Assembly (NCBI RefSeq): GCF_004851605.1
Contig: NZ_CP031093.1
Span: 992,001-1,056,000, forward strand
Origin: Hydrocarboniclastica marina
GTDB lineage: Bacteria > Pseudomonadota > Gammaproteobacteria > Pseudomonadales > Oleiphilaceae
Reading direction: 5' to 3'
DNA length: 64,000 bases
The position numbers were made by a program, and so were the translations under genes. Below the pieces are notes generated by a model. It had not been told where the DNA came from. It did no database searches and saw only the letters and a program-made list of their open reading frames with translations. Below, in pieces: positions 1 through 64,000 of this stretch (position 1 is the first letter of the stretch; each line of letters opens with the position of its first letter).

Positions 1-754
1 CGAAAGCCGCTTTATAAACTCGGCCATGATGCAGACCCTCAACGGCGCCGCCGTCTCGGATGGTCTCGAGGATGGCCGCGTTATCAGCGGAGTAGGGGGG
101 CAATACAACTTCGTCGCAATGGCCCATGAATTGCCTGGAGCACGGTCAGTGCTGACCTTGCGCAGCACCCGGCAGTCGGCCGGTAAAACGGTTTCGAACA
201 TCGTTTTCAACTACGGCCACATCACGATTCCTCGTCACCTGCGCGACATTGTTGTGACCGAATATGGCATTGCTGATCTTCGGGGTAAGTCTGATCAGGC
301 TGTTTATAAAGCGCTCATCCAGATTGCCGACTCCCGCTTCCAGCAAGGCCTGCTTCGCCAGGCCAAGAAAGCAGGCAAAATCAGCAGTTCCTGGGCGATT
401 CCCAACGCCTATTGCAACAACCGACCCGAAGAGATAGTAGCGCTGGTTGAACACTATCGGAAACAGCATGACATTTTTCCTGCGTTTCCTTTCGACTGCG
501 CATTTACCCCGGAAGAGTTGCGTCTGGCAGAGGCTTTGCAGGCGTTGAAGGCAGCGACCAGCAGTCCGATGGCCAAGCTGCAGACGCTCATCGCGGCTTT
601 GAAGGTGGAGGACGTACCCGCCCACTGGCAGGCTCTGCTGTCCAGAATGGGTCTCGAGCGTGTGGAAGGCTGGAGGCAGAAACTGGACAGAAAACTGTTA
701 TTGCAGGGCCTGCGACTTACAGAACCCGATGCCGGGCCGGGCAATACACTGTAG
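1..754 (+). CDS. Acetyl-CoA hydrolase/transferase family protein, C-terminal part
   Basis: The reading frame is open from base 2, so the 5' end lies outside the window; about 250 C-terminal residues are present. The family moves or hydrolyses CoA on short acids such as acetate, succinate or 4-hydroxybutyrate. The family C-terminal signature is clear: ISGVGGQYNF, then the VTEYGIADLRG motif near the middle. The usual 'AHPDFR' stretch after it reads ADSRFQ. The last 100 residues are a helical tail that I do not recognise from the core family. The substrate cannot be told from this fragment. The next gene is convergent and begins 11 bp after the stop. Confidence 0.8.
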   Translation, partial: ESRFINSAMMQTLNGAAVSDGLEDGRVISGVGGQYNFVAMAHELPGARSVLTLRSTRQSAGKTVSNIVFNYGHITIPRHLRDIVVTEYGIADLRGKSDQAVYKALIQIADSRFQQGLLRQAKKAGKISSSWAIPNAYCNNRPEEIVALVEHYRKQHDIFPAFPFDCAFTPEELRLAEALQALKAATSSPMAKLQTLIAALKVEDVPAHWQALLSRMGLERVEGWRQKLDRKLLLQGLRLTEPDAGPGNTL

Positions 755-765
755 AACCGCCAATG

Positions 766-1215
766 CTACACGTTCGGCTGCAGCTCATCGTCACTAGCGC
801 TACGTGTTTCGATAATCTCGAGATCAAAGTAGAGGGTGAGGCCGGCCAGCGGGTGGTTGGCATCCACAACGACGGTATCGCCGGCTACCTCTATCACTTT
901 CACAACTTGTGTCTGCTCACCGGTGTTCGTCTGGAACTTCATGCCTGGCTGAAGTTGATCCACGCCTTCAAAAACGGAGGCGGGCACGGTGTTAACCAGC
1001 GCTGGATCATGCTCCCCATAGGCGAGATCAGGCGGTATTGTAACCTCCAGAAGATCGCCTGGACCGCGTCCCTCAACAGCTTTTTCAATGCCTGCGATAA
1101 CCTGGCGGGAACCTGCAACGAACCGCAGCGGCTCGCCTCCTTCTGATGAATCGATCACTTCACCCTCGTGATTTTTCAGGCGGTAGTGTACGACGTAGGC
1201 CAGGGGGCGTTGCAT
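766..1215 (-). CDS. SlyD-like FKBP-type peptidyl-prolyl cis-trans isomerase
   Basis: 149-residue cytoplasmic FKBP-type prolyl isomerase/chaperone. The N-terminal FKBP half has YxLKNxxGEVIDSS and GxxxVIAGIEKAVEG, and the insert-in-flap half runs from about 70 to 125. It ends with the SlyD/FkpB hallmark NHPLAG at 120-125 followed by the FDLEI strand. It stops soon after, so the long His/Cys-rich metal-binding tail of E. coli SlyD (196 residues) is absent. A nickel-delivery role is therefore unlikely; folding catalysis is the safe inference. It is transcribed away from rstA across a 348-bp gap. Confidence 0.88.
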   Translation of the reverse strand: MQRPLAYVVHYRLKNHEGEVIDSSEGGEPLRFVAGSRQVIAGIEKAVEGRGPGDLLEVTIPPDLAYGEHDPALVNTVPASVFEGVDQLQPGMKFQTNTGEQTQVVKVIEVAGDTVVVDANHPLAGLTLYFDLEIIETRSASDDELQPNV

Positions 1216-1563
1216 AGTGGGCTCCTAGTGACAAAGAACGCCGCAGCTTAACAGAAAGTGAAGTGGTGCGGGGGCGGGCAGGAACGCTTCATGAGTGCCA
1301 GTATTTTTCCGTGATTCACGCCCGAAGTGTGGATTGGGAAGTTTTTGCCTTACGCAACAGTCTTCTGTTGCCTGTAACTCAATCCATGTATTTCTTGCGG
1401 CAGCCTGTATACTTCTTGTTACAGTAGGAAAGCTTGACCAAAACGCTTCGCGGAAGAGACGTTCTTCCAGGGAGTGAAACTGGTCTGGCCCCGACCGGTT
1501 TTAGGCCATTGCCACCGGAGCCGGCCAGATCTGACGTAATCGGGTAATGAAGAGATAGATCGC
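1216..1563. other. 348-bp divergent intergenic region, slyD-like / rstA
   Basis: This gap holds the divergent promoters. Visible elements are a perfect 7-bp hairpin with a 4-nt loop at 1354-1371 (gcaacag/ctgttgc), a widely spaced inverted pair ctgtaac (1372-1378) / gttacag (1418-1424), an RstA-box-like site at 1410-1423, and TTGACC at 1434-1439 as a possible -35 with no convincing -10. No small gene is apparent. Confidence 0.6.
1410..1423 (+). promoter_or_regulatory. Candidate RstA box upstream of rstA
   Basis: The site reads TACTTCTTGTTACA. The consensus I recall for the E. coli RstA box is TACATNTNGTTACA, so 11 of 12 defined positions match. It lies 141 bp before the rstA start and 10 bp before a TTGACC hexamer, a usual place for an OmpR-family activator. 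A second, looser site (tacat and gttaca half-sites with a longer spacer) is on the minus strand at 1373-1390. Confidence 0.55.
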
Positions 1564-2292
1564 GTGGAACAAAACAGAGAAGCATGGCGCGTTCTCATCG
1601 TTGAAGATGATGAGCGACTAGCGGAGTTGACCAAAGAGTTTCTGGAGAAGAACGACCTGGTCGTATCGCTTGAAACCTATGGCGGCCATGCCGTCGAGCG
1701 GATCAAGAACGAAAAACCCGATCTGGTCGTTTTGGATCTGATGCTGCCGGGGGAGGATGGTCTGTCTATCTGCCGGCGGGTTCGTCCTTTTTATAATGGT
1801 CCCATACTGATGCTTACCGCACGTACGGATGATCTCGATCAGGTGCTTGGGCTGGAGATGGGTGCTGATGATTACATGTCCAAGCCGGTACGCCCACGGG
1901 TCCTGTTGGCCCGAATCCGGGCTTTACTAAGGCGCGTGAGCGAGAACCAGTCGGCTGCGCCGGTTGAGCCTGCACCGACGGACTCTGCCCGGCTGACATT
2001 CAATGACCTGGTTATCGACCGTTCCATGCGGGAAGCCTGGCTCAACGACGCCAGCATCGACCTTACCAGTGCAGAGTTCGATCTCCTGTGGCTCCTGGCC
2101 AGCAACGCCGGGCGCGTTCTGAGCAGGGAGGAAATTTTCACCGCCCTGCGCGGCATAGAATACGACGGCCAGGACCGCTCCATTGACGTGCGGGTGTCGA
2201 GAATCAGGCCGAAAGTTGGCGATGATCCGGTCCACCCCCGCCGTATAAAAACAGTGCGCAGCAAAGGGTACCTGTTCGTCAAGGAGGCCTGA
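1564..2292 (+). CDS. rstA: RstA-like OmpR-family response regulator
   Basis: 242 residues. An N-terminal receiver domain carries the acidic pair D15/D16, the phosphoacceptor D58 (LVVLDLMLPGEDG), T85 and K107. It is followed by a linker and a C-terminal winged-helix DNA-binding domain of OmpR/PhoB type (about 145-240, ending IKTVRSKGYLF). All residues for phosphorelay are present. The start is GTG at 1564 behind a modest purine stretch. The partner kinase follows after 156 bp. The RstA name rests on overall likeness, the pairing, and the RstA-box-like site upstream; another OmpR-type pair remains possible. Confidence 0.85.
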   Translation: MEQNREAWRVLIVEDDERLAELTKEFLEKNDLVVSLETYGGHAVERIKNEKPDLVVLDLMLPGEDGLSICRRVRPFYNGPILMLTARTDDLDQVLGLEMGADDYMSKPVRPRVLLARIRALLRRVSENQSAAPVEPAPTDSARLTFNDLVIDRSMREAWLNDASIDLTSAEFDLLWLLASNAGRVLSREEIFTALRGIEYDGQDRSIDVRVSRIRPKVGDDPVHPRRIKTVRSKGYLFVKEA

Positions 2293-2379
2293 AAGCCTCG
2301 CCTGCAACCTTCGGGTTGCTGGATCTGTACCGTCGATCCAGACGGGACTTCGTTCCGTCGGCGTGGTCATTTCACCACG
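2284..2379 (+). promoter_or_regulatory. Run of five small hairpins in the rstA-rstB gap
   Basis: Consecutive inverted repeats with almost no sequence between them: gaggc/gcctc (2284-2299, loop contains the rstA stop), gcaacc-ttcg-ggttgc (2304-2319), ggatc/gatcc (2321-2339), gacggga/ttccgtc with a G-U pair (2341-2359), and cgtggt/accacg (2362-2379). The third-to-last and second hairpins have UUCG-like loops. The loop of the last one (catttca, 2368-2374) could instead pair with tgaaatg at 2392-2398, which would give an alternative fold ahead of rstB. Confidence 0.6.
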
Positions 2380-2448
2380 GGCTGTCGGTTTTGAAATGAA
2401 CTGCCGCAGCTTAGAGCACTACAACGTCACGCGGCAGCCAGCACCTCT

Positions 2449-4047
2449 ATGCACCCCAAGCCCTATCTTAAACTTTATCTGATCATTCTCGGCGCATTTC
2501 TGGGCGTCGCGCTTGTGTGTTTCGGCCTTTATCAGGGACTCAATTCCGTTCGCGAACGGGCCTACCTGGAAGCGCTACCGGCACCACTGATGAGCTGGGT
2601 TGCCGCACATCCCGAATTTATCGGTGCGACAACTTCGCCGGATCTTTCCGGGGCGTGGGACTTTGGCATCGACGCGAGGTCAGAGCTTGGGGCGGTTGAG
2701 CTGGAGCGACTCGGCTACGGCCAGGTGATCGTCGATCAGGACGCCGGGGGGCTCCGGTGGTACATGCAGCTGCAGGATGGCTCTTTGTTGCAGCTCGCGC
2801 TGGACGATCCGTATCGCGACCTGGGCGAAATGAGTGCTCGACTGATCGCCAGGCTGTTTGAGCTGCAGCCCGGCACATCCCATGGTGCGGGGTTTGCGGA
2901 TGTGGGGGCAGCCCTTGGCGTACTGGTCGAGCCGGTGGTGCGGCAGGATCAGTTGCCCGACCAGGATGTGCTGGATCAACTCGGTGACGGTCATATCGGG
3001 TACGACCAACCATCTGCCAGCGATCCGGCGCAGCTGTTTTTTCGCGTGCATGGAGAGGGTTTGCGTTCCGGACAGCTGATGAGAGTCACTTTACCCCCGC
3101 CTTTTGATCCCTGGGCGTGGCCACTATTGCTTCTAATGTTCTCCATCCTGGCAGCCGCCGTCAGTGGCTTGGTCTACCTGTTACTCTCACGTCTACATCA
3201 TCGACTCGCAAGCATAGAGAACGTGGTGGCGCGGATCGCCAGAGGCGAGTTGGACGCCCGCGTACGCGAGGGCAACCAGCCGGTTGTTGACCGCCTGGGT
3301 TACGCCTTCAACAGTATGGCTGAACATATTCAGCGTTTGGTCGGGGTTCAGCGGGAAATGATCCACGCCGTTTCTCACGAACTGCGCACGCCAGTTGCCC
3401 GGATCAGGTTTGGCGTCCAGATGCTTGACGATGGCGGCAGCGATCCCGAGCGTGAGAAGCAGCTTGCAGCAATCGACGGCGACATTCAGGAGCTTGATGA
3501 GCTGATTGACGAGATTCTGACTTATGCGCGGCTGGAGCAGGGCGGGCCGGTACTGACTCTGGAGGAGGTGAATGTCAGTAAGATTGTTCGTCAGGTCGTG
3601 TCTGAACAACAGTCGACTCATCCGAAAATCACTATCTCGGCGCCCGGGGTCCGTGAGCAGGAGGATGCTGCGCTATCCGATGCCGATCCCCGTTACCTTC
3701 ATCGGGCTATTCAGAATCTTGTCGGTAACGCCACGCGTTACGCCCGAAGCGAAGTCCGGGTGATCTGTCATTTTGAGCCTGAAACCTGCCGCGTCGATGT
3801 TGAAGACGATGGCACAGGTGTGCCCGAAGAATACTGGGACAAGGTCTTCACCGCGTTCGCCCGTCTGGACGATAGCCGGACCCGGAAATCCGGCGGATAC
3901 GGGCTGGGGCTCTCCATCGTCCGGCGCATCCTCTTCTGGCACGGTGGCCAGGCGTTCGTCGGACGCAGTGAGGAGCTTGGTGGCGCCCGGTTCAGCCTGG
4001 TATGGCCGCGGCGTCAACCTGACCTTGAAGCGGGCGAGCGCTCATAG
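2449..4047 (+). CDS. rstB: RstB-like sensor histidine kinase
   Basis: 532 residues. Domain order: transmembrane helix at about 9-28, a periplasmic sensor region of roughly 195 residues, a second membrane helix at about 224-246, HAMP linker to about 300, HisKA with the phosphorylated His310 in SHELRTP, then a HATPase domain with N-box (IQNLVGNATRYA), DDGTGVP and GGYGLGLSIV. It should autophosphorylate at the inner membrane and pass phosphate to the regulator just upstream. It is somewhat longer than E. coli RstB (433), mainly in the sensor region. The gap between the two genes is unusually structured. Confidence 0.85.
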   Translation: MHPKPYLKLYLIILGAFLGVALVCFGLYQGLNSVRERAYLEALPAPLMSWVAAHPEFIGATTSPDLSGAWDFGIDARSELGAVELERLGYGQVIVDQDAGGLRWYMQLQDGSLLQLALDDPYRDLGEMSARLIARLFELQPGTSHGAGFADVGAALGVLVEPVVRQDQLPDQDVLDQLGDGHIGYDQPSASDPAQLFFRVHGEGLRSGQLMRVTLPPPFDPWAWPLLLLMFSILAAAVSGLVYLLLSRLHHRLASIENVVARIARGELDARVREGNQPVVDRLGYAFNSMAEHIQRLVGVQREMIHAVSHELRTPVARIRFGVQMLDDGGSDPEREKQLAAIDGDIQELDELIDEILTYARLEQGGPVLTLEEVNVSKIVRQVVSEQQSTHPKITISAPGVREQEDAALSDADPRYLHRAIQNLVGNATRYARSEVRVICHFEPETCRVDVEDDGTGVPEEYWDKVFTAFARLDDSRTRKSGGYGLGLSIVRRILFWHGGQAFVGRSEELGGARFSLVWPRRQPDLEAGERS

Positions 4048-4105
4048 CCGAGGGCTTGAGGCGAGTGCATGGAAGTAGTCCCGGCCTTGAGACTGACGCC
4101 TGGGG

Positions 4106-5194
4106 CTAGTTTCTGGCAGGCCCGGGGGCCAGGTGAGTCTCGCGCGCTGCAAACGCGATCAGATGGTCAGCCTCTAGCCTGATACCGATGTACTGGTCGA
4201 CCTGAAAATCCAGGTGGCTTCTGAACAGAGCCTCTATCTCCGCACCGGACGCCAGTTGGAGTCTGTAAAGGGTAGACGTGCCGGCAAACGTCTTTTCGAC
4301 AATGCGTAGCTGGAGATCGGAGCGCGGGTCATGGACAACATCATCCGGGCGCACCAGAAAGTCGACGGGCGTGCCACGCGCCCAGCCATAAGCGCGGTTA
4401 CCCCGGATTACGCCTAGTTCGCACTCGATCGCATCCGGTGACATCATTTGGCCCCGAACGAAACAGCCCTGGCCCACGAAGCTTGCCACAAAACGGTTGG
4501 CCGGCTCGTGATAGAGGTTGTAAGGACTATCCCACTGCTGCATCTGGCCGTCCCTGAGCACGGCGATCTGGTCACACATGGCGAACGCTTCCTGCTGATC
4601 ATGCGTAACCAGAATGGCGCTCAGCCCTCTTTTTTTCAGGAGATCCCGCACATCAATGCTGAGCCGCCGTCGGAGGTCAGCGTCAAGACTGGAAAAAGGT
4701 TCGTCCAACAGGATGAGGTCGGGTGATGGCGCCATTGCCCGGGCTAAAGCAACTCGCTGCTGCTGTCCGCCGGAAAGATTTGTGGGCAGACAGTCAGCCA
4801 TATCCTGGAGCGATATGAGTTCAAGCATTTCCTGGACGGTTTGCTGGCGTTGCTGGCGGCTGAGGCGGTGAAGTCCGAAACCGATATTCTCGGCAATGCT
4901 CAGGTGGGGGAAGAGTGCATAGTCCTGAAACACCATGCCCACGCCCCTGTTCTCGGGCGCTACAAGCCGTTCTCGGGTGCTGAGCACGTTGCCCCGCAAT
5001 TTGATCTGGCCGGTCATGGGTGGAATGAAGCCGGCCAGCGCCCGCAGGACAGTGCTCTTACCGCAGCCACTCGGGCCCAGCAGGCAGCCAATCTCCCCCT
5101 CTGCCAAAGCCAGGTTGAGCGAATGAACAACCGCGCTTCCGTCGTAACCACAGCTGAGTTCCGAAACTTCCAGAATCCACGTACTCATATTCAA
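4106..5194 (-). CDS. ABC transporter ATP-binding protein, FbpC/PotA-like
   Basis: 362 residues with Walker A (GPSGCGKST, 40-48), Q-loop Q90, signature LSGGQ (140-144), Walker B ending in the catalytic Glu (ILLDEP, 161-166) and the H-loop LVTHDQ. The last 120 residues form a TOBE-like regulatory region, the layout of iron(III) and polyamine importers. The ATG overlaps the argF stop by 4 bp, so translation is probably coupled. No permease or binding protein lies nearby, so its substrate cannot be named. I recall an ATPase beside argF in Pseudomonas as well, which suggests an old association. Confidence 0.88.
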
Positions 5195-6102
5195 ACGCCT
5201 GGCAGCAGCAAGAACTCGAGTAGCGCTTTCTGTGCATGAAGCCGGTTTTCGGCTTCATCCCATACTACGGCGCTCCGGTGCTCCAGCATGTCTGCAGATA
5301 TCTCTTCTCCCCGGTGGGCCGGAAGGCAGTGCATGAACAGTGCGTCTTTGTCCGCGAGTTGCATCAGGGCGGGGTTTACCTGGTAAGGAGCGAATGCTTT
5401 CAGACGGGCACCCTGTTCGTCCTCTTGTCCCATGGAAGCCCATACGTCCGTCGCGATCAGGTGCGCGCCAGAGACCGCCTCTTCCGGGTTGCTGAACACC
5501 TGTACCCGGTCGCCATGTGCATTCAGGAGGGCTGGGTCAGGTTCATAGCCGGCCGGGCAGGCGACCGCCAGCTGGAAATCAAATTGTTCGGCCGCCATGA
5601 TGTAGGAGTGACACATGTTGTTGCCGTCGCCAACCCAGGCTACGCGGGCGCCTTTGATCGAGCCGCGGTGCTCCCGCCACGTCTGCATATCCGCGAGCAG
5701 CTGGCAGGGGTGAAAGTCATCAGTCAGCGCGTTTATGACGGGAACCCGACTATAGTGCGCGAAGGTTTCGACGATCTTGTGTTCGAATGTCCGGATCATG
5801 ACCCCATCCGCCATCCGCGAAATGACCCTGGCGCTGTCCTCGACAGGCTCTCCACGGCCGAGCTGGGTATCACGGGGGGACAGGAACAATGCAGACCCGC
5901 CGAGTTGAGCCATGCCCGCTTCAAAGGAAACGCGTGTCCTGGTCGATGATTTTTCGAAAATCATGGCCAGCACGCGGTTCTTGAGGCTATCGCGTACGAC
6001 ACCCGACTGATGGGATTTTTTAAGCGCTATCGCATGATCGAGGAGATCGCTCAGCTCCGTCGGCGAGAGATCTGCCAGAGTCAAAAAATGTCGAACGGCC
6101 AT
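5191..6102 (-). CDS. argF: Ornithine carbamoyltransferase
   Basis: 303 residues, the usual length. Makes citrulline from ornithine and carbamoyl phosphate in arginine synthesis, in the cytoplasm as a trimer. The carbamoyl-phosphate loop STRTR is at 53-57, the HPCQ motif at 131-134, and the ornithine-binding HCLPAHRG starts at 258. All catalytic residues are present, so this copy should be active. It lies 49 bp downstream of an ArgD-like gene and overlaps the next gene by 4 bp; the three probably form one transcript. Confidence 0.97.
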
Positions 6103-6151
6103 TGCCAGGCATCCTGTTGAATCATGGAATAGGTTTTGAGAGATGGGCCTA

Positions 6152-7294
6152 CTAGCGGCGGGGACGCTTGCGCTCGTCCGCCATGTAGAGTTTGATCAGC
6201 CGGATAAGACGCATAGCCATGTCGTCCGCCTCGGAATCGGTCATGGTCAGGGCGGGCAGCAGACGGATGACTCGTTCAGCGGTCACGCTGATAAGCATAC
6301 CCTGGGTTTTAGCCAGGAGAGCGAGTTCCGGACAGGGCTCCTGGAGCTCGATACCAATGATCAGCCCCAGGCTGCGGATCTCCCGGACGTAGTAGGCGCC
6401 CTCCAGGTAATCCCGCATGGGCTCCATCACACGCTTGCTCAAGGCCCGCGCCCGGGCAACCAGGTGGTCATTCTCCAGCGCGCTTATCACAGCAAGCGCA
6501 GCCGCGCAGCCGAGGGGGTTCCCGCCAACCGTTGAGGCGTGGGCTGAGCCGAAGAATACCTCTGCAGCTTCGCCGCGGGTCAGGCAGGCCGAAATCGGGA
6601 AGCCATTGCCCAGGCCACGCGCGAGCGTCAGCACGTCGGGTAAGACACTGTATTGCTGACAAGCAAAGAACGACCCGGTCCGGCCGATACCGCTCTGTGT
6701 TTCGTCGAGTATCAGCAGCCAGCCCTGGTCCCGGCAGATATCCTGCACGGCCTTGAGGTACGCAGGCTCGGCGATGACCGTGCCAGCGTCTCCCTGGATG
6801 GTTTCCAGCATGATCGCAGCCACGTCCTGCCGGGTCGCCGCTAGCTCCCGGATTGCTTCGATGTCGTTGAAGGGAACGCTGGCGAACGCATCGGGCGAGG
6901 ATCCGCGCTGCTCATTCCCGGCCACCAAAATGGCCGGGTTCGTGATCCCCTTTTGCAGACCGAACTGACGGGCTATTCTGATGGCGCTGTCATTTGCTTC
7001 TGCACCAGAATGCGCAAACAGCGCCCCTTCCATTCCTGCCAAGTCGCTCAGCTTCGTTGCCAGAGCCCGCTGAGATGCGCACTGGAGAGGGCTCGCGCAA
7101 TAGGTCAACTCGCCTGCCTGATGGGCCAGAGCCTCCTGCACGCCTGCATGCGCATGACCCAGCCCGCATTCACCAGACCCTGCAGAGGTATCGAGATAAC
7201 GATTACCCTGGGTGTCGTAGAGCCAGATCCCGTCTCCGCGCTCGACGCTGAGAGACAGACGACCGGAAGAGTTGAATAGCGGATGCTCCGCCAT
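6152..7294 (-). CDS. ArgD-family class III aminotransferase homologue lacking the catalytic lysine
   Basis: 380 residues, aligned end to end with acetylornithine aminotransferases: SGAEAN (96-101), the pyridine-nitrogen Asp197 ([11 protein letters not shown]), a STVGGNP loop and the carboxylate-binding Arg in VIRLLPAL. Two essentials are missing. The PLP-binding lysine of the 'AKGLGNG' motif is Arg226 (codon CGT at 6617-6619). The stretch between LVAG and VPFND is about 19 residues shorter than in E. coli ArgD and lacks the FHGR motif that stacks on PLP. Good ribosome site (aggaa, 7 bp before ATG). It heads the argF operon. Predicted catalytically dead; it may sense or scaffold, or have a new activity. 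The frame is intact. Confidence 0.85.
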
Positions 7295-7810
7295 GGCGGT
7301 TCCTTAAACCTCGGTACAGAAGGTACCGGCGCTAACGAAAAAAGGCAGCATCTGACGACACGCTCCGGTTCGCGAATGGCCCGCGGGGCAATAACGCGAC
7401 ATCGGACCCGTCTCGGGGTGTGCTGCCTTGACCTGATCAGTTTATCGGGTGCCTTTCGAGGTGCGCCCTTGCGCCGCCAGACACCGGCCGGTTCATCCAG
7501 ACCCACCAGTACGCCTGCAAAACGCGACAAAACGATGAAGCGGGCTGGGAGATCTGTCAGTGGCGTTCCTGATCGCCGAGATCTGGCTCGGCTAGTTCGC
7601 TATGTTAGCGGTAAAGGTTGTTGATGACAACGCGTCAGCGGCTCGCGGCGAGGGCTGAAAGTGCAGTTGTGGCGTCGGCAAAACCGGGCATCAGGCGGCC
7701 AGGATAAAACCCGACTAACGTAGTCAGGAATAGCCTCGCTGTGTAAAATAGACGCCATCGAGACCGGGCATACGAGGCCCGGCGGCGCATCCCGACCCGG
7801 AGGATATTCG
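7295..7810. other. 516-bp divergent intergenic region, argD-like / grxD
   Basis: No gene recognised. The open frame at 7283-7624 has no family look and no good ribosome site. A distant inverted pair, ggcagca near 7345 and tgctgcc near 7423, brackets about 70 bp and could loop out. I looked for Pseudomonas-type arginine-regulator sites (TGTCGC-N8-AA); one TGTCGC occurs on the minus strand near 7525 but lacks the AA. The right end holds the grxD promoter. Confidence 0.5.
7721..7749 (+). promoter_or_regulatory. Candidate sigma-70 promoter of grxD
   Basis: TAGTCA (7721-7726) and TAAAAT (7744-7749) are separated by 17 bp, about 60 bp before the grxD start. The -35 matches TTGACA at four of six positions and the -10 matches TATAAT at five of six. 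Confidence 0.4.
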
Positions 7811-8155
7811 ATGGACATTAACGAGACAATCAAGCAGCAGTTGGATAGCAACCCCATTCTGCTTTATATGAAAGGCAGCCCCCAGGCTCCCCAATGCGGG
7901 TTTTCCGCTCGGACAGTGCAGTCCCTCATGGCGTGTGGCGAGCGCTTCGCCTTCGTCAACATCCTGGATAACCAGGAGTTGCGCGAAGGCCTCAAGGTCT
8001 ACTCGAACTGGCCTACCTTTCCCCAGCTCTACATTAATGGCGAGCTGGTTGGCGGCTGTGACATCGTTAACGAGATGTACGAGAGTGGCGAGTTGGAGAA
8101 GCTGGTGAAAGACGCTTCAGCTTCGGCAAACACCACCTCTGACCAAAAAGCCTGA
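7811..8155 (+). CDS. grxD: Monothiol glutaredoxin Grx4
   Basis: 114 residues, typical for the family. The single active cysteine is C29 in the CGFS motif, and FPQLYINGELVGGCDI is the glutathione-binding part. CGFS glutaredoxins bind a shared [2Fe-2S] cluster with glutathione and act in iron-sulfur trafficking rather than disulfide reduction. The ATG is preceded by ggaggat. It is a single-gene unit, convergent with the TonB-like gene; a strong hairpin follows. Confidence 0.95.
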   Translation: MDINETIKQQLDSNPILLYMKGSPQAPQCGFSARTVQSLMACGERFAFVNILDNQELREGLKVYSNWPTFPQLYINGELVGGCDIVNEMYESGELEKLVKDASASANTTSDQKA

Positions 8156-8186
8156 ACAGGCTCCCACCCAGGATCAGCCGATCCCG

Positions 8187-8214
8187 CCTGGCTCCAGCGC
8201 CTGCTGGAGCCAGG
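8187..8214 (+). terminator. Perfect 11-bp hairpin between convergent genes
   Basis: cctggctccag (8187-8197), loop cgcctg, ctggagccagg (8204-8214). It lies between the grxD stop and the end of the opposing TonB-like gene. There is no T-run on either side, so it may be a processing or Rho-assisted end rather than an intrinsic terminator. A smaller stem, agcct-gaac-aggct, overlaps the grxD stop at 8148-8161. Confidence 0.45.
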
Positions 8215-8301
8215 TACCGCAGAAAAGCTGTTAAGGCTCGCCGAGTCAGCTCCATGAAGCATTAGGCTTTATTGCAAAGGCAGAGAACAGCAGGCCGACC
8301 G

Positions 8302-9213
8302 CTACAGGTAGACGGGCGACATTATCAAATGAAGTCTGAATCGAAAGCCGTTGGGACGTTCTTCTTCCGGTGGAGGCGGGTAGGGGCTGGCGGCCAATGC
8401 GGACTGCACGGCGATCCGGTCAACAAACTCGCTACCAGAGCTCTCCTTCAGTTGAACCCTTCTGACCGCACCGTTGGCAAGCAACTTTAATTCGATCGTG
8501 ATCGGCTGGGTTCCGGCTTCAACTGCCTGATTGAACTGTTTAAGCGTTGATTCACGCTGAAGAAACTGTTTGATAGGGCGCATCATATGGCGGCTGAGTA
8601 TCAACTGATACGGATCCATTTGCGGCAGGTCGGGCTGGCTGGATACTTGCCGATGTTCTTCAGGCTCGAGCGGACTGGACGCGTCCGGAGCACCACTTGG
8701 TGCCGCTGCGGCAGACCGGCTTGGCTGAGTGGCCGGTTGCTGAAGGGCATCTTTAGTAAGCTGTGGGCGTGGTGATCGGTCAGCGACAGCCTCGGAGGCT
8801 TCGGCCCGCCGTTCGGTGGTTTGCGTTTCTGGCTGTTGAGGTTCGGGCGGTTGTTGACGCGCCTGAGCGTTCGGTTCGCTTTGAGTAGTCAACACGGGTG
8901 CTACTGCTTCGGCAGGCGGCTCGACCGGACTTGCGGCGGGCAGATTTTCAGCGACGGTCTGCGCTAGGGGTTCGACTGGTGGGGTGGAGGCTGCGGTTGC
9001 CCGGGACGACTTTTGCGCGTCGGTATCAACACCCTGTTCGACCAGTTGTACCTGAACCGTACGCTCGGTGGGTTCTTCCTCGGGCGCACGCGCAAGCAAC
9101 ACCAAACCTGTAATGACGTGTATCAGCAATGCCAGGGCTGCGGCCAGAAGAAGCTGGGGCCGGGACTGGGCCCCGACAGTGTCGGCCGGGCCTCCCTGTC
9201 CCTGGTAGCTCAT
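8302..9213 (-). CDS. TonB-like energy transducer family protein
   Basis: 303 residues from the ATG at 9213, chosen because the longer frame runs far into the upstream gene. A short cytoplasmic start is followed by one membrane helix (about 21-42). Then comes a long Pro/Gln/Glu/Ala-rich periplasmic spacer (about 45-200) and a C-terminal TonB-type domain with ITIELKLLANGAVRRVQLKESSG and a YPPPP stretch. TonB proteins pass inner-membrane energy to outer-membrane receptors. exbB and exbD are not beside it. It starts 7 bp after the DUF1631 gene and may be co-transcribed. Its real role could differ from siderophore uptake. Confidence 0.75.
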   Translation of the reverse strand: MSYQGQGGPADTVGAQSRPQLLLAAALALLIHVITGLVLLARAPEEEPTERTVQVQLVEQGVDTDAQKSSRATAASTPPVEPLAQTVAENLPAASPVEPPAEAVAPVLTTQSEPNAQARQQPPEPQQPETQTTERRAEASEAVADRSPRPQLTKDALQQPATQPSRSAAAAPSGAPDASSPLEPEEHRQVSSQPDLPQMDPYQLILSRHMMRPIKQFLQRESTLKQFNQAVEAGTQPITIELKLLANGAVRRVQLKESSGSEFVDRIAVQSALAASPYPPPPEEERPNGFRFRLHLIMSPVYL

Positions 9214-9220
9214 GGAAATA

Positions 9221-11395
9221 TTACCCGGCTTTCCGGCGCAGGCTGCCCACCACAGAGTCCAGTGCGCGATCAATCAGTGCGCCTTGCTCAAGCACTGTCA
9301 GTCGCCCCCGACGCATATCATGGGCGAGATCGAGTCGCTTTTTCTCGACCACTTTGAGCCCCATCCGGTTTACGAAGACGTAGCTGTCAGCTTCTTCGAT
9401 GATGGCCGAGAGCTTGCATCGGAAACGGGTGCCATTGACCAGGCTGAATTCAACCCAGGTTCCGGCGCCAATGCCCTCTACAGCGAGCATGTGCTCGGCC
9501 ATGGCAGCATTCTCGAGCTCTTGCTCCCGCTCGACCGCTGTCTGTATGCCACTGGCGACGGGTGGCGGAGGCGCCATCGCAGGAGAGCTGTCTTCCGACG
9601 CTTCCTCCAGAGCCTGTCGCCGAAATGCTTCAGCCAATTCTCGCTTTAGGCCTAGCATCATCTCATCAAGACGGGCGGCGTTGTAAGAAACCTCTTCCAG
9701 TCCGGCCCTTAGTGTTTTCAGCAGAGAAGGCACCAACCGGACCCATTGCGCACGGTCGTCTTCGTGGGGCTGAGGCTTTAGACACCAGAGCAGGTCATCA
9801 ACGACCCGTACTGTTTGCGTCCATCGGTGCTCGTTGTCGTCCCGCAGGTAAGCCAGGAACATAACCCGGCTCCAGCCATTCTGAAGTATGTTGCGGATGC
9901 TGTCGGGAAGCGCCCGCATACGCATCTTCTCGTTCAGAACACGGTCAACGGTCTCCTGGGCCTTCTGCGACTTTATGCGACCTCGCTCGGACTCTCGGGT
10001 TCGCTGCTCTACCAGGGTGGCCTTGCGGTTCTCCCGAGCCAGGAACCGGTCGAACTCTTCGTTAAGCGATTCAAAGATAGCGATATCGCCGTCGTACTCT
10101 TCCAGAATTCTTTGCACGATCGTGTGTATCTGTTCGTAAAGTTTGTCGCGGTTTTTTTCATTGCTGTCGCTCCAGCCAATCCCTGCCCGGGCTAGTGCAT
10201 TGAGCAGGCGTCTCGCTGGATGCGTTGCTTTGCTGAAGAAACTGCGGTCTTTAATGACAACCTTCAGAATAGGAATCTGAAGGCGGCTGATCAGAACCTG
10301 AATGGGAGGCGAAAGGTTGTAGTCCTCCAGAATGAACTCAAACAGCATCGAAACCAGATTGATCAGATCTTCGTCGACTTCGTCTATCGCTGTGCGCTCG
10401 CCGTTGCTGCCTTTTTGCTCTGACAGTAACTCTCCCACGACCTGGCGTAGATCCAGGGCAACAGGTTGTCCCACCGTGAGGTCTGCGGTCGTCGGCTGGG
10501 CAGGTATTCGTGCGAGCAGAGAGAAGAGTTCGTTGTCGCTGATCAGTCTCGCGCCCGATCCGGCGGGGGCGCTCAGGCGGTGATCGCCGGTTCTGGCCAG
10601 CAACTGCCTGATAACGGCAAACGAACCTTCCTCCTCTTCGCCAGCAAATCCCGGCTCGCTGACGGCGTGACCCGTGTTGCCTGGGCTGGTTGCGGATGCG
10701 CCAGTTTTGCCCCGGTACTTGAAGTTGGGAACAATGCCGCTCTGAATCAGAATCCTGTTTGCCTCATCCAGGATCATTCCCAGATTGGCAATTACATAGC
10801 GATCAAACTGCTTGAGCACTATGAGGCGCTCACGAATCTGGATATCCAGATCGGCGATAGACTCAACAAGTGCGGCGCATAGATGCTCAGGGGAGAGCGG
10901 ATTTACAGGTTCGGACTCGGGGCGGCCGTACAAGACCGAAAAGCGGACCTGTAACTGAAGCAGTGTGCCCTGGAAGTGCGCCTTGGCCTTGGAGACCATG
11001 GCGTTTATCGCGACTTCCTGCTCCAGCACGTCGTTATTCACCAGGGACAGGCTCTCTGCAGTGAGCGATTCTCCGGCTGGTGTGCGGGCTGAACTTGGGC
11101 TGGGCGGGGTGTCAAAGAGATTGAAAAGGGCTTCCTGAAAGCGCTTCTCCACCCCTTTACGTTTAATCCTGACCTCGCGCATCGCCTCAAAGAAGCGATT
11201 CTGCTCATTGTTGCTGCGGGCATTGTTGGCCAGTTCAAAAAGAGAGTCATCGACTGAGTCGAAGGTTCCCTGCAAGAGATCCGACAAGCCGGCGGTAACC
11301 ACCTCCCTGATATTCTGAACTTCCTTCATAGCGGTACCGCGACGTCCAGAAGTGGCCTGGCCATGAAGGTAATGTATGCCGGACTGGTTAGTCAT
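9221..11395 (-). CDS. DUF1631 family protein
   Basis: 724 residues from ATG 11395 (cggag 7 bp upstream); a longer TTG start at 11422 is less likely. I recognise the DUF1631 layout: a long helical body with conserved blocks such as ISRLQIPILKVVIKDRSFFSKATHPARRLLN and ending in a small beta domain (WVEFSLVNGTRFRCKLSAI, YVFVNRMGLKV) that resembles a PilZ fold. The family is common in Pseudomonas-like bacteria and its function is unknown to me; a link to cyclic-di-GMP is only suggested by the PilZ-like tail. No signal peptide or membrane helix, so cytoplasmic. Confidence 0.82.
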   Translation of the reverse strand: MTNQSGIHYLHGQATSGRRGTAMKEVQNIREVVTAGLSDLLQGTFDSVDDSLFELANNARSNNEQNRFFEAMREVRIKRKGVEKRFQEALFNLFDTPPSPSSARTPAGESLTAESLSLVNNDVLEQEVAINAMVSKAKAHFQGTLLQLQVRFSVLYGRPESEPVNPLSPEHLCAALVESIADLDIQIRERLIVLKQFDRYVIANLGMILDEANRILIQSGIVPNFKYRGKTGASATSPGNTGHAVSEPGFAGEEEEGSFAVIRQLLARTGDHRLSAPAGSGARLISDNELFSLLARIPAQPTTADLTVGQPVALDLRQVVGELLSEQKGSNGERTAIDEVDEDLINLVSMLFEFILEDYNLSPPIQVLISRLQIPILKVVIKDRSFFSKATHPARRLLNALARAGIGWSDSNEKNRDKLYEQIHTIVQRILEEYDGDIAIFESLNEEFDRFLARENRKATLVEQRTRESERGRIKSQKAQETVDRVLNEKMRMRALPDSIRNILQNGWSRVMFLAYLRDDNEHRWTQTVRVVDDLLWCLKPQPHEDDRAQWVRLVPSLLKTLRAGLEEVSYNAARLDEMMLGLKRELAEAFRRQALEEASEDSSPAMAPPPPVASGIQTAVEREQELENAAMAEHMLAVEGIGAGTWVEFSLVNGTRFRCKLSAIIEEADSYVFVNRMGLKVVEKKRLDLAHDMRRGRLTVLEQGALIDRALDSVVGSLRRKAG

Positions 11396-11615
11396 GACCA
11401 ACTCCGCGTCTTTATACTGCAACTAGGCGTGAGCCGAATGATAACGGTTATTTTATTATGGATCTGTAATTAATTGTACGGGCTGGCCAGCCAAATAACA
11501 AAATTTAAGCGATTTTGATATGCCGAATTAATAAGCAGGCCTCAGTCCGGAGAGGTCAGCGTCTGGCTGGTCCGTGCCAGGAGCAAGGCGAGCCAGCGCT
11601 GAATCTTGCCAGGTT

Positions 11616-12218
11616 CTAGTTGGTGTAGACCGGGCCGATGCCCATGCTCCAGATAACAACAGTCATTGCCAGCAATGCCACAAACATGACCAGGCCAACG
11701 GTAAGTACTGAGGTGGCGAACATGAACCCGCGTTCGGCCGGTATGCTCATGAGGATCGGCAGCCCCTCGTAAAGCAGATAGACCGCATAGCTCATCGCGA
11801 TCAGACCAAGCAGGACATTAAGCCAGACGGAAGGATAGGCGGCTGAAACGCCAGCCAGCAACAGTGGTGTTGCGGTGTAAGCTGCCAGTGTTACGCCGAA
11901 AGGCTTCCCTTGAGCGACGCCGTAGGTCGCGGCAAAAAAGTCGATAAAACGGCCGAGTATGTAAATGCTTGCAATAATCGCCCCATAGAAAAGGACGCAG
12001 AGCGATGCTGCACTGAAGGGTGTCAGTTTTATCAGTTGCCCGTCTCCAATTTGCCAGCCGACCTGGGTAGTACCGATATAACTGGCAATGGCGGGAATCA
12101 GTGCGAGTAGCAGGACATGGCCAAAATACAGGCGGGGCAGAGATTCGGAATCTTTTCGAATTTCCTGCCACTCCCTGTCCGGGTGCGTAAAAAGGCCGAT
12201 GCTGTGGGCAAGGCTCAT
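11616..12218 (-). CDS. Yip1-family inner-membrane protein
   Basis: 200 residues with about five hydrophobic segments (roughly 32-52, 70-95, 108-128, 130-150, 165-190). The N-terminal FTHPDREWQEI wording is typical of bacterial Yip1-domain proteins, whose role is not known. Strong ribosome site (aggag, 8 bp before ATG). It stands alone between DUF1631 and the CBS-domain gene, with an A+T-rich stretch (about 11440-11535) downstream that probably contains the promoter of the DUF1631 gene. Confidence 0.75.
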   Translation of the reverse strand: MSLAHSIGLFTHPDREWQEIRKDSESLPRLYFGHVLLLALIPAIASYIGTTQVGWQIGDGQLIKLTPFSAASLCVLFYGAIIASIYILGRFIDFFAATYGVAQGKPFGVTLAAYTATPLLLAGVSAAYPSVWLNVLLGLIAMSYAVYLLYEGLPILMSIPAERGFMFATSVLTVGLVMFVALLAMTVVIWSMGIGPVYTN

Positions 12219-12500
12219 ATGTTGGTTCTCCTGTTGTTATTGTTGAGCGAGTTTCAGATTTTGCGCTGCAGGCAGAGCTTGCAGTCCCTGTGTTACAGCT
12301 TAATTTACTCCCGTTCTTCTCTTGATCCAAGGCATCGGCCAGCGCTGCACCAGAGCCTTTACTCGGCCGCGGATCGGGTCCTTGCAGGGTCAATGGCCGT
12401 GAGCGGTTCTGTTGAGTCTTGGCCAGAATCCGCAAAACCTCAAGGAAAGTTTATTGCGGGTGCCGATTCAGTCGCAGTTCGTCGCCGAGCCGGGGTTGGT

Positions 12501-13784
12501 TCATGCCTTGCGGCGTCTGCGTCGGCGGGTGACTGGATAAACCTTGGCAGCCCTTATGACGTTATCTTTGATCTGTAGCACTTCTATTCTCAGCCCGGCA
12601 GTACGCAGGCAGACATTGGTTTCAGGAATAGCCTCCAGCGCTTCGGTGATAAGCCCGTTCAGGGTTTTCGGGCCATCGGTGGGAACGTTGGTCTTCAGCG
12701 CTTTATTAATGGCTCTGATATGGGTCGAACCGTCGATAATGTAAGTCCCGTCGTCCTGGGGCAGTATGTCAGGGCTGCTGCTGGCGGCAAAATCGGTTGT
12801 AAACTCGCCGACAATCTCTTCCAGTATGTCTTCCAGCGTCGCAATGCCCAGAACATCTCCGTACTCATCGACAACCACGCCGATACGGCGCTTCGCTTTC
12901 TGAAAGTTGATCAACTGCGTGTGAAGCGGTGTGCTTTCCGGAATGAAATAGGGGTCGCGGGCAAGGTCGAGCAGCGTATTGGCGGTCAATTCGTCGGTTT
13001 GCAAGAGCTTGCTCGAATTGCGCAGGTGGAGAATGCCCGCAATGTTATTGATATCGCCGCGGTAAACGGGAAGTCGGGTGTGTTGGCTGGCTCTGAGTTG
13101 ACGGAGAATGGACTCCATGTCGTCTTCCAGATCTATGCCGACGATTTCGTTACGGGGCACCATGATGTCGTTGACCGTGACTTTCTCAAGATCAAGGATG
13201 CTGACGAGCATGTCCCGGTGCTTTTTCGGGATGAGGGCGCCGGCTTCGTTAACGATGGTGCGCAGTTCGTCCTGGCTCAGGTGGTCCTTGCTGGCCTCGT
13301 CCCGATCAACGCCCATTAATTTCATCAATCCGGCTGTCACTAGATTGACCAGCCAGACAAGCGGAAAAAGCAGCTTCAGCAACGGGCCAAGGATGTAGGA
13401 GGCGGGAAAGGCAATCCGCTCTGGAAAAAGCGCTGCGAGCGTCTTTGGTGTCACCTCACCGAAAATCAGGATGATAATGGTGAGGCCGATCGTCGCGATG
13501 GCAATGCCGGCGTCGCCATACAGTCTGATGCATAGCACGGTGGCGATCGCAGAGGCTGCAATATTGACGAAATTATTGCCAATAAGGATGACACCGATCA
13601 GGCGATCCAGGCGTTCAAGCAGGCGCTGCGTATTCTTCGCGCCGCGATGCCCGGTTTTTGCCAGGTGTTTCAGGCGATAGCGATTCAGCGCCATCATTCC
13701 CGTTTCAGAGCTTGAGAAAAAGCCGGACAGCAGAACCAGAACCGACAGGTAGATGATCAGGCTGGTGGATGAGATATCGTCCAA
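12501..13784 (-). CDS. CorB/CNNM-type membrane protein with CBS domains
   Basis: 427 residues. An N-terminal DUF21 membrane domain (about 1-190) has FSSSETGMMALNRYRLKHLA and GNNFVNIAASAIAT. A CBS pair follows (about 205-340; MVPRNEIVGID and VVDEYGDVLGIATLEDILEEIVGEF), then a CorC/HlyC domain (about 350-420). It ends in an Arg-rich tail. These proteins are magnesium-efflux or magnesium-homeostasis factors; the older 'haemolysin' label is misleading. The start is TTG at 13784 with aggaa upstream. The partner ccsA-like gene is upstream on the same strand, a link I recall from other gammaproteobacteria. Confidence 0.88.
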   Translation of the reverse strand: MDDISSTSLIIYLSVLVLLSGFFSSSETGMMALNRYRLKHLAKTGHRGAKNTQRLLERLDRLIGVILIGNNFVNIAASAIATVLCIRLYGDAGIAIATIGLTIIILIFGEVTPKTLAALFPERIAFPASYILGPLLKLLFPLVWLVNLVTAGLMKLMGVDRDEASKDHLSQDELRTIVNEAGALIPKKHRDMLVSILDLEKVTVNDIMVPRNEIVGIDLEDDMESILRQLRASQHTRLPVYRGDINNIAGILHLRNSSKLLQTDELTANTLLDLARDPYFIPESTPLHTQLINFQKAKRRIGVVVDEYGDVLGIATLEDILEEIVGEFTTDFAASSSPDILPQDDGTYIIDGSTHIRAINKALKTNVPTDGPKTLNGLITEALEAIPETNVCLRTAGLRIEVLQIKDNVIRAAKVYPVTRRRRRRKA

Positions 13785-13984
13785 ACGGAGCTATTCCTTT
13801 AACGCTTGGGTGGGTGAAGAACTGAGTGCAGAAAGCACCATAGCTGAATATGAGTCTCTGCCAAATTCAGATTGGACAGGAACATTAGGCTTGCCTTCGG
13901 AAGAAGGTCAAGAGTTGGCGTCGACAATTGAATGCTCGAGCGGTATCGGCGCGTGCCTTCAGGACCAGGCTGCCGTCCCCGTCG

Positions 13985-14048
13985 TAAGGTTCCAGGGACG
14001 TCAGGTTCCGGAGATGTCAGGTTCCCCAGGTGTCAGGTTCTGAAGGCG
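13985..14048 (-). repeat. Four 16-bp tandem repeats starting at the ccsA-like stop codon
   Basis: Units at 13985-14000, 14001-14016, 14017-14032 and 14033-14048. The last is the 3' end of the ccsA-like gene including its TGA. In the gene's sense they end in AGAACCTGA, GGAACCTGA, GGAACCTGA and GGAACCTTA; the other seven bases vary. Period is exactly 16 with no gaps. Confidence 0.85.
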
Positions 14049-14836
14049 AATTCGAGTACGAACTTGCTGCCGTAGTAGCCGAGCATGAGAAAGGCGCTGC
14101 CGACCAATGTCCAGCGCGTCGCAACCAGTCCCCGCCAGCCTTTAAATTGCCGGCCTATCAGCAGGCTCGTGAAAACCAGCCAGGCCAGCAGCGAGAACAC
14201 TGTTTTGTGGGCAAGATGCTGCGCAAAAAGATCATCCATAAAAAGCGCACCGCTGATGATTGCCAGCGTTAAAAGAATGACGCCGGCCAGGATCAGGTCA
14301 AACAGAAGCGACTCCATAGTCTGAAGCGGCGGCAGATTGCGTACAAAAACGCTGTTGTAGTTGTGTTTTAGGCGGTAGCTTTGCAGCGTCAGCAGAACGG
14401 CCTGGGCTGCTGCCAGCGTGAACAGGCTATAGGCGGTCACCGACAGGACAACATGGGCCAGCAGCCCGACGGTGGGGCGGACCAATACATGTGAAGGCGC
14501 GTCCAGCAGCAGGCTGGCGATGATGGTCAGGGCGGCCAGAGGGTATGCCACAACCAGGAGGCTCAGCACCGCTTTTTTGCGCCACCCGACTATCAGCAGT
14601 ATGGCCACTATCAACGCGGAGATGCCGACTGACGCAGGGAATGTCCCGAAGTCCAATCCTTCCCGCTGCCAGATAAGATCCGAGGCCAGAGCACCATGCG
14701 ATATCAGGGCGAGCACACCAGTCCAGTGGCCGCTTGCGCCGTCGGGCGGGAGTTTTCCCCGCAATGCTAATGCCTGCAGGCTGGTGCCGATGCTGTACAG
14801 CAGCAGTGTGGTCACTGCCAGAATCAATGTACCCAT
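14033..14836 (-). CDS. CcsA/YpjD-like cytochrome c assembly family membrane protein
   Basis: 267 residues, almost entirely hydrophobic, with about eight membrane helices. The C-terminal half (LAHKTVFSLLAWLVFTSLLIGRQFKGWRG) matches the YpjD/HemX branch of the CcsA family. The tryptophan-rich haem-handling WGxxWxWD motif of true CcsA is not present, as expected for YpjD. The role is uncertain; haem or cytochrome biogenesis is the usual guess. It is divergent from ffh. A tandem repeat begins over its stop codon. Confidence 0.82.
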   Translation of the reverse strand: MGTLILAVTTLLLYSIGTSLQALALRGKLPPDGASGHWTGVLALISHGALASDLIWQREGLDFGTFPASVGISALIVAILLIVGWRKKAVLSLLVVAYPLAALTIIASLLLDAPSHVLVRPTVGLLAHVVLSVTAYSLFTLAAAQAVLLTLQSYRLKHNYNSVFVRNLPPLQTMESLLFDLILAGVILLTLAIISGALFMDDLFAQHLAHKTVFSLLAWLVFTSLLIGRQFKGWRGLVATRWTLVGSAFLMLGYYGSKFVLEFAFRT

Positions 14837-15104
14837 GCCGAACGTCTACTTGGAAAGATCCGTAAAAGGGCGTTTAGCAAACTTAATCTGTCTGCCTGTG
14901 CCGGGGGCGTAATGAGGGGACGAATTTCGGGATAAGTCTGGTTATAATGCGGCAATTATGCAAGCAATTCGGCTAGGCCATGACGCACCAGCGGCAGTGA
15001 TTTCCGTCTCTGTGCGCCGCTAAGCCCCTGCCCGACGGTCGCAAATACGCTGGCTGAGAGTTTGCGCTATTTCCCCATGTGCCTGAACTACGAAGTGATA
15101 GCTT

Positions 15105-16484
15105 ATGTTCGATAATCTGAGTGAACGCCTGTCGGAAAGCCTGCGAAAGGTCAGCGGCCAGGCCCGGCTAAGCGACGACAATATAAAGGATACCTTGCGC
15201 GAAGTGCGCATGGCGCTACTTGAAGCCGATGTGGCCCTGCCGGTGGTGAAATCTTTCGTGGAGGCGGTTCGCGCGCGCGCCATCGGGCAGGAGGTGAGCC
15301 GCAGCCTTACCCCGGGCCAGGCCTTCATAAAGGTCGTCCAGGCGGAGCTCGAGAATGTCATGGGCTCGGCAAACGCCGACCTGGATTTGTCCGTAAAACC
15401 GCCCGCGGTTATTCTCATGGCGGGTCTCCAGGGCGCCGGCAAGACCACAACAGTCGCGAAACTCGCTCGTTTTCTCAGGGAGCGCAAGAAGAAATCGGTC
15501 ATGGTTGTCAGTGCTGATATCTATCGGCCGGCGGCCATCCGACAGTTGGAGACATTGGCCGGCGATGTTGGGGCCATGTTTCACCCCAGCTCTGAAAACG
15601 AAAAGCCTGTAGATATTGCACAGGGCGCAATTGAGGCGGCACGGCGGAAATTTGCCGATGTCCTCATTATAGATACCGCGGGTCGCCTGCATATCGACGA
15701 GTCGATGATGGGTGAGATCCGGGAGTTGCATCAGTTTGCGAAGCCGGTTGAGACGCTGTTCGTCGTCGATTCCATGACCGGGCAGGACGCGGCCAATACA
15801 GCAAAGGCATTTGGTGAAGCGCTGCCGCTGACGGGCGTCGTTCTTACTAAAACTGATGGCGACGCCAGAGGCGGGGCTGCCTTGTCGGTTCGATACATCA
15901 CCGGCAAGCCGATCAAGTTCCTGGGCGTAGGTGAGAAAACTGACGCGCTTGAGCCGTTCCACCCAGACCGGGTGGCATCGCGCATCCTGGGGATGGGGGA
16001 TGTGCTTTCTCTTATAGAGGAAGCCGAGCGCAAGCTCGATCGCAAGAAGGCAGAGAAGCTAACCAAGAAAATTTCGAAGGGTAAGAGCTTTGATCTTGAG
16101 GACTTCCGCGATCAACTTCAGCAGATGAAGAGCATGGGTGGCATCGGCGGCTTAATGGACAAGCTGCCGGGCATGGGTCAGCTGCAGCAGGCCGCTCAGG
16201 AACATGTTAACGACAAAAGCATGGGCAGGCTTGAAGCGATCATCTGCTCAATGACGCCCCAGGAGCGTCGCTACCCGGATGTGATCAATAATTCGCGGAA
16301 GCGGCGTATCGCAGCTGGATCTGGTGCTCAGATTCAGGATGTGAACAGACTGTTGAAGCAGCACAAGCAGATGCAGAAAATGATGAAGAAGTTCGGCAAG
16401 AAGGGCGGCATGGCCAACCTGATGCGGGGAATGGGCGGGATGCGCCCGCCCGGCGGCGGCGGAATGCCACCGTTTGGCCGGTAA
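15105..16484 (+). CDS. ffh: Signal recognition particle protein Ffh
   Basis: 459 residues. N domain (1-about 95), GTPase G domain with G1 GLQGAGKTTT (107-116), DTAGR and TKxDGDARGG, then a methionine-rich M domain ending in GGM/GGG repeats. With 4.5S RNA it takes nascent inner-membrane proteins to FtsY. The 4.5S gene is not in this window. A consensus TATAAT stands at 14943-14948, but I found no matching -35. In-frame ATG follows a purine-poor leader. It is divergent from the ccsA-like gene, the arrangement common in this group. Confidence 0.98.
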   Translation: MFDNLSERLSESLRKVSGQARLSDDNIKDTLREVRMALLEADVALPVVKSFVEAVRARAIGQEVSRSLTPGQAFIKVVQAELENVMGSANADLDLSVKPPAVILMAGLQGAGKTTTVAKLARFLRERKKKSVMVVSADIYRPAAIRQLETLAGDVGAMFHPSSENEKPVDIAQGAIEAARRKFADVLIIDTAGRLHIDESMMGEIRELHQFAKPVETLFVVDSMTGQDAANTAKAFGEALPLTGVVLTKTDGDARGGAALSVRYITGKPIKFLGVGEKTDALEPFHPDRVASRILGMGDVLSLIEEAERKLDRKKAEKLTKKISKGKSFDLEDFRDQLQQMKSMGGIGGLMDKLPGMGQLQQAAQEHVNDKSMGRLEAIICSMTPQERRYPDVINNSRKRRIAAGSGAQIQDVNRLLKQHKQMQKMMKKFGKKGGMANLMRGMGGMRPPGGGGMPPFGR

Positions 16485-16836
16485 TAGCGGCAAGGCGGCT
16501 ATACGGTGTCGTCCGGGCAGTCGAATGCCTGTCTTGGCGGCCTCGAAAGCGCATGCAGAGTAATGTTTCCTTGCCGGCTTTTTTAACGTAGAATGTCGAC
16601 CCTTTCAAGTGAGGCGCGCATTTTGTGTGCCCGCTTGGCCAGTGATTAGGCAAAACGCAGCCGACGGCATGGTGTTCGTCGTCGGGCTGAAAGCTGCGCT
16701 GCCAGAGAAACAGCTGGCGGAAATGCTGCACAGGTTATGAGAGCTTCAAATTGCTCGCGTTGAGTGTCGGCGAAATGCCAGACAGCGATGGCGGGTAAAT
16801 GTTTTTATTTTTCATCTGAACAGGATAGTGGTCGCA
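16485..16836 (+). other. 352-bp gap between ffh and rpsP
   Basis: No gene seen. It should contain the ribosomal-protein operon promoter; TAGAAT at 16589-16594 is a possible -10 without a good -35. An imperfect stem at 16658-16689 (cag.ccgacg with cgtcgg.g.ctg, one bulge) could be part of the rpsP leader. Confidence 0.45.
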
Positions 16837-17079
16837 ATGGTATCAATCCGCTTGTCTCGCGCCGGCTCAAAGAAGCGCCCTTTTTATCACTTGGCCGTTG
16901 CTGATAGCCGCAATGCCCGCGATGGCCGTTTTATTGAGCGCGTCGGTTTTTTCAATCCGGTGGCCCGTGGTCAGGAAGAGCGTCTGCGCATCGACCAGGA
17001 GCGTGTGTCCTTCTGGCTGGGTCAGGGCGCCCAGGCCAGCGAGCGTGTTTCCAGACTGCTGAAAGAAGTCGCCAAGTAA
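16837..17079 (+). CDS. rpsP: 30S ribosomal protein S16
   Basis: 80 residues from ATG 16837, giving the family's [21 protein letters not shown] opening. The longer GTG frame three codons earlier would put the ribosome site (agga, 16822-16825) too close. S16 binds 16S rRNA early in 30S assembly. It is the first gene of rpsP-rimM-trmD-rplS. Confidence 0.97.
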
Positions 17080-17104
17080 GACCGTACTGCTGGGGTGGAA
17101 GGCC

Positions 17105-17632
17105 ATGGGGTCCGCAAGTGAAGAGACCGTGCTTGGTCGTATCTCCGCGGTATTCGGGATCAAGGGTTGGGTGAAGGTCCATTCCTTTACGGATCCCGTA
17201 GAAAATATTCTCGACTACAAGCAGTGGCATTTACTGCAAGACGGACGGCGACAAGCGGTGACGGTGCGCGAGAGCAAGCGCCATGGCAAGGGTCTCGTCG
17301 TCAGTCTGAAGGGCGTGGATGACCGTGATCAGGCCCAGGCTTACTGTGGTGCAGAAATAGCTGTTGACAGTGCCGCGCTGCCAGCTTTGCCCGACGGGGA
17401 GTACTACTGGCACCAGCTGGAGGGGCTAGCGGTTTTTACCACATCAGGTATCGCTCTAGGTCAGGTTGACCATCTGCTTGAGACCGGAGCCAACGACGTG
17501 CTGGTGGTCCGGGCAACCGTGGATAGTGTGGACGACAGGGAAAGGTTGATACCCTACTTACCGGATCAGGTTGTGACGGCTATAGATCTGGCCGGCAAGC
17601 GCATGACGGTTGACTGGGATCCAGAGTTTTAA
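17105..17632 (+). CDS. rimM: Ribosome maturation factor RimM
   Basis: 175 residues. The N-terminal RimM domain starts with LGRISAVFGIKGWVKVHSFTDP, followed by a PRC-barrel domain (YYWHQLEGLAVFT, ANDVLVVRA, LIPYLPDQV). It helps mature the 30S head around S19. It sits 25 bp after rpsP and is directly followed by trmD, the standard operon order. Confidence 0.96.
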   Translation: MGSASEETVLGRISAVFGIKGWVKVHSFTDPVENILDYKQWHLLQDGRRQAVTVRESKRHGKGLVVSLKGVDDRDQAQAYCGAEIAVDSAALPALPDGEYYWHQLEGLAVFTTSGIALGQVDHLLETGANDVLVVRATVDSVDDRERLIPYLPDQVVTAIDLAGKRMTVDWDPEF

Positions 17633-17635
17633 TTG

Positions 17636-18394
17636 ATGTGGGTCGGCGCTGTAACGCTTTTTCCCGAGATGTTTAACGCCGTGACGGCCTACGGCATCAC
17701 TGGGCGGGCGGTAAAAGAAGGGATTCTTTCGGTGGAGTTGTGGAATCCGCGGGATTTCACCTACGATCGCCACCGCAGTGTTGACGACCGCCCATACGGG
17801 GGCGGGCCTGGCATGCTGATGAAGGTTGAACCGCTCAGGGCGGCAATCCGGGCAGCCCGGGCAGCAGCTCCGGTACCGGTGAGAACCGTCTACCTCTCGC
17901 CACAAGGGCGTCCGTTTAACCAGGCGGCAGTTGAAGAGTTAGCGTCCCTTGAGGGGCTGATACTGATTGCCGGGCGCTATGAAGGTGTCGACGAGCGAAT
18001 CCTGGAGTCCGAGATTGATGACGAAATCTCGCTGGGAGACTTCGTTCTCAGCGGTGGTGAGCTCGGAGCCATGGCCATCATTGATGCCGTTACGCGATTG
18101 CTTCCTGGCGCGTTAGGCCACGGAGATTCAGCGGCTCAAGACTCGTTTGCGAACGGTCTCCTGGATTGCCCGCATTACACGCGCCCGGAAGTATTCGAGG
18201 GGCGCCAGGTTCCGCCAGTCTTACTGGGCGGCAACCATCAGAACATACGACGTTGGCGGCTAAAGCAGGCGTTGGGAAGGACCTGGCAACGGCGTCCGGA
18301 TTTGATTGAAGCGAAATCACTCTCTGTGGAAGAGCGTAAGCTTCTGGATGAATTTATTAGCGAATGTGATGGCTCCGGACGTCCGGGTCATTAA
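17636..18394 (+). CDS. trmD: tRNA (guanine-N1)-methyltransferase
   Basis: 252 residues from the ATG at 17636 (a TTG one codon earlier directly abuts the rimM stop). Methylates G37 of tRNAs read at CNN codons and prevents +1 slippage. The trefoil-knot SAM site is visible: [34 protein letters not shown] and the [13 protein letters not shown] block. The C-terminal helical domain ends normally. Confidence 0.97.
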
Positions 18395-18415
18395 CGGTTG
18401 TTTTAGGAGCGAACG

Positions 18416-18772
18416 ATGAGCGGCAAAAATAGTATCATCAGCCAGATTGAAGCCGAGCAGATGACTCGGGAACTGCCTGATTTCGGACCCGGCGATACGG
18501 TGGTGGTCCAGGTGCGTGTGACTGAGGGTAACCGCGAGCGTCTTCAGGCGTTCGAAGGGGTTGTTATCGGTAAGCGTAACCGGGGAATGAACTCTTCCTT
18601 TACCGTCCGCAAGATCTCGTATGGCGTTGGCGTGGAGCGGACCTTTCAGAGCTTCAGCAAGCAGATAGACAGCGTTCAGTTGAAGCGTCGTGGCGACGTT
18701 CGCCAGGCCAAGCTTTACTACTTGCGCGATCTGTCCGGCAAGGCGGCGCGTATCAAAGAAAAGCTGGGCTGA
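18416..18772 (+). CDS. rplS: 50S ribosomal protein L19
   Basis: 118 residues, with the family core [28 protein letters not shown] and a basic C-terminus. It sits at the 30S-50S interface. Ribosome site aggag before ATG. Last gene of the rpsP operon; an intrinsic terminator follows. Confidence 0.98.
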
Positions 18773-18813
18773 CAGGCTTTGTAAGCTTCGGGCAACGTCC
18801 GTCGCTGGCATGG

Positions 18814-18844
18814 AAAACGAGCAGTTTCGGCTGCTCGTTTTTTG
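18814..18844 (+). terminator. Rho-independent terminator after rplS
   Basis: aaaacgagcag, loop tttcgg, ctgctcg followed directly by a run of T's (18837-18843). The stem is perfect. It ends the rpsP-rimM-trmD-rplS transcript before xerD. Confidence 0.92.
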
Positions 18845-18874
18845 TCTTTGTAGCTCAATAATCCCGGGGTCCCA

Positions 18875-19783
18875 ATGGCTGAACCGGAGTATGGGTCGGC
18901 TTTGGTCGACGAGTTCTGCGATGCCTTGTGGCTTGAGTCGGGTCTCAGTGAACAGACGCGGGCCTCGTACCGTAGTGATCTGTTGCAGTTTTCCCGATGG
19001 CTGTCATCCCAGCCGGGCCAGCCTCAGCTTCAGCAGGCCCAGCGCAGCCACGTACTCGGTTACCTCGGGTCGGCCCTGAGCCGGGGCAACAAGGCAAGCA
19101 CTTCTGCGCGACGACTGTCCTGCCTGCGCCGTTTCTTCCGGTTTCTGATGAGAGAGGGGCGCGTCACCGAAGACCCAACCCTCAAGATTGATGGCCCCCA
19201 GGTCTCCCGTCGTATTCCCGATTCATTATCCGAGGCTGACGTTGAGCGGCTATTGGATGCTCCCTGCGTAGAGGAACCGCTGGGTTTGCGTGACAGAGCC
19301 ATGTTGGAACTACTCTATGCGTGCGGCTTACGGGTATCCGAGTTGGTGGGGCTACGACTTTTTCAGGTGAACCTCAATCAGGGGGTGATCCGTATCGTCG
19401 GTAAAGGTAACAAGGAGCGGCTGGTGCCGATGGGCACGGAAGCGGCGGATTGGATGGCACTTTACCTTAAACAGGCGCGTGCCGCGCTCGCGGGAAAAGC
19501 CCAGACTGACTACATTTTCCCAGGCAAGGGTGGCGAGGGATTAACCCGGCAGGCATTCTGGTATCGTATCAAGCTGTATGCGGGCCTGGCAGGTATAGCG
19601 AAGCCCCTTTCACCCCATACACTGCGTCATGCATTTGCCACTCATCTGCTTAATCACGGGGCCGACCTGCGAGTGGTGCAAATGTTGCTGGGGCACAGCG
19701 ACCTCTCGACGACCCAGATTTATACCCATGTGGCTCGGCAGAGATTGCACGCGCTTCATGGCCAGCATCACCCCCGCGGGTAG
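18875..19783 (+). CDS. xerD: Site-specific tyrosine recombinase XerD
   Basis: 302 residues. N-terminal SAM-like core-binding domain (about 8-95), then the catalytic domain with the full tyrosine-recombinase set: R153 (GLRVSEL), K177, H248, R251 (HTLRHAFATHLL), H274 and nucleophile Y283. With XerC it resolves chromosome dimers at dif. Position ahead of dsbC and hom is the housekeeping setting, and there is no phage or integron context. Good fit in length to XerD. Confidence 0.96.
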   Translation: MAEPEYGSALVDEFCDALWLESGLSEQTRASYRSDLLQFSRWLSSQPGQPQLQQAQRSHVLGYLGSALSRGNKASTSARRLSCLRRFFRFLMREGRVTEDPTLKIDGPQVSRRIPDSLSEADVERLLDAPCVEEPLGLRDRAMLELLYACGLRVSELVGLRLFQVNLNQGVIRIVGKGNKERLVPMGTEAADWMALYLKQARAALAGKAQTDYIFPGKGGEGLTRQAFWYRIKLYAGLAGIAKPLSPHTLRHAFATHLLNHGADLRVVQMLLGHSDLSTTQIYTHVARQRLHALHGQHHPRG

Positions 19784-19878
19784 AGCGGAACGGATAGAGC
19801 TTGCTGGCGCCGGGCCGAAGCCGATTGAACTTTCAGACCAATGCGGGATCAGGATAAAAAATAAAACGGAGAATACAG

Positions 19879-20613
19879 ATGAAATACCTGTTTACCCTCG
19901 GTGTCATGTTTAGTCTGTTTATGGCTACAGGCGCTTCTGCTGAAGTCACCGCGAAAGATGAAAAACAGATCCGGCAGCGCTTGGCTCAGGCAATCCCCGG
20001 ACTCGAAGTGACGCGGATATCCGAAGCACCGTTCCCTGATGTGTATACGGTTGAAACCCGAGGTCAGGAAACGCTCTTCACCACTGCGGATGGTAGCCAT
20101 CTGGTCGTGGGTGAGCTGTATCAGCTGACCTCGGGAGGCGTTGTCAACGTGACCGAGCAGAGCCGTGCCCGGCAGCGCGCTGAGCGCATTCAGGCGGTAG
20201 CCGCTGAAGACCTGATTTCGTACCGCCCCAAGGGCGAAACCAAAGCGGTTGTCAACGTGTTCACGGATATAGACTGTCCCTACTGCCGCAAGCTGCACCA
20301 GGAAGTGCCCGGACTGAACGAAATGGGTATCCAGGTCAACTACCTCGCCTTTCCACGCTCAGGTCCCAACACGCCTTCTTTCGCCAAGGCAGTTTCTGCC
20401 TGGTGCGCTGATGATCCGGCGGAAGCGATGAATCGGGCCAAGAGCGGGCGTAGCCTCGACTCGAAGACCTGCGACAATCCCGTCCTGGAGCAGTTTCAGC
20501 TGGGTCAGCAGATCGGCATTACCGGTACGCCCGCCATCGTGCTCGAGAACGGCACCATGATCGGCGGCTACGTGCCCAAAGAGCGTCTCGCTCAGGCTCT
20601 TGGGCTGCAGTGA
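19879..20613 (+). CDS. dsbC: Thiol:disulfide interchange protein DsbC
   Basis: 244 residues with a signal peptide ending near ASA-E (residue 21), so periplasmic. N-terminal dimerisation domain, then a thioredoxin fold with the active CPYC at C133/C136 and a cis-Pro loop TGTPAIVL. It isomerises wrong disulfides, kept reduced by DsbD. xerD-dsbC-hom is a common order in this group. Ribosome site aacggag before ATG. Confidence 0.96.
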   Translation: MKYLFTLGVMFSLFMATGASAEVTAKDEKQIRQRLAQAIPGLEVTRISEAPFPDVYTVETRGQETLFTTADGSHLVVGELYQLTSGGVVNVTEQSRARQRAERIQAVAAEDLISYRPKGETKAVVNVFTDIDCPYCRKLHQEVPGLNEMGIQVNYLAFPRSGPNTPSFAKAVSAWCADDPAEAMNRAKSGRSLDSKTCDNPVLEQFQLGQQIGITGTPAIVLENGTMIGGYVPKERLAQALGLQ

Positions 20614-20775
20614 TTCACGAATACAGGATTACGACGGCTCTACACGTTTTGTTAAGCGCGCAAAGTCGTTAAACTTGCGGGCGGGTGCCGGGAGCATCGT
20701 GCATCATTCGGCTGTTAATCCGCGCGAGCAACGATCTGCACGCGGCAAAGCTCTTCGATTAATTAGGGGTGGACG

Positions 20776-22080
20776 TTGAAAGAGGTCAAAATCGGGATCT
20801 GTGGCCTGGGAACTGTCGGCGGAGGCACCGTCACGGTACTGCAGAGGAATGCTGAGCTAATTGCCGGTCGCGCAGGGTGTCGACTGATTATTGCGCAGGC
20901 CGCGTCACGCCGCCGCCCGGAGCATATTGAGCTTGGCACCATCCCGTTCTCGGATGACATTTTTCAGGTGGTGCAGAACCCCGAGATAGACATCGTCGTT
21001 GAGTTGATCGGTGGCTGCGAAACCGCGCTGGAGCTCGTGCTGGCAGCCATTGAAAACGGCAAGCACGTGGTGACCGCCAACAAAGCGCTGATTGCTGTGC
21101 ACGGTAACGAGATCTTCGAGGCTGCGGCGCGGCACGGGGTCGTTGTTGCCTTCGAGTCCAGCGTCGCCGGCGGTATTCCGGTGTTGAAGGCAATCCGCGA
21201 AGGGCTGGCAGCCAATCGGATCAATTGGCTGGCCGGCATCATCAACGGTACCGGCAACTATATCCTGTCTGAAATGCGCAGTGGTCGGGCCTTTGATGAG
21301 GTCCTGCGCGAGGCCCAGGCACTGGGCTATGCCGAGGCTGACCCGACGTTCGACGTGGAGGGCATTGACGCTGCGCACAAGCTGACGATTCTGGCGTCTT
21401 CGGCATTCGGTGTACCCCTTCAGTTTGAGAAGGCTTACACCGAAGGGATCGCCAACATTACGCCTTACGATATCTCCCATGCTGAAAGCCTGGGCTACCG
21501 CATCAAGCACCTGGGGATCGCCCGCCGCCAGGCCGACGGTATTGAGCTGCGGGTGCACCCGACACTCGTCCCTGTCCGGCATTTGATTGCCAACGTTGAT
21601 GGCGTTCTGAACGCTGTCCTGGTGGACGGTGACGCGGTGGGGCAGACCATGTATTACGGCCCGGGTGCAGGGGCCGAAGCCACTGCTTCGGCGGTTATCG
21701 CGGATCTGGTGGACGTTGCGCGCTCGGTCGCGGCGGGTAGCTCCCAGCGTGTGCCCTACCTTGGTTTTGAGCCGGAGGCACTGGAAGAGCTGGCGGTTCT
21801 GCCGATGGAAGAGGTCCACTCAGCGTTTTACCTGCGTATCCATGCGCTTGATCGGCCCGGGGTGCTGGCCAAAATTGCCTCGATTCTCAGCGAGCATGGC
21901 ATCAATATTGAGTCGATCATGCAGAAGGAGACCGAAGTCCAGGACAATACCATTCCGGTGATTATCCTGACCCACACGGTTAAAGAACGCCAGATCAACC
22001 GGGCTATTGCTGACCTGGAGGCCCTGCCTGACATACCCCAGCGCGTGGTCCGGATACGCGCCGAACATTTTCCTGACTGA
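20776..22080 (+). CDS. hom: Homoserine dehydrogenase
   Basis: 434 residues from a TTG start behind ggggtgg. NAD(P)-binding GLGTVGGGTV at the N-terminus, catalytic domain with TANKALIAVHG and the INGTGNYIL motif, and a C-terminal ACT domain (about 350-430, FYLRIHALDRPGVLAKIASIL) for threonine feedback. Reduces aspartate semialdehyde to homoserine. It is followed 71 bp later by thrC. It is a stand-alone enzyme, not fused to aspartokinase. I saw no threonine-attenuator leader upstream. Confidence 0.97.
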   Translation: MKEVKIGICGLGTVGGGTVTVLQRNAELIAGRAGCRLIIAQAASRRRPEHIELGTIPFSDDIFQVVQNPEIDIVVELIGGCETALELVLAAIENGKHVVTANKALIAVHGNEIFEAAARHGVVVAFESSVAGGIPVLKAIREGLAANRINWLAGIINGTGNYILSEMRSGRAFDEVLREAQALGYAEADPTFDVEGIDAAHKLTILASSAFGVPLQFEKAYTEGIANITPYDISHAESLGYRIKHLGIARRQADGIELRVHPTLVPVRHLIANVDGVLNAVLVDGDAVGQTMYYGPGAGAEATASAVIADLVDVARSVAAGSSQRVPYLGFEPEALEELAVLPMEEVHSAFYLRIHALDRPGVLAKIASILSEHGINIESIMQKETEVQDNTIPVIILTHTVKERQINRAIADLEALPDIPQRVVRIRAEHFPD

Positions 22081-22151
22081 CCTTTCCTAAACTTCCGCCG
22101 GGGCGTGGCTTGTCATGCGTCCCCGGCAGCACTTCAGAACAGGGTATACCC

Positions 22152-23555
22152 GTGAGATACATCAGCACCCGGGGGCAGGCCCCCGCCCTTGGCTTTGAAG
22201 ATGTCCTGCTGACCGGCCTCGCGCCCGACGGCGGGCTTTATGTGCCCGAATTCCTGCCGCGGTTTTCGCCTGAGGAAATCAGCTCCTGGCGAGGTCTCAG
22301 TTACGAGGAGCTGGCTTTCAAGGTCGTGTTTCCGTTTGTTGAGGAAGCGATCCCGGCTGATGATTTCAGGGAGATGCTCGCTGAAACCTACCGTGTGTTT
22401 GCCCATAAGGCCGTAGCGCCCCTGGTTCAGATTGATTCCAACGAATGGGTGATGGAACTGTTCCGCGGTCCTACGCTGGCATTCAAGGATTTCGCACTAC
22501 AGTTACTTGGCCGTTTGCTGGATTACGTGCTGGAGCGCCGCAATCAACACGTCGTCATTATGGGCGCGACATCAGGTGATACCGGGTCGGCGGCGATAGA
22601 GGGTTGTCGCCACTGCAAGCACGTGGATATCTTTATTCTCCATCCCCATGAGCGGGTGTCTGAGGTGCAGCGCCGTCAGATGACGACGGTGCCGGGCGAG
22701 AATATCCACAACCTGGCGATTCGGGGCAATTTCGATGACTGTCAACAGATGGTCAAAGAGAGCTTCGGCCAACAGGCATTTCTTGGCGGAAAGACTCAAC
22801 TTGTAGCCGTCAATTCCATTAACTGGGCACGCATCATGGCCCAGATTGTCTATTACTTTCATGCCTCGCTTGCGCTAGGCGGGCCGCAGCGCAGCATGGC
22901 GTTTTCGGTGCCTACCGGCAATTTTGGCGATGTGTTTGCCGGGTACCTGGCGCGGGAAATGGGACTGCCAATTGAACAGTTGGTGGTCGCGACCAACCGC
23001 AATGACATCCTGCACCGGTTCTTCAGCGGCAACCGCTACGAGAAGCACGCGCTGGCCCATAGCCTGTCGCCGAGCATGGACATCATGATTTCCAGCAATT
23101 TCGAGCGGCTGTTATTCGATCTCTACGGTCGCGACGGCAAAGCGGTGGATGATCTGCTCAAAAGCTTCCAGAGCGGCCCGGTACAAATCGAGGACCACCG
23201 TTGGAAGCGTGCCCGCGCGCTTTTCGACAGCTACGCTGTGGACGACGACCTGACCTGTGCGACCATTAGCCGTGTATTCACCGAATGTGAGTACCTGCTG
23301 GACCCACACACGGCCATTGGTGTCGAGGCCGCACGGAAGTGCCGCCGTGACGCTGGGACCCCGATGATTACACTGGGCACTGCCCATCCGGCCAAATTCC
23401 CGGAAGCCGTCCGTCGGTCGAGCATATCGGTCGAGCCCAAGCTGCCGCTCCATCTTGACGATCTGTTTGATCGGGAAGAGCGTTATACCGTGCTCGACAA
23501 TGACCGACAGCAGGTACAGGACTTTATCGCCAGGAACTGGAAGTTTGCCGGTTAG
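22152..23555 (+). CDS. thrC: Threonine synthase
   Basis: 467 residues from GTG 22152, which gives the family start MRYISTRGQ. PLP enzyme turning phosphohomoserine into threonine. The Schiff-base lysine is K112 in PTLAFKDFALQ; the phosphate loop follows in GATSGDTGSAAIEG. Family length is right for the long gammaproteobacterial form. Forms an operon with hom. Confidence 0.97.
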   Translation: MRYISTRGQAPALGFEDVLLTGLAPDGGLYVPEFLPRFSPEEISSWRGLSYEELAFKVVFPFVEEAIPADDFREMLAETYRVFAHKAVAPLVQIDSNEWVMELFRGPTLAFKDFALQLLGRLLDYVLERRNQHVVIMGATSGDTGSAAIEGCRHCKHVDIFILHPHERVSEVQRRQMTTVPGENIHNLAIRGNFDDCQQMVKESFGQQAFLGGKTQLVAVNSINWARIMAQIVYYFHASLALGGPQRSMAFSVPTGNFGDVFAGYLAREMGLPIEQLVVATNRNDILHRFFSGNRYEKHALAHSLSPSMDIMISSNFERLLFDLYGRDGKAVDDLLKSFQSGPVQIEDHRWKRARALFDSYAVDDDLTCATISRVFTECEYLLDPHTAIGVEAARKCRRDAGTPMITLGTAHPAKFPEAVRRSSISVEPKLPLHLDDLFDREERYTVLDNDRQQVQDFIARNWKFAG

Positions 23556-23651
23556 TCGAATCCCCACCGCTTCGCTTGCTGTCTTGCCGTAGTCCTGCCG
23601 GGGATTGCGGCTTGAACTACTCTTCTGATGCAAAGCAGCCGGGAAACAGTC

Positions 23652-25388
23652 ATGCAGCAAAAGATCTTTCGCAGGCCCTGTCCCGAGACCCTCACATGGG
23701 GCCAAAGCCTGCCGCCGATTTTAAGGCGTCTCTACGCCGCCCGCGGCATTGATTCAGAAACCCAGTTGGACTACCAGCTCGCCGCGCTAGCCCGCCCTTC
23801 AGAGCTGCGGGGCGCCAGCGCCGCTGCCGAGATTCTGGGCGACGCGATTGTCAAAGGGCAGTCGATTACGGTTGTGGGCGATTTCGACGCAGACGGTGCG
23901 ACCAGCACCGCTGTCGCGATTCTGGGTTTGCGGATGCTCGGTGCGTCTCGTCTGTCGTTTCGCGTTCCCAGCCGCTTTTCCGATGGCTATGGCCTGACAC
24001 CTGGGATCATCGAGCGGTTACAGGCCGAAGATGCGGTGCCTGATGTGCTGGTTACGGTGGACAACGGTATCGCGGCGAATGAAGGCGTAGCCGCTGCGCG
24101 TGCTGCCGGCTGTCGCGTCGTGGTCACTGATCACCATCTGCCCGGGGACGTTCTGCCCGCGGCCGATGCCATCGTCAATCCCAATCAGCCAGGCTGCGAG
24201 TTTCTCAGCAAGAACGCCGCCGGTGTCGCGGTTATGTTCTATGTGCTTACCGTGGTACGGCAGTGGCTTCGTGAGAGAGGGCACTTCAGGCATGGTGGGC
24301 TGCCCCCGCTGGTTGAGTTGCTGGACCTGGTGGCGCTGGGTACCGTCGCGGACGTGGTGCCGCTGGACCATAATAACCGGATTCTGGTCTCCCAAGGGAT
24401 CAGGCGTATCCGCGACGGCAAAGCCCGCCCTGGTATCATGGCGTTGCTGGAGGTGGCCGGTCGCGATTATCGGCACCTGTCCTCGACGGACCTGGGCTTT
24501 GTAGTAGGGCCGCGACTTAACGCAGCGGGACGTCTCGACGATATGAGCCTGGGCATAGCTTGCCTGCTGGCAGACACCGAGACCCATGCAAGGGCTCTGG
24601 CGCAGGAGCTGGACCAGCTGAACCGCGAGCGCCGGGGCATTGAGAGTGAAATGAAAGCCCAGGCTGAGGCCATGCTGAAGGACTTGAGCCTGGATTCAGC
24701 GGAACTGCCGTGGGGCTTGTGCTTGCACGAGGCCTCATGGCATCAGGGCGTCATAGGCATACTGGCGTCGCGCATCAAGGAGAAAACCCACCGCCCGGTT
24801 ATTGCCTTTGCCGACGCCGACGAGCAGGGACTTCAGGTGAAAGGCTCTGCTCGCTCCGTGCCCGGACTTCACATTCGCGACGTGCTTGCGGCCGTTGATG
24901 CCCGTAAGCCCGGGTTGCTGTTGAAGTACGGCGGTCACGCCATGGCCGCCGGGCTGACGCTGTCCAAGGAACGTCTGGGGGAGTTCAGCGATGCGTTTGA
25001 CCTCGCGGTCCGGGCGGTTGCTGATGAAGAAATGCTGAGTGAGAGGATCGTCTCAGACGGCCCCCTGGCGGGCCCCGAGATGACACTGGACACCGCCAGG
25101 CTGCTACAAAAAGCCGGCCCGTGGGGGCAGCTGTTTCCCGAGCCTCTGTTTGATGGGGCGTTCGAAGTGCTCAACCAGCGGATAGTCGGCGAACGGCACC
25201 TGAAGCTGATGGTCCGGGTGCCAGACTCTGACCAGGTACTGGACGGGATCGCCTTCAACGTCGACACCCAGTGCTGGCCCAGGCCCTGCGATAAACTGCA
25301 ACTGGTCTACAAACTGGACGTCAACGTATACCGCGGTCGGGAATCGGTGCAACTGCTCGTGCAGCAGGTGATCGCACTTGATGACTAG
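23652..25388 (+). CDS. recJ: Single-stranded-DNA-specific exonuclease RecJ
   Basis: 578 residues from ATG 23652, chosen over ATG 23628 because ggga lies 7 bp upstream. The DHH phosphoesterase motifs are all seen: GDFDADGATSTA, VDNGIA, VVTDHH, and the DHHA1 part GGHAMAAGLTL. It degrades single-stranded DNA 5' to 3' in recombination and mismatch repair. prfB follows after 205 bp, the usual recJ-prfB-lysS order. Confidence 0.96.
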   Translation: MQQKIFRRPCPETLTWGQSLPPILRRLYAARGIDSETQLDYQLAALARPSELRGASAAAEILGDAIVKGQSITVVGDFDADGATSTAVAILGLRMLGASRLSFRVPSRFSDGYGLTPGIIERLQAEDAVPDVLVTVDNGIAANEGVAAARAAGCRVVVTDHHLPGDVLPAADAIVNPNQPGCEFLSKNAAGVAVMFYVLTVVRQWLRERGHFRHGGLPPLVELLDLVALGTVADVVPLDHNNRILVSQGIRRIRDGKARPGIMALLEVAGRDYRHLSSTDLGFVVGPRLNAAGRLDDMSLGIACLLADTETHARALAQELDQLNRERRGIESEMKAQAEAMLKDLSLDSAELPWGLCLHEASWHQGVIGILASRIKEKTHRPVIAFADADEQGLQVKGSARSVPGLHIRDVLAAVDARKPGLLLKYGGHAMAAGLTLSKERLGEFSDAFDLAVRAVADEEMLSERIVSDGPLAGPEMTLDTARLLQKAGPWGQLFPEPLFDGAFEVLNQRIVGERHLKLMVRVPDSDQVLDGIAFNVDTQCWPRPCDKLQLVYKLDVNVYRGRESVQLLVQQVIALDD

Positions 25389-25593
25389 TGTCTTTGGCTC
25401 GTCTGCCTCTCCGGGCTCTTGAGCCGGGCGAACGGACCAAATATATGTGTGATTCGCCTCGCCGTCGCTTCAGGCCTGCAATATGAGCAGGATGACTGTA
25501 CGCGACACCGGCATGTATTCCCCTGCCGCGATTCGATAGAATAACGCGTTTTCTCACCGCGGGCCGCCAAGGGCCGAATCGACGGATAGATCC

Positions 25594-26689
25594 ATGGAAA
25601 TTAATCTTATTGTGCAGCGCATTAAAGACCTTCGAGAGCGCACCGACGCTCTGAGGGGGTATCTTTGACTATGACCTCCGTAGTGAGCGTCTGGTAGAGG
25701 TAGAGCGGGAGCTTGAAGACCCCAAGGTCTGGGAAGACCCTGAGCGCGCCCAAGCGTTGGGCAAAGAGCGCGCGACCCTGGAACAGATAGTCTCGACCAT
25801 CGACAGGCTGACCACGGGTCTGGCTGACTCGGAAGAGTTGCTCGAAATGGCCTCGGTAGAAGAGGACGCCAGCACCGCAGCAGACGTCGAGCATGAGCTT
25901 GATGAGCTTGAGCAGGCGTTGGAGAAGCTGGAATTCCGCCGGATGTTCTCGGGCGAAATGGACCCGAACAATGCCTTCCTGGATATCCAGGCCGGCTCCG
26001 GCGGCACCGAAGCGCAGGATTGGGCCAATATGCTGCTGCGCATGTACCTGCGTTGGGCTGAAGATAAGGGCTTCAAAACGGAAATCACCGAGCTGCAGGA
26101 AGGCGAAGTGGCCGGCATCAAGAGCGCGACCATCCACGTCGAGGGTGAGTACGCTTTTGGTTGGCTGAGAACGGAAATTGGCGTTCACCGGCTTGTGCGG
26201 AAGTCGCCTTTCGATTCGGGAAACCGCCGCCATACGTCCTTTGCGTCGGTTTTTCTCTCGCCGGAAATCGACGATAGTTTTGAAGTGGACATCAACCCCG
26301 CTGATTTGCGGGTCGATGTCTACCGGGCCTCCGGGGCAGGTGGCCAGCATGTTAACCGTACCGAATCAGCTGTTCGGTTGACCCACAACCCGACAGGTGT
26401 GGTGGTCGCGTGTCAGGCCGGACGGTCCCAGCACGCCAACAAAGACCAGGCTATGAAGCAGCTGCGGGCCAAGCTCTACGAGCTGGAAATGCAGAAGCGC
26501 AACGCCGAAAAACAGAAGCTTGAAGACACCAAGTCCGATATCGGCTGGGGCAGCCAGATCCGGTCTTACGTACTGGATGATCAGCGCATCAAGGATCTGC
26601 GAACCAAGGTGGAAACCAGCAATACGCAGGCGGTGCTTGACGGTGATATCGACCGCTTTATCCAGGCGAGCCTGAAAATGGGGCTCTAG
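25594..26689 (+). CDS. prfB: Peptide chain release factor 2, made by programmed +1 frameshift
   Basis: 364 residues after frameshifting. Frame 1 runs from ATG 25594 for 24 codons to UGA at 25666-25668; skipping one base at 25666 joins GAC (25667) and continues as [15 protein letters not shown] to 26689. RF2 releases peptides at UGA and UAA: the SPF recognition motif ([10 protein letters not shown]) and catalytic GGQ ([14 protein letters not shown]) are present. An annotation that starts at the later ATG (25757) would lose the N-terminus. Confidence 0.96.
25654..25669 (+). promoter_or_regulatory. prfB programmed frameshift site
   Basis: agggggtatctttgac: an internal Shine-Dalgarno (aggggg), spacer, slippery CTT and the in-frame TGA followed by C. 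This matches the E. coli autoregulatory site. Low RF2 slows stopping at the UGA and favours the shift. Confidence 0.95.
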
Positions 26690-26723
26690 CAGCCCCCAGC
26701 AAAGTTCCTAGCACACCAAGGCC

Positions 26724-26743
26724 CCGTGCATTGTCTTGCACGG
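26724..26743 (+). other. Hairpin between prfB and lysS
   Basis: ccgtgca-ttgtct-tgcacgg, a perfect 7-bp stem. No T-run follows, so termination is not implied. Confidence 0.4.
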
Positions 26744-26791
26744 TCGCTGAACCAAACGCGCAATGCTCCTTGACCGAGACCACGCCAGATC

Positions 26792-28306
26792 ATGACTGAC
26801 CACGAAAACAGCAACCCGGCCCTTGATGAGAATCGGCTGATAAGCGAACGCCGCGCCAAGCTTGCGGAGATCCGGGAAAGCAATGCCATTCCGTTCCCCA
26901 ACGATTTTCGCCGTACCGCGACCGCTGCCGAGCTGCAGGAGAAGTACGGAGAGAAGACCAAGGAAGAGCTGCAGGACATGGCTGTAGAGGTGGCCGTGGC
27001 CGGGCGGATGATGCTGGACCGCAAGGCGTTCAAGGTTTTGCAGGACACTTCCGGCCGCGTCCAGATATACGCCGCCAAAGATGTCCAGAAAGAGACGCGT
27101 CATTGGGACCTGGGTGACATCGTCGGCGTCAGGGGCGTGCTCAGCAAGTCAGGCAAGGGCGACCTCTATGTCACCATGGATCAGTACGTGCTGCTGACCA
27201 AAGCCCTGCGGCCATTGCCCGAAAAGTTCAAGGGCCTGGCTGACCAGGAACAGAAGTACCGGCGTCGTTATGTTGACCTGATCGTCAGCGAAGACACTCG
27301 CGAGACCTTTCGCCTGCGCTCGAGAATCGTTGAGCAGATCCGCCGCTACCTGGTCGATCGCGACTTCCTTGAGGCTGAAACGCCCATGCTTCAGGTTATT
27401 CCAGGCGGCGCCAGCGCCCGGCCGTTCGTGACCCACCATAATGCCCTGAACATCGACATGTACTTGCGCATCGCGCCCGAGCTTTATCTCAAGCGTCTGG
27501 TGGTTGGTGGCTTTGAACGCGTGTTCGAGATCAACCGCAATTTTCGGAACGAGGGGCTTTCGACACGGCACAATCCTGAGTTCACCATGCTGGAGTTCTA
27601 TCAGGCTTATGCGGATTACAACGATCTGATGAACCTGACTGAGGATATGCTGCGGACCGTGGCACGTAACGCCCTGGGGAAAACGGTCATTAGCAATACG
27701 GTCAGAAACGGCGAAGGTGAAGTTACTGAAACGCGCGAGTATGACTTCGGCAAGCCGTTCGAGCGCATCTCGGTGTTCGACAGTATACTCAAGTACAACC
27801 CGGATATTCGGCCCGAGCAGCTTCAGGATATTGAACAGGCGAGGGCGTTGGCGAAATCGCTGCATCTGGCCATAAAGCCAGGTTGGGGACTGGGAAAGCT
27901 GCAGATCGAGATTTTCGAGGAGACCGTTGAACATCGGTTGATCCAGCCCACCTTCATTACTGAGTACCCGACCGAAGTGTCGCCCCTGGCCCGCCGGAGC
28001 GATTCCAATCCCATGGTCACCGAGCGCTTTGAGTTCTTTGTAGGTGGCCGGGAAATCGCCAATGGTTTTTCTGAGCTCAACGATGCCGAAGATCAAGCTG
28101 AGCGTTTTCGTGCTCAGGTGGCGGAGAAAGAAGCGGGGGACGACGAGGCCATGTTCTACGACGAAGATTACGTAGAAGCACTCGAGCACGGCCTGCCGCC
28201 GACGGCAGGTGAGGGGATCGGCATAGACCGGCTGGTGATGCTGCTGACCGACTCACCGTCCATCCGTGACGTAATCTTGTTTCCCGCAATGCGGCCGGCA
28301 GGCTGA
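26792..28306 (+). CDS. lysS: Lysyl-tRNA synthetase, class II
   Basis: 504 residues. N-terminal OB-fold anticodon-binding domain (about 65-175), then the class II catalytic domain: motif 2 [23 protein letters not shown] and motif 3 [12 protein letters not shown] near the C-terminus. Charges tRNA-Lys. Follows prfB by 102 bp, the common pairing. Confidence 0.98.
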
Positions 28307-28331
28307 TTTCGTCCGGCGAGGATTGACCCGT

Positions 28332-29132
28332 ATGGCGCGGCACCCAATCGAAGTTCTAAAGGATGCCCTTGCCGTGGGCTCGGGTTGGCGGGAGCGCCTG
28401 GAAGCGGAGTTTCAGCAGGACTATCTTATGCGCCTGTCTGAGTTCCTTGCGTCGGAAGAACTCGCCGGTAAGTCGATCTTTCCGCCCCGGCAGCTCTGCT
28501 TCAACGCCCTCAATGCAACGCCTTTCGACCACGTCGGCGTCGTTATTCTCGGCCAGGATCCCTACCATGGTGCCGGCCAGGCGCACGGATTGTGCTTCAG
28601 TGTGCGCCCGGGCGTAAAAATCCCGCCCTCGTTACGCAACATGTTCAAAGAGCTCAAGTCTGAGCTCGGTATAGACCCGCCCGACCACGGCTGCCTCCAG
28701 CCCTGGGCAAATCAGGGCGTGCTGCTGCTGAACAGTGTGCTCACCGTTGAGGAAGGCTCCGCCGGCTCACATCAGGGCAGAGGTTGGGAGCGGTTCACTG
28801 ACCGCGTAATAGGCGCTCTCAATGCCGAGCGGGAGGGGGTAGTGTTTATGCTTTGGGGGAGCTACGCGCAGAAGAAAGGGCAGTTCATCGACCGCCGCCG
28901 TCACTTGGTGCTTGAGAGTCCCCACCCATCGCCTTTGTCGGCCAGTCGTGGCTTCCTGGGCAACGGCCACTTCGCCAAGGCGAACGGCTGGCTGGACGCC
29001 AATGGAAAGCCTGAGATTGACTGGCAACTACCTGACAAAGCTACCCTTCTGACGGAATATGGTATCTCGGAGAGCGAGATCACAGGGCTCGGGCCAGCCA
29101 ATGCGGCGGCCGGGCGAGCTTGCTACCCATGA
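28332..29132 (+). CDS. ung: Uracil-DNA glycosylase
   Basis: 266 residues from ATG 28332; an earlier TTG overlaps the ribosome site (cgagga). Family 1 UDG: water-activating Asp76 in GQDPYHG, the uracil pocket FN and the [11 protein letters not shown] loop are present. Removes uracil from DNA. Longer than E. coli Ung (229), with a short C-terminal extension. Ends 20 bp from a convergent HDOD gene. Confidence 0.96.
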
Positions 29133-29152
29133 GCCCAACCGCCAGCTAAGTT

Positions 29153-30007
29153 TTACTGATTCAGTAATGCCATGGCCGCTTCCATCTGGGCGTTCAGGTC
29201 TTCCTCCTCGCCCAGATTCTTGTTCGGGTCCAGCCCGAGCCGTTCAAATGCGCTAATTGAACCCCAGTCGACGTCTCCGTCGACCCGGCCACCAGCCTCA
29301 GCTGGAGCATCGCCGGACCTACTCTGTAGGGTTGCAACCATGACAATGTCGGCGTAGTCCACTCGGGGAACCTGCCTTGTGAGATTGAGATATTCCACGG
29401 GTACCTGTTGCAGGTCCTTGGGAAAATCCCACCGTTGCAGAATGTGAGCGCCAACTCGGGGATGAATCTCATCAATCAGGTTGTCGAGCATGACACTGCT
29501 GATCTGGATGTCATTGTCCTCGACATATCGCAGCACCGGCAGTACGCCGATCTGGTGGGTGAGACCGGCCAGGGTGGCCTGGTCCGGCCGCAGTTTGGTG
29601 TAGTGCTGGGCCAGGACATGGCTAATGCCTGCAATCTCGGTGCTGCGCTGCCAGGTCGCACGCAGACGCTTGTCCACCATGTCCGATGTTGCCTGGAACA
29701 TCTGCTCCATGGCCAGGCCCATGGCCAGGTTAGAAGTGTACGCCATGCCCAGCCGGCTTATGGCCATGTTCAGGCTGTCGATCTCCCGGCTGCCCCTGAA
29801 AAGAGGGCTATTGCAGATTCGGATGATCCGCGCAGACAGGCTCGCGTCATCACTTATTTCGCGCACCAGGTCGAGTATTGCGGAGTCCGGCGCTTCAGCG
29901 ATTTCCCGAACCCGGATCGCGACTTCCGGAAGCGTGGGAAGGACCAGTTTGTCATTGTTTATGGCGGTTATCAGGTCATTCCTGATGCGCTCTGCCAAGT
30001 CTGCCAT
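29153..30007 (-). CDS. HDOD domain protein
   Basis: 284 residues, mostly one HDOD domain (about 15-215): LPTLPEVAIRVREIAEAP, ISDDASLSARIIRICNSPLF and a central region where HD-type catalytic His/Asp pairs are not conserved. HDOD proteins act in signalling (often c-di-GMP or stress) without known catalysis. The last 60 residues are acidic and low complexity. No output domain is attached. A second HDOD protein lies at 57933. Confidence 0.88.
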   Translation of the reverse strand: MADLAERIRNDLITAINNDKLVLPTLPEVAIRVREIAEAPDSAILDLVREISDDASLSARIIRICNSPLFRGSREIDSLNMAISRLGMAYTSNLAMGLAMEQMFQATSDMVDKRLRATWQRSTEIAGISHVLAQHYTKLRPDQATLAGLTHQIGVLPVLRYVEDNDIQISSVMLDNLIDEIHPRVGAHILQRWDFPKDLQQVPVEYLNLTRQVPRVDYADIVMVATLQSRSGDAPAEAGGRVDGDVDWGSISAFERLGLDPNKNLGEEEDLNAQMEAAMALLNQ

Positions 30008-30121
30008 GGTGCTGAATTCCGCGTCTGCTGTGATTTGAGGTCGTCTCTGCGACCACGAACGGTGCTACTGCCTGTTATAGCAGATATTAGGGGGCGCGCC
30101 TGTATCGTAACGTAACAGCGT

Positions 30122-31171
30122 TTAATTATGATCAGCTGGCTCTGTGCCTGCTTCCTGCTCAACCACCTTATACGGCAGGGGTACGATCTCGACCGGGTAT
30201 TCCTGCTTGCCGTCCACATAAAGTCGGGCACGGGCAGCCTGGTGATTGATCACGGCCAGTCCCTCCTGGCTGCCGTCGGCGTAAGTCATCAGATTGGTGA
30301 CTTCCCCGGCAGGTCTCCCCTCGTCAGTATTGATCGCTGACAGCTGGGCCGCCCCGCCTCGGGGCAAGGTGACGCGGTAGGTACTTTTCTTGAGCTGGCC
30401 CAGATAACGGAGCCGGGCAATTATCTCCTGGCCCGTGTAACAGCCCTTTTTGAAACTGATGCCGTCAACGCAGTGCCAGTTGAAATACTGTGGCACCAGC
30501 CGTTCGCTCAGAGCTGTATCGATGGTAGTCAGGCCAGCTCTGATTTCGGTGGCCAGCCAGGCGTCCTGCGGCGCTTGGAAGCCTTCCTCTTCAGCAGTTG
30601 CCAGGCATGCTTCCAGCGTGGCAAGGTCGTTGCCGTTCAGCCACAGTTCTGACCGTGCGCATCCGTCCGCGTCGACCTGGGCAGCGATGACCCGGCTGCG
30701 GTTCCAGACCGCAATAGCGCCCAGGCGGTCACCCTCGGGTATCTCGAGGGCATGATGGGCCTGGGTGCCGCGAATACCCAGCACAACCCAGCCATCCGCC
30801 GGCTCCAGCCTGGCTTTGAAGAACGCCAGATACTTTTGGAAATGCTTCAGCACCTGGTCGGCAAGATCGGCTGAAACGCGCAGCAGGATATCACCGCTGT
30901 CGAGTTGCAGTAGCCGAAAGTTGGCAATAGCCTTGCCCTTGGGCGTGCAGGCTGCACCATAGATAGCCTGCTGCTCGGTCAATTCATCCAGCTGACAGGT
31001 GAGCTGGCCCTGCAGGAACTTCCGGGCGTCAGGACCCGACAGCCGGAGCAGCGTTTGCCGCTGCCAGTGGGCAATAAAGTCGGTGGCTATCGGCCGGGCT
31101 ATGGCTTCTGGACCGCTGGAAAACCCCAGTCCGGCGAGCATTGTGTCGTTTGAGTCGCGAAGGGAGACCAT
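30122..31171 (-). CDS. ygfZ: YgfZ/GcvT-like folate-binding iron-sulfur cluster protein
   Basis: 349 residues from ATG 31171 (aggag, 11 bp upstream); a TTG at 31234 overlaps the upstream stop and is less likely. Aminomethyltransferase-like fold with the YgfZ signature KGCYTGQEIIARLRYLG, containing the family cysteine. YgfZ uses folate to help build or repair certain [4Fe-4S] enzymes. It is next to ygfX and sdhE. Confidence 0.92.
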   Translation of the reverse strand: MVSLRDSNDTMLAGLGFSSGPEAIARPIATDFIAHWQRQTLLRLSGPDARKFLQGQLTCQLDELTEQQAIYGAACTPKGKAIANFRLLQLDSGDILLRVSADLADQVLKHFQKYLAFFKARLEPADGWVVLGIRGTQAHHALEIPEGDRLGAIAVWNRSRVIAAQVDADGCARSELWLNGNDLATLEACLATAEEEGFQAPQDAWLATEIRAGLTTIDTALSERLVPQYFNWHCVDGISFKKGCYTGQEIIARLRYLGQLKKSTYRVTLPRGGAAQLSAINTDEGRPAGEVTNLMTYADGSQEGLAVINHQAARARLYVDGKQEYPVEIVPLPYKVVEQEAGTEPADHN

Positions 31172-31230
31172 GGTCGCAGCAACTCCTGGCTTGGGTGAAT
31201 GCACGTGCGAGTCTTCAGCCCGCAACGGGT

Positions 31231-31698
31231 TCAATCATACCGGGCTCCCATTCTTAGCCAAACTTTCAGCTGACGAAAGTCTTCGCGCGGAACGTTTCCA
31301 AGCCCGGGCAGATCAGTTACCAGCAGGCGCCAGCGGGGACCCCTGTGCCCGACCGGCGCGAGCTCCAGCCAGACAAGCCGACTCAGAAGCCGGCTAGTCC
31401 TGGCAGGGTTCCACTCTATCGCCGGCTCGCCAGGCAACTGGCTTCTCAGTCTGTTTTCCTGAATACGAAGTTGGGGGCGCGCTTCCGCCCTCGTAAGCCC
31501 ATAGGGTACAGCGCTGCGTACCGCCAGAGCTACCAGGCAGGCCATCAGGCAAAGTCCGAGCGCGCCGCTACCGCCTGCGAAGCCGGCGAGAACCAGCAAG
31601 GGCGCCCACGCCACCAGTACGGCGCAAGCCAGCCCAGGCGAACGACGCAGCCGCAGCACCACGACCGGCAAGTCGTTAGCGACGTTTGGATTGGGCAT
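31231..31698 (-). CDS. YgfX-like small membrane protein
   Basis: 155 residues. Two close membrane helices (about 22-45 and 47-65), then a soluble C-terminal part with RLVWLELAP and WRLLVTDLPGLGNVPREDFRQLKVWLRM, the usual YgfX ending. Named here largely from size, topology and overlap with sdhE. In E. coli the YgfX (CptA) protein has been described as affecting MreB/FtsZ; whether that applies here is unknown. It overlaps sdhE by 23 bp. Confidence 0.7.
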   Translation of the reverse strand: MPNPNVANDLPVVVLRLRRSPGLACAVLVAWAPLLVLAGFAGGSGALGLCLMACLVALAVRSAVPYGLTRAEARPQLRIQENRLRSQLPGEPAIEWNPARTSRLLSRLVWLELAPVGHRGPRWRLLVTDLPGLGNVPREDFRQLKVWLRMGARYD

Positions 31699-31939
31699 GG
31701 GCCAGTATCAGGTCGATAATTCGCTGCAGGTCTTCATCATCTGGCCGGGTCCGACGCATCAGCCAACTGAACAGGACATTGTCCTCACACTCCAGCAGTC
31801 TGCGGTAGCGATCCTGATCGTCCGGCGCTGCATCATGGTAGGCCTCTTCCAAATAGCCCAGCAGCAGCACATCCAGCTCCAGCATGCCTCGGCGGCTATG
31901 CCAGTAGAGTCGTTTATATTCAACGTCCTGTTCAGTCAT
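31676..31939 (-). CDS. sdhE: FAD assembly factor SdhE
   Basis: 87 residues, the normal size. The RGM motif in YWHSRRGMLELD, needed for flavinylation of succinate dehydrogenase subunit A, is intact. It promotes covalent FAD attachment to SdhA and FrdA. It lies 64 bp after nadB, whose product is a homologue of SdhA with non-covalent FAD, so the adjacency may not be chance. Confidence 0.95.
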   Translation of the reverse strand: MTEQDVEYKRLYWHSRRGMLELDVLLLGYLEEAYHDAAPDDQDRYRRLLECEDNVLFSWLMRRTRPDDEDLQRIIDLILAHAQSKRR

Positions 31940-32003
31940 GGCCGGTCTCCGGCGGTTGTCGAATTTGAGAACTTTGGTCTGGGGATCGCGGTTGACTGCC
32001 TTT

Positions 32004-33608
32004 CTATCCCGGGGGTGCGATGTACCGCGTTGGCGTCAGGATGGTGTCTTCTGCCGCTTCGAGCAGATCGGGGTAGTCAACCGTATAGTGCAGTCCGCGG
32101 CTTTCCTTACGCTGCAAAGCCGAGCAGATGATCAGATCCGAGATGGTTACCAGGTTCCTCAGTTCCAGCAGGTCTTTTGATACCCGATAGTTGCTGTAGA
32201 ACTCGCGGATCTCCTGATGCAGCAGGTCAACACGGTGCTTTGCCCGCTGCAGGCGTTTGGTGGTTCTGACGATGCCGACGTAGTCCCACATGAACCTGCG
32301 CAGCTCGTCCCAGTTATGGGAGATAACAACATCCTCGTCGGAATCACGCACCTGGGATTCATCCCAGGCGGGCACAGTTGGTGGTGCGGGCACCTCAGCC
32401 GCAACCCTGCCGATTTCCGTGGCTGCAGCGCGGCCGTAAACCAGGCACTCCAGGAGCGAATTGCTGGCCATGCGGTTGGCGCCGTGAAGGCCCGTAAACG
32501 CGGCTTCGCCCACGGCGTAAAGCTGGTTCACGTCGGTCCGAGCATGGCTATCGGTAACGATTCCGCCGCAAGTATAGTGGGCTGCCGGCACAACAGGAAT
32601 GGGGTCGCGGGTCATGTCGATGCCGAATTCGAGACAAGTGTCGTAGACGGTGGGAAAGAGATTGCGGACGAAGTCAGCGGGCTTATGGCTGATATCCAGG
32701 TACAGGCAGTCAGCGCCCAGACGTTTCATCTCATGGTCGATCGCCCGGGCGACGATGTCGCGTGGAGCCAGTTCGCCTCGGGAGTCAAAGCGATGCATAA
32801 ACCGGGACCCGTCCGGCAGCTTGAGGTGGCCCCCTTCACCGCGCACGGCTTCCGTAATCAAAAAGGACTTTGCCTTTGGGTGATAAAGACAGGTGGGGTG
32901 AAACTGATTGAATTCAAGATTCGCTGTCCTGCAGCCAGCGCGCCAGGCCATTGCGATTCCGTCGCCTGTCGCCCCGTCCGGGTTGCTGGTGTAGAGATAA
33001 GCTTTACTCGCGCCCCCGGATGCCAGCACCGTGAAACGGGAGCGGAATGTCTCGACATGCCCACTGCGGGTGTTAAGGATGTATGCACCGACACAGCGGT
33101 TACCTGGCAGGAACAACTTGCGGTGGGTAATCAGGTCGACCGCAACGCGATCTTCGTACACCGTGATGTTCGCTGCCCGCCGTACCTGCTCACTCAGAAC
33201 CTCAGACACCGCCCGGCCGGTGGCATCGGCCGCGTGAATGATGCGCCGGTGGCTGTGTCCGCCTTCCCGGGTCAGGTGGTACGCGTCATTGTGATCGCGT
33301 GTGAATTCGACCCCCTGGTCGATCAGCCATTCAATGCTTTCACGACTGCGTTCCACCGTCAGCCGCACGGCATCCTCATGGCAAAGTCCCGCACCGGCAG
33401 CCAGTGTGTCCCCGATATGGGCGTCAACGCTGTCAGCCGCGTCCAGAACTGCGGCGATACCGCCCTGGGCATACTGTGTTGAACCGCTGCTGAGGCCCGC
33501 CTTGCTGACCACCGCGACATTAAGTTCAGCCGGAAGGTTAAGTGCGACAGTCAAGCCAGCAGCGCCAGTGCCGATAACCAGAACATCGTGATAATAGGCT
33601 GGGGGCAT
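32004..33608 (-). CDS. nadB: L-aspartate oxidase
   Basis: 534 residues. FAD-binding [11 protein letters not shown] near the start, [12 protein letters not shown], the catalytic region [14 protein letters not shown], the ETGG-like segment and HYTCGGIV are all present. It oxidises aspartate to iminoaspartate, the first step of NAD synthesis. Divergent from rpoE, as in Pseudomonas. Ribosome site weak. Confidence 0.97.
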
Positions 33609-33703
33609 TGAGCTTCGGTGTCCGATTGGGAAGGGGTGAGGGGTTTGCCGGCCTCGAAAAGACGTCCTTCGCCCTCTGTGATAGAGATCTCTGTGGCACT
33701 ATT

Positions 33704-33730
33704 GAACTAAAGTTCGGGGTCGCTGTCTAT
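33704..33730 (+). promoter_or_regulatory. Candidate RpoE-type promoter of rpoE
   Basis: GAACTA (33704-33709), 16-bp spacer, TCTAT (33726-33730). This is near the sigma-E/AlgU consensus GAACTT-N16/17-TCTGA and lies about 140 bp before the rpoE start, suggesting autoregulation. Confidence 0.5.
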
Positions 33731-33872
33731 TTGGCTCAGAGCAAGTCTCTTCCCGAGGCGGATAAACCAGGGCGTTTATATGCACAATAGCGCTAAACTT
33801 CAGTTACGATTATGCGGAGAAAGTGGCCGGGGAACCGCCGCTCATCCAATCGATCAACTGCAAAGCGAACCT

Positions 33873-34481
33873 ATGACTTCGGCGACCGAGTCCCGATCAT
33901 TGACAAGTGACCAAAGCCAGACCGACCGGCAGCTTGTGGGGCGGGTGCAGAATGGCGAGCGGGCGGCTTTCGACCTGCTGGTTATCCGTTATCAGTCCCG
34001 CGTGGCGTCTATCATCTCCCGCTACATCCACGACTCCCAGGATGTGCTGGACCTCACCCAGGAAAGCTTCGTCAAAGCATACCGCGCCATAGGGCGCTTT
34101 CGTGGAGACAGCGCCTTCTATACCTGGCTGTATCGCATCGCGGTCAACACGGCCAAGAATCACCTCGAGGCAAGAGGTCGTCGGCCGCTGGCGGTCATGG
34201 AAGTTGAAGACGCCGAGCAGCTCGACGCAGCGCCAGGCCTTCGTGATCTGGGGTCCCCGGAGAAGCAATTGCAACGGGACCAGCTTCAGACTGCTATCGA
34301 TGGGGCGCTGGACGAGCTCCCAGAGGAGCTTCGTAGCGCCTTGTTGCTAAGGGAAGCGGACGGACTCAGCTATGAGGATATTGCCCAGGTTCTGGAGTGT
34401 CCTATCGGCACGGTCCGGTCCAGGATCTTTCGCGCGCGAGACGCCATCGACCGGCGCATTGCGCCCATGCTGGAGACTTAG
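33873..34481 (+). CDS. rpoE: ECF sigma factor RpoE/AlgU
   Basis: 202 residues from ATG 33873, the start that matches AlgU; the longer frame at 33780 adds unrelated residues. Sigma region 2 (FDLLVIRYQ to FRGDSAFYTWLYRIAVNTAKNHL) and region 4 (LPEELRSALLLREADGLSYEDIAQVL) are near-identical in wording to AlgU. It directs envelope-stress genes and is held by the anti-sigma factor just downstream. Confidence 0.97.
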   Translation: MTSATESRSLTSDQSQTDRQLVGRVQNGERAAFDLLVIRYQSRVASIISRYIHDSQDVLDLTQESFVKAYRAIGRFRGDSAFYTWLYRIAVNTAKNHLEARGRRPLAVMEVEDAEQLDAAPGLRDLGSPEKQLQRDQLQTAIDGALDELPEELRSALLLREADGLSYEDIAQVLECPIGTVRSRIFRARDAIDRRIAPMLET

Positions 34482-34513
34482 GCGGATGAGAATCGCTGTT
34501 GAGGTGTATACCC

Positions 34514-35110
34514 ATGGATGATCGGTTGAAAGAGTCCCTATCGGCCATGTTTGATGATGAGGCCGACGAACTTGGGGTTCGGCGGGTGTTGGCTCTGGGC
34601 GAAGATGACGAAGTAAGGTCGCAGTGGTTGCGCTGGCAGCGCTTGAGTGACCAGCTTCGTCATGGTGAATCCCGGTGGGATGGCATCGATATGCGCGCCG
34701 ATATCTGGGCCCGACTGGACATGCCGGCAGAGGCAACATCAAAGCCGGAAGTTCCTTACCAGGCTCAAACGCAGCGGCGGGCTACCCGACCGCTATGGCG
34801 AAACTCAGGCTCGGCAGCTCTGGCGGCGATGCTGGTGGTGGCCGTGATGGTAGGCTTTGGAGCCGGACAGCAGTGGACGGATGACGGGCCTGAGGCGGAG
34901 TTCGCTGCAGCTGGAGGCGCGCTACCCGCGCAAAACGGGGCGGCGGAGCCCGTGCCACAGGTCGCGTTGAACAATCTTGACGCAGCCCAGCGCGAGGAGT
35001 TGTCCAATTATTTGCTGCGGCATGCGCGCCATAACAGCGCAGCTGCGGGTAACGGCGCTGTCGGGTTTGCCCGGGTCGCCAGTGTTTCGCTCTCGGGCGC
35101 TGACCGCTAG
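34514..35110 (+). CDS. rseA: Anti-sigma factor MucA/RseA
   Basis: 198 residues from ATG 34514. N-terminal cytoplasmic sigma-binding domain (LKESLSAMFDDEADELGVRRVL), one membrane helix at about 100-118 and a periplasmic tail of some 80 residues. It sequesters RpoE and is cut in stress by periplasmic and membrane proteases. It lies 32 bp after rpoE. Full length; no sign of the truncations seen in mucoid strains. Confidence 0.93.
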   Translation: MDDRLKESLSAMFDDEADELGVRRVLALGEDDEVRSQWLRWQRLSDQLRHGESRWDGIDMRADIWARLDMPAEATSKPEVPYQAQTQRRATRPLWRNSGSAALAAMLVVAVMVGFGAGQQWTDDGPEAEFAAAGGALPAQNGAAEPVPQVALNNLDAAQREELSNYLLRHARHNSAAAGNGAVGFARVASVSLSGADR

Positions 35111-35230
35111 TTGTCAGGTGCTGTGACGCGTCTGGCTAAACGGCCATTTCACGTCGAGCACAGGCTGGCCGGCCGGTCGCCCTGCTCGTTATTTTCCTCT
35201 CAACCGCTAGTTGAAAGTGCCCTGTCATAG

Positions 35231-36499
35231 ATGAAGACTCTGCAGTCACTGATCGTCAGAAAATTCTGGGTAATGGTCTTGAGCCTCGCCTGTAGCTGGG
35301 CGGTGGCAGATGAGTCCGGCCCCGCCGAGGCCCGCCAATGGCTTGAAGGGCTTGATGCGGCACTTGAGAAGACCAGCTATCGTGGCGTTTTCGTGTATAC
35401 CCGCGGGTCTGAAGTCAATGCCATGCGCATCGTTCACCGCTACCGGGACGGCCAGATCATAGAGCGGCTTAGCCAGCTCGACGGCGGCGACGGCGAGATT
35501 GTTCGCTATGGCGACCAGATTATTTGCGTGCTGCCGGATCACGGCCGACTTGAACTGGGCGCGCTTCTACCGGCCGGACCCTTGGCTGGTGCTTTCAATG
35601 ATCGGCTTGAGCCGATGTCCCGGTGGTACCGGCCTGAGAAACTGGAGAATGGCAAAGTCGCGGGTTTTGAAGCTGTCGTCGTGGCGGTATCAGCCCGGGA
35701 TCGCCACCGTTACAGCTACCGACTCTGGCTCGAGCGGCAGACGGGTCTGCTTCTCAAAAGTCAGGTTCGGGACCAGGACGGTAAGGTGCTGGAGCGGTTC
35801 CAGTTCACCCAGTTGGAAATAACAGACGCGATTTCGGACGATGAACTGACGGTACAGACGGCAGGGCGGGAGCTTCGCCGGCTGCAGTCCAGCAAAGGTG
35901 GGCGTCAACAAAAAAGTTCCCCCGTCGCACCGGAATCCGCTGCAGCCGCCAGGCCGGAGAGTGCGGAGGGCAGAGCGCCGGCACATAAAGAGGAAGATCT
36001 CTCCAACTGGCACCCCACCTGGACGCCAGCCGGATTCATTGCCAGAAGCAAGGCCGTCGACGGGGCCCGACGGCTGACCACCTATTCCGACGGTATCGCT
36101 TCATTTTCTGTGTTCGTCGAGCCCGTCGGGTCCATGACCATGCCACTGGGTGCGTCTACCATCGGCGCAACGACAGCCTATCTTCACAAACTGACCACGG
36201 CTGACACGGTCCATCGTGTAACAGTGGTCGGCGAAATACCGCCCGAAACCGCCATGCGCGTGGCTGAATCGGTCAGTGTTGAAGAGGCAGCCATTGATGC
36301 GCAGGCGAGCGTCAACGCTTCCGACAGTGAAGCTGGCGCTGAATCGAAGCCACCTGAATCGAAGCCACAAGGTGAGCAGGTAACGGTTGGGAAAGAGGCC
36401 AGCGTCCCCAGGTCAAAAGACCAGCCAGGGCCGGCCGCGGACGGAGAGTCTAACGGTGCTGGCGCACCGGGTTCGGGGGCAGGGCCCGAAAGTGATTGA
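35231..36499 (+). CDS. rseB: Periplasmic sigma-E regulator MucB/RseB
   Basis: 422 residues with a signal peptide (about 1-26). Large MucB/RseB N-terminal lipoprotein-localisation-like domain (about 30-215) and small C-terminal domain (about 255-350; NWHPTWTPAGF, ASFSVFVEP). RseB binds the periplasmic part of RseA and protects it. The final 75 residues are a low-complexity Ser/Glu/Pro/Gly tail not typical of the family, so the protein is longer than P. aeruginosa MucB (about 316). Confidence 0.93.
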   Translation: MKTLQSLIVRKFWVMVLSLACSWAVADESGPAEARQWLEGLDAALEKTSYRGVFVYTRGSEVNAMRIVHRYRDGQIIERLSQLDGGDGEIVRYGDQIICVLPDHGRLELGALLPAGPLAGAFNDRLEPMSRWYRPEKLENGKVAGFEAVVVAVSARDRHRYSYRLWLERQTGLLLKSQVRDQDGKVLERFQFTQLEITDAISDDELTVQTAGRELRRLQSSKGGRQQKSSPVAPESAAAARPESAEGRAPAHKEEDLSNWHPTWTPAGFIARSKAVDGARRLTTYSDGIASFSVFVEPVGSMTMPLGASTIGATTAYLHKLTTADTVHRVTVVGEIPPETAMRVAESVSVEEAAIDAQASVNASDSEAGAESKPPESKPQGEQVTVGKEASVPRSKDQPGPAADGESNGAGAPGSGAGPESD

Positions 36500-36965
36500 G
36501 CAGTCTGGGCTGGTTGTAGCGGTAGAAGGGCTGCAGGCCTGGGTGCGTGTCGAGCGCGAGGGATCCTGCCAGCGTTGCAGCGCCCGCAACGGTTGCGGCC
36601 AACGCTTGATGGCGGAGCTGTCGGGTCCGGCGAAGGCGCAGCAGGTCCGGGTCGACAATGAGCTACGGGCCAGGGTAGGCGATAAGGTGTTGCTGGGCCT
36701 CGGTGAGCAGACGCTGCTCTGGGCTTCATTGAAGCTCTACTTTCTGCCCTTGCTGGGGTTGATTTTCGGGGCGGCGGCTGGCACTTGGCTGTTTGGTAAC
36801 GCTGAGCCCGCTGTTGTCTTAGTGGCCACCGGCGCCATGATGCTGGTGTTTTTCCTGACCCGTTTATTGAGCAATGAGGGCGAGGTTCATCCACAGATGC
36901 TTGAGGTGCTTCAGCCTCGGGATGATGATCAGCCTGTTGCATTAACTTTGCAGGCGCGCGCCTAG
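36492..36965 (+). CDS. rseC: Sigma-E system protein RseC/MucC
   Basis: 157 residues from GTG 36492, overlapping the rseB stop by 8 bp; this gives the family start (IEQSGLVVAVEG). Four cysteines in CQRCSARNGC(G) fit the N-terminal cysteine cluster. Two membrane helices (about 75-100 and 105-125) follow. RseC affects sigma-E activity and electron-transfer complexes in various bacteria; its role is less certain than that of RseA/B. Confidence 0.92.
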   Translation: MIEQSGLVVAVEGLQAWVRVEREGSCQRCSARNGCGQRLMAELSGPAKAQQVRVDNELRARVGDKVLLGLGEQTLLWASLKLYFLPLLGLIFGAAAGTWLFGNAEPAVVLVATGAMMLVFFLTRLLSNEGEVHPQMLEVLQPRDDDQPVALTLQARA

Positions 36966-37293
36966 CAGGTTCATACGGCTCAGTCTGGTCATCACCATGC
37001 TCAGGTCTCTACACCAACGCATACGGTTTTCTTCATCAACTTTTTCGGTTCTCTACATCAGCGTGTTCGGTTCTCTACATCAATAGTGTTCGGTTCTTTA
37101 GATCAATAGTGTTCTGGCTCCTGGGCCGGGCCAACAGAACGGTGACGTGTCCGATGTTGTCGTCGCCTTGGTTCTGCGCTGAGTCTCTCACGTCGGACGG
37201 GAATCTTTTGCAGTATGCAGACGGTTCGACACGAAACAGACGGGCCGGCCAGGTGAGTCATCGGGTTAAACAAACGAAGAGGTGTTCTCGGGA
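36966..37293 (+). other. 328-bp rseC-mucD gap with tandem repeats
   Basis: The left 150 bp are taken up by a 22/23-bp degenerate tandem array (separate entry). The rest has no gene I can recognise; it should hold mucD's own promoter. Confidence 0.6.
37002..37113 (+). repeat. Five 22-23-bp degenerate tandem repeats
   Basis: Units at 37002-37023, 37024-37045, 37046-37067, 37068-37090 and 37091-37113. Core: cggttctctacatcaa followed by tagtgtt in the last two copies. Units three to five are close to each other; the first two are more diverged. Period is about two DNA turns. Confidence 0.8.
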
Positions 37294-38718
37294 ATGAAAT
37301 TTCAACGTCGTCGTAAACCCATCTTGGGACTTTGGCTGTTTTTGTTCGCGTTCTGGCTGTCTGAGGCTGTAGCGGCGGTGAACCTGCCTGACTTCACCGG
37401 GCTGGTCAAAGACAGTTCGCCTGCGGTGGTAAATATAAGCACCACGGTATCGGCTTCAAGCGGGCGCAACCCCAATGTGCCATTCACTCAGGATCAGCTC
37501 GAGCAAATGCCTGAGTTCTTCCGTCATTTCTTCGAGGCACCTGAAGGTCCTATGGGTCCTGCACAACCTGGTCCGAGACACTCCATGGGCTCCGGGTTCA
37601 TCGTGTCGCCTGATGGCTATGTGCTGACCAACAACCACGTTGTTGACGGTGCGGAAGAAATCATCGTTCGGCTGAGCGATCGCCGCGAGCTTGAGGCAAC
37701 TGTTGTTGGCACCGATCCCAGCACGGATCTTGCTGTGCTGAAAGTGGAAGGTACAGATCTGCCCGTGGTGCGTCTGGGCAAATCAGCTGAGCTTGAGGTC
37801 GGCGAGTGGGTGGTCGCGATCGGTTCGCCCTTCGGCTTCGACCACACGGTGACTGCGGGCATTGTCAGCGCGAAAGGGCGGGCGCTACCGAGCGAAAACT
37901 ACGTGCCCTTCATTCAGACCGACGTGGCAATTAACCCCGGCAACTCAGGTGGGCCGTTATTCAACCTGGACGGTGATGTCGTCGGTATCAACTCGCAGAT
38001 CTATACGCGCTCTGGTGGTTTCATGGGGGTTTCGTTTGCTATCCCGGTTGACGTTGCAATGAATGTGTTTGAGCAGATTCGTGACCAGGGCTACGTCTCA
38101 CGAGGCTGGCTGGGCGTACTCATACAGGAAGTGAGCCGGGACCTGGCTCAGTCGTTTGGTCTGTCCAAACCCCACGGCGCGCTGGTGGCTGAGGTCATGC
38201 CCGGCTCGCCGGCTGCCAAAGCGGGGCTGAAGCCGGGTGATATTATTCTCGAGTTCGAAGGCGAAGAAATCGGTCTCTCAGCCGAATTGCCCCCCCAAGT
38301 TGGTCGGGTCAAGGTCGGGTCAACAGCTGAGCTACTCATCATGCGCAACGGCAACCGCCAGGAGATAGACGTGACCATCGGCGAGCTGCCCAATGGTGCG
38401 GCTCAGAATCAACAAAGCGAGCCCGCCAAGGCCATGCCGGGCAACCCGCTGGGCCTTGAGGTTGAACCGCTGCCCCGCGAACTCAAACAGAAATGGGATG
38501 TTGAAGGCGGTGTGCTGGTGACCAACGTGGGCCAGGGGCCGGCGCGAAAGGCGGGCATACGGCCGGGAGACGTCATCCGCAGCATCAATAATCAGGACAT
38601 CACTTCGCCTGACGACTTCCGGGCGATGCTCAAGGATCTTCCCCGGGGTAAAGCGCTGCCGGCATTAATTGTACGTGACGGCGCCCCGTCCTTCGTTGTA
38701 CTCAAACTCGAGAAATAA
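37294..38718 (+). CDS. mucD: DegP/HtrA-family periplasmic serine protease MucD
   Basis: 474 residues from ATG 37294, with signal peptide RRRKPILGLWLFLFAFWLSEAVAA. Trypsin-like domain with catalytic H115 (NNHVV), D145 (STDLAVL) and S218 (GNSGGPL), then two PDZ domains (about 265-350 and 385-470). It degrades misfolded envelope proteins and lowers AlgU activity. Gene order after mucC is as in Pseudomonas. Confidence 0.96.
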   Translation: MKFQRRRKPILGLWLFLFAFWLSEAVAAVNLPDFTGLVKDSSPAVVNISTTVSASSGRNPNVPFTQDQLEQMPEFFRHFFEAPEGPMGPAQPGPRHSMGSGFIVSPDGYVLTNNHVVDGAEEIIVRLSDRRELEATVVGTDPSTDLAVLKVEGTDLPVVRLGKSAELEVGEWVVAIGSPFGFDHTVTAGIVSAKGRALPSENYVPFIQTDVAINPGNSGGPLFNLDGDVVGINSQIYTRSGGFMGVSFAIPVDVAMNVFEQIRDQGYVSRGWLGVLIQEVSRDLAQSFGLSKPHGALVAEVMPGSPAAKAGLKPGDIILEFEGEEIGLSAELPPQVGRVKVGSTAELLIMRNGNRQEIDVTIGELPNGAAQNQQSEPAKAMPGNPLGLEVEPLPRELKQKWDVEGGVLVTNVGQGPARKAGIRPGDVIRSINNQDITSPDDFRAMLKDLPRGKALPALIVRDGAPSFVVLKLEK

Positions 38719-38723
38719 GGAAA

Positions 38724-38754
38724 AACCGGGGTGAGCGACCTGCTTACCCCGGTT
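38724..38754 (+). terminator. Long hairpin after mucD
   Basis: aaccggggtgagc, loop gacct, gcttaccccggtt: about 13 paired bases with one G-U. It begins 5 bp after the mucD stop. Only a weak T-content follows (gacctt), so the termination strength is unclear. Confidence 0.55.
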
Positions 38755-38887
38755 GACCTTCCCCTGCCGGCATGGCCTATTCCCTGACTCTCCGGTAAAC
38801 TCTGCCCAGCCTGGAACCCGGCTCAACGTCCGTTCCCTGGTGCCCGCACCGTCAGTTACCGACCCCAACAGGGAGACACCTTTTTCT

Positions 38888-40687
38888 GTGACCGACCTCA
38901 GCCATATCCGCAATTTCTCGATTATTGCCCATATCGATCACGGCAAGTCCACACTCGCTGACCGGATTATCCAGGTTTGCGGGGGGCTGGCAGATCGGGA
39001 AATGGCCGAGCAGGTGCTCGACTCGATGGATCTCGAGCGCGAACGCGGTATCACGATCAAGGCCCAGAGCGTGACCCTCGGGTATACCGCACGGGATGGA
39101 AAGCTCTATCAGCTCAACTTTATCGATACGCCGGGCCATGTCGACTTTTCGTACGAGGTCTCGCGCTCGCTCTCAGCCTGTGAAGGCGCGCTGCTGGTTG
39201 TCGATGCCGGGCAGGGCGTCGAGGCTCAGTCGGTAGCGAACTGCTATACCGCCCTGGAACAGGGGCTGGAGGTTCTGCCGATCCTCAACAAGATGGATCT
39301 GCCCCAGGCGGATCCCGAGAAGGTTGCCCAGGAAATCGAGGACATCATCGGTATTGACGCATCCAGTGCCGTGCGCTGCAGCGCCAAAAGCGGTATGGGA
39401 GTCGAAGATGTGCTGGAGGAACTGATCCGCGTGATACCTGCGCCCCAGGGCGAAGTGGATGGGGACCTGCAGGCGTTGATTATCGACTCCTGGTTCGACA
39501 ACTACCTGGGGGTGGTATCGCTGGTTCGCGTCGTGCATGGGTCGATCCGCAAGGGTGACAAAATGTACGTAAAGTCGACCGGGCGTTCCCACCTGGTCGA
39601 CAAGGTGGGCATTTTCACGCCGAAGCCTGCTGATACCGGGCAACTGCGGGCGGGCGAGGTCGGGTTTATCGTCGCAGGAATCAAGGACATTCATGGCGCG
39701 CCGGTGGGGGACACGCTGACCCTCTCGAAGACACCCGATGTCCCGGCGTTGCCAGGCTTCAAAAAGGTGAAGCCCCAAGTCTATGCGGGGCTGTTTCCCA
39801 TCAGCTCTGAAGACTACGATGCGTTCCGCGAGGCCCTCGACAAGCTGACGCTGAACGATGCGTCGCTTTTCTTCGAACCGGAGAATTCTGACGCGCTGGG
39901 CTTTGGCTTCCGTTGCGGCTTTCTCGGCATGCTCCATATGGAAATTATTCAGGAGCGGCTGGAGCGCGAGTACGACATTGACCTGATCACTACCGCGCCA
40001 ACGGTGAACTATGAGGTGGAGACGAAACAGGGGCAGACCCTCAAGATCGACAACCCCTCCAGCCTGCCGGATGTTGGCGACATACTGGAAATGCGCGAAC
40101 CCATCGTCGAAGCGACCATTCTGGTCCCTCAGGAACATCTGGGGAGTGTCATCATGCTGTGCGAAGAACGCCGTGGCATGCAGAAAAACATGCATTTTCT
40201 GGCCAGTCAGGTGCAGGTGATCTACGAGATCCCCATGAGCGAGGTGGTGCTCGACTTTTTTGACCGCCTGAAATCGGCCAGCCGGGGTTTTGCTTCACTG
40301 GACTATCACTTTGTCCGTTTTCAGGCCGCCAACCTCGTACGCCTCGACATTCTCATCAACGGCGAGCGGGTTGACGCTCTGGCACTGATTGCCCATCGGG
40401 ACCAGGCGTTCGCCCGCGGCCGCCAGGTGACCGAGAAGATGCGTGAACTGATTCCAAGGCAGATGTTTGACGTCGCGATTCAGGCAGCCATCGGCAACCA
40501 CGTCGTTGCCCGGACGACGGTCAAGGCATTGCGCAAGAACGTGACCGCGAAGTGCTACGGCGGCGATGTCAGCCGTAAGAAAAAGCTGCTGCAGAAGCAG
40601 AAAGAGGGCAAAAAACGGATGAAGCAGGTCGGTCGTGTCGAGGTTCCTCAAGAGGCATTCCTGGCCGTGCTGCGAGTTGACAACTAA
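38888..40687 (+). CDS. lepA: Elongation factor 4
   Basis: 599 residues from GTG 38888, exactly the E. coli length; the longer frame crosses the mucD hairpin. GTPase motifs [22 protein letters not shown] and [13 protein letters not shown]-like domains and a LepA-specific basic C-terminus ([19 protein letters not shown]) follow. It rebinds stalled ribosomes. lepA-lepB is a standard pair. Confidence 0.98.
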
Positions 40688-40776
40688 CCTCTAACACCGC
40701 GACCACTTCGTGGTGACATTCAACTGGCGCCGGCGGCTCCCGCAACGCCCAGGGCACAGGCACTCAGGACCTTTAG

Positions 40777-41565
40777 ATGAATCTCGATTTTCCGCTGATA
40801 TTGTTGTCTCTGACAGTTGTTACCGGCCTCGTCTGGCTGTTCGATATTCTTGTTCTCAAGCCGCGACGCCTCGGCCGTAGTGCAGCCAGCGACTCGGCGG
40901 AAGCAGGCTCCGACCCTGACAATGCCCGGCCCTACCTCGTAGAGCTCAGCCAGTCCTTTTTTCCGATTCTTGCGGTTGTTCTGGTGCTGCGATCTTTCCT
41001 GGTAGAGCCTTTCCAGATTCCTTCCGGTTCGATGTTACCGACGCTGGAAGTGGGGGACTTCATACTCGTCAATAAGTTCAGCTATGGGTTGCGTTTACCG
41101 GTTGCCGGAACCAAAGTGGTCGACATCGGCGACCCGGAGCGCGGCGACGTAATGGTCTTCAAGTTTCCAAGTGATGGTCAGACAAACTACATCAAGCGGG
41201 TGATCGGCCTGCCGGGCGACCAGATTCGCTACCGCGACAAAACCCTCTATATTAATGGAGAAGAGGTCGAAACCCGGTTTGTTGCGGCGTTGCCTCCAGT
41301 TGAGCTCTACCAAGAGGATCTGGGGGAAACTGAACACCAGATTTTTCTGACGTCCGGCAAACGGGATCCCCGCGCCGAAGGCGAGTGGCTGGTTCCAGAA
41401 GGTCATTACTTTGTCATGGGCGATAACCGCGACAACAGTAACGACAGTCGGTACTGGGGCTTCGTACCGGAAGAGCTGGTGGTCGGCGAGGCATTTGCTA
41501 TCTGGATGCATTGGGAATCGTTGACCAGCATTCCCAGTTTCGATCGTATTGGCGGCATTGAATAG
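40777..41565 (+). CDS. lepB: Signal peptidase I
   Basis: 262 residues. Two membrane helices (about 5-28 and 60-78). Catalytic Ser85 in IPSGSMLPTL and general-base Lys140 in NYIKRVIG. Box E GDNRDNSNDSRYWG is intact. It cleaves exported preproteins. Located 89 bp after lepA. Confidence 0.97.
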   Translation: MNLDFPLILLSLTVVTGLVWLFDILVLKPRRLGRSAASDSAEAGSDPDNARPYLVELSQSFFPILAVVLVLRSFLVEPFQIPSGSMLPTLEVGDFILVNKFSYGLRLPVAGTKVVDIGDPERGDVMVFKFPSDGQTNYIKRVIGLPGDQIRYRDKTLYINGEEVETRFVAALPPVELYQEDLGETEHQIFLTSGKRDPRAEGEWLVPEGHYFVMGDNRDNSNDSRYWGFVPEELVVGEAFAIWMHWESLTSIPSFDRIGGIE

Positions 41566-41573
41566 GCGACGAC

Positions 41574-41951
41574 ATGAACGACAAAATGAGAGTTCAAACC
41601 GGCGCATCGACCCTCGCCACGCTCTTGGTATTGCTTAGCGCCGCGTTATTGCTGGTGGCGGCCGTCAAGATTATCCCCATCTATGTGGACGACTATACGG
41701 TCCAGGAAATGATGGAAAGCCTGAGCAACGACGAAGAGACCCGGACGTTATCGATGCGGGAACTCAAGGACCGCATCCAGCGCAGAATGGGTGTCAACAG
41801 TGTTAAAGTGATCAAAGCTACTGACATCAAGCTGGAGCAGGAAGGCCAGACCATGAAGATGACGGTCAACTACGAGGTCAGAACCAACCTGTTTGCCAAT
41901 ATTGATGCGCTGGTGCACTTCGATCACAGCTATGAATGGAATACGCAGTGA
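41574..41951 (+). CDS. DUF4845 membrane protein
   Basis: 125 residues: one membrane helix at about 12-36 and a small periplasmic domain ([45 protein letters not shown]). DUF4845 is found almost always between lepB and rnc in this group; function unknown. The stop overlaps rnc by 4 bp. Confidence 0.88.
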
Positions 41952-42640
41952 GTCCAACGCCCGACCTTGCACGACTTCAGCGTCGCCTTGGCTATGAGTT
42001 CAGCGACCCGGCTCACCTGCATCTGGCGCTGACCCATCGTAGTTTCGGCAGTCAGAATAACGAACGTCTTGAGTTTCTGGGTGACTCCATACTCAACATG
42101 GTGATCGCCGAACGTCTGTACCAGAGCTTTCCTTCGGCGCGTGAAGGTCAGCTCAGCAGGTTGCGGGCACGCCTGGTCAAAGGGGTAACCCTGGCTGAAA
42201 TCGCTCGCGAGTTTGAGTTGGGCGAATTTTTGAGCCTGGGCTCGGGCGAGTTGAAAAGCGGTGGGTTCCGGCGGGAGTCTATCCTTGCAGATGCGGTGGA
42301 GTCGATTATCGGCGCGATCTACCTCGACAGCGGCTTTGATCGGTGCCGGGAACGGATCCTGGCCTGGTTCGACCAGCGCCTACAGAACCTCAGTCTGCTC
42401 GACACTCAGAAAGATCCAAAGACGCGTCTTCAGGAATTTCTCCAATCACGCCAGCACCCGCTGCCCCAGTACGAGGTTGTTTCGGTCGATGGCGAAGCCC
42501 ATGCACAGTTATTCCGGGTTGAATGCGACCTGCCCGCGTTACAGACCAAGACTGTCGGTAACGGCGGCAGCCGGCGACTGGCCGAGCAACAGGCGGCGCG
42601 CGAGGCCTTGCGCGCTTTGGGCGTGGAGGTCGGTAAGTGA
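41948..42640 (+). CDS. rnc: Ribonuclease III
   Basis: 230 residues from GTG 41948 (GTGA overlap with the upstream gene). Catalytic [13 protein letters not shown] and the second acidic site [12 protein letters not shown], then a dsRNA-binding domain (about 155-225). Processes rRNA and structured mRNAs. Coupled with era by a 4-bp overlap. Confidence 0.97.
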
Positions 42641-43578
42641 GTAAGGACGACATGCCCGCTACTGACCAGTCTGTTCCTGCTGAGCCGGCCAAAGACCCAC
42701 GTTGTGGCTTTGTTGCTATTGTCGGGCGTCCAAACGTCGGCAAGTCGACCCTGCTGAATCACATTCTCGGACAGAAGCTCAGTATTACATCGCGTAAGCC
42801 CCAGACCACTCGCCATCAGGTGCACGGCATCAAAACGGTCGATGGCGTCCAGGCCATCTACGTCGATACGCCGGGCATTCATGTTGAGGAGCCAAAAGCG
42901 CTTAACCGCTACATGAACCGGGCCGCGACCTCAGCACTGGCCGGGGTAGATCTTGTTATTTTTGTCGTGGACCGGACATTCTGGAACGACGGCGACGAGA
43001 ATGTTCTCCAGCAGGTTGCCCGAGTGACCTGCCCGGTAATTCTGGCAGTGAACAAGGTTGATCAGATAGAGACGAAATCTGACCTTCTGCCCCACCTGGA
43101 AGCGCTGAGCAAACGCCACGATTTCGCCGAGATTATTCCGCTTTCAGCGCTGAAGATGACCAACGTTGATCGCCTGGAGGCCTGTGTCGCCAGCTATTTA
43201 CCGGCAGGACCCTTTCATTACCCGGACGATCAGTGGACCACCCGCAGCGGCCGTTTCCTCGCGGCGGAAATGGTCCGGGAAAAAGTAATGCGACAGCTGG
43301 GTGCGGAGCTTCCGTATTCGGTTACCGTTCAGATTGAGCAATTCAAGGACTCTGGGCGAAGCCTGCACATTCACGCTCTGATCATTGTCGAGCGCGACGG
43401 CCAGAAGAAAATAATCATCGGCGATAAGGGCGCTCGCCTGCGGCAGATCGGCCAGCAGGCTCGGGAAGACATGGAGCGCCTGTTCGAGCGGAAAGTAATG
43501 CTCAACCTCTGGATCAAAGTGCGCAAAGGATGGTCTGATGATGATCGCGCCTTGCGCAGCCTCGGCTTCGATAGCTGA
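42637..43578 (+). CDS. era: GTPase Era
   Basis: 313 residues. G1 [10 protein letters not shown]3 DTPG, G4 NKVD, then a C-terminal KH domain ([27 protein letters not shown]). It binds 16S rRNA 3' end and acts in 30S maturation. GTG start in the rnc stop overlap; an ATG at 42652 is an alternative. Confidence 0.97.
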
Positions 43579-43678
43579 TTCTGCTTCAAGCGCAACCTGG
43601 AGCTGGGCTTGTGACTGACACTGCGAGACACCGAGGCAGGGTTCAGCATGAGCTGGCATGCGGCAGGGGTATTTTTCT

Positions 43679-44395
43679 ATGACCCAGCGAACGGAACAGG
43701 AACCTGCTTTCATCCTGCACCGCCGCCCTTTCCAGGAAACCAGCTTTCTGCTCGATATCCTGACCCTCAGCCAGGGGCGTTTGAGTCTCGTTGCCCGCGG
43801 CGCCAGCCGCCCCAAAAACCCGTGGAAAGCTCAGCTGCAGCCTTTTCAACCGTTGTTACTGAGCTGGATTGGTCGAACCGATCTGAAAACCCTGACGGAT
43901 GCCGAACTACGCAGCGCGCCACCGCTGGCGGGCCAGGACCGGCTCTACTGCGGTCTATACCTGAATGAACTGATCCAGCGCCTGCTACCACAACATGAAC
44001 CCGTGCCAGAGTTGTTTGCTGCTTATCTTGATGCGCTTGAGACCCTCCGTGGCGGCGATAACCTTGAGCCTGGGCTGAGGCTGTTTGAGCAGGCGTTGGT
44101 GGCAACGTTAGGGTATGGGTTCAGGTGGGATTGGGCTACCGATACGGATACGGCTGTACAGACCGGCCAGGTCTATGGGTTTGACCCTCAACAGGGTGTC
44201 ATCGCGCATCCCGGGCCGGGAGCGCTGCTCACGGGTCTGGCTGGCGAGGCGTTACTTGCTATAACGGCAGGAGACGTGGGCGACCCGGCGCGGAATCTGG
44301 CCAAGCGGGTTATGCGTTGCCTGATCGATTATCTACTGCAGGGCCAGCCGTTGCAGAGCCGTCGGCTGTTTCAGCGCGCCGGAAGCGCAACCTGA
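43679..44395 (+). CDS. recO: DNA repair protein RecO
   Basis: 238 residues from ATG 43679 (aggggt upstream). N-terminal OB fold (ILHRRPFQETSFLLDILTLSQGRLSLVARGA) and helical C-terminal half. The four-cysteine zinc site of some RecO proteins is absent, as in other gammaproteobacteria. It helps RecA replace SSB. Confidence 0.93.
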   Translation: MTQRTEQEPAFILHRRPFQETSFLLDILTLSQGRLSLVARGASRPKNPWKAQLQPFQPLLLSWIGRTDLKTLTDAELRSAPPLAGQDRLYCGLYLNELIQRLLPQHEPVPELFAAYLDALETLRGGDNLEPGLRLFEQALVATLGYGFRWDWATDTDTAVQTGQVYGFDPQQGVIAHPGPGALLTGLAGEALLAITAGDVGDPARNLAKRVMRCLIDYLLQGQPLQSRRLFQRAGSAT

Positions 44396-44410
44396 CACAA
44401 GGAGCATGCG

Positions 44411-45145
44411 ATGAGTCACAGGGTACGTTTAGGGGTCAACGTCGATCATGTGGCGTCACTACGCCAGAACAGAGGTACCCGATATCCCGACCCGGTCTAC
44501 GCGGCCATGCTTGCCGAGGAAGCCGGAGCTGACGGTATCACGATTCACCCCCGTGAAGACCGTCGCCACATCCAGGACCGGGACGTGCTACTGCTGCGCC
44601 AGACGCTGAACACCCGTATGAATCTCGAAATGGCAGTGACAGAACGTATGCTGGCCTTTGCAGAGCAGGTCAATCCCGAAGCAGTCTGTCTGGTTCCCGA
44701 GAAGCGGGAGGAGTTGACCACAGAAGGGGGCCTGGATGTGGTTGGTCAGCATAAGAAGATAGCCGAGGCCTGCCAGCGCCTGACCGCCATCGGTAGCGAA
44801 GTGTCGCTTTTTATCGATCCCGACAATGCCCAGATAGACGCCGCGGTGGCATGCGGAGCGCCCGTTATCGAGATTCATACCGGACACTATGCGGATGCAG
44901 CATCGGCTGATGCGCTGGAGTCCGAGTTTGGCCGGATCGCTGAGGCACTTGTGTATGCACGGCGGCAGGGGCTCGTCGTCAATGCAGGCCATGGGCTTCA
45001 CTACCACAACACCGCGCGTATTGCCGCTCTGCCAGGCCTGAACGAGCTTAATATCGGCCACAGCCTGATTGCCCGCGCCATATTCACCGGCCTCAGACAA
45101 GCGGTGGTCGATATGCGCAAAATCATTGACGAGGCTTCGCTGTAG
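44411..45145 (+). CDS. pdxJ: Pyridoxine 5'-phosphate synthase
   Basis: 244 residues. TIM barrel with [38 protein letters not shown], the glutamate in EIHTGHYA and [10 protein letters not shown]. It makes PNP from deoxyxylulose phosphate and aminoacetone phosphate in vitamin B6 synthesis. recO-pdxJ is conserved. Convergent with barA. Confidence 0.97.
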
Positions 45146-45169
45146 TAAGCTGCCAGCTACGCGCTTTGC

Positions 45170-48052
45170 CTAGCGATCATTGAGCTGAGGTTGAAGTCGC
45201 CTGCCGGCCGCGTCAGAGCGTTGGCGGAACAGTGCCTGCCAGTCATTGGCGTCGCACCATGCCTGTACACGTTCTATGGCAACCAGGAACCTGGCGACCG
45301 CGTCATCAATCCTGCTTTCCTCTGTCTTCAGGGCGGTTTCCAGAGACTGGGCGCAATGGCGCAGCTCAGGTACGCCGCAATACCGGGTCGCACCGTGGAG
45401 CTTGTGCACCCGCTCAAGTAACGCGACACGCTTGCCCGCCTGCCAGTCTTGCCGAATATCGGCTTCATCCTGGGCCAGATGCTCCAGCAGCATGCTGAAC
45501 AGCTCCTCGGCGAGGTCGGGTTTACCGGCAGCCAGTTCAATTCCCGCTTCAATGTCTACCGGGCCGTCTTGTTCGCCCCGGCGTGACGGACGAAAGCTGG
45601 GGCTGGGTTCAACGGTGCTGAGCTTGATCTCTGGCGCCGGCGGTGTGGCACAGCCTGTATGTCGACAGATGCACTCCGTTAACTGTTGGGCGTCGATCGG
45701 TTTGGTCAGGTACGCGTCAAAACCAGATCGTAACAGGCGGGAGCGCTCCTCGGAGAGGGCATGTGCCGTTATGGCGATGATAGGGATGTGCCGGCCATCG
45801 GTTTCCGAAGCCCGTGTTCGTCCCGTCGTCTCAATGCCGTCCATACCCGGCATCTGCACGTCCATCAGTATAAGATCAAAGGGCTGTTCCCGGACCAGAC
45901 CCAGCGCTTCGAAGCCACTGCTGGCGCCGACCCCGGGAAGCCCCAGGCCATTCAGCAGGGCCAGTATCAGCTTCAGGTTCGCTTCGTTATCGTCGACTGC
46001 CAGTATACGGGGCAGGCGCGTACTGCTCTCGATCTGTGGCGCCAGCCCGGGCGGCTCAACTGCCTTGTCTTTGTCACTGCCTGCCGCATTACCGTGGATC
46101 AATTGGTAAAGGATCCCGTAGAACTTGTTACGACAGAGCGGTTTGACAATGTGCGACGAAGCGCGGGCTGCAAACGCGGTTTCATTCTCGTCGAGCGTGG
46201 GTGTCATCAGCAGAACGCGACAGTCGCGTTCTTCCTCTAACTGTCGGATAAGGTCGCGGTACTGCATTGAATTCAGCAGGTGGCGATGCAGGCCGAGTAT
46301 AGCCACGCTGTAGCCCTGACCTTTATCCTGGGCCGCTGCAATACGTTCAGCCACCTCTTTGGGCGTGCCCACCCGGTCGCAGATCATGCCCCAGTCGCGC
46401 AATAGATGCTCAGCCGCCAGGCCTGTGGTGGGTTGCTGCTCCAGATAGAGGACACGCTCGCCGCGAAGACCGTCCTGGGGCGGACTGGGCTCGGCGTTTA
46501 CTGCCATTTCGGTAGCCAGCGTGAACCAGAACGTTGAGCCCTTGCCCAACTCGCTCTCAAGCCCGATCTCGCCGCCCATCTCTTCGGCCAGCCGTCGCGA
46601 GATGACCAGGCCCAGGCCAGTGCCGCCATACTGGCGCGCGGTCGAGGCGTCGGCCTGGCTGAAAGCATGGAAGAGACTTTTCTGCTGGGCGCGGGACAGG
46701 CCAACGCCGGTGTCCGAGACGCTCAGACGCAGGCGCAGTGTCTGGCCAGTGCCCTCGTCCAGCATCGCGCGCAGTACGACTTCGCCTGCGGGTGTGAACT
46801 TGATGGCGTTGTTGATCAGGTTACTGATGATCTGTTTTATCCGCAGCGGATCGCCCACGAGGTTGTCGGGTACATCTGTGTAGATAAGCGGCACGAGGTC
46901 CAGATCTTTGGCATGCGCAGCAGGTGCCAGCATGACCATGACCTCTTCGACGATTTCCCGCAGTCGGAAGGGAATACGATCAAGAATGAGCTTGCCCGCT
47001 TCTATCTTGGAGAAGTCGAGGATGTCATTGATGATGGTTAGCAGTATTTCGGAGGACTTGCGAATGGTGGTCAGGTGTTCGTGTTGCTGCTGATTGGTAG
47101 CTCCTTTCAGCAGTATGTCGGTAAAGCCGATTATGCCGTTGAGAGGCGTGCGGATCTCGTGGCTCATATTGGCCAGGAACTCTGACTTGATTCGGCTTGC
47201 CTCCAGGGCTTCCTTACGGGCCAGGTCCAGTTCGATGTTCTGGATCTCGATGGTCTCAAGCGTTTCGCGCAGGTCCTCGGTTGCCTGGTCGACGTTTTGC
47301 TGCATTTCTGCCTGAGCTTTGCTCAGCGCCGCAGCCATCTCGTTGAGGCCCGATTCCAGTTCAACCAGCTCGGGTCCGGAATCAAGGTTGACGCGGCCGT
47401 CAAGTTTTCCTTCCTTGAATCGGGCCGCGGCCCGTTTGAGTCTGTAAATCGGCTCTGTCACGACTTGGCTCAAGCGCAAGGCGATGAGTGTATTGACCAG
47501 AATGCCGCCGAATATCAGCAACAGGCTGATCAGTAAGGCACGATAGCGTTCCGCGAACATGCCGGTATGAGCCAACTCGACGACGGCCCAGCCCATGGGC
47601 GCCGCCTGGTCCGGCTGCGGCCATGCGCCCGGCTCGTCGCCTGCGTAGCCAGACCGCTCGATCGCGGCTGCGAAAACGGAGACTTGCGCATCCCGGGCCT
47701 GTAGCGGGAGGTGATCAAAAGGAAAAGCGTCGGGTAGGGAAAGCGACCGCCTGGGCCCGGCATGTATCAACTCTGTGCCATTGGCGTCGTAAACCGATAC
47801 CGAGCGCACGTCCTGTTCTTCCCGTAGCGAACTGGCCAGTTCAAACAGCAGGTCGACATTGCTCGTAAGCAGTCCGTACTCGGCGGCGGCGGCCAGTTGT
47901 CGGCTGAGTGACTGGCCGCGGTTTTCAAGGAGCTGCGAAATGTTGCCCAGCCAGCTGTAGGTAAAGAAGAAACCGATCCCGAGGGTAATGACCGTTGTCG
48001 GCACCAACGCCAGCATCAGGACCTTTTTACGGATACCCCAGCGTCGCATCAT
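45170..48052 (-). CDS. barA: BarA/GacS-type hybrid sensor histidine kinase
   Basis: 960 residues from ATG 48052 (aagg 8 bp upstream). Order: membrane helix (about 9-33), periplasmic region, second helix (about 170-193), HAMP, coiled coil, HisKA with His298 (SHEIRTP), HATPase, a degenerate receiver (about 533-653), an intact receiver with Asp731 ([13 protein letters not shown]), and a C-terminal HPt with His886 ([11 protein letters not shown]). It phosphorylates UvrY/GacA to control Csr small RNAs. The first receiver lacks the acidic pair and the phosphoacceptor Asp. Gene is divergent from cysM. Confidence 0.93.
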
Positions 48053-48269
48053 GCTAATTGCCTTCGTGTTGTTTTTATGGGGCACCCCCGGGGCTGCGCC
48101 CACGGGCGAACCAGGAACGTTGCAGTTCGTCTGGCGGCATATTTGTCTAAAAAAGCGGGCCACCAGTGTGTAAAATACTGCCCCTTGAGCGGTTCAGGCA
48201 GTCTGTCCGTTCCTCGTCTGATTCACCCGGCTCAATGAAAACCTGCCGGGAGGGAGCGGCCAAGTCTAG

Positions 48270-48294
48270 CACTGGCCTGTGTTACAGGTCAGTG
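48270..48294 (+). promoter_or_regulatory. Hairpin in the cysM upstream region
   Basis: cactggcctgt-gtt-acaggtcagtg: 11 paired bases with one G-U, 51 bp before the cysM ATG. No T-run follows. It may be an operator or an mRNA leader element. Confidence 0.45.
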
Positions 48295-48345
48295 TCGTGT
48301 TCGAGCAAAAACCGCAGCCCGCGGCATTTTCAGGAGTTGCCCATA

Positions 48346-49233
48346 ATGAGCTTTCCCACTATTGAAGATTACGTAGGGCACACGCCGCTGGTGCGTTTAC
48401 AACGACTGCCCGGGCCCAGCTCCAACGTCATTCTCGCCAAGCTTGAAGGCAACAATCCCGCTGGTTCGGTCAAGGATCGCCCCGCGCTTTCGATGATTCA
48501 GGAAGCCGAAAAGCGCGGTGAGATCAGCCCGGGTGATAGCTTGATCGAGGCAACCAGCGGCAACACCGGTATTGCGCTTGCGATGGCGGCCGCCATCAAG
48601 GGCTACCGCATGGTCCTGATCATGCCTGAGCACATGAGCGAAGAGCGAAGGGCGGCCATGAAAGCCTATGGTGCCGAGATCATCAGTGTCAGCAAGGCGG
48701 AGGGTATGGAAGGGGCCAGGGATCTGGCCGAGCAGATGCAGCGCGAAGGCAAGGGCAAGGTGCTTGACCAGTTTGCCAACGCCGACAACCCCCTGGCCCA
48801 TTACCGTACGACTGGCCCGGAGCTGTGGGAGCAGACGGGCGGTCGCATTACTCACCTGGTCAGCTCGATGGGCACCACCGGTACCATTATGGGTACCTCG
48901 CGTTACCTCAAGGAGCGCAATCCGGCTGTCCAGATCGTCGGTCTGCAGCCGGCCGACGGCTCGGCTATTCCAGGCATTCGGCGCTGGCCGGAAGCCTATC
49001 TGCCACGGATCTACCAGGCTGATGCTGTCGATGTCGTGATGGATATCGACCAGCGTGAGGCTGAGGAGACCATGCGGGCTCTTGCGGCCCGGGAAGGCAT
49101 TTTTGCCGGTGTATCTTCTGGCGGCAGCATCGCTGCTGCCTTGAGAATTTCCGCAGAAGTTGAAAACGCGGTTATCGTCGCGATTATCTGTGACCGTGGC
49201 GATCGCTATCTCTCCACCGGGGTTTTCGGTTAA
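48346..49233 (+). CDS. cysM: Cysteine synthase B
   Basis: 295 residues from ATG 48346 (caggag 9 bp upstream); the long upstream extension of the frame has no family look. PLP lysine K43 in [14 protein letters not shown] and SSMGTTGT loops. Uses O-acetylserine with sulfide or thiosulfate. cysM-rlmD-relA-mazG follows the Pseudomonas order. Confidence 0.95.
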
Positions 49234-49315
49234 CCGCAAACCATACGCGCCCGCGGCAAACGCAACTGGCCATTCGGGCGCCCGATCTTTCTCCGATATA
49301 TGGAATCCCTGTCCA

Positions 49316-50656
49316 ATGAGTAGACGCCGTCGCAGACCCACTCTGCCGAAAGACCCCGTGACACTTTCGGTCGATAGCCTCAGTCATGACGGACGCGGCA
49401 TCGCCCGGCTTGAAGGAAAAATCTGTTTTGTTGACGGTGCGCTGCCTGGCGAAACCGTTGACGCGGTCTATACCGGGCGTCATCGCCGGTTCGATGAACT
49501 GCGCACGGTCAGTCTGGGCGTTACGTCAGAAGCGCGGGTTGAGGCGCCATGCGCCCACGCTGATATCTGCGGCGGCTGTAGTCTGCAGCACATGGCACCT
49601 TCTGCCCAGATAGCGTTCAAGCAGGAGACCCTCAAAGAGCATTTTGCCCATTTCGGGGGCATAGCCCCGGCCCATTGGGAAGCGCCAATGACCGCAGCGG
49701 AACTGGGCTATCGGCGCAAAGCCCGGCTAGGTGTCCGTTACGTGACCAAGCGGGAGGAAGTCCTCGTGGGGTTCCGCGAGAAGCGCAACAGCTTCATTAC
49801 GGCCATCGACAGCTGCGCCGTGCTGGATCCCCGTGTCGGCCAGATAATTCCGGCTCTGCAGGCGCTCATCCTCTCGCTCTCGGTTTACCGGGAATTGGCA
49901 CAGATAGAGGTGGCCTGTGGTGATGAGGAAGTCGCGCTGGTGTTCAGGCACTTGGCGCCGCTTGCCCAAGCGGATGTGGCGGCACTGGTTGCCTTCGGTC
50001 AGACTCACGGCGTACAGATCTACCTCCAGCCGAAAGGGCCGGATACCGTGCACAAACTGTGGCCGGAAAGCGGTGAGGATCGGTTGTCCTATACTCTGGA
50101 GGCGTTTGGCGTACGGCTTTACTTCCACCCCATGGACTTCACGCAGGTTAACGCACCTATCAACCAGCAGATGGTTGACCGTGCGCTGGCCTGGCTTGAC
50201 CCGCAGCCAGAGGACCGGGTGCTCGATCTGTTCTGTGGCCTGGGCAACTTCACCATCCCGCTGGCAACACGCGCCGGCCATGTCGTAGGGGTTGAAGGGG
50301 ACGAACGGATGGTCATCAGGGGCGGCGAGAACGCCGAGCGGAACGGCCTGACCAATGTCGAGTTCCACGCAGCGGATCTGCAGGCGGATTTCACGGCCGC
50401 CAAGTGGGCTCATGAGGGCTTTGACAAGATCCTGATAGATCCTCCCCGGTCTGGCGCGCTCGAGGTGGTACAGTACTTGCCTGCGTTTGGGGCAAAGCGG
50501 ATCGTTTATGTCTCCTGCAATCCTGCGACACTGGCGCGTGATGCCGGTGCCCTGGTCGCGCAGGGGTATAAACTGATCCGGGCGGGGGTCATGGACATGT
50601 TCCCCCATACCGCCCATGTCGAGTCCATGGCGCTGTTCGAACGGGTCGATGCATAG
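49316..50656 (+). CDS. rlmD: 23S rRNA (uracil-1939-C5)-methyltransferase
   Basis: 446 residues from ATG 49316. N-terminal TRAM domain, the iron-sulfur cysteines C79, C85, C88 ([12 protein letters not shown]) with a fourth in SCAVLDP, SAM motif [15 protein letters not shown], and nucleophilic Cys in [12 protein letters not shown]. Its last codons are the first unit of a 17-bp tandem array. Confidence 0.95.
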
Positions 50657-50728
50657 TACGGGTCGATACACAGTAAGGGTCGGTGCACAGTACCGGTCGA
50701 TGCACAGTACGGGTCGATACACAGTACC
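50644..50728 (+). repeat. Five 17-bp tandem repeats starting over the rlmD stop codon
   Basis: Units at 50644-50660, 50661-50677, 50678-50694, 50695-50711 and 50712-50728. Consensus GGTCGATRCACAGTACS; each copy differs by at most a few bases. The first copy contains the rlmD TAG (50654-50656). The array ends 69 bp before relA. Confidence 0.95.
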
Positions 50729-50797
50729 GGCAAGAACCGGCGCCCGATTCGCTTTCTGATCATAGCGGGACTGTTTCCGCAGGAGTAAGGCCCAGGC

Positions 50798-53044
50798 ATG
50801 GTCAAGGTCCGAGAAACCTATTCACTGGCCCCGAACGGGCAGGTCGACATACCCTGCTGGCTGGAGGAAATCCAGCGGCGGGTGCCATTGGAAAATCCCG
50901 ACCAGCTCAGGCGCGCGTGTGAGCTGAGCCGGAGTATCGACCAGAAGGCGGTCAGGGAGGACAGGCTCTGGGCCCGGGGCGCCAGCAGTTTTCAGACCGG
51001 TCTGGAAATGGTCCAGATCCTGGTGGACCTGCATCTGGACCAGAGCAGTCTCGTCGCCGCCGTGCTCTACCGGGCCGTGCGCGAGGAGCGCGTTGCGCTT
51101 GCCGAAATAGAGGCAGAGTTTGGCTCTGAGGTTGCTTATCTGATCAGTGGTGTGGCCCAGATGGCGGCCATCTCGACGCTTCACCATCCCTTGAAGGGTT
51201 CGGTGCTCGGGCAGAGTCAGGGCCAGCTCGACAACGTACGCAAAATGCTCGTGACAATGATCGATGACGTGCGCGTAGCACTGATCAAGCTCGCCGAGCG
51301 AACGGTGGCGATCAGGGCGGTCAAAAACGCGCCGATCGACAAGCGTATGCGCGTGGCCCGCGAGGTATTCGATATCTACGCCCCGCTTGCTCATCGCCTG
51401 GGTATCGGCCAGATCAAGTGGGAGCTCGAAGACCTGTCCTTTCGCTACCTGCACGAGTCCGCTTACAAGAAAATCGCGAAACTGCTGGATGAGAAGCGTC
51501 TGGACCGCGATGCCTACATACGCCGGGTGCTGAAAAGCCTTCGGGAGCAAATGGCCGCCGCCGGCATCGCGGGTGAGGTGACGGGTCGCTCAAAGCACAT
51601 CTATAGCATCTGGCGCAAAATGCGCCGTAAAGGCATCGATTTCTCGCAGATCTACGATGTCCGTGCGGTACGAATTCTGGTGCCTGAGGTGCGGGACTGT
51701 TACGCCGCGCTGGGCATTGTGCATGGTACCTGGCGCCATATTCCCAATGAATTTGACGACTACATCGCCGGGCCCAAGGAGAACGGCTACCAGTCATTGC
51801 ACACGGCGGTGGTCGGGCCCGAAGGCAAGGTCATGGAAGTGCAGATCCGCACTCACCAGATGCATGAAGAAGCCGAGCTGGGAGTTTGCGCCCACTGGCG
51901 CTACAAGGGCATGGACACCCGCAACAAATCCAGCGGTTATGAAGCCAAGATCAACTGGCTGCGCCAGGTTCTGGAGTGGCAGGAGGAAGCGGGCAACCTG
52001 TCCAACCTGAGCGACCAGCTCAAACGGGAAGTTGCGCCTGACCGGGTCTATGTGTTCACCCCCGAGGGCCATGTAGTGGATCTCGCCCAAGGGGCGACAC
52101 CGGTCGACTTCGCCTATCGAGTGCATACCGAAGTCGGGCACAGCTGTCGCGGCGCCAAGGTAAATGGCCGCATTGTGCCACTGACCTATGCCCTGCAAAC
52201 CGGCGACCAGGTGCTGATACTCAACGGCAATAGCCCCGCCCCGAGCCGCGACTGGCTTAACCCCAGCCTGGGCTATATTCAGACCGCCCGTGCCCGGGCC
52301 AAGCTGACCCAGTGGTTCAAACTGCAGGACCGGGACAGCAATGTCGCCGATGGTCGGGCCATTCTTGAAGATGAGTTCCGGCGGCTTTCCCTGGGCAGCG
52401 TGCCGGTGGAACAGCTGGCGCTCAAGGTCAACTACAAAACAGCCGAGGATATGTATGCCGCTGTGGGTGCCGGTGACCTGAAGCCAACCCAGGTGGCGCA
52501 CGTTGCCCAGCAGATGATCGAGCCGCGGGATCAGCAGATGCACCTGCAACTCGGGCGGGCCAAGCTCGATGGCTACAGCGTTGAATCAGATATACAGATT
52601 CAGGGCGTCGGCCGGCTCAAGACCTCCGTGGCGCAGTGCTGCAAGCCTCTGCCGGGCGACCCGATCGGCGGCTATATCACCATCGGGCGCGGCGTCACGG
52701 TTCACAAGCAGGACTGCATGAATTTCCTTCAGTTACGGGAAGCAGAGCCCAACCGTATTATAGAAGTGAGTTGGGGTGCGGCGCCTGAGGCGGTTTATCC
52801 GGTGGATATAGAAATCCAGGCTTATGACAGGTCAGGACTGTTGCGCGACATCACTCACATACTCTCGGCCCAGCGGACCAATGTGTTGGCGTTGAACACG
52901 CTTTCCGATGCCAACGAGCATATTGCCTCGATTCGGCTGACGGTTGAGATCAGTGGGCTTGAGCAACTGGCGCGTCTTTTGGCACAGGTGAGACAGTTGC
53001 CGAATATTATCGAGGTCCGTCGCAAGCAGAACGTTCGTTCCTGA
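50798..53044 (+). CDS. relA: GTP pyrophosphokinase RelA
   Basis: 748 residues. Pseudo-hydrolase domain lacking the HDxxED metal site (so RelA, not SpoT), synthetase domain (YDVRAVRILV, NGYQSLHTAVVGPEG, EVQIRTHQMHEEAELGVCAHW), TGS (YVFTPEGHVVDLAQGATPVDFAYRVHT), helical, zinc-finger-like CC and C-terminal ACT domains. Makes (p)ppGpp on stalled ribosomes. ATG preceded by aggagtaagg. Confidence 0.97.
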   Translation: MVKVRETYSLAPNGQVDIPCWLEEIQRRVPLENPDQLRRACELSRSIDQKAVREDRLWARGASSFQTGLEMVQILVDLHLDQSSLVAAVLYRAVREERVALAEIEAEFGSEVAYLISGVAQMAAISTLHHPLKGSVLGQSQGQLDNVRKMLVTMIDDVRVALIKLAERTVAIRAVKNAPIDKRMRVAREVFDIYAPLAHRLGIGQIKWELEDLSFRYLHESAYKKIAKLLDEKRLDRDAYIRRVLKSLREQMAAAGIAGEVTGRSKHIYSIWRKMRRKGIDFSQIYDVRAVRILVPEVRDCYAALGIVHGTWRHIPNEFDDYIAGPKENGYQSLHTAVVGPEGKVMEVQIRTHQMHEEAELGVCAHWRYKGMDTRNKSSGYEAKINWLRQVLEWQEEAGNLSNLSDQLKREVAPDRVYVFTPEGHVVDLAQGATPVDFAYRVHTEVGHSCRGAKVNGRIVPLTYALQTGDQVLILNGNSPAPSRDWLNPSLGYIQTARARAKLTQWFKLQDRDSNVADGRAILEDEFRRLSLGSVPVEQLALKVNYKTAEDMYAAVGAGDLKPTQVAHVAQQMIEPRDQQMHLQLGRAKLDGYSVESDIQIQGVGRLKTSVAQCCKPLPGDPIGGYITIGRGVTVHKQDCMNFLQLREAEPNRIIEVSWGAAPEAVYPVDIEIQAYDRSGLLRDITHILSAQRTNVLALNTLSDANEHIASIRLTVEISGLEQLARLLAQVRQLPNIIEVRRKQNVRS

Positions 53045-53078
53045 TGCCTCAGCGCCAGTAGATACAAGGGGAGTTTCT

Positions 53079-53975
53079 ATGGACCAGCATTACACTCTGG
53101 ACGACCTGACTGCCCTGATGGCACGCCTGCGCGACCCGGACCTTGGCTGCCCCTGGGACCTGGCACAGGACTTCAGCACCATCGTGGCTCATACGCTGGA
53201 AGAGGCTTATGAGGTGGCTGATGCCATTGAGCGCAAAGACTACCCCCATCTGAAAGACGAACTGGGAGACCTGCTTTTCCAGGTGGTGTTTTATGCACAG
53301 TTGGGGCGGGAGCAGGGCCATTTCGATCTGAGCGCCATCATCGACAACCTGGTGCGCAAACTTTTGCGTCGTCACCCTCACGTATTTCCGGGTGGCACAC
53401 TTGAGAGCGCCCGCGCCCCGGGAGACGTACCCGAGCAGAGCGAGATCAATGCCACCTGGGAGCGGATCAAAGCCGCCGAACGAGCCGGCGGGCCGGAGCG
53501 GAAGCCCGACCCGAGCATTCTGGCCGATATACCGGCGGCGCTGCCAGCCATGGTGAGAAGCGAAAAAGTTCAGAAACGGGCGGCTGGTGTTGGGTTTGAC
53601 TGGACGTCAGTCGATCAGGTTTTTGCCAAGCTTGAGGAGGAATCCGCCGAAATTCGCGGCGCATTGCAGCACGGTAACGCCGATGCGGTGGAAGACGAAG
53701 TGGGCGATCTGTTTTTTGTTTGCGTCAATCTGGCCCGCTACCTGAAGGTCAATCCCGAAAAAGCGCTACGCCGGGCGAATCGCAAATTTGAACAACGCTT
53801 TCGGCTCATGGAGCAGAGCTTGAGCGGCCAGGGCGCAGATTTCCCCTCGCAGGACGAAGCCCAGTTGGACAGCCTGTGGAGGCAGGCCAAGGCAAAGCTT
53901 CTTGAGCAGCAAAATACGCCCGCAGGAGCTGATACCTTGGGCCTACGGGAAGATACAGATAAGTACAATCCGTAA
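53079..53975 (+). CDS. mazG: Nucleoside triphosphate pyrophosphohydrolase MazG
   Basis: 298 residues with two MazG domains: DxxLGCPWDLAQDFSTI/EEAYEVADAI/ELGDLLFQVVFYAQL in the first, and a second EExxE-type helix pair (EEESAEIRGAL/EDEVGDLFFVCVNLARYL). Longer than E. coli MazG (263), mainly in the linker and a C-terminal tail. It hydrolyses NTPs and, in E. coli, lowers ppGpp; adjacency to relA fits. Confidence 0.95.
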   Translation: MDQHYTLDDLTALMARLRDPDLGCPWDLAQDFSTIVAHTLEEAYEVADAIERKDYPHLKDELGDLLFQVVFYAQLGREQGHFDLSAIIDNLVRKLLRRHPHVFPGGTLESARAPGDVPEQSEINATWERIKAAERAGGPERKPDPSILADIPAALPAMVRSEKVQKRAAGVGFDWTSVDQVFAKLEEESAEIRGALQHGNADAVEDEVGDLFFVCVNLARYLKVNPEKALRRANRKFEQRFRLMEQSLSGQGADFPSQDEAQLDSLWRQAKAKLLEQQNTPAGADTLGLREDTDKYNP

Positions 53976-54020
53976 CCTTAAAGGCCCCAGTTCGTCGCCC
54001 GGATTGGCTAAACTCTATAA

Positions 54021-54048
54021 AACGGCCTAATAGGGCCGTTGTTCATTT
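54021..54048 (+). terminator. Terminator after mazG
   Basis: aacggcc-taatag-ggccgtt followed by gttcattttttt. The stem is perfect; the T-run starts 5 bases after it. Confidence 0.6.
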
Positions 54049-54118
54049 TTTTCCTCGGCTTTTCCCGCCGGGAAACAAGTGACATTGGTTTGCGAGAGAT
54101 TTAGCGAGAGAGGTCCGT

Positions 54119-54463
54119 ATGAAGATCAGAGAGCTGGTTCGCTATTGGGATAAACATGCCCGTGGTCGGCTGACCCAGGATACCTACACTGTTGCACTGT
54201 CCGAGCAGAATGCGGGTTATCTGGAAAGGCTGGAGCAGTTGTACCCGCTGAAGTCGCGTGAAGAACTGATCCGTGATCTTGTCTCGGCAGCACTGGATGA
54301 ACTGGAGACCAGTTTCCCCTACGTTCAGGGCGAACGCGTTGTTGCGTACGACGAAGAAGGCTACGAAATCTACGAGGACGCAGGTATCACGCCGAAATAC
54401 CTGACGCTCTCACAGAAGTACATGCAAGAGCTCAAGAGCAAAACCTTGAGCAAGGTCGCCTGA
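54119..54463 (+). CDS. Small conserved protein, paralogue of the gene at 54807
   Basis: 114 residues, no signal or membrane segment. The N-terminal 62 residues (MKIRELVRYWDKHA... LYPLKSREELIRDLVSAALDEL) look like a small helical domain that could be a ribbon-helix-helix relative. The C-terminal 50 residues add YVQGERVVAYDEEGYEIYEDAG and a basic end. I recall similar Pseudomonas proteins labelled 'pilin assembly protein', without knowing the basis. Ribosome site gagaggt. It is tail to tail with its shorter homologue. Confidence 0.75.
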   Translation: MKIRELVRYWDKHARGRLTQDTYTVALSEQNAGYLERLEQLYPLKSREELIRDLVSAALDELETSFPYVQGERVVAYDEEGYEIYEDAGITPKYLTLSQKYMQELKSKTLSKVA

Positions 54464-54479
54464 GGAGCTAAACCTCAGG
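54459..54479 (+). terminator. Hairpin over the stop codon of the 54119 gene
   Basis: cctgagg-agctaaa-cctcagg, a perfect 7-bp stem containing the TGA. The same bases also make a 14-bp near-direct repeat (cctgaggagct / cctcaggagct). No T-run. Confidence 0.45.
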
Positions 54480-54500
54480 AGCTTCCATAGGGCGGAACAT

Positions 54501-54530
54501 TGTTGTCCGGCACAATGTTGTCCGGCACAA
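54501..54530 (+). repeat. Two exact 15-bp tandem repeats
   Basis: tgttgtccggcacaa at 54501-54515 and 54516-54530, identical copies. Confidence 0.9.
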
Positions 54531-54687
54531 TCAGATGATTATGTCGGGCATCCCCGTTATGTCGGCCTTCCCATGACCGGTAACGGTACGGTCAGCTGTT
54601 CGCGCACGCCAGCAGTCCGCTCTTTCGCACTCTCCAGGTCAGATTCTGCTGATCAGTCCAGGCCTGCTACCATAGCTCAAGTCTTGA

Positions 54688-54741
54688 CTGGTCTGAAAAG
54701 CGCCTCTGGCCTGAAAGTCTCCTCTGGTCTTACTTGTCTCG
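54688..54741 (+). repeat. Three degenerate 18-bp tandem repeats
   Basis: Units 54688-54705, 54706-54723 and 54724-54741. Each starts ctggyct; copies one and two also share tgaaa and cct. Confidence 0.7.
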
Positions 54742-54806
54742 ATCAGACCTGACCAAAGCGGGCACCCGGGGGCACACCCGTCGCCGGGTACTCATCGCTA
54801 CCCGGG

Positions 54807-55040
54807 TCAGCTTTTTTTATCGTTTTTCCCGTCTTTCAAGCCGTTCAATTCCGCCAGGTCTTCCACCGCGCCGTTCGCAATGTCGTTGAGAATTTCTTCC
54901 TCGGAGCGGTTGGGATACAGTTCAGCCAGCGCCGCCAGTCGTGCTGCATCCTCCAGTGGGAGCCGCAGGCGGTAATTACGGGGACGGTCCTCGGACTTAC
55001 GCCCTTCATCCCAGGTTTTGGAAAGATCGGTAACTTTCAT
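54807..55040 (-). CDS. Small conserved protein, paralogue of the gene at 54119
   Basis: 77 residues from ATG 55040 (aaggag 8 bp upstream). It aligns with the N-terminal 62 residues of the 54119 protein without gaps; I count 19 identities, among them W10, LYP (41-43), S46, E48, E49 and D53. The longer protein's C-terminal region is absent, replaced by a lysine-rich tail. Function unknown; a DNA-binding or toxin-antitoxin-like role cannot be excluded. Confidence 0.75.
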   Translation of the reverse strand: MKVTDLSKTWDEGRKSEDRPRNYRLRLPLEDAARLAALAELYPNRSEEEILNDIANGAVEDLAELNGLKDGKNDKKS

Positions 55041-55196
55041 AGCGGCGCTCCTTGAACATTCCCTTGCTATAGGCACTAATAGGATGGCAGTCGGCCTGAG
55101 GCTTCTCTGCGGTTTTTAACGGACCGCGAACGGCCCCTGTTACTACCTTAGCGTGGGACTGCGTCTCTTGCCAGTCTACCCCAGCGGAGGATTTAT

Positions 55197-57833
55197 ATGA
55201 CCGAGCTTCATCCTGCCTTGCGAGAAAATGTCAGACGCCTGGGCGATATCCTGGGTCAGTGCATTCAGCATAACCCGGGGCCGGAGTTTTATGAGCTTAT
55301 CGAGCAGATCCGCAAGGCCGCAAAAGCCGATCGGCGCCAGGAGTCGGGATCGGGCCAGCGGCTGGCGGAGCTGCTGAGCGACCTGTCTGACGAGCAACTT
55401 TTGCCGGTCACCCGCGCATTCAATCAGTTTCTGAATCTGGCCAATATCGCCGAGCAGCACCACAACGTCCGCCGCCATCGTGGCCACAGTGCCGACCTGG
55501 CCCTTGAGCCACTGACGGACACTTTCAGGCGGCTGCAGGCCAAAGGCATTGACAAGAGCAGGCTGGCCCGGTGTGTCGCCGACCTGAGGATGGAGTTCGT
55601 GCTGACGGCCCACCCGACCGAAGTGGCACGGCGCACACTGATCCAGAAGTACGACGAGATAACCGCAACGCTTGAAGGTCTCGACCACGAGGACCTGATG
55701 GCCGATGAAGAGGCGAGGCTGACCGAGCGGCTGAAGCAGCTGATTACCGAGGCATGGCACACCGACGAGATCCGCTACGAGCGGCCAACGGCTGTGGATG
55801 AAGCAAAATGGGGCTTCGCCGTGATCGAGAACAGCCTCTGGCACGCCGTACCGGAGTTTTTGCACGAGCTCGACCGGGCGTTGCTGGAAACAACCGGGGA
55901 AGGGTTGCCGCTGGACAGCGCGCCCATTCGCTTTGCTTCCTGGATGGGCGGCGACCGGGACGGTAACCCCAACGTTACCGCCACCGTGACGCGGGAAGTG
56001 CTCTGGCTGAGCCGTTGGATGGCCGCTGATCTGTACCTGCGCGATATCCAGGCGTTGCGGGCCGAGCTGTCCATGTGGGATGCCAGCGATGCCCTTCGCC
56101 AGCGGGCACCGGAAAGCCGTGAGCCATACCGGGAAGTTCTGGGCCAGCTGCGACAGCGCCTACTGGCAACCCGGGACTGGGCTGAGGCCCGGATTCGCGG
56201 GAATCAGGCCGACGAGACGAATATTGTCCTGAACAACGCCGAACTGATCGAGCCGCTGGAACTTTGCTACCACTCCCTCTGTGAGCGCGGTCTGGACGTC
56301 ATTGCCCGAGGCCGGCTGCTTGCGACACTGCGACGGGCGCATGCGTTTGGGCTGCAACTGGTCAAGCTGGATATTCGCCAGGAGGCCGCACGTCATACCG
56401 AGGCACTCGCAGAGCTACTGAATTACCTTGGCATCGGCCCCTATGATGAGTGGGACGAATCCCGGCGCCAGCAGTTTCTTATAGAAGAGTTGAAAGGTGA
56501 GCGGCCACTGATTCCGCGCCATTGGCGCCCCAGTGCCGCGGTCAGGGAGGTGCTCGACACCTGTGAAGTGGTGGCGGAACAGCCACCGGAGGGGCTGGGT
56601 TCTTATGTGATTTCCATGGCCAGCACACCGTCGGATGTGCTGGCGGTGATCCTGTTGCTGCGGGAGTGCGGCCGGCAGGAGCCCCTGGAAATCGTGCCAC
56701 TTTTCGAGACACTGGATGACCTGAAAGGGGCACCACAGAGTCTGGAGGCCTTGCTCAAAGTCGACTGGTATCGCCGGTATTGCGCTGACCACCAGCAGAT
56801 CATGATCGGCTATTCGGACTCGGCCAAGGATGCCGGGCAGATGCGCGCGGCCTGGGCGCAGTATCAGGCCCAGGAAGCGTTGACCGAGGTTGCCGAACAG
56901 TACGGGGTGCATCTCACTCTTTTCCACGGCCGTGGAGGCACTGTCGGCCGCGGTGGCGGGCCGGCCAACCGTGCAATTCTCTCGCAGCCGCCTGGCTCGG
57001 TAAAAGGCAGTCTCAGGATTACCGAACAAGGGGAAATGATTCGCTTCAAGTTCGGCTTGCCGCGCATGGCGGAACAGAGCCTGACGCTTTATCTCAGCGC
57101 CGTGCTGGAAGCCACCCTGACCCCGCCGCCGAAGCCTGAGCCACGCTGGCGGGAAATGATGGACAGTCTGACCGGGCGCTCGCTCGCGTCCTACCGGCAA
57201 CTGGTGCGTGAAACTCCGGAGTTTGTGCCGTACTTCCGCCAGGCGACGCCCGAGCAGGAACTGGGCAAGCTCGCACTGGGCAGTCGTCCGGCCAAACGCA
57301 AAGCGAGCGGTGGCGTCGAGAGCCTTCGCGCTATTCCCTGGATTTTTGCCTGGACCCAGATGCGCCTGATGCTGCCTGCATGGCTCGGCAGCGATGAAGC
57401 ACTGGGTGAAGCGCTCGAAGCAGGGCACCAGGGCGTACTGGAAGAGATGATCGAACAGTGGCCGTTCTTCCGGACATACATTGATATGCTGGAGATGGTG
57501 CTGGCCAAGGCCGACTTGCGCATCGCTGTGTACTACGAGGAGCGCCTGGTAGAAGCTGGACTCAAGCCGCTCGGAGCAACCTTGAGAGCAAGGCTGCAGG
57601 ACTGTGTCAGGCATCTCAACAGGCTCAAGAAACAGGAAACACTGCTGGAAGCTGAGCCGGTTTTTGCTCATTCCCTCCGGGTCCGCAACCCGTATACGGA
57701 CCCCCTGCATTACTTGCAGGCCGAGCTGCTGCGGCGTGACCGCGAAGCGGGCGGGGGCGTTCCCGAAGAAGTTGAGCGAGCACTCAAGGTGACCATGGCC
57801 GGTATAGCCGCAGGCATGCGAAACACCGGCTGA
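55197..57833 (+). CDS. ppc: Phosphoenolpyruvate carboxylase
   Basis: 878 residues, full length. Catalytic His139 in VLTAHPTEVARRT, the GYSDSAKDAG segment, the HGRGGTVGRGGGP loop, and the conserved C-terminus MRNTG, which binds the aspartate inhibitor. It fixes bicarbonate to PEP giving oxaloacetate. Ribosome site gaggatt before ATG. A stem, ccggct/agccgg, spans the stop region. Confidence 0.97.
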   Translation: MTELHPALRENVRRLGDILGQCIQHNPGPEFYELIEQIRKAAKADRRQESGSGQRLAELLSDLSDEQLLPVTRAFNQFLNLANIAEQHHNVRRHRGHSADLALEPLTDTFRRLQAKGIDKSRLARCVADLRMEFVLTAHPTEVARRTLIQKYDEITATLEGLDHEDLMADEEARLTERLKQLITEAWHTDEIRYERPTAVDEAKWGFAVIENSLWHAVPEFLHELDRALLETTGEGLPLDSAPIRFASWMGGDRDGNPNVTATVTREVLWLSRWMAADLYLRDIQALRAELSMWDASDALRQRAPESREPYREVLGQLRQRLLATRDWAEARIRGNQADETNIVLNNAELIEPLELCYHSLCERGLDVIARGRLLATLRRAHAFGLQLVKLDIRQEAARHTEALAELLNYLGIGPYDEWDESRRQQFLIEELKGERPLIPRHWRPSAAVREVLDTCEVVAEQPPEGLGSYVISMASTPSDVLAVILLLRECGRQEPLEIVPLFETLDDLKGAPQSLEALLKVDWYRRYCADHQQIMIGYSDSAKDAGQMRAAWAQYQAQEALTEVAEQYGVHLTLFHGRGGTVGRGGGPANRAILSQPPGSVKGSLRITEQGEMIRFKFGLPRMAEQSLTLYLSAVLEATLTPPPKPEPRWREMMDSLTGRSLASYRQLVRETPEFVPYFRQATPEQELGKLALGSRPAKRKASGGVESLRAIPWIFAWTQMRLMLPAWLGSDEALGEALEAGHQGVLEEMIEQWPFFRTYIDMLEMVLAKADLRIAVYYEERLVEAGLKPLGATLRARLQDCVRHLNRLKKQETLLEAEPVFAHSLRVRNPYTDPLHYLQAELLRRDREAGGGVPEEVERALKVTMAGIAAGMRNTG

Positions 57834-57932
57834 TGCCAGGCCAGCCGGCAAACCCGGGCATAACCACGAGGAGCAGCTAGACTGAGGTGAGGCCCTTTAT
57901 AGTCCAGTCAGAACAAGAGTGAATACAGACCT

Positions 57933-58835
57933 ATGGCCCACGACCTCACACTCGACGACATAGCCTTGAGGCTGCAGAATCTGTATCGCTTGCCGCCCAT
58001 GCCGGCGGTTGCGCTGCATATTCTGCGGGTCACCCGGGACCCGGATTCTTCTGCAGCCGACCTTACCCGCCTGATTGAGCAGGACCCGAGCCTGACCGCC
58101 CAGGTGCTGCGTTATGCACGCTCTGCACTGTTCGGCTATCCAGGCCAGCTGGACTCCGTTCAGGAGGCCATCACCCGGGTCCTGGGGTTTGACCGTGTGG
58201 GTCATTTGGCGATGGGGCTGGCCGCCAGTAAGGCGTTCACCATTCCTGACGAGGGACCGTTGGGTCTCAGCGCTTTCTGGCGGCACTCGCTTCACTGCGC
58301 CTATCTAGCCCAGGCTATTGCGGCCGCTGCGGATACGGAGGAAACGATCAAGCCGGATATGGCCTATCTATGTGGTCTGTTGCACAATTTTGGCCTTCTG
58401 CTGGTTGCCCATCTATACCCGGCAGAGTTCCGGGTGCTCAACCGCCTGCGGACCGAGGAACCTGAGTTGCCGCTCGCCACCTTGGAGCGGCGTGTGTTTG
58501 GTGAAAGTGGCTGCGATGAGGTGCTGGCCGTCGGCCACGGTGCAATAGGCGGCGTACTGGCAAAACTCTGGCAGCTTCCCGATGAAGTAGTGAAAGTGGC
58601 CGGCGTACACCAGGGTACGGGTTACAGGGGCGAGTTCGCCGGCTATGTTGCCGCAGTGCAGCTGGCTAATGAGGTGCTAAAAGCGCGCGGTATCGGGGAT
58701 GAGTTCGACGAACGCGAGACGACGCCCGCTATGGTCGCTCTCGGCCTGGACGCAGCAGCACTGGAAAGGCTGGCTCAGGCCATCGATAGCGCAAGTGCTG
58801 AGCTCGATACCCTTGCGAGTTCCCTCGCGGCCTGA
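57933..58835 (+). CDS. HDOD domain protein
   Basis: 300 residues with an HDOD domain at about 15-215 (LPPMPAVALHILRVTRDP, IEQDPSLTAQVLRYARSALFGYPG, AITRVLGFDRV). HD-like residues H-N in LLHNFG replace the metal-binding HD, so catalysis is unlikely. Signalling role presumed. It follows ppc by 99 bp. A second paralogue is at 29153. Confidence 0.88.
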   Translation: MAHDLTLDDIALRLQNLYRLPPMPAVALHILRVTRDPDSSAADLTRLIEQDPSLTAQVLRYARSALFGYPGQLDSVQEAITRVLGFDRVGHLAMGLAASKAFTIPDEGPLGLSAFWRHSLHCAYLAQAIAAAADTEETIKPDMAYLCGLLHNFGLLLVAHLYPAEFRVLNRLRTEEPELPLATLERRVFGESGCDEVLAVGHGAIGGVLAKLWQLPDEVVKVAGVHQGTGYRGEFAGYVAAVQLANEVLKARGIGDEFDERETTPAMVALGLDAAALERLAQAIDSASAELDTLASSLAA

Positions 58836-59859
<1,024 letters not shown>

Positions 59860-59928
59860 AAAGTGCCGGCGTGGCAGCATACTGCCGCGCTACCTCCGCA
59901 ACCCCGCCATTATGATGGATTTTCCCCC

Positions 59929-60615
59929 GTGAATATTCTGGCTCTGGACACAACCGCGGAAGCCTGTTCGGTAGCGCTATGGCGCGACGGGCAAGTGTTC
60001 AGTTACCTTGAATCCACCCCTCGTACTCATACCCGTCGGTTGATGCCGATGATTCAGTCCCTGCTTGACGAGCAGGGGCTCGTGCCGGCAGATCTGGCGG
60101 CGGTGGCCTTCGGTCGTGGCCCGGGTTCTTTCACTGGTCTGCGCATAGCTGCGGGCGTAGCCCAGGGTCTGGCCTTCGGGTTGAACTGCCCGGTTCTGCC
60201 GGTCTCGTCTCTCGCCGCATGTGCCCTCCAGGGCGCACTGGCGCACAAGGTGAGCCACGTGGCAGCGGCGTTCGACGCGCGCATGGGTGAGGTTTACTGG
60301 GGCTGCTTCGAATTTGCGGACGGTCTGGTTTTACCTGCCAGCGATGAACGGGTCTGTGCGCCGGAAGCGGTTACGCTGCCGGCGACCGCTCGGGCCTGGC
60401 TCGGTGCGGGCGATGGCTGGACGCTTGCCGACCGTATGCCCGCGGAAGTGACAAACGCAGTGAAAAACCGCGACGCCGCCATCTTCCCGACCGCCGATGC
60501 AATCGTGCGCCTGGCTGTACGGGACTTCCTCAATGGCAATCACTGTAACGCAGAAGACGTGGCACCTGTGTATCTGCGGGATTCCGTCGCCTGGCAGAAA
60601 CTGCCCGGCCGATGA
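59929..60615 (+). CDS. tsaB: tRNA threonylcarbamoyladenosine biosynthesis protein TsaB
   Basis: 228 residues from GTG 59929, giving the family start NILALDTTAEACSVAL; the frame opens earlier at 59863 without family residues. FGRGPGSFTGLRI is the conserved ASKHA signature. With TsaD and TsaE it makes t6A37. It follows adk by 69 bp. Confidence 0.95.
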   Translation: MNILALDTTAEACSVALWRDGQVFSYLESTPRTHTRRLMPMIQSLLDEQGLVPADLAAVAFGRGPGSFTGLRIAAGVAQGLAFGLNCPVLPVSSLAACALQGALAHKVSHVAAAFDARMGEVYWGCFEFADGLVLPASDERVCAPEAVTLPATARAWLGAGDGWTLADRMPAEVTNAVKNRDAAIFPTADAIVRLAVRDFLNGNHCNAEDVAPVYLRDSVAWQKLPGR

Positions 60616-60643
60616 CATAAGCAGCAGCTAGATTTTCGCTCTA

Positions 60644-61531
60644 TCACTGGTGTTCATTCGCAGGTTTAGCTCCGACTATCCGAAAAACCACATCGACCGT
60701 CAGATCCATTCGCGCCAGGTTCGCTGCTGACTGCTTGCCCTCAGTACTGGCTTTGTAGAGGTGCGGTGTCATGCTCAGCAGGTTGTGAATCTGTGCCTGT
60801 TCCATGTCACCGATGGTGTAACGGAGCGTTTCGGCATGCTGCAGCTGCAGCCCCTGTTCCTCTGCCTCGGCCAGCGATGGCGCAGGCGAGCGTCGCACCT
60901 CCGGGTAGATCGTCTCGCGGAGTTCGATCAGGTGGTCTGGCCCGGGATCGACCAGAATGCAGCGTCCGTACTCAGACAAAAGCGAGCGGAAATGCCTGAA
61001 GCTGGGGAAGCCGAACAGGCAGAGAAGGAGATCTACAGAACCCGGGGCCAACGGTGGATGTACGTTGGTGCCGACGACCCATTGGATATCCCGGCCGCGT
61101 CGGGCAGCGGCCGCAATGGCGTCTTTCGAGATATCCAACCCAACAGCCGACACAGCCCGATCAGCCTGTGGCAGGGTGCCCAGTGCTCGAATCAGGTACT
61201 CCAGGTAATAGCCTTCACCGCAACCCGCATCGAGAACTGCAAAAGGGCTTGCGGCGGGCTCGACCGACGCCTTCTCTACGGCCAACGCCGTCAGTTTCTC
61301 AGCAATCGGGCGGTAGAAACCCTGTTCCAGAAAGTTCCGCCTTGCCAACACCATCGCTTTGCTGTCACCGGGTTCCCGGGATTTTTTATGCTGGACGGGA
61401 AGCAGGTTTACATAGCCCTGGCGTGCAATGTCGAAGCAATGGTTGCTGGAGCACTGCCATTGACGTTGCGCCCGCTGGAGCGGCGCCGAGCAGAGAGGGC
61501 AGAGCAGAGTAGTAGTAGGAACAACTTGCAT
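60644..61531 (-). CDS. rlmA: 23S rRNA (guanine-N1)-methyltransferase RlmA
   Basis: 295 residues. N-terminal zinc site CPLC...C..NHC, followed by GYVNLLPVQHKKSREPGDSKAM, near-identical to E. coli RlmA, then SAM motif VLDAGCGEGYYLEYL. It methylates G745 (G748 in some groups). Convergent with tsaB. Confidence 0.94.
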   Translation of the reverse strand: MQVVPTTTLLCPLCSAPLQRAQRQWQCSSNHCFDIARQGYVNLLPVQHKKSREPGDSKAMVLARRNFLEQGFYRPIAEKLTALAVEKASVEPAASPFAVLDAGCGEGYYLEYLIRALGTLPQADRAVSAVGLDISKDAIAAAARRGRDIQWVVGTNVHPPLAPGSVDLLLCLFGFPSFRHFRSLLSEYGRCILVDPGPDHLIELRETIYPEVRRSPAPSLAEAEEQGLQLQHAETLRYTIGDMEQAQIHNLLSMTPHLYKASTEGKQSAANLARMDLTVDVVFRIVGAKPANEHQ

Positions 61532-61731
61532 CGCCGACGTTCCTGTCGTGTTCCGGGTGGCACTCGGCCGGGGAGGGCATTCTACATGGAATGTAATTCG
61601 CCCGGAACGGGTGCGTCGGGCTGCCTGGTGCTTAAAACTGGCGATATGTTCGGTCGACTGTCTATACTCAGTTGCTCAGCTGGCCTCACTAAACACTCTC
61701 TTGCCCTCTAACGTCTCAGGTACGCGCAATC

Positions 61732-62091
61732 GTGGTAGGTGGTCCTTTATCTGGCGGTTTTCCCGCCGTTATACCTTTTGAGCGCGGGCAGGATCGTCGT
61801 GCGTCGACACCTTTGCCGGCAGATAATGCAGGGACGTTTGCGGAGGCCCGGCAAAAACGACAGCCTCAGCTGCCGGAGCCGGCCCAGGGCCGCCCGGACT
61901 CTCCAGATACCCAGGATAGCTACAGCTTTGACAGACCCGTTGAAATGCGGGCCCGGGCGGCGCGGCTGGAATGGGACGACTCGGGGTCGCTTCCGCGCTA
62001 TATGCAGCAGGCGCTCTCAACCTACCAGGCTGTAGCTGGCACGCGCGAAGCGCCTGAAGTCGAAGTCGTGGGCCTGGATCTGCAGGTCTGA
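61732..62091 (+). CDS. Small hypothetical protein
   Basis: 119 residues from GTG 61732. The first 70 residues are polar and low complexity; the C-terminal part (GSLPRYMQQALSTYQAVAGTREAPEVEVVGLDLQV) has the look of a short conserved domain I have seen in Pseudomonas-like hypothetical proteins. No signal or membrane segment. No function assigned. Ribosome site weak (aggt 11 bp upstream). Confidence 0.5.
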   Translation: MVGGPLSGGFPAVIPFERGQDRRASTPLPADNAGTFAEARQKRQPQLPEPAQGRPDSPDTQDSYSFDRPVEMRARAARLEWDDSGSLPRYMQQALSTYQAVAGTREAPEVEVVGLDLQV

Positions 62092-62127
62092 CGCAGGCCC
62101 CTTATAAGGCCAGTCCGGCCGGCCCGG

Positions 62128-62982
62128 TCAGGCTGCCTGACCCGCCTGCTCGTTCTGAAAACCCGCCACTTCTTCCACCAGTGCTTCCGCTTGAGCCAGA
62201 TACTGGCGGTTATCATGCATCCAGGGGTGGAAGCTGGGACGGAAGAAATCGAACCAGGCTGGAATGATACGCCGCAGGACACCCGGTTTGCCAAACTGGA
62301 AATTGAGCGACGTCAACCAGCCCCTAATATTGAAGAGTCCGCCGCTCTTTTGCACCATGCGGGCGTAAAATGGGTAGAACAGGCTGAAGAAGATAAAGTT
62401 GGCCACGATAAAGGCAAAAACGCGCATCGAGTAGGCCTTCAGGCCGCTGCCGAAAACTTCTTCGTAGGCGTCGAAGCAGACTGCCTTGTGCTCGGTCTCC
62501 TCGATGGCATGCCACTTCCAGATTGCTGCAAAATGCGGATCGCAGCCCTTCAGCAGGTCCGGATCACAAAGCACGGTGTCACCCAGGATCGCCGTCAGGT
62601 GCTCCAGTGCGACCGTGGTTGCAAGTTGCAATGCCTTCGGTCGCTTCTGTACCCGGTTCAACAACCTCACTACAAGGTTGTCCATGCCCTTGACGGGCAG
62701 CCCGGCCTCGACCAGCGCTTCGTTGTAGTCCTCGTGCTCGCGCGTATGGAAACCTTCCTGGCCAATAAATGCAGAAATCTGTTTCTTCAAGTGCGGATCG
62801 CTGATCTTGTCGCGGTAGTTACGCACGCTCTGGATGAAGAAGCGCTCACCCGCCGGGAAAAAAATCGACAGGGTGTTGTAAAACTGGGTCACGTGAACGC
62901 CCGCGGGGTTCCAGTTGGTGACCTTGTCGGCAGGCAGATGAAATTTCAGATTGCGACGAACCGGATCAATTTGAATAGTCAT
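62128..62982 (-). CDS. Metal-dependent hydrolase, PF10118 family
   Basis: 284 residues from ATG 62982 (aaggg 7 bp upstream). Ferritin-like helical protein with His/Glu pairs: QEGFHTREHEDYN, VALEHLTAILGD and HAIEETEHKAVCFDAYEEV. Family PF10118 is called 'predicted metal-dependent hydrolase' but its reaction is unknown. The central helix (VANFIFFSLFYPF) is hydrophobic, suggesting membrane contact. Confidence 0.85.
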   Translation of the reverse strand: MTIQIDPVRRNLKFHLPADKVTNWNPAGVHVTQFYNTLSIFFPAGERFFIQSVRNYRDKISDPHLKKQISAFIGQEGFHTREHEDYNEALVEAGLPVKGMDNLVVRLLNRVQKRPKALQLATTVALEHLTAILGDTVLCDPDLLKGCDPHFAAIWKWHAIEETEHKAVCFDAYEEVFGSGLKAYSMRVFAFIVANFIFFSLFYPFYARMVQKSGGLFNIRGWLTSLNFQFGKPGVLRRIIPAWFDFFRPSFHPWMHDNRQYLAQAEALVEEVAGFQNEQAGQAA

Positions 62983-63063
62983 GGAGCAACCCTTTGCATG
63001 ATGACGTGTGGAAAGAATCATATGCTGAGGCAATTGCATTATCAACTGTGCCATTGAGCAATG

Positions 63064-63113
63064 TCACATAGTGTGATGGCGGTCGAGTTATTTTGTCGCA
63101 TAACAGCTCGACC
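63064..63113. promoter_or_regulatory. Palindrome and stem upstream of the hydrolase gene
   Basis: tcaca-tag-tgtga (63064-63076), about 80 bp upstream of the hydrolase start, and ggtcgag/ctcgacc bracketing ttat/ataa (63081-63113). Either may be an operator. Confidence 0.35.
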
Positions 63114-63264
63114 ACCGACGATCATCGACGAAAAGCAGCTGCATAGTCTTGATTCAGATCAATGTCCTGGCTCAGAACAGCCGAATAGGCGACGGCAGGT
63201 GGCTTCGTTGGCCGAAGGCAAGCACGGTGCGATAATGCCCCTCCTTCATCGATACCAGGCAGTT

Positions 63265-64000
63265 ATGCAGAGTCCAAGCGCAATCAAATCCGTCGCCGTA
63301 GCTTGTGAGCACGGCCTTTCGCTCGAGCCGAAATGGCAGGCACTGGCTGCGCGGCTGCAGTTGCCGGTGGTGGGCGAAGTGGACCCGCGCCACTACCACG
63401 GACATGCCATGCTGCTGTTTCAGAGCAGTCGTGGCCTGGTCCTCCAGCAGACGGGTAAGACCGCCCCGGGGCCGGTCATTGCTGATTTTCTCCACGGCAA
63501 GGCCGACTATCGGCGCAAACACGGTGGCGGCCGTGGGCAGCTGATCGCCAAGGCCGTGGGGGTAGGTAAGCGCAGTACGCCGCTGGCCATCATCGACGCT
63601 ACCGCTGGCCTGGGTCAGGATGCCTTTGTTCTTGCAACGTTGGGCGCGTCGGTGCGGTTACTGGAGCGCTCAGCTATCGTTGCGGCAGTACTGGAGGATG
63701 GCATCGAGCGGCTGTCGAGGGACGACGAAGGGCGCGGTCTTGCGCAACAGATGGAGCTCACCGAAGCGGACGCCAGCGTCTGGCTGGCTACGCAGCCGGA
63801 GCCGGCGGCAGATGTTATCTACCTGGACCCCATGTTTCCGCACCGCGGCAATTCAGCCAGCGTAAAAAAAGAAATGACCGCGTTTCAAACGTTGGTGGGC
63901 GCCGATGACGACGCCGCTGAACTGCTGGCCCAGGCATTGAAGAAGGCGCGATTTCGGGTGGTGGTCAAACGACCACGCAAAGCTGCAGCAATCGCCGGGC
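63265..64000 (+). CDS. rsmJ: 16S rRNA (guanine-N2)-methyltransferase RsmJ, 3' end beyond window
   Basis: About 245 residues from ATG 63265, still open at the window end. SAM motif IIDATAGLGQDAFVLATLGA and DPMFPHR are the RsmJ hallmarks, with the N-terminal GEVDPRHYHGHAML typical of the family. It methylates G1516. Divergent from the hydrolase. Confidence 0.92.
   Translation, partial: MQSPSAIKSVAVACEHGLSLEPKWQALAARLQLPVVGEVDPRHYHGHAMLLFQSSRGLVLQQTGKTAPGPVIADFLHGKADYRRKHGGGRGQLIAKAVGVGKRSTPLAIIDATAGLGQDAFVLATLGASVRLLERSAIVAAVLEDGIERLSRDDEGRGLAQQMELTEADASVWLATQPEPAADVIYLDPMFPHRGNSASVKKEMTAFQTLVGADDDAAELLAQALKKARFRVVVKRPRKAAAIAG

Follow-up and report, generated by a model that had tools for sequence, protein, structure and literature searches.

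The 380-residue ArgD-family protein encoded upstream of argF in the analysed window (the whole stretch of DNA considered here, 64,000 nucleotides) carries an arginine in place of the PLP lysine and lacks the loop with the FHGRT motif. Most likely it is a catalytically dead, lineage-specific ArgD whose frame has stayed open for a protein able to fold, and which is probably made and partly under selection, a reading to which we give a probability of about 0.52. The finding overall is real but modest. The features on which it rests are the following.

7811–8155, plus strand: grxD-like glutaredoxin gene, divergent upstream neighbour and conserved synteny marker
7301–7305, minus strand: AAGGA, ribosome-binding-like site six bases 5' of the ATG, read directly
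6152–7294, minus strand: ArgD-family protein without PLP lysine, 380 amino acids (open reading frame, family profiles and alignment)
6992–7009, minus strand: kept SGAEAN, residues 96–101, PLP phosphate binding in relatives (read in the sequence)
6922–6923, minus strand: junction of the 15-residue loss, V124/A125, where a relative has ENAFHGRTLATLTAT (orthologue alignment)
6892–6911, minus strand: two further two-residue losses, E128/Q129 and P134/D135, with the lowest model confidence at residues 129–133 (alignment and model)
6695–6706, minus strand: kept DETQ, residues 197–200, third position V or I changed to T (V/I199T; alignment)
6617–6619, minus strand: codon 226, read as CGT (Arg), where all 86 homologues from the order have the PLP lysine
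6515–6532, minus strand: kept TVGGNP loop, GGNP being residues 257–260 (alignment)
6263–6265, minus strand: kept C-terminal arginine R344 (read in the sequence)
5191–6102, minus strand: argF, for an ornithine carbamoyltransferase of normal type, with a single change in 134 near-invariant columns
4106–5194, minus strand: ABC transporter ATPase gene after argF, conserved synteny marker

Active-site residues, family and fold

In all of the alignments Arg226 falls on the PLP lysine, which bears out the replacement that the first-pass annotation had read from the CGT codon. These alignments covered the PDB sequences 8ht2 and 2eh6, 39 argF-linked orthologues (33 from the family and six from other families of the order) and 86 homologues from the order, 48 of them outside the family and the 39 orthologues included. 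The lysine and HGR are retained in all 86 homologues, and the lysine and FHGRT in all 39 orthologues. A stand-in lysine was sought within the protein, but residues 181 to 287 contain none and therefore none can substitute for the PLP lysine; a PLP lysine elsewhere in the protein, which the annotation had named as grounds for abandoning its reading, thus did not appear in that stretch. The annotation had also reported about 19 lost residues including the PLP-stacking FHGR motif. Compared with the orthologues 19 residues are indeed missing, distributed over three gaps of 15, two and two residues, and the largest gap takes out FHGRT, so that both the PLP-stacking phenylalanine and the substrate arginine are gone. 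In AstC the FHGR arginine is Arg141, by which the substrate is held (PMC3590144). Of the fold markers that had been listed as kept, SGAEAN, DETQ and GGNP are present, while the carboxylate arginine is only half so, R344 being retained and the FHGR arginine lost. D197, Q200 and T255 are retained as well, and the TVGGNP loop reaches the active site of the neighbouring subunit in AstC (Thr281'; PMC3590144). Further changes at conserved sites are Y10S, I40S, V42E, N95H, P165T, E169D, V/I199T and N203I, and several of the first seven are, by motif, probably active-site positions. Judged from these residues, it is near certain that the argF-linked ArgD would have lost catalysis. Sequencing error was considered and rejected, since the change from lysine to CGT takes three base changes and the losses are all in frame.

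The protein clearly remains within the class III aminotransferases, scoring 283.7 bits against PF00202 (cut-off 30.5). Its best NCBIfam model is ArgD TIGR00707, where it reaches 311.6 bits and stays below the curated cut-off of 410; the PLP lysine and the FHGR motif expected of that family are missing as well. An AlphaFold2 model built from a 42-sequence alignment, a lenient procedure when an alignment is supplied, has a pLDDT of 90.6, with the minimum at residues 129–133 by the deletion, and the PDB entries closest to it are structures of acetylornithine aminotransferases, with a TM of 0.91 to 2ord. The model thus shows that the sequence is still predicted to fit the ArgD fold, actual folding being a separate matter.

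Whether the double loss is shared was assessed among relatives, 39 of 163 family genomes having a strong match (the window's own genome among these 39). Across 80 loci of relatives the double loss was not found: 79 reach the lysine position and all have K there, and one (L084) ends before it. The nearest relatives belong to other genera and are 54–56% identical to the protein, compared with about 70% among themselves, and the genus is represented by one genome only. Absence of the change from all close relatives, which had been put forward as a sign of sequencing error or decay, is what was found, but with the nearest sequences in other genera at about 55% identity it is not decisive. The loss of the lysine and of FHGRT is real and, from these alignments, specific to this lineage. 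A class III aminotransferase homologue from Marinilabiliaceae (L089:4001-5110) lacks FHGR (NSYLSAYGLGK) and keeps the lysine, which amounts to half of the double loss.

Locus history and the second enzyme

The frame at 6152–7294 starts with ATG and is open over all 380 codons without an internal stop, and a gap of 49 bp (6103–6151) separates it from argF on the same strand. Direct reading of the sequence agrees here with the annotation, which had described an intact frame, a good ribosome site and a normal argF 49 bp downstream. A search of the 49-bp gap revealed no terminator-like site and, as both genes lie on the same strand, co-transcription of the argD-like gene and argF is likely. Sites resembling an ArgR-type box (TGTCGC-N8-AA) were no commoner than by chance. 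Elsewhere in the window (9221–11422) a long 733-residue open reading frame adjoins a TonB-like one.

The order grxD, argD-argF, ABC ATPase is the same in relatives as in the window, and argD-argF occurs across family and order with an intact, lysine-bearing ArgD; the position is therefore inherited. On this comparison the adjacency to argF is ancestral and provides no evidence for a scaffold, sensor or regulator, and the suggestion that a place next to argF points to such a role for ArgF is left unsupported. Eleven genomes of the family, spread over the three genera g12, g15 and g3, lack the gene at the locus and have argF directly beside grxD. Since other members of all three genera retain the argF-linked argD, the gene has probably been lost repeatedly in the family. 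In two g12 genomes (G181 and G075, loci L142 and L143) argF lies beside grxD and an ArgD homologue of the argF-linked type is found away from argF, possibly by reacquisition or by a move.

The annotation had proposed a search of the genome for another intact argD, and an intact AruC/AstC-type enzyme was found at C1:3021878. It scores above the curated cut-offs of both the AstC and the ArgD models, 3 of its 131 invariant columns are altered, and the gene that follows it reads as astA-type. The genome also contains argC, therefore the acetylated pathway exists. As this AruC passes the ArgD models and as ArgD and AstC are interchangeable in E. coli (PMC3590144), the argF-linked copy would be redundant with it. 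A second OTC-like gene (L145, G000 C1:3374957) is 37% identical to the ArgF of the window and possibly catabolic.

Constraint on the open frame and competing readings

The terminal branch of the argF-linked ArgD is about three times as long as those of the other two genes compared, at 0.72 against 0.23 for argF and 0.26 for AruC of the same genome. The protein is altered at 27 of 85 strictly invariant columns, whereas the orthologue that comes next in this respect is altered at 8 of 93. Of the always-hydrophobic columns, 9 of 95 have turned polar or to proline (0–1 in eight relatives tried). Codon-position GC is of the coding-gene type. In a neutral simulation the probability of no stop was 0.14 after 60 amino-acid changes and 0.02 after 100. 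The differences exceed expectation by only some 55 residues, an excess that on its own would leave the frame open in roughly one case out of seven, so that the open frame by itself is weak evidence against neutral decay. The lysine codon went from AAG to CGT at all three bases, for which the shortest route takes one replacement followed by two silent changes. Under neutral point mutation, the joint probability of AAG becoming CGT or CGC and of no stop arising does not exceed about 4e-6 at the divergences tried, a figure for which the codon was picked once its change had been seen and mutations of several bases were ignored.

Constraint is also uneven along the protein. Sites identical in eight near relatives are altered at 54 of 146 positions in residues 1–260 and at 7 of 47 in residues 261–380 (Fisher p 0.004, with the split at residue 260 picked after regional identities had been seen), and columns invariant in all 39 orthologues show the same trend without significance (p 0.17). 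Changes at conserved sites lean conservative, with a mean BLOSUM62 of 0.0 against an expected -0.51 (p 0.035). In codon models of branch omega, branch lengths were at the bound and synonymous sites saturated, so that only a fixed omega of 1 was rejected, over a whole branch that includes the functional past of the gene.

Taken together, the open frame, the fully changed lysine codon and the near-normal rate of residues 261–380 suggest that pure neutral decay fits poorly, and to this extent the earlier view that simple decay is unlikely stands. It does not extend to a passing relic, which is a serious rival given the absence of the gene elsewhere and the redundancy with AruC. Perhaps the redundant argD is no longer selected and is in early decay, its frame open by chance or after recent relaxation, with deletion to come as in the members of the three genera where argF was left beside grxD. 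The long branch, the many altered conserved sites including nine columns of buried type, and the occurrence of the change in this genome alone all agree with such a fate, whereas indels that are in frame without exception, a lysine codon replaced at three bases, a C-terminal third that is nearly normal and the conservative lean of the changes at conserved sites do not, so that we consider it possible, though doubtful. An improbable variant is that the protein has no function and that only the frame is selected, as stops or frameshifts would lower the expression of argF. The short, terminator-free gap and the likely co-transcription would allow this, but constraint should then be lost evenly, contrary to the better-kept C-terminal third, and argF of relatives stands without an upstream argD.

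Continued enzyme activity, either lysine-independent or with an altered use of PLP, can hardly be expected. SGAEAN, D197, Q200, T255 and R344 are retained, and lysine-free PLP-fold enzymes with another residue exist in other families, such as ColD with histidine. However, the stacking phenylalanine and the substrate arginine are deleted, other residues stand where relatives have Tyr10, Ile40 and Glu169, and no case of arginine forming the PLP Schiff base is known in such enzymes. A kept, non-catalytic protein is thus somewhat favoured over these readings. The gene would be the lineage's own ancestral argF-linked argD, made redundant where the AruC/AstC-type enzyme covers the acetylornithine step. 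Catalysis would then have been lost through the change of the PLP lysine to arginine, the deletion of the FHGRT loop and changes in other substrate contacts, and we infer that the dead ArgD is still made and partly selected for some structural or regulatory role. Counting against a kept protein are the single genome of the genus, in which persistence over speciation is unseen, the dispensability of the gene elsewhere and the nine broken hydrophobic columns.

Meaning and comparison with known systems

The locus is a clear example from nature of an enzyme of primary metabolism that has lost its cofactor lysine and substrate loop with its frame still open; the intact paralogue indicates why the loss could happen, and the clean absence in sister genera represents the other fate of such a gene. 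Similarity-based annotation would label the protein an acetylornithine aminotransferase, and it should not be counted as such in pathway models. No precedent for an ArgD pseudoenzyme was found in the literature searched, where the one match deals with Bacillus PLP proteins and has as its pseudoenzyme PDX1.2, named in the title of a reference. If kept by selection, the protein would be an ArgD-type pseudoenzyme new to that literature.

The argF-linked ArgD (acetylornithine aminotransferase) of the family and order shares the locus order, the fold and a C-terminal DDRxRPR-like tail with the protein of the window, at an identity of at most 56%, but keeps the PLP lysine, the FHGRT loop and several substrate contacts that are lost only in the latter. 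AruC/AstC of the same genome shares the class III fold at 34% identity and differs in being intact and above both the AstC and ArgD cut-offs, the latter of which the window's protein does not reach. Eukaryotic serine palmitoyltransferase has a lysine-free subunit, SPT1/LCB1, which is, like the window's protein, a PLP-fold homologue without the lysine and naturally forms a pair with a paralogue that is active (PMC6148460). By analogy, the dead ArgD could be a non-catalytic partner that pairs for instance with AruC as SPT1 does with SPT2, its TVGGNP loop and C-terminal domain completing or controlling the active site of the partner, although this is a long shot. SPT1/LCB1 belongs to another PLP subfamily, and its pairing is a demonstrated one.
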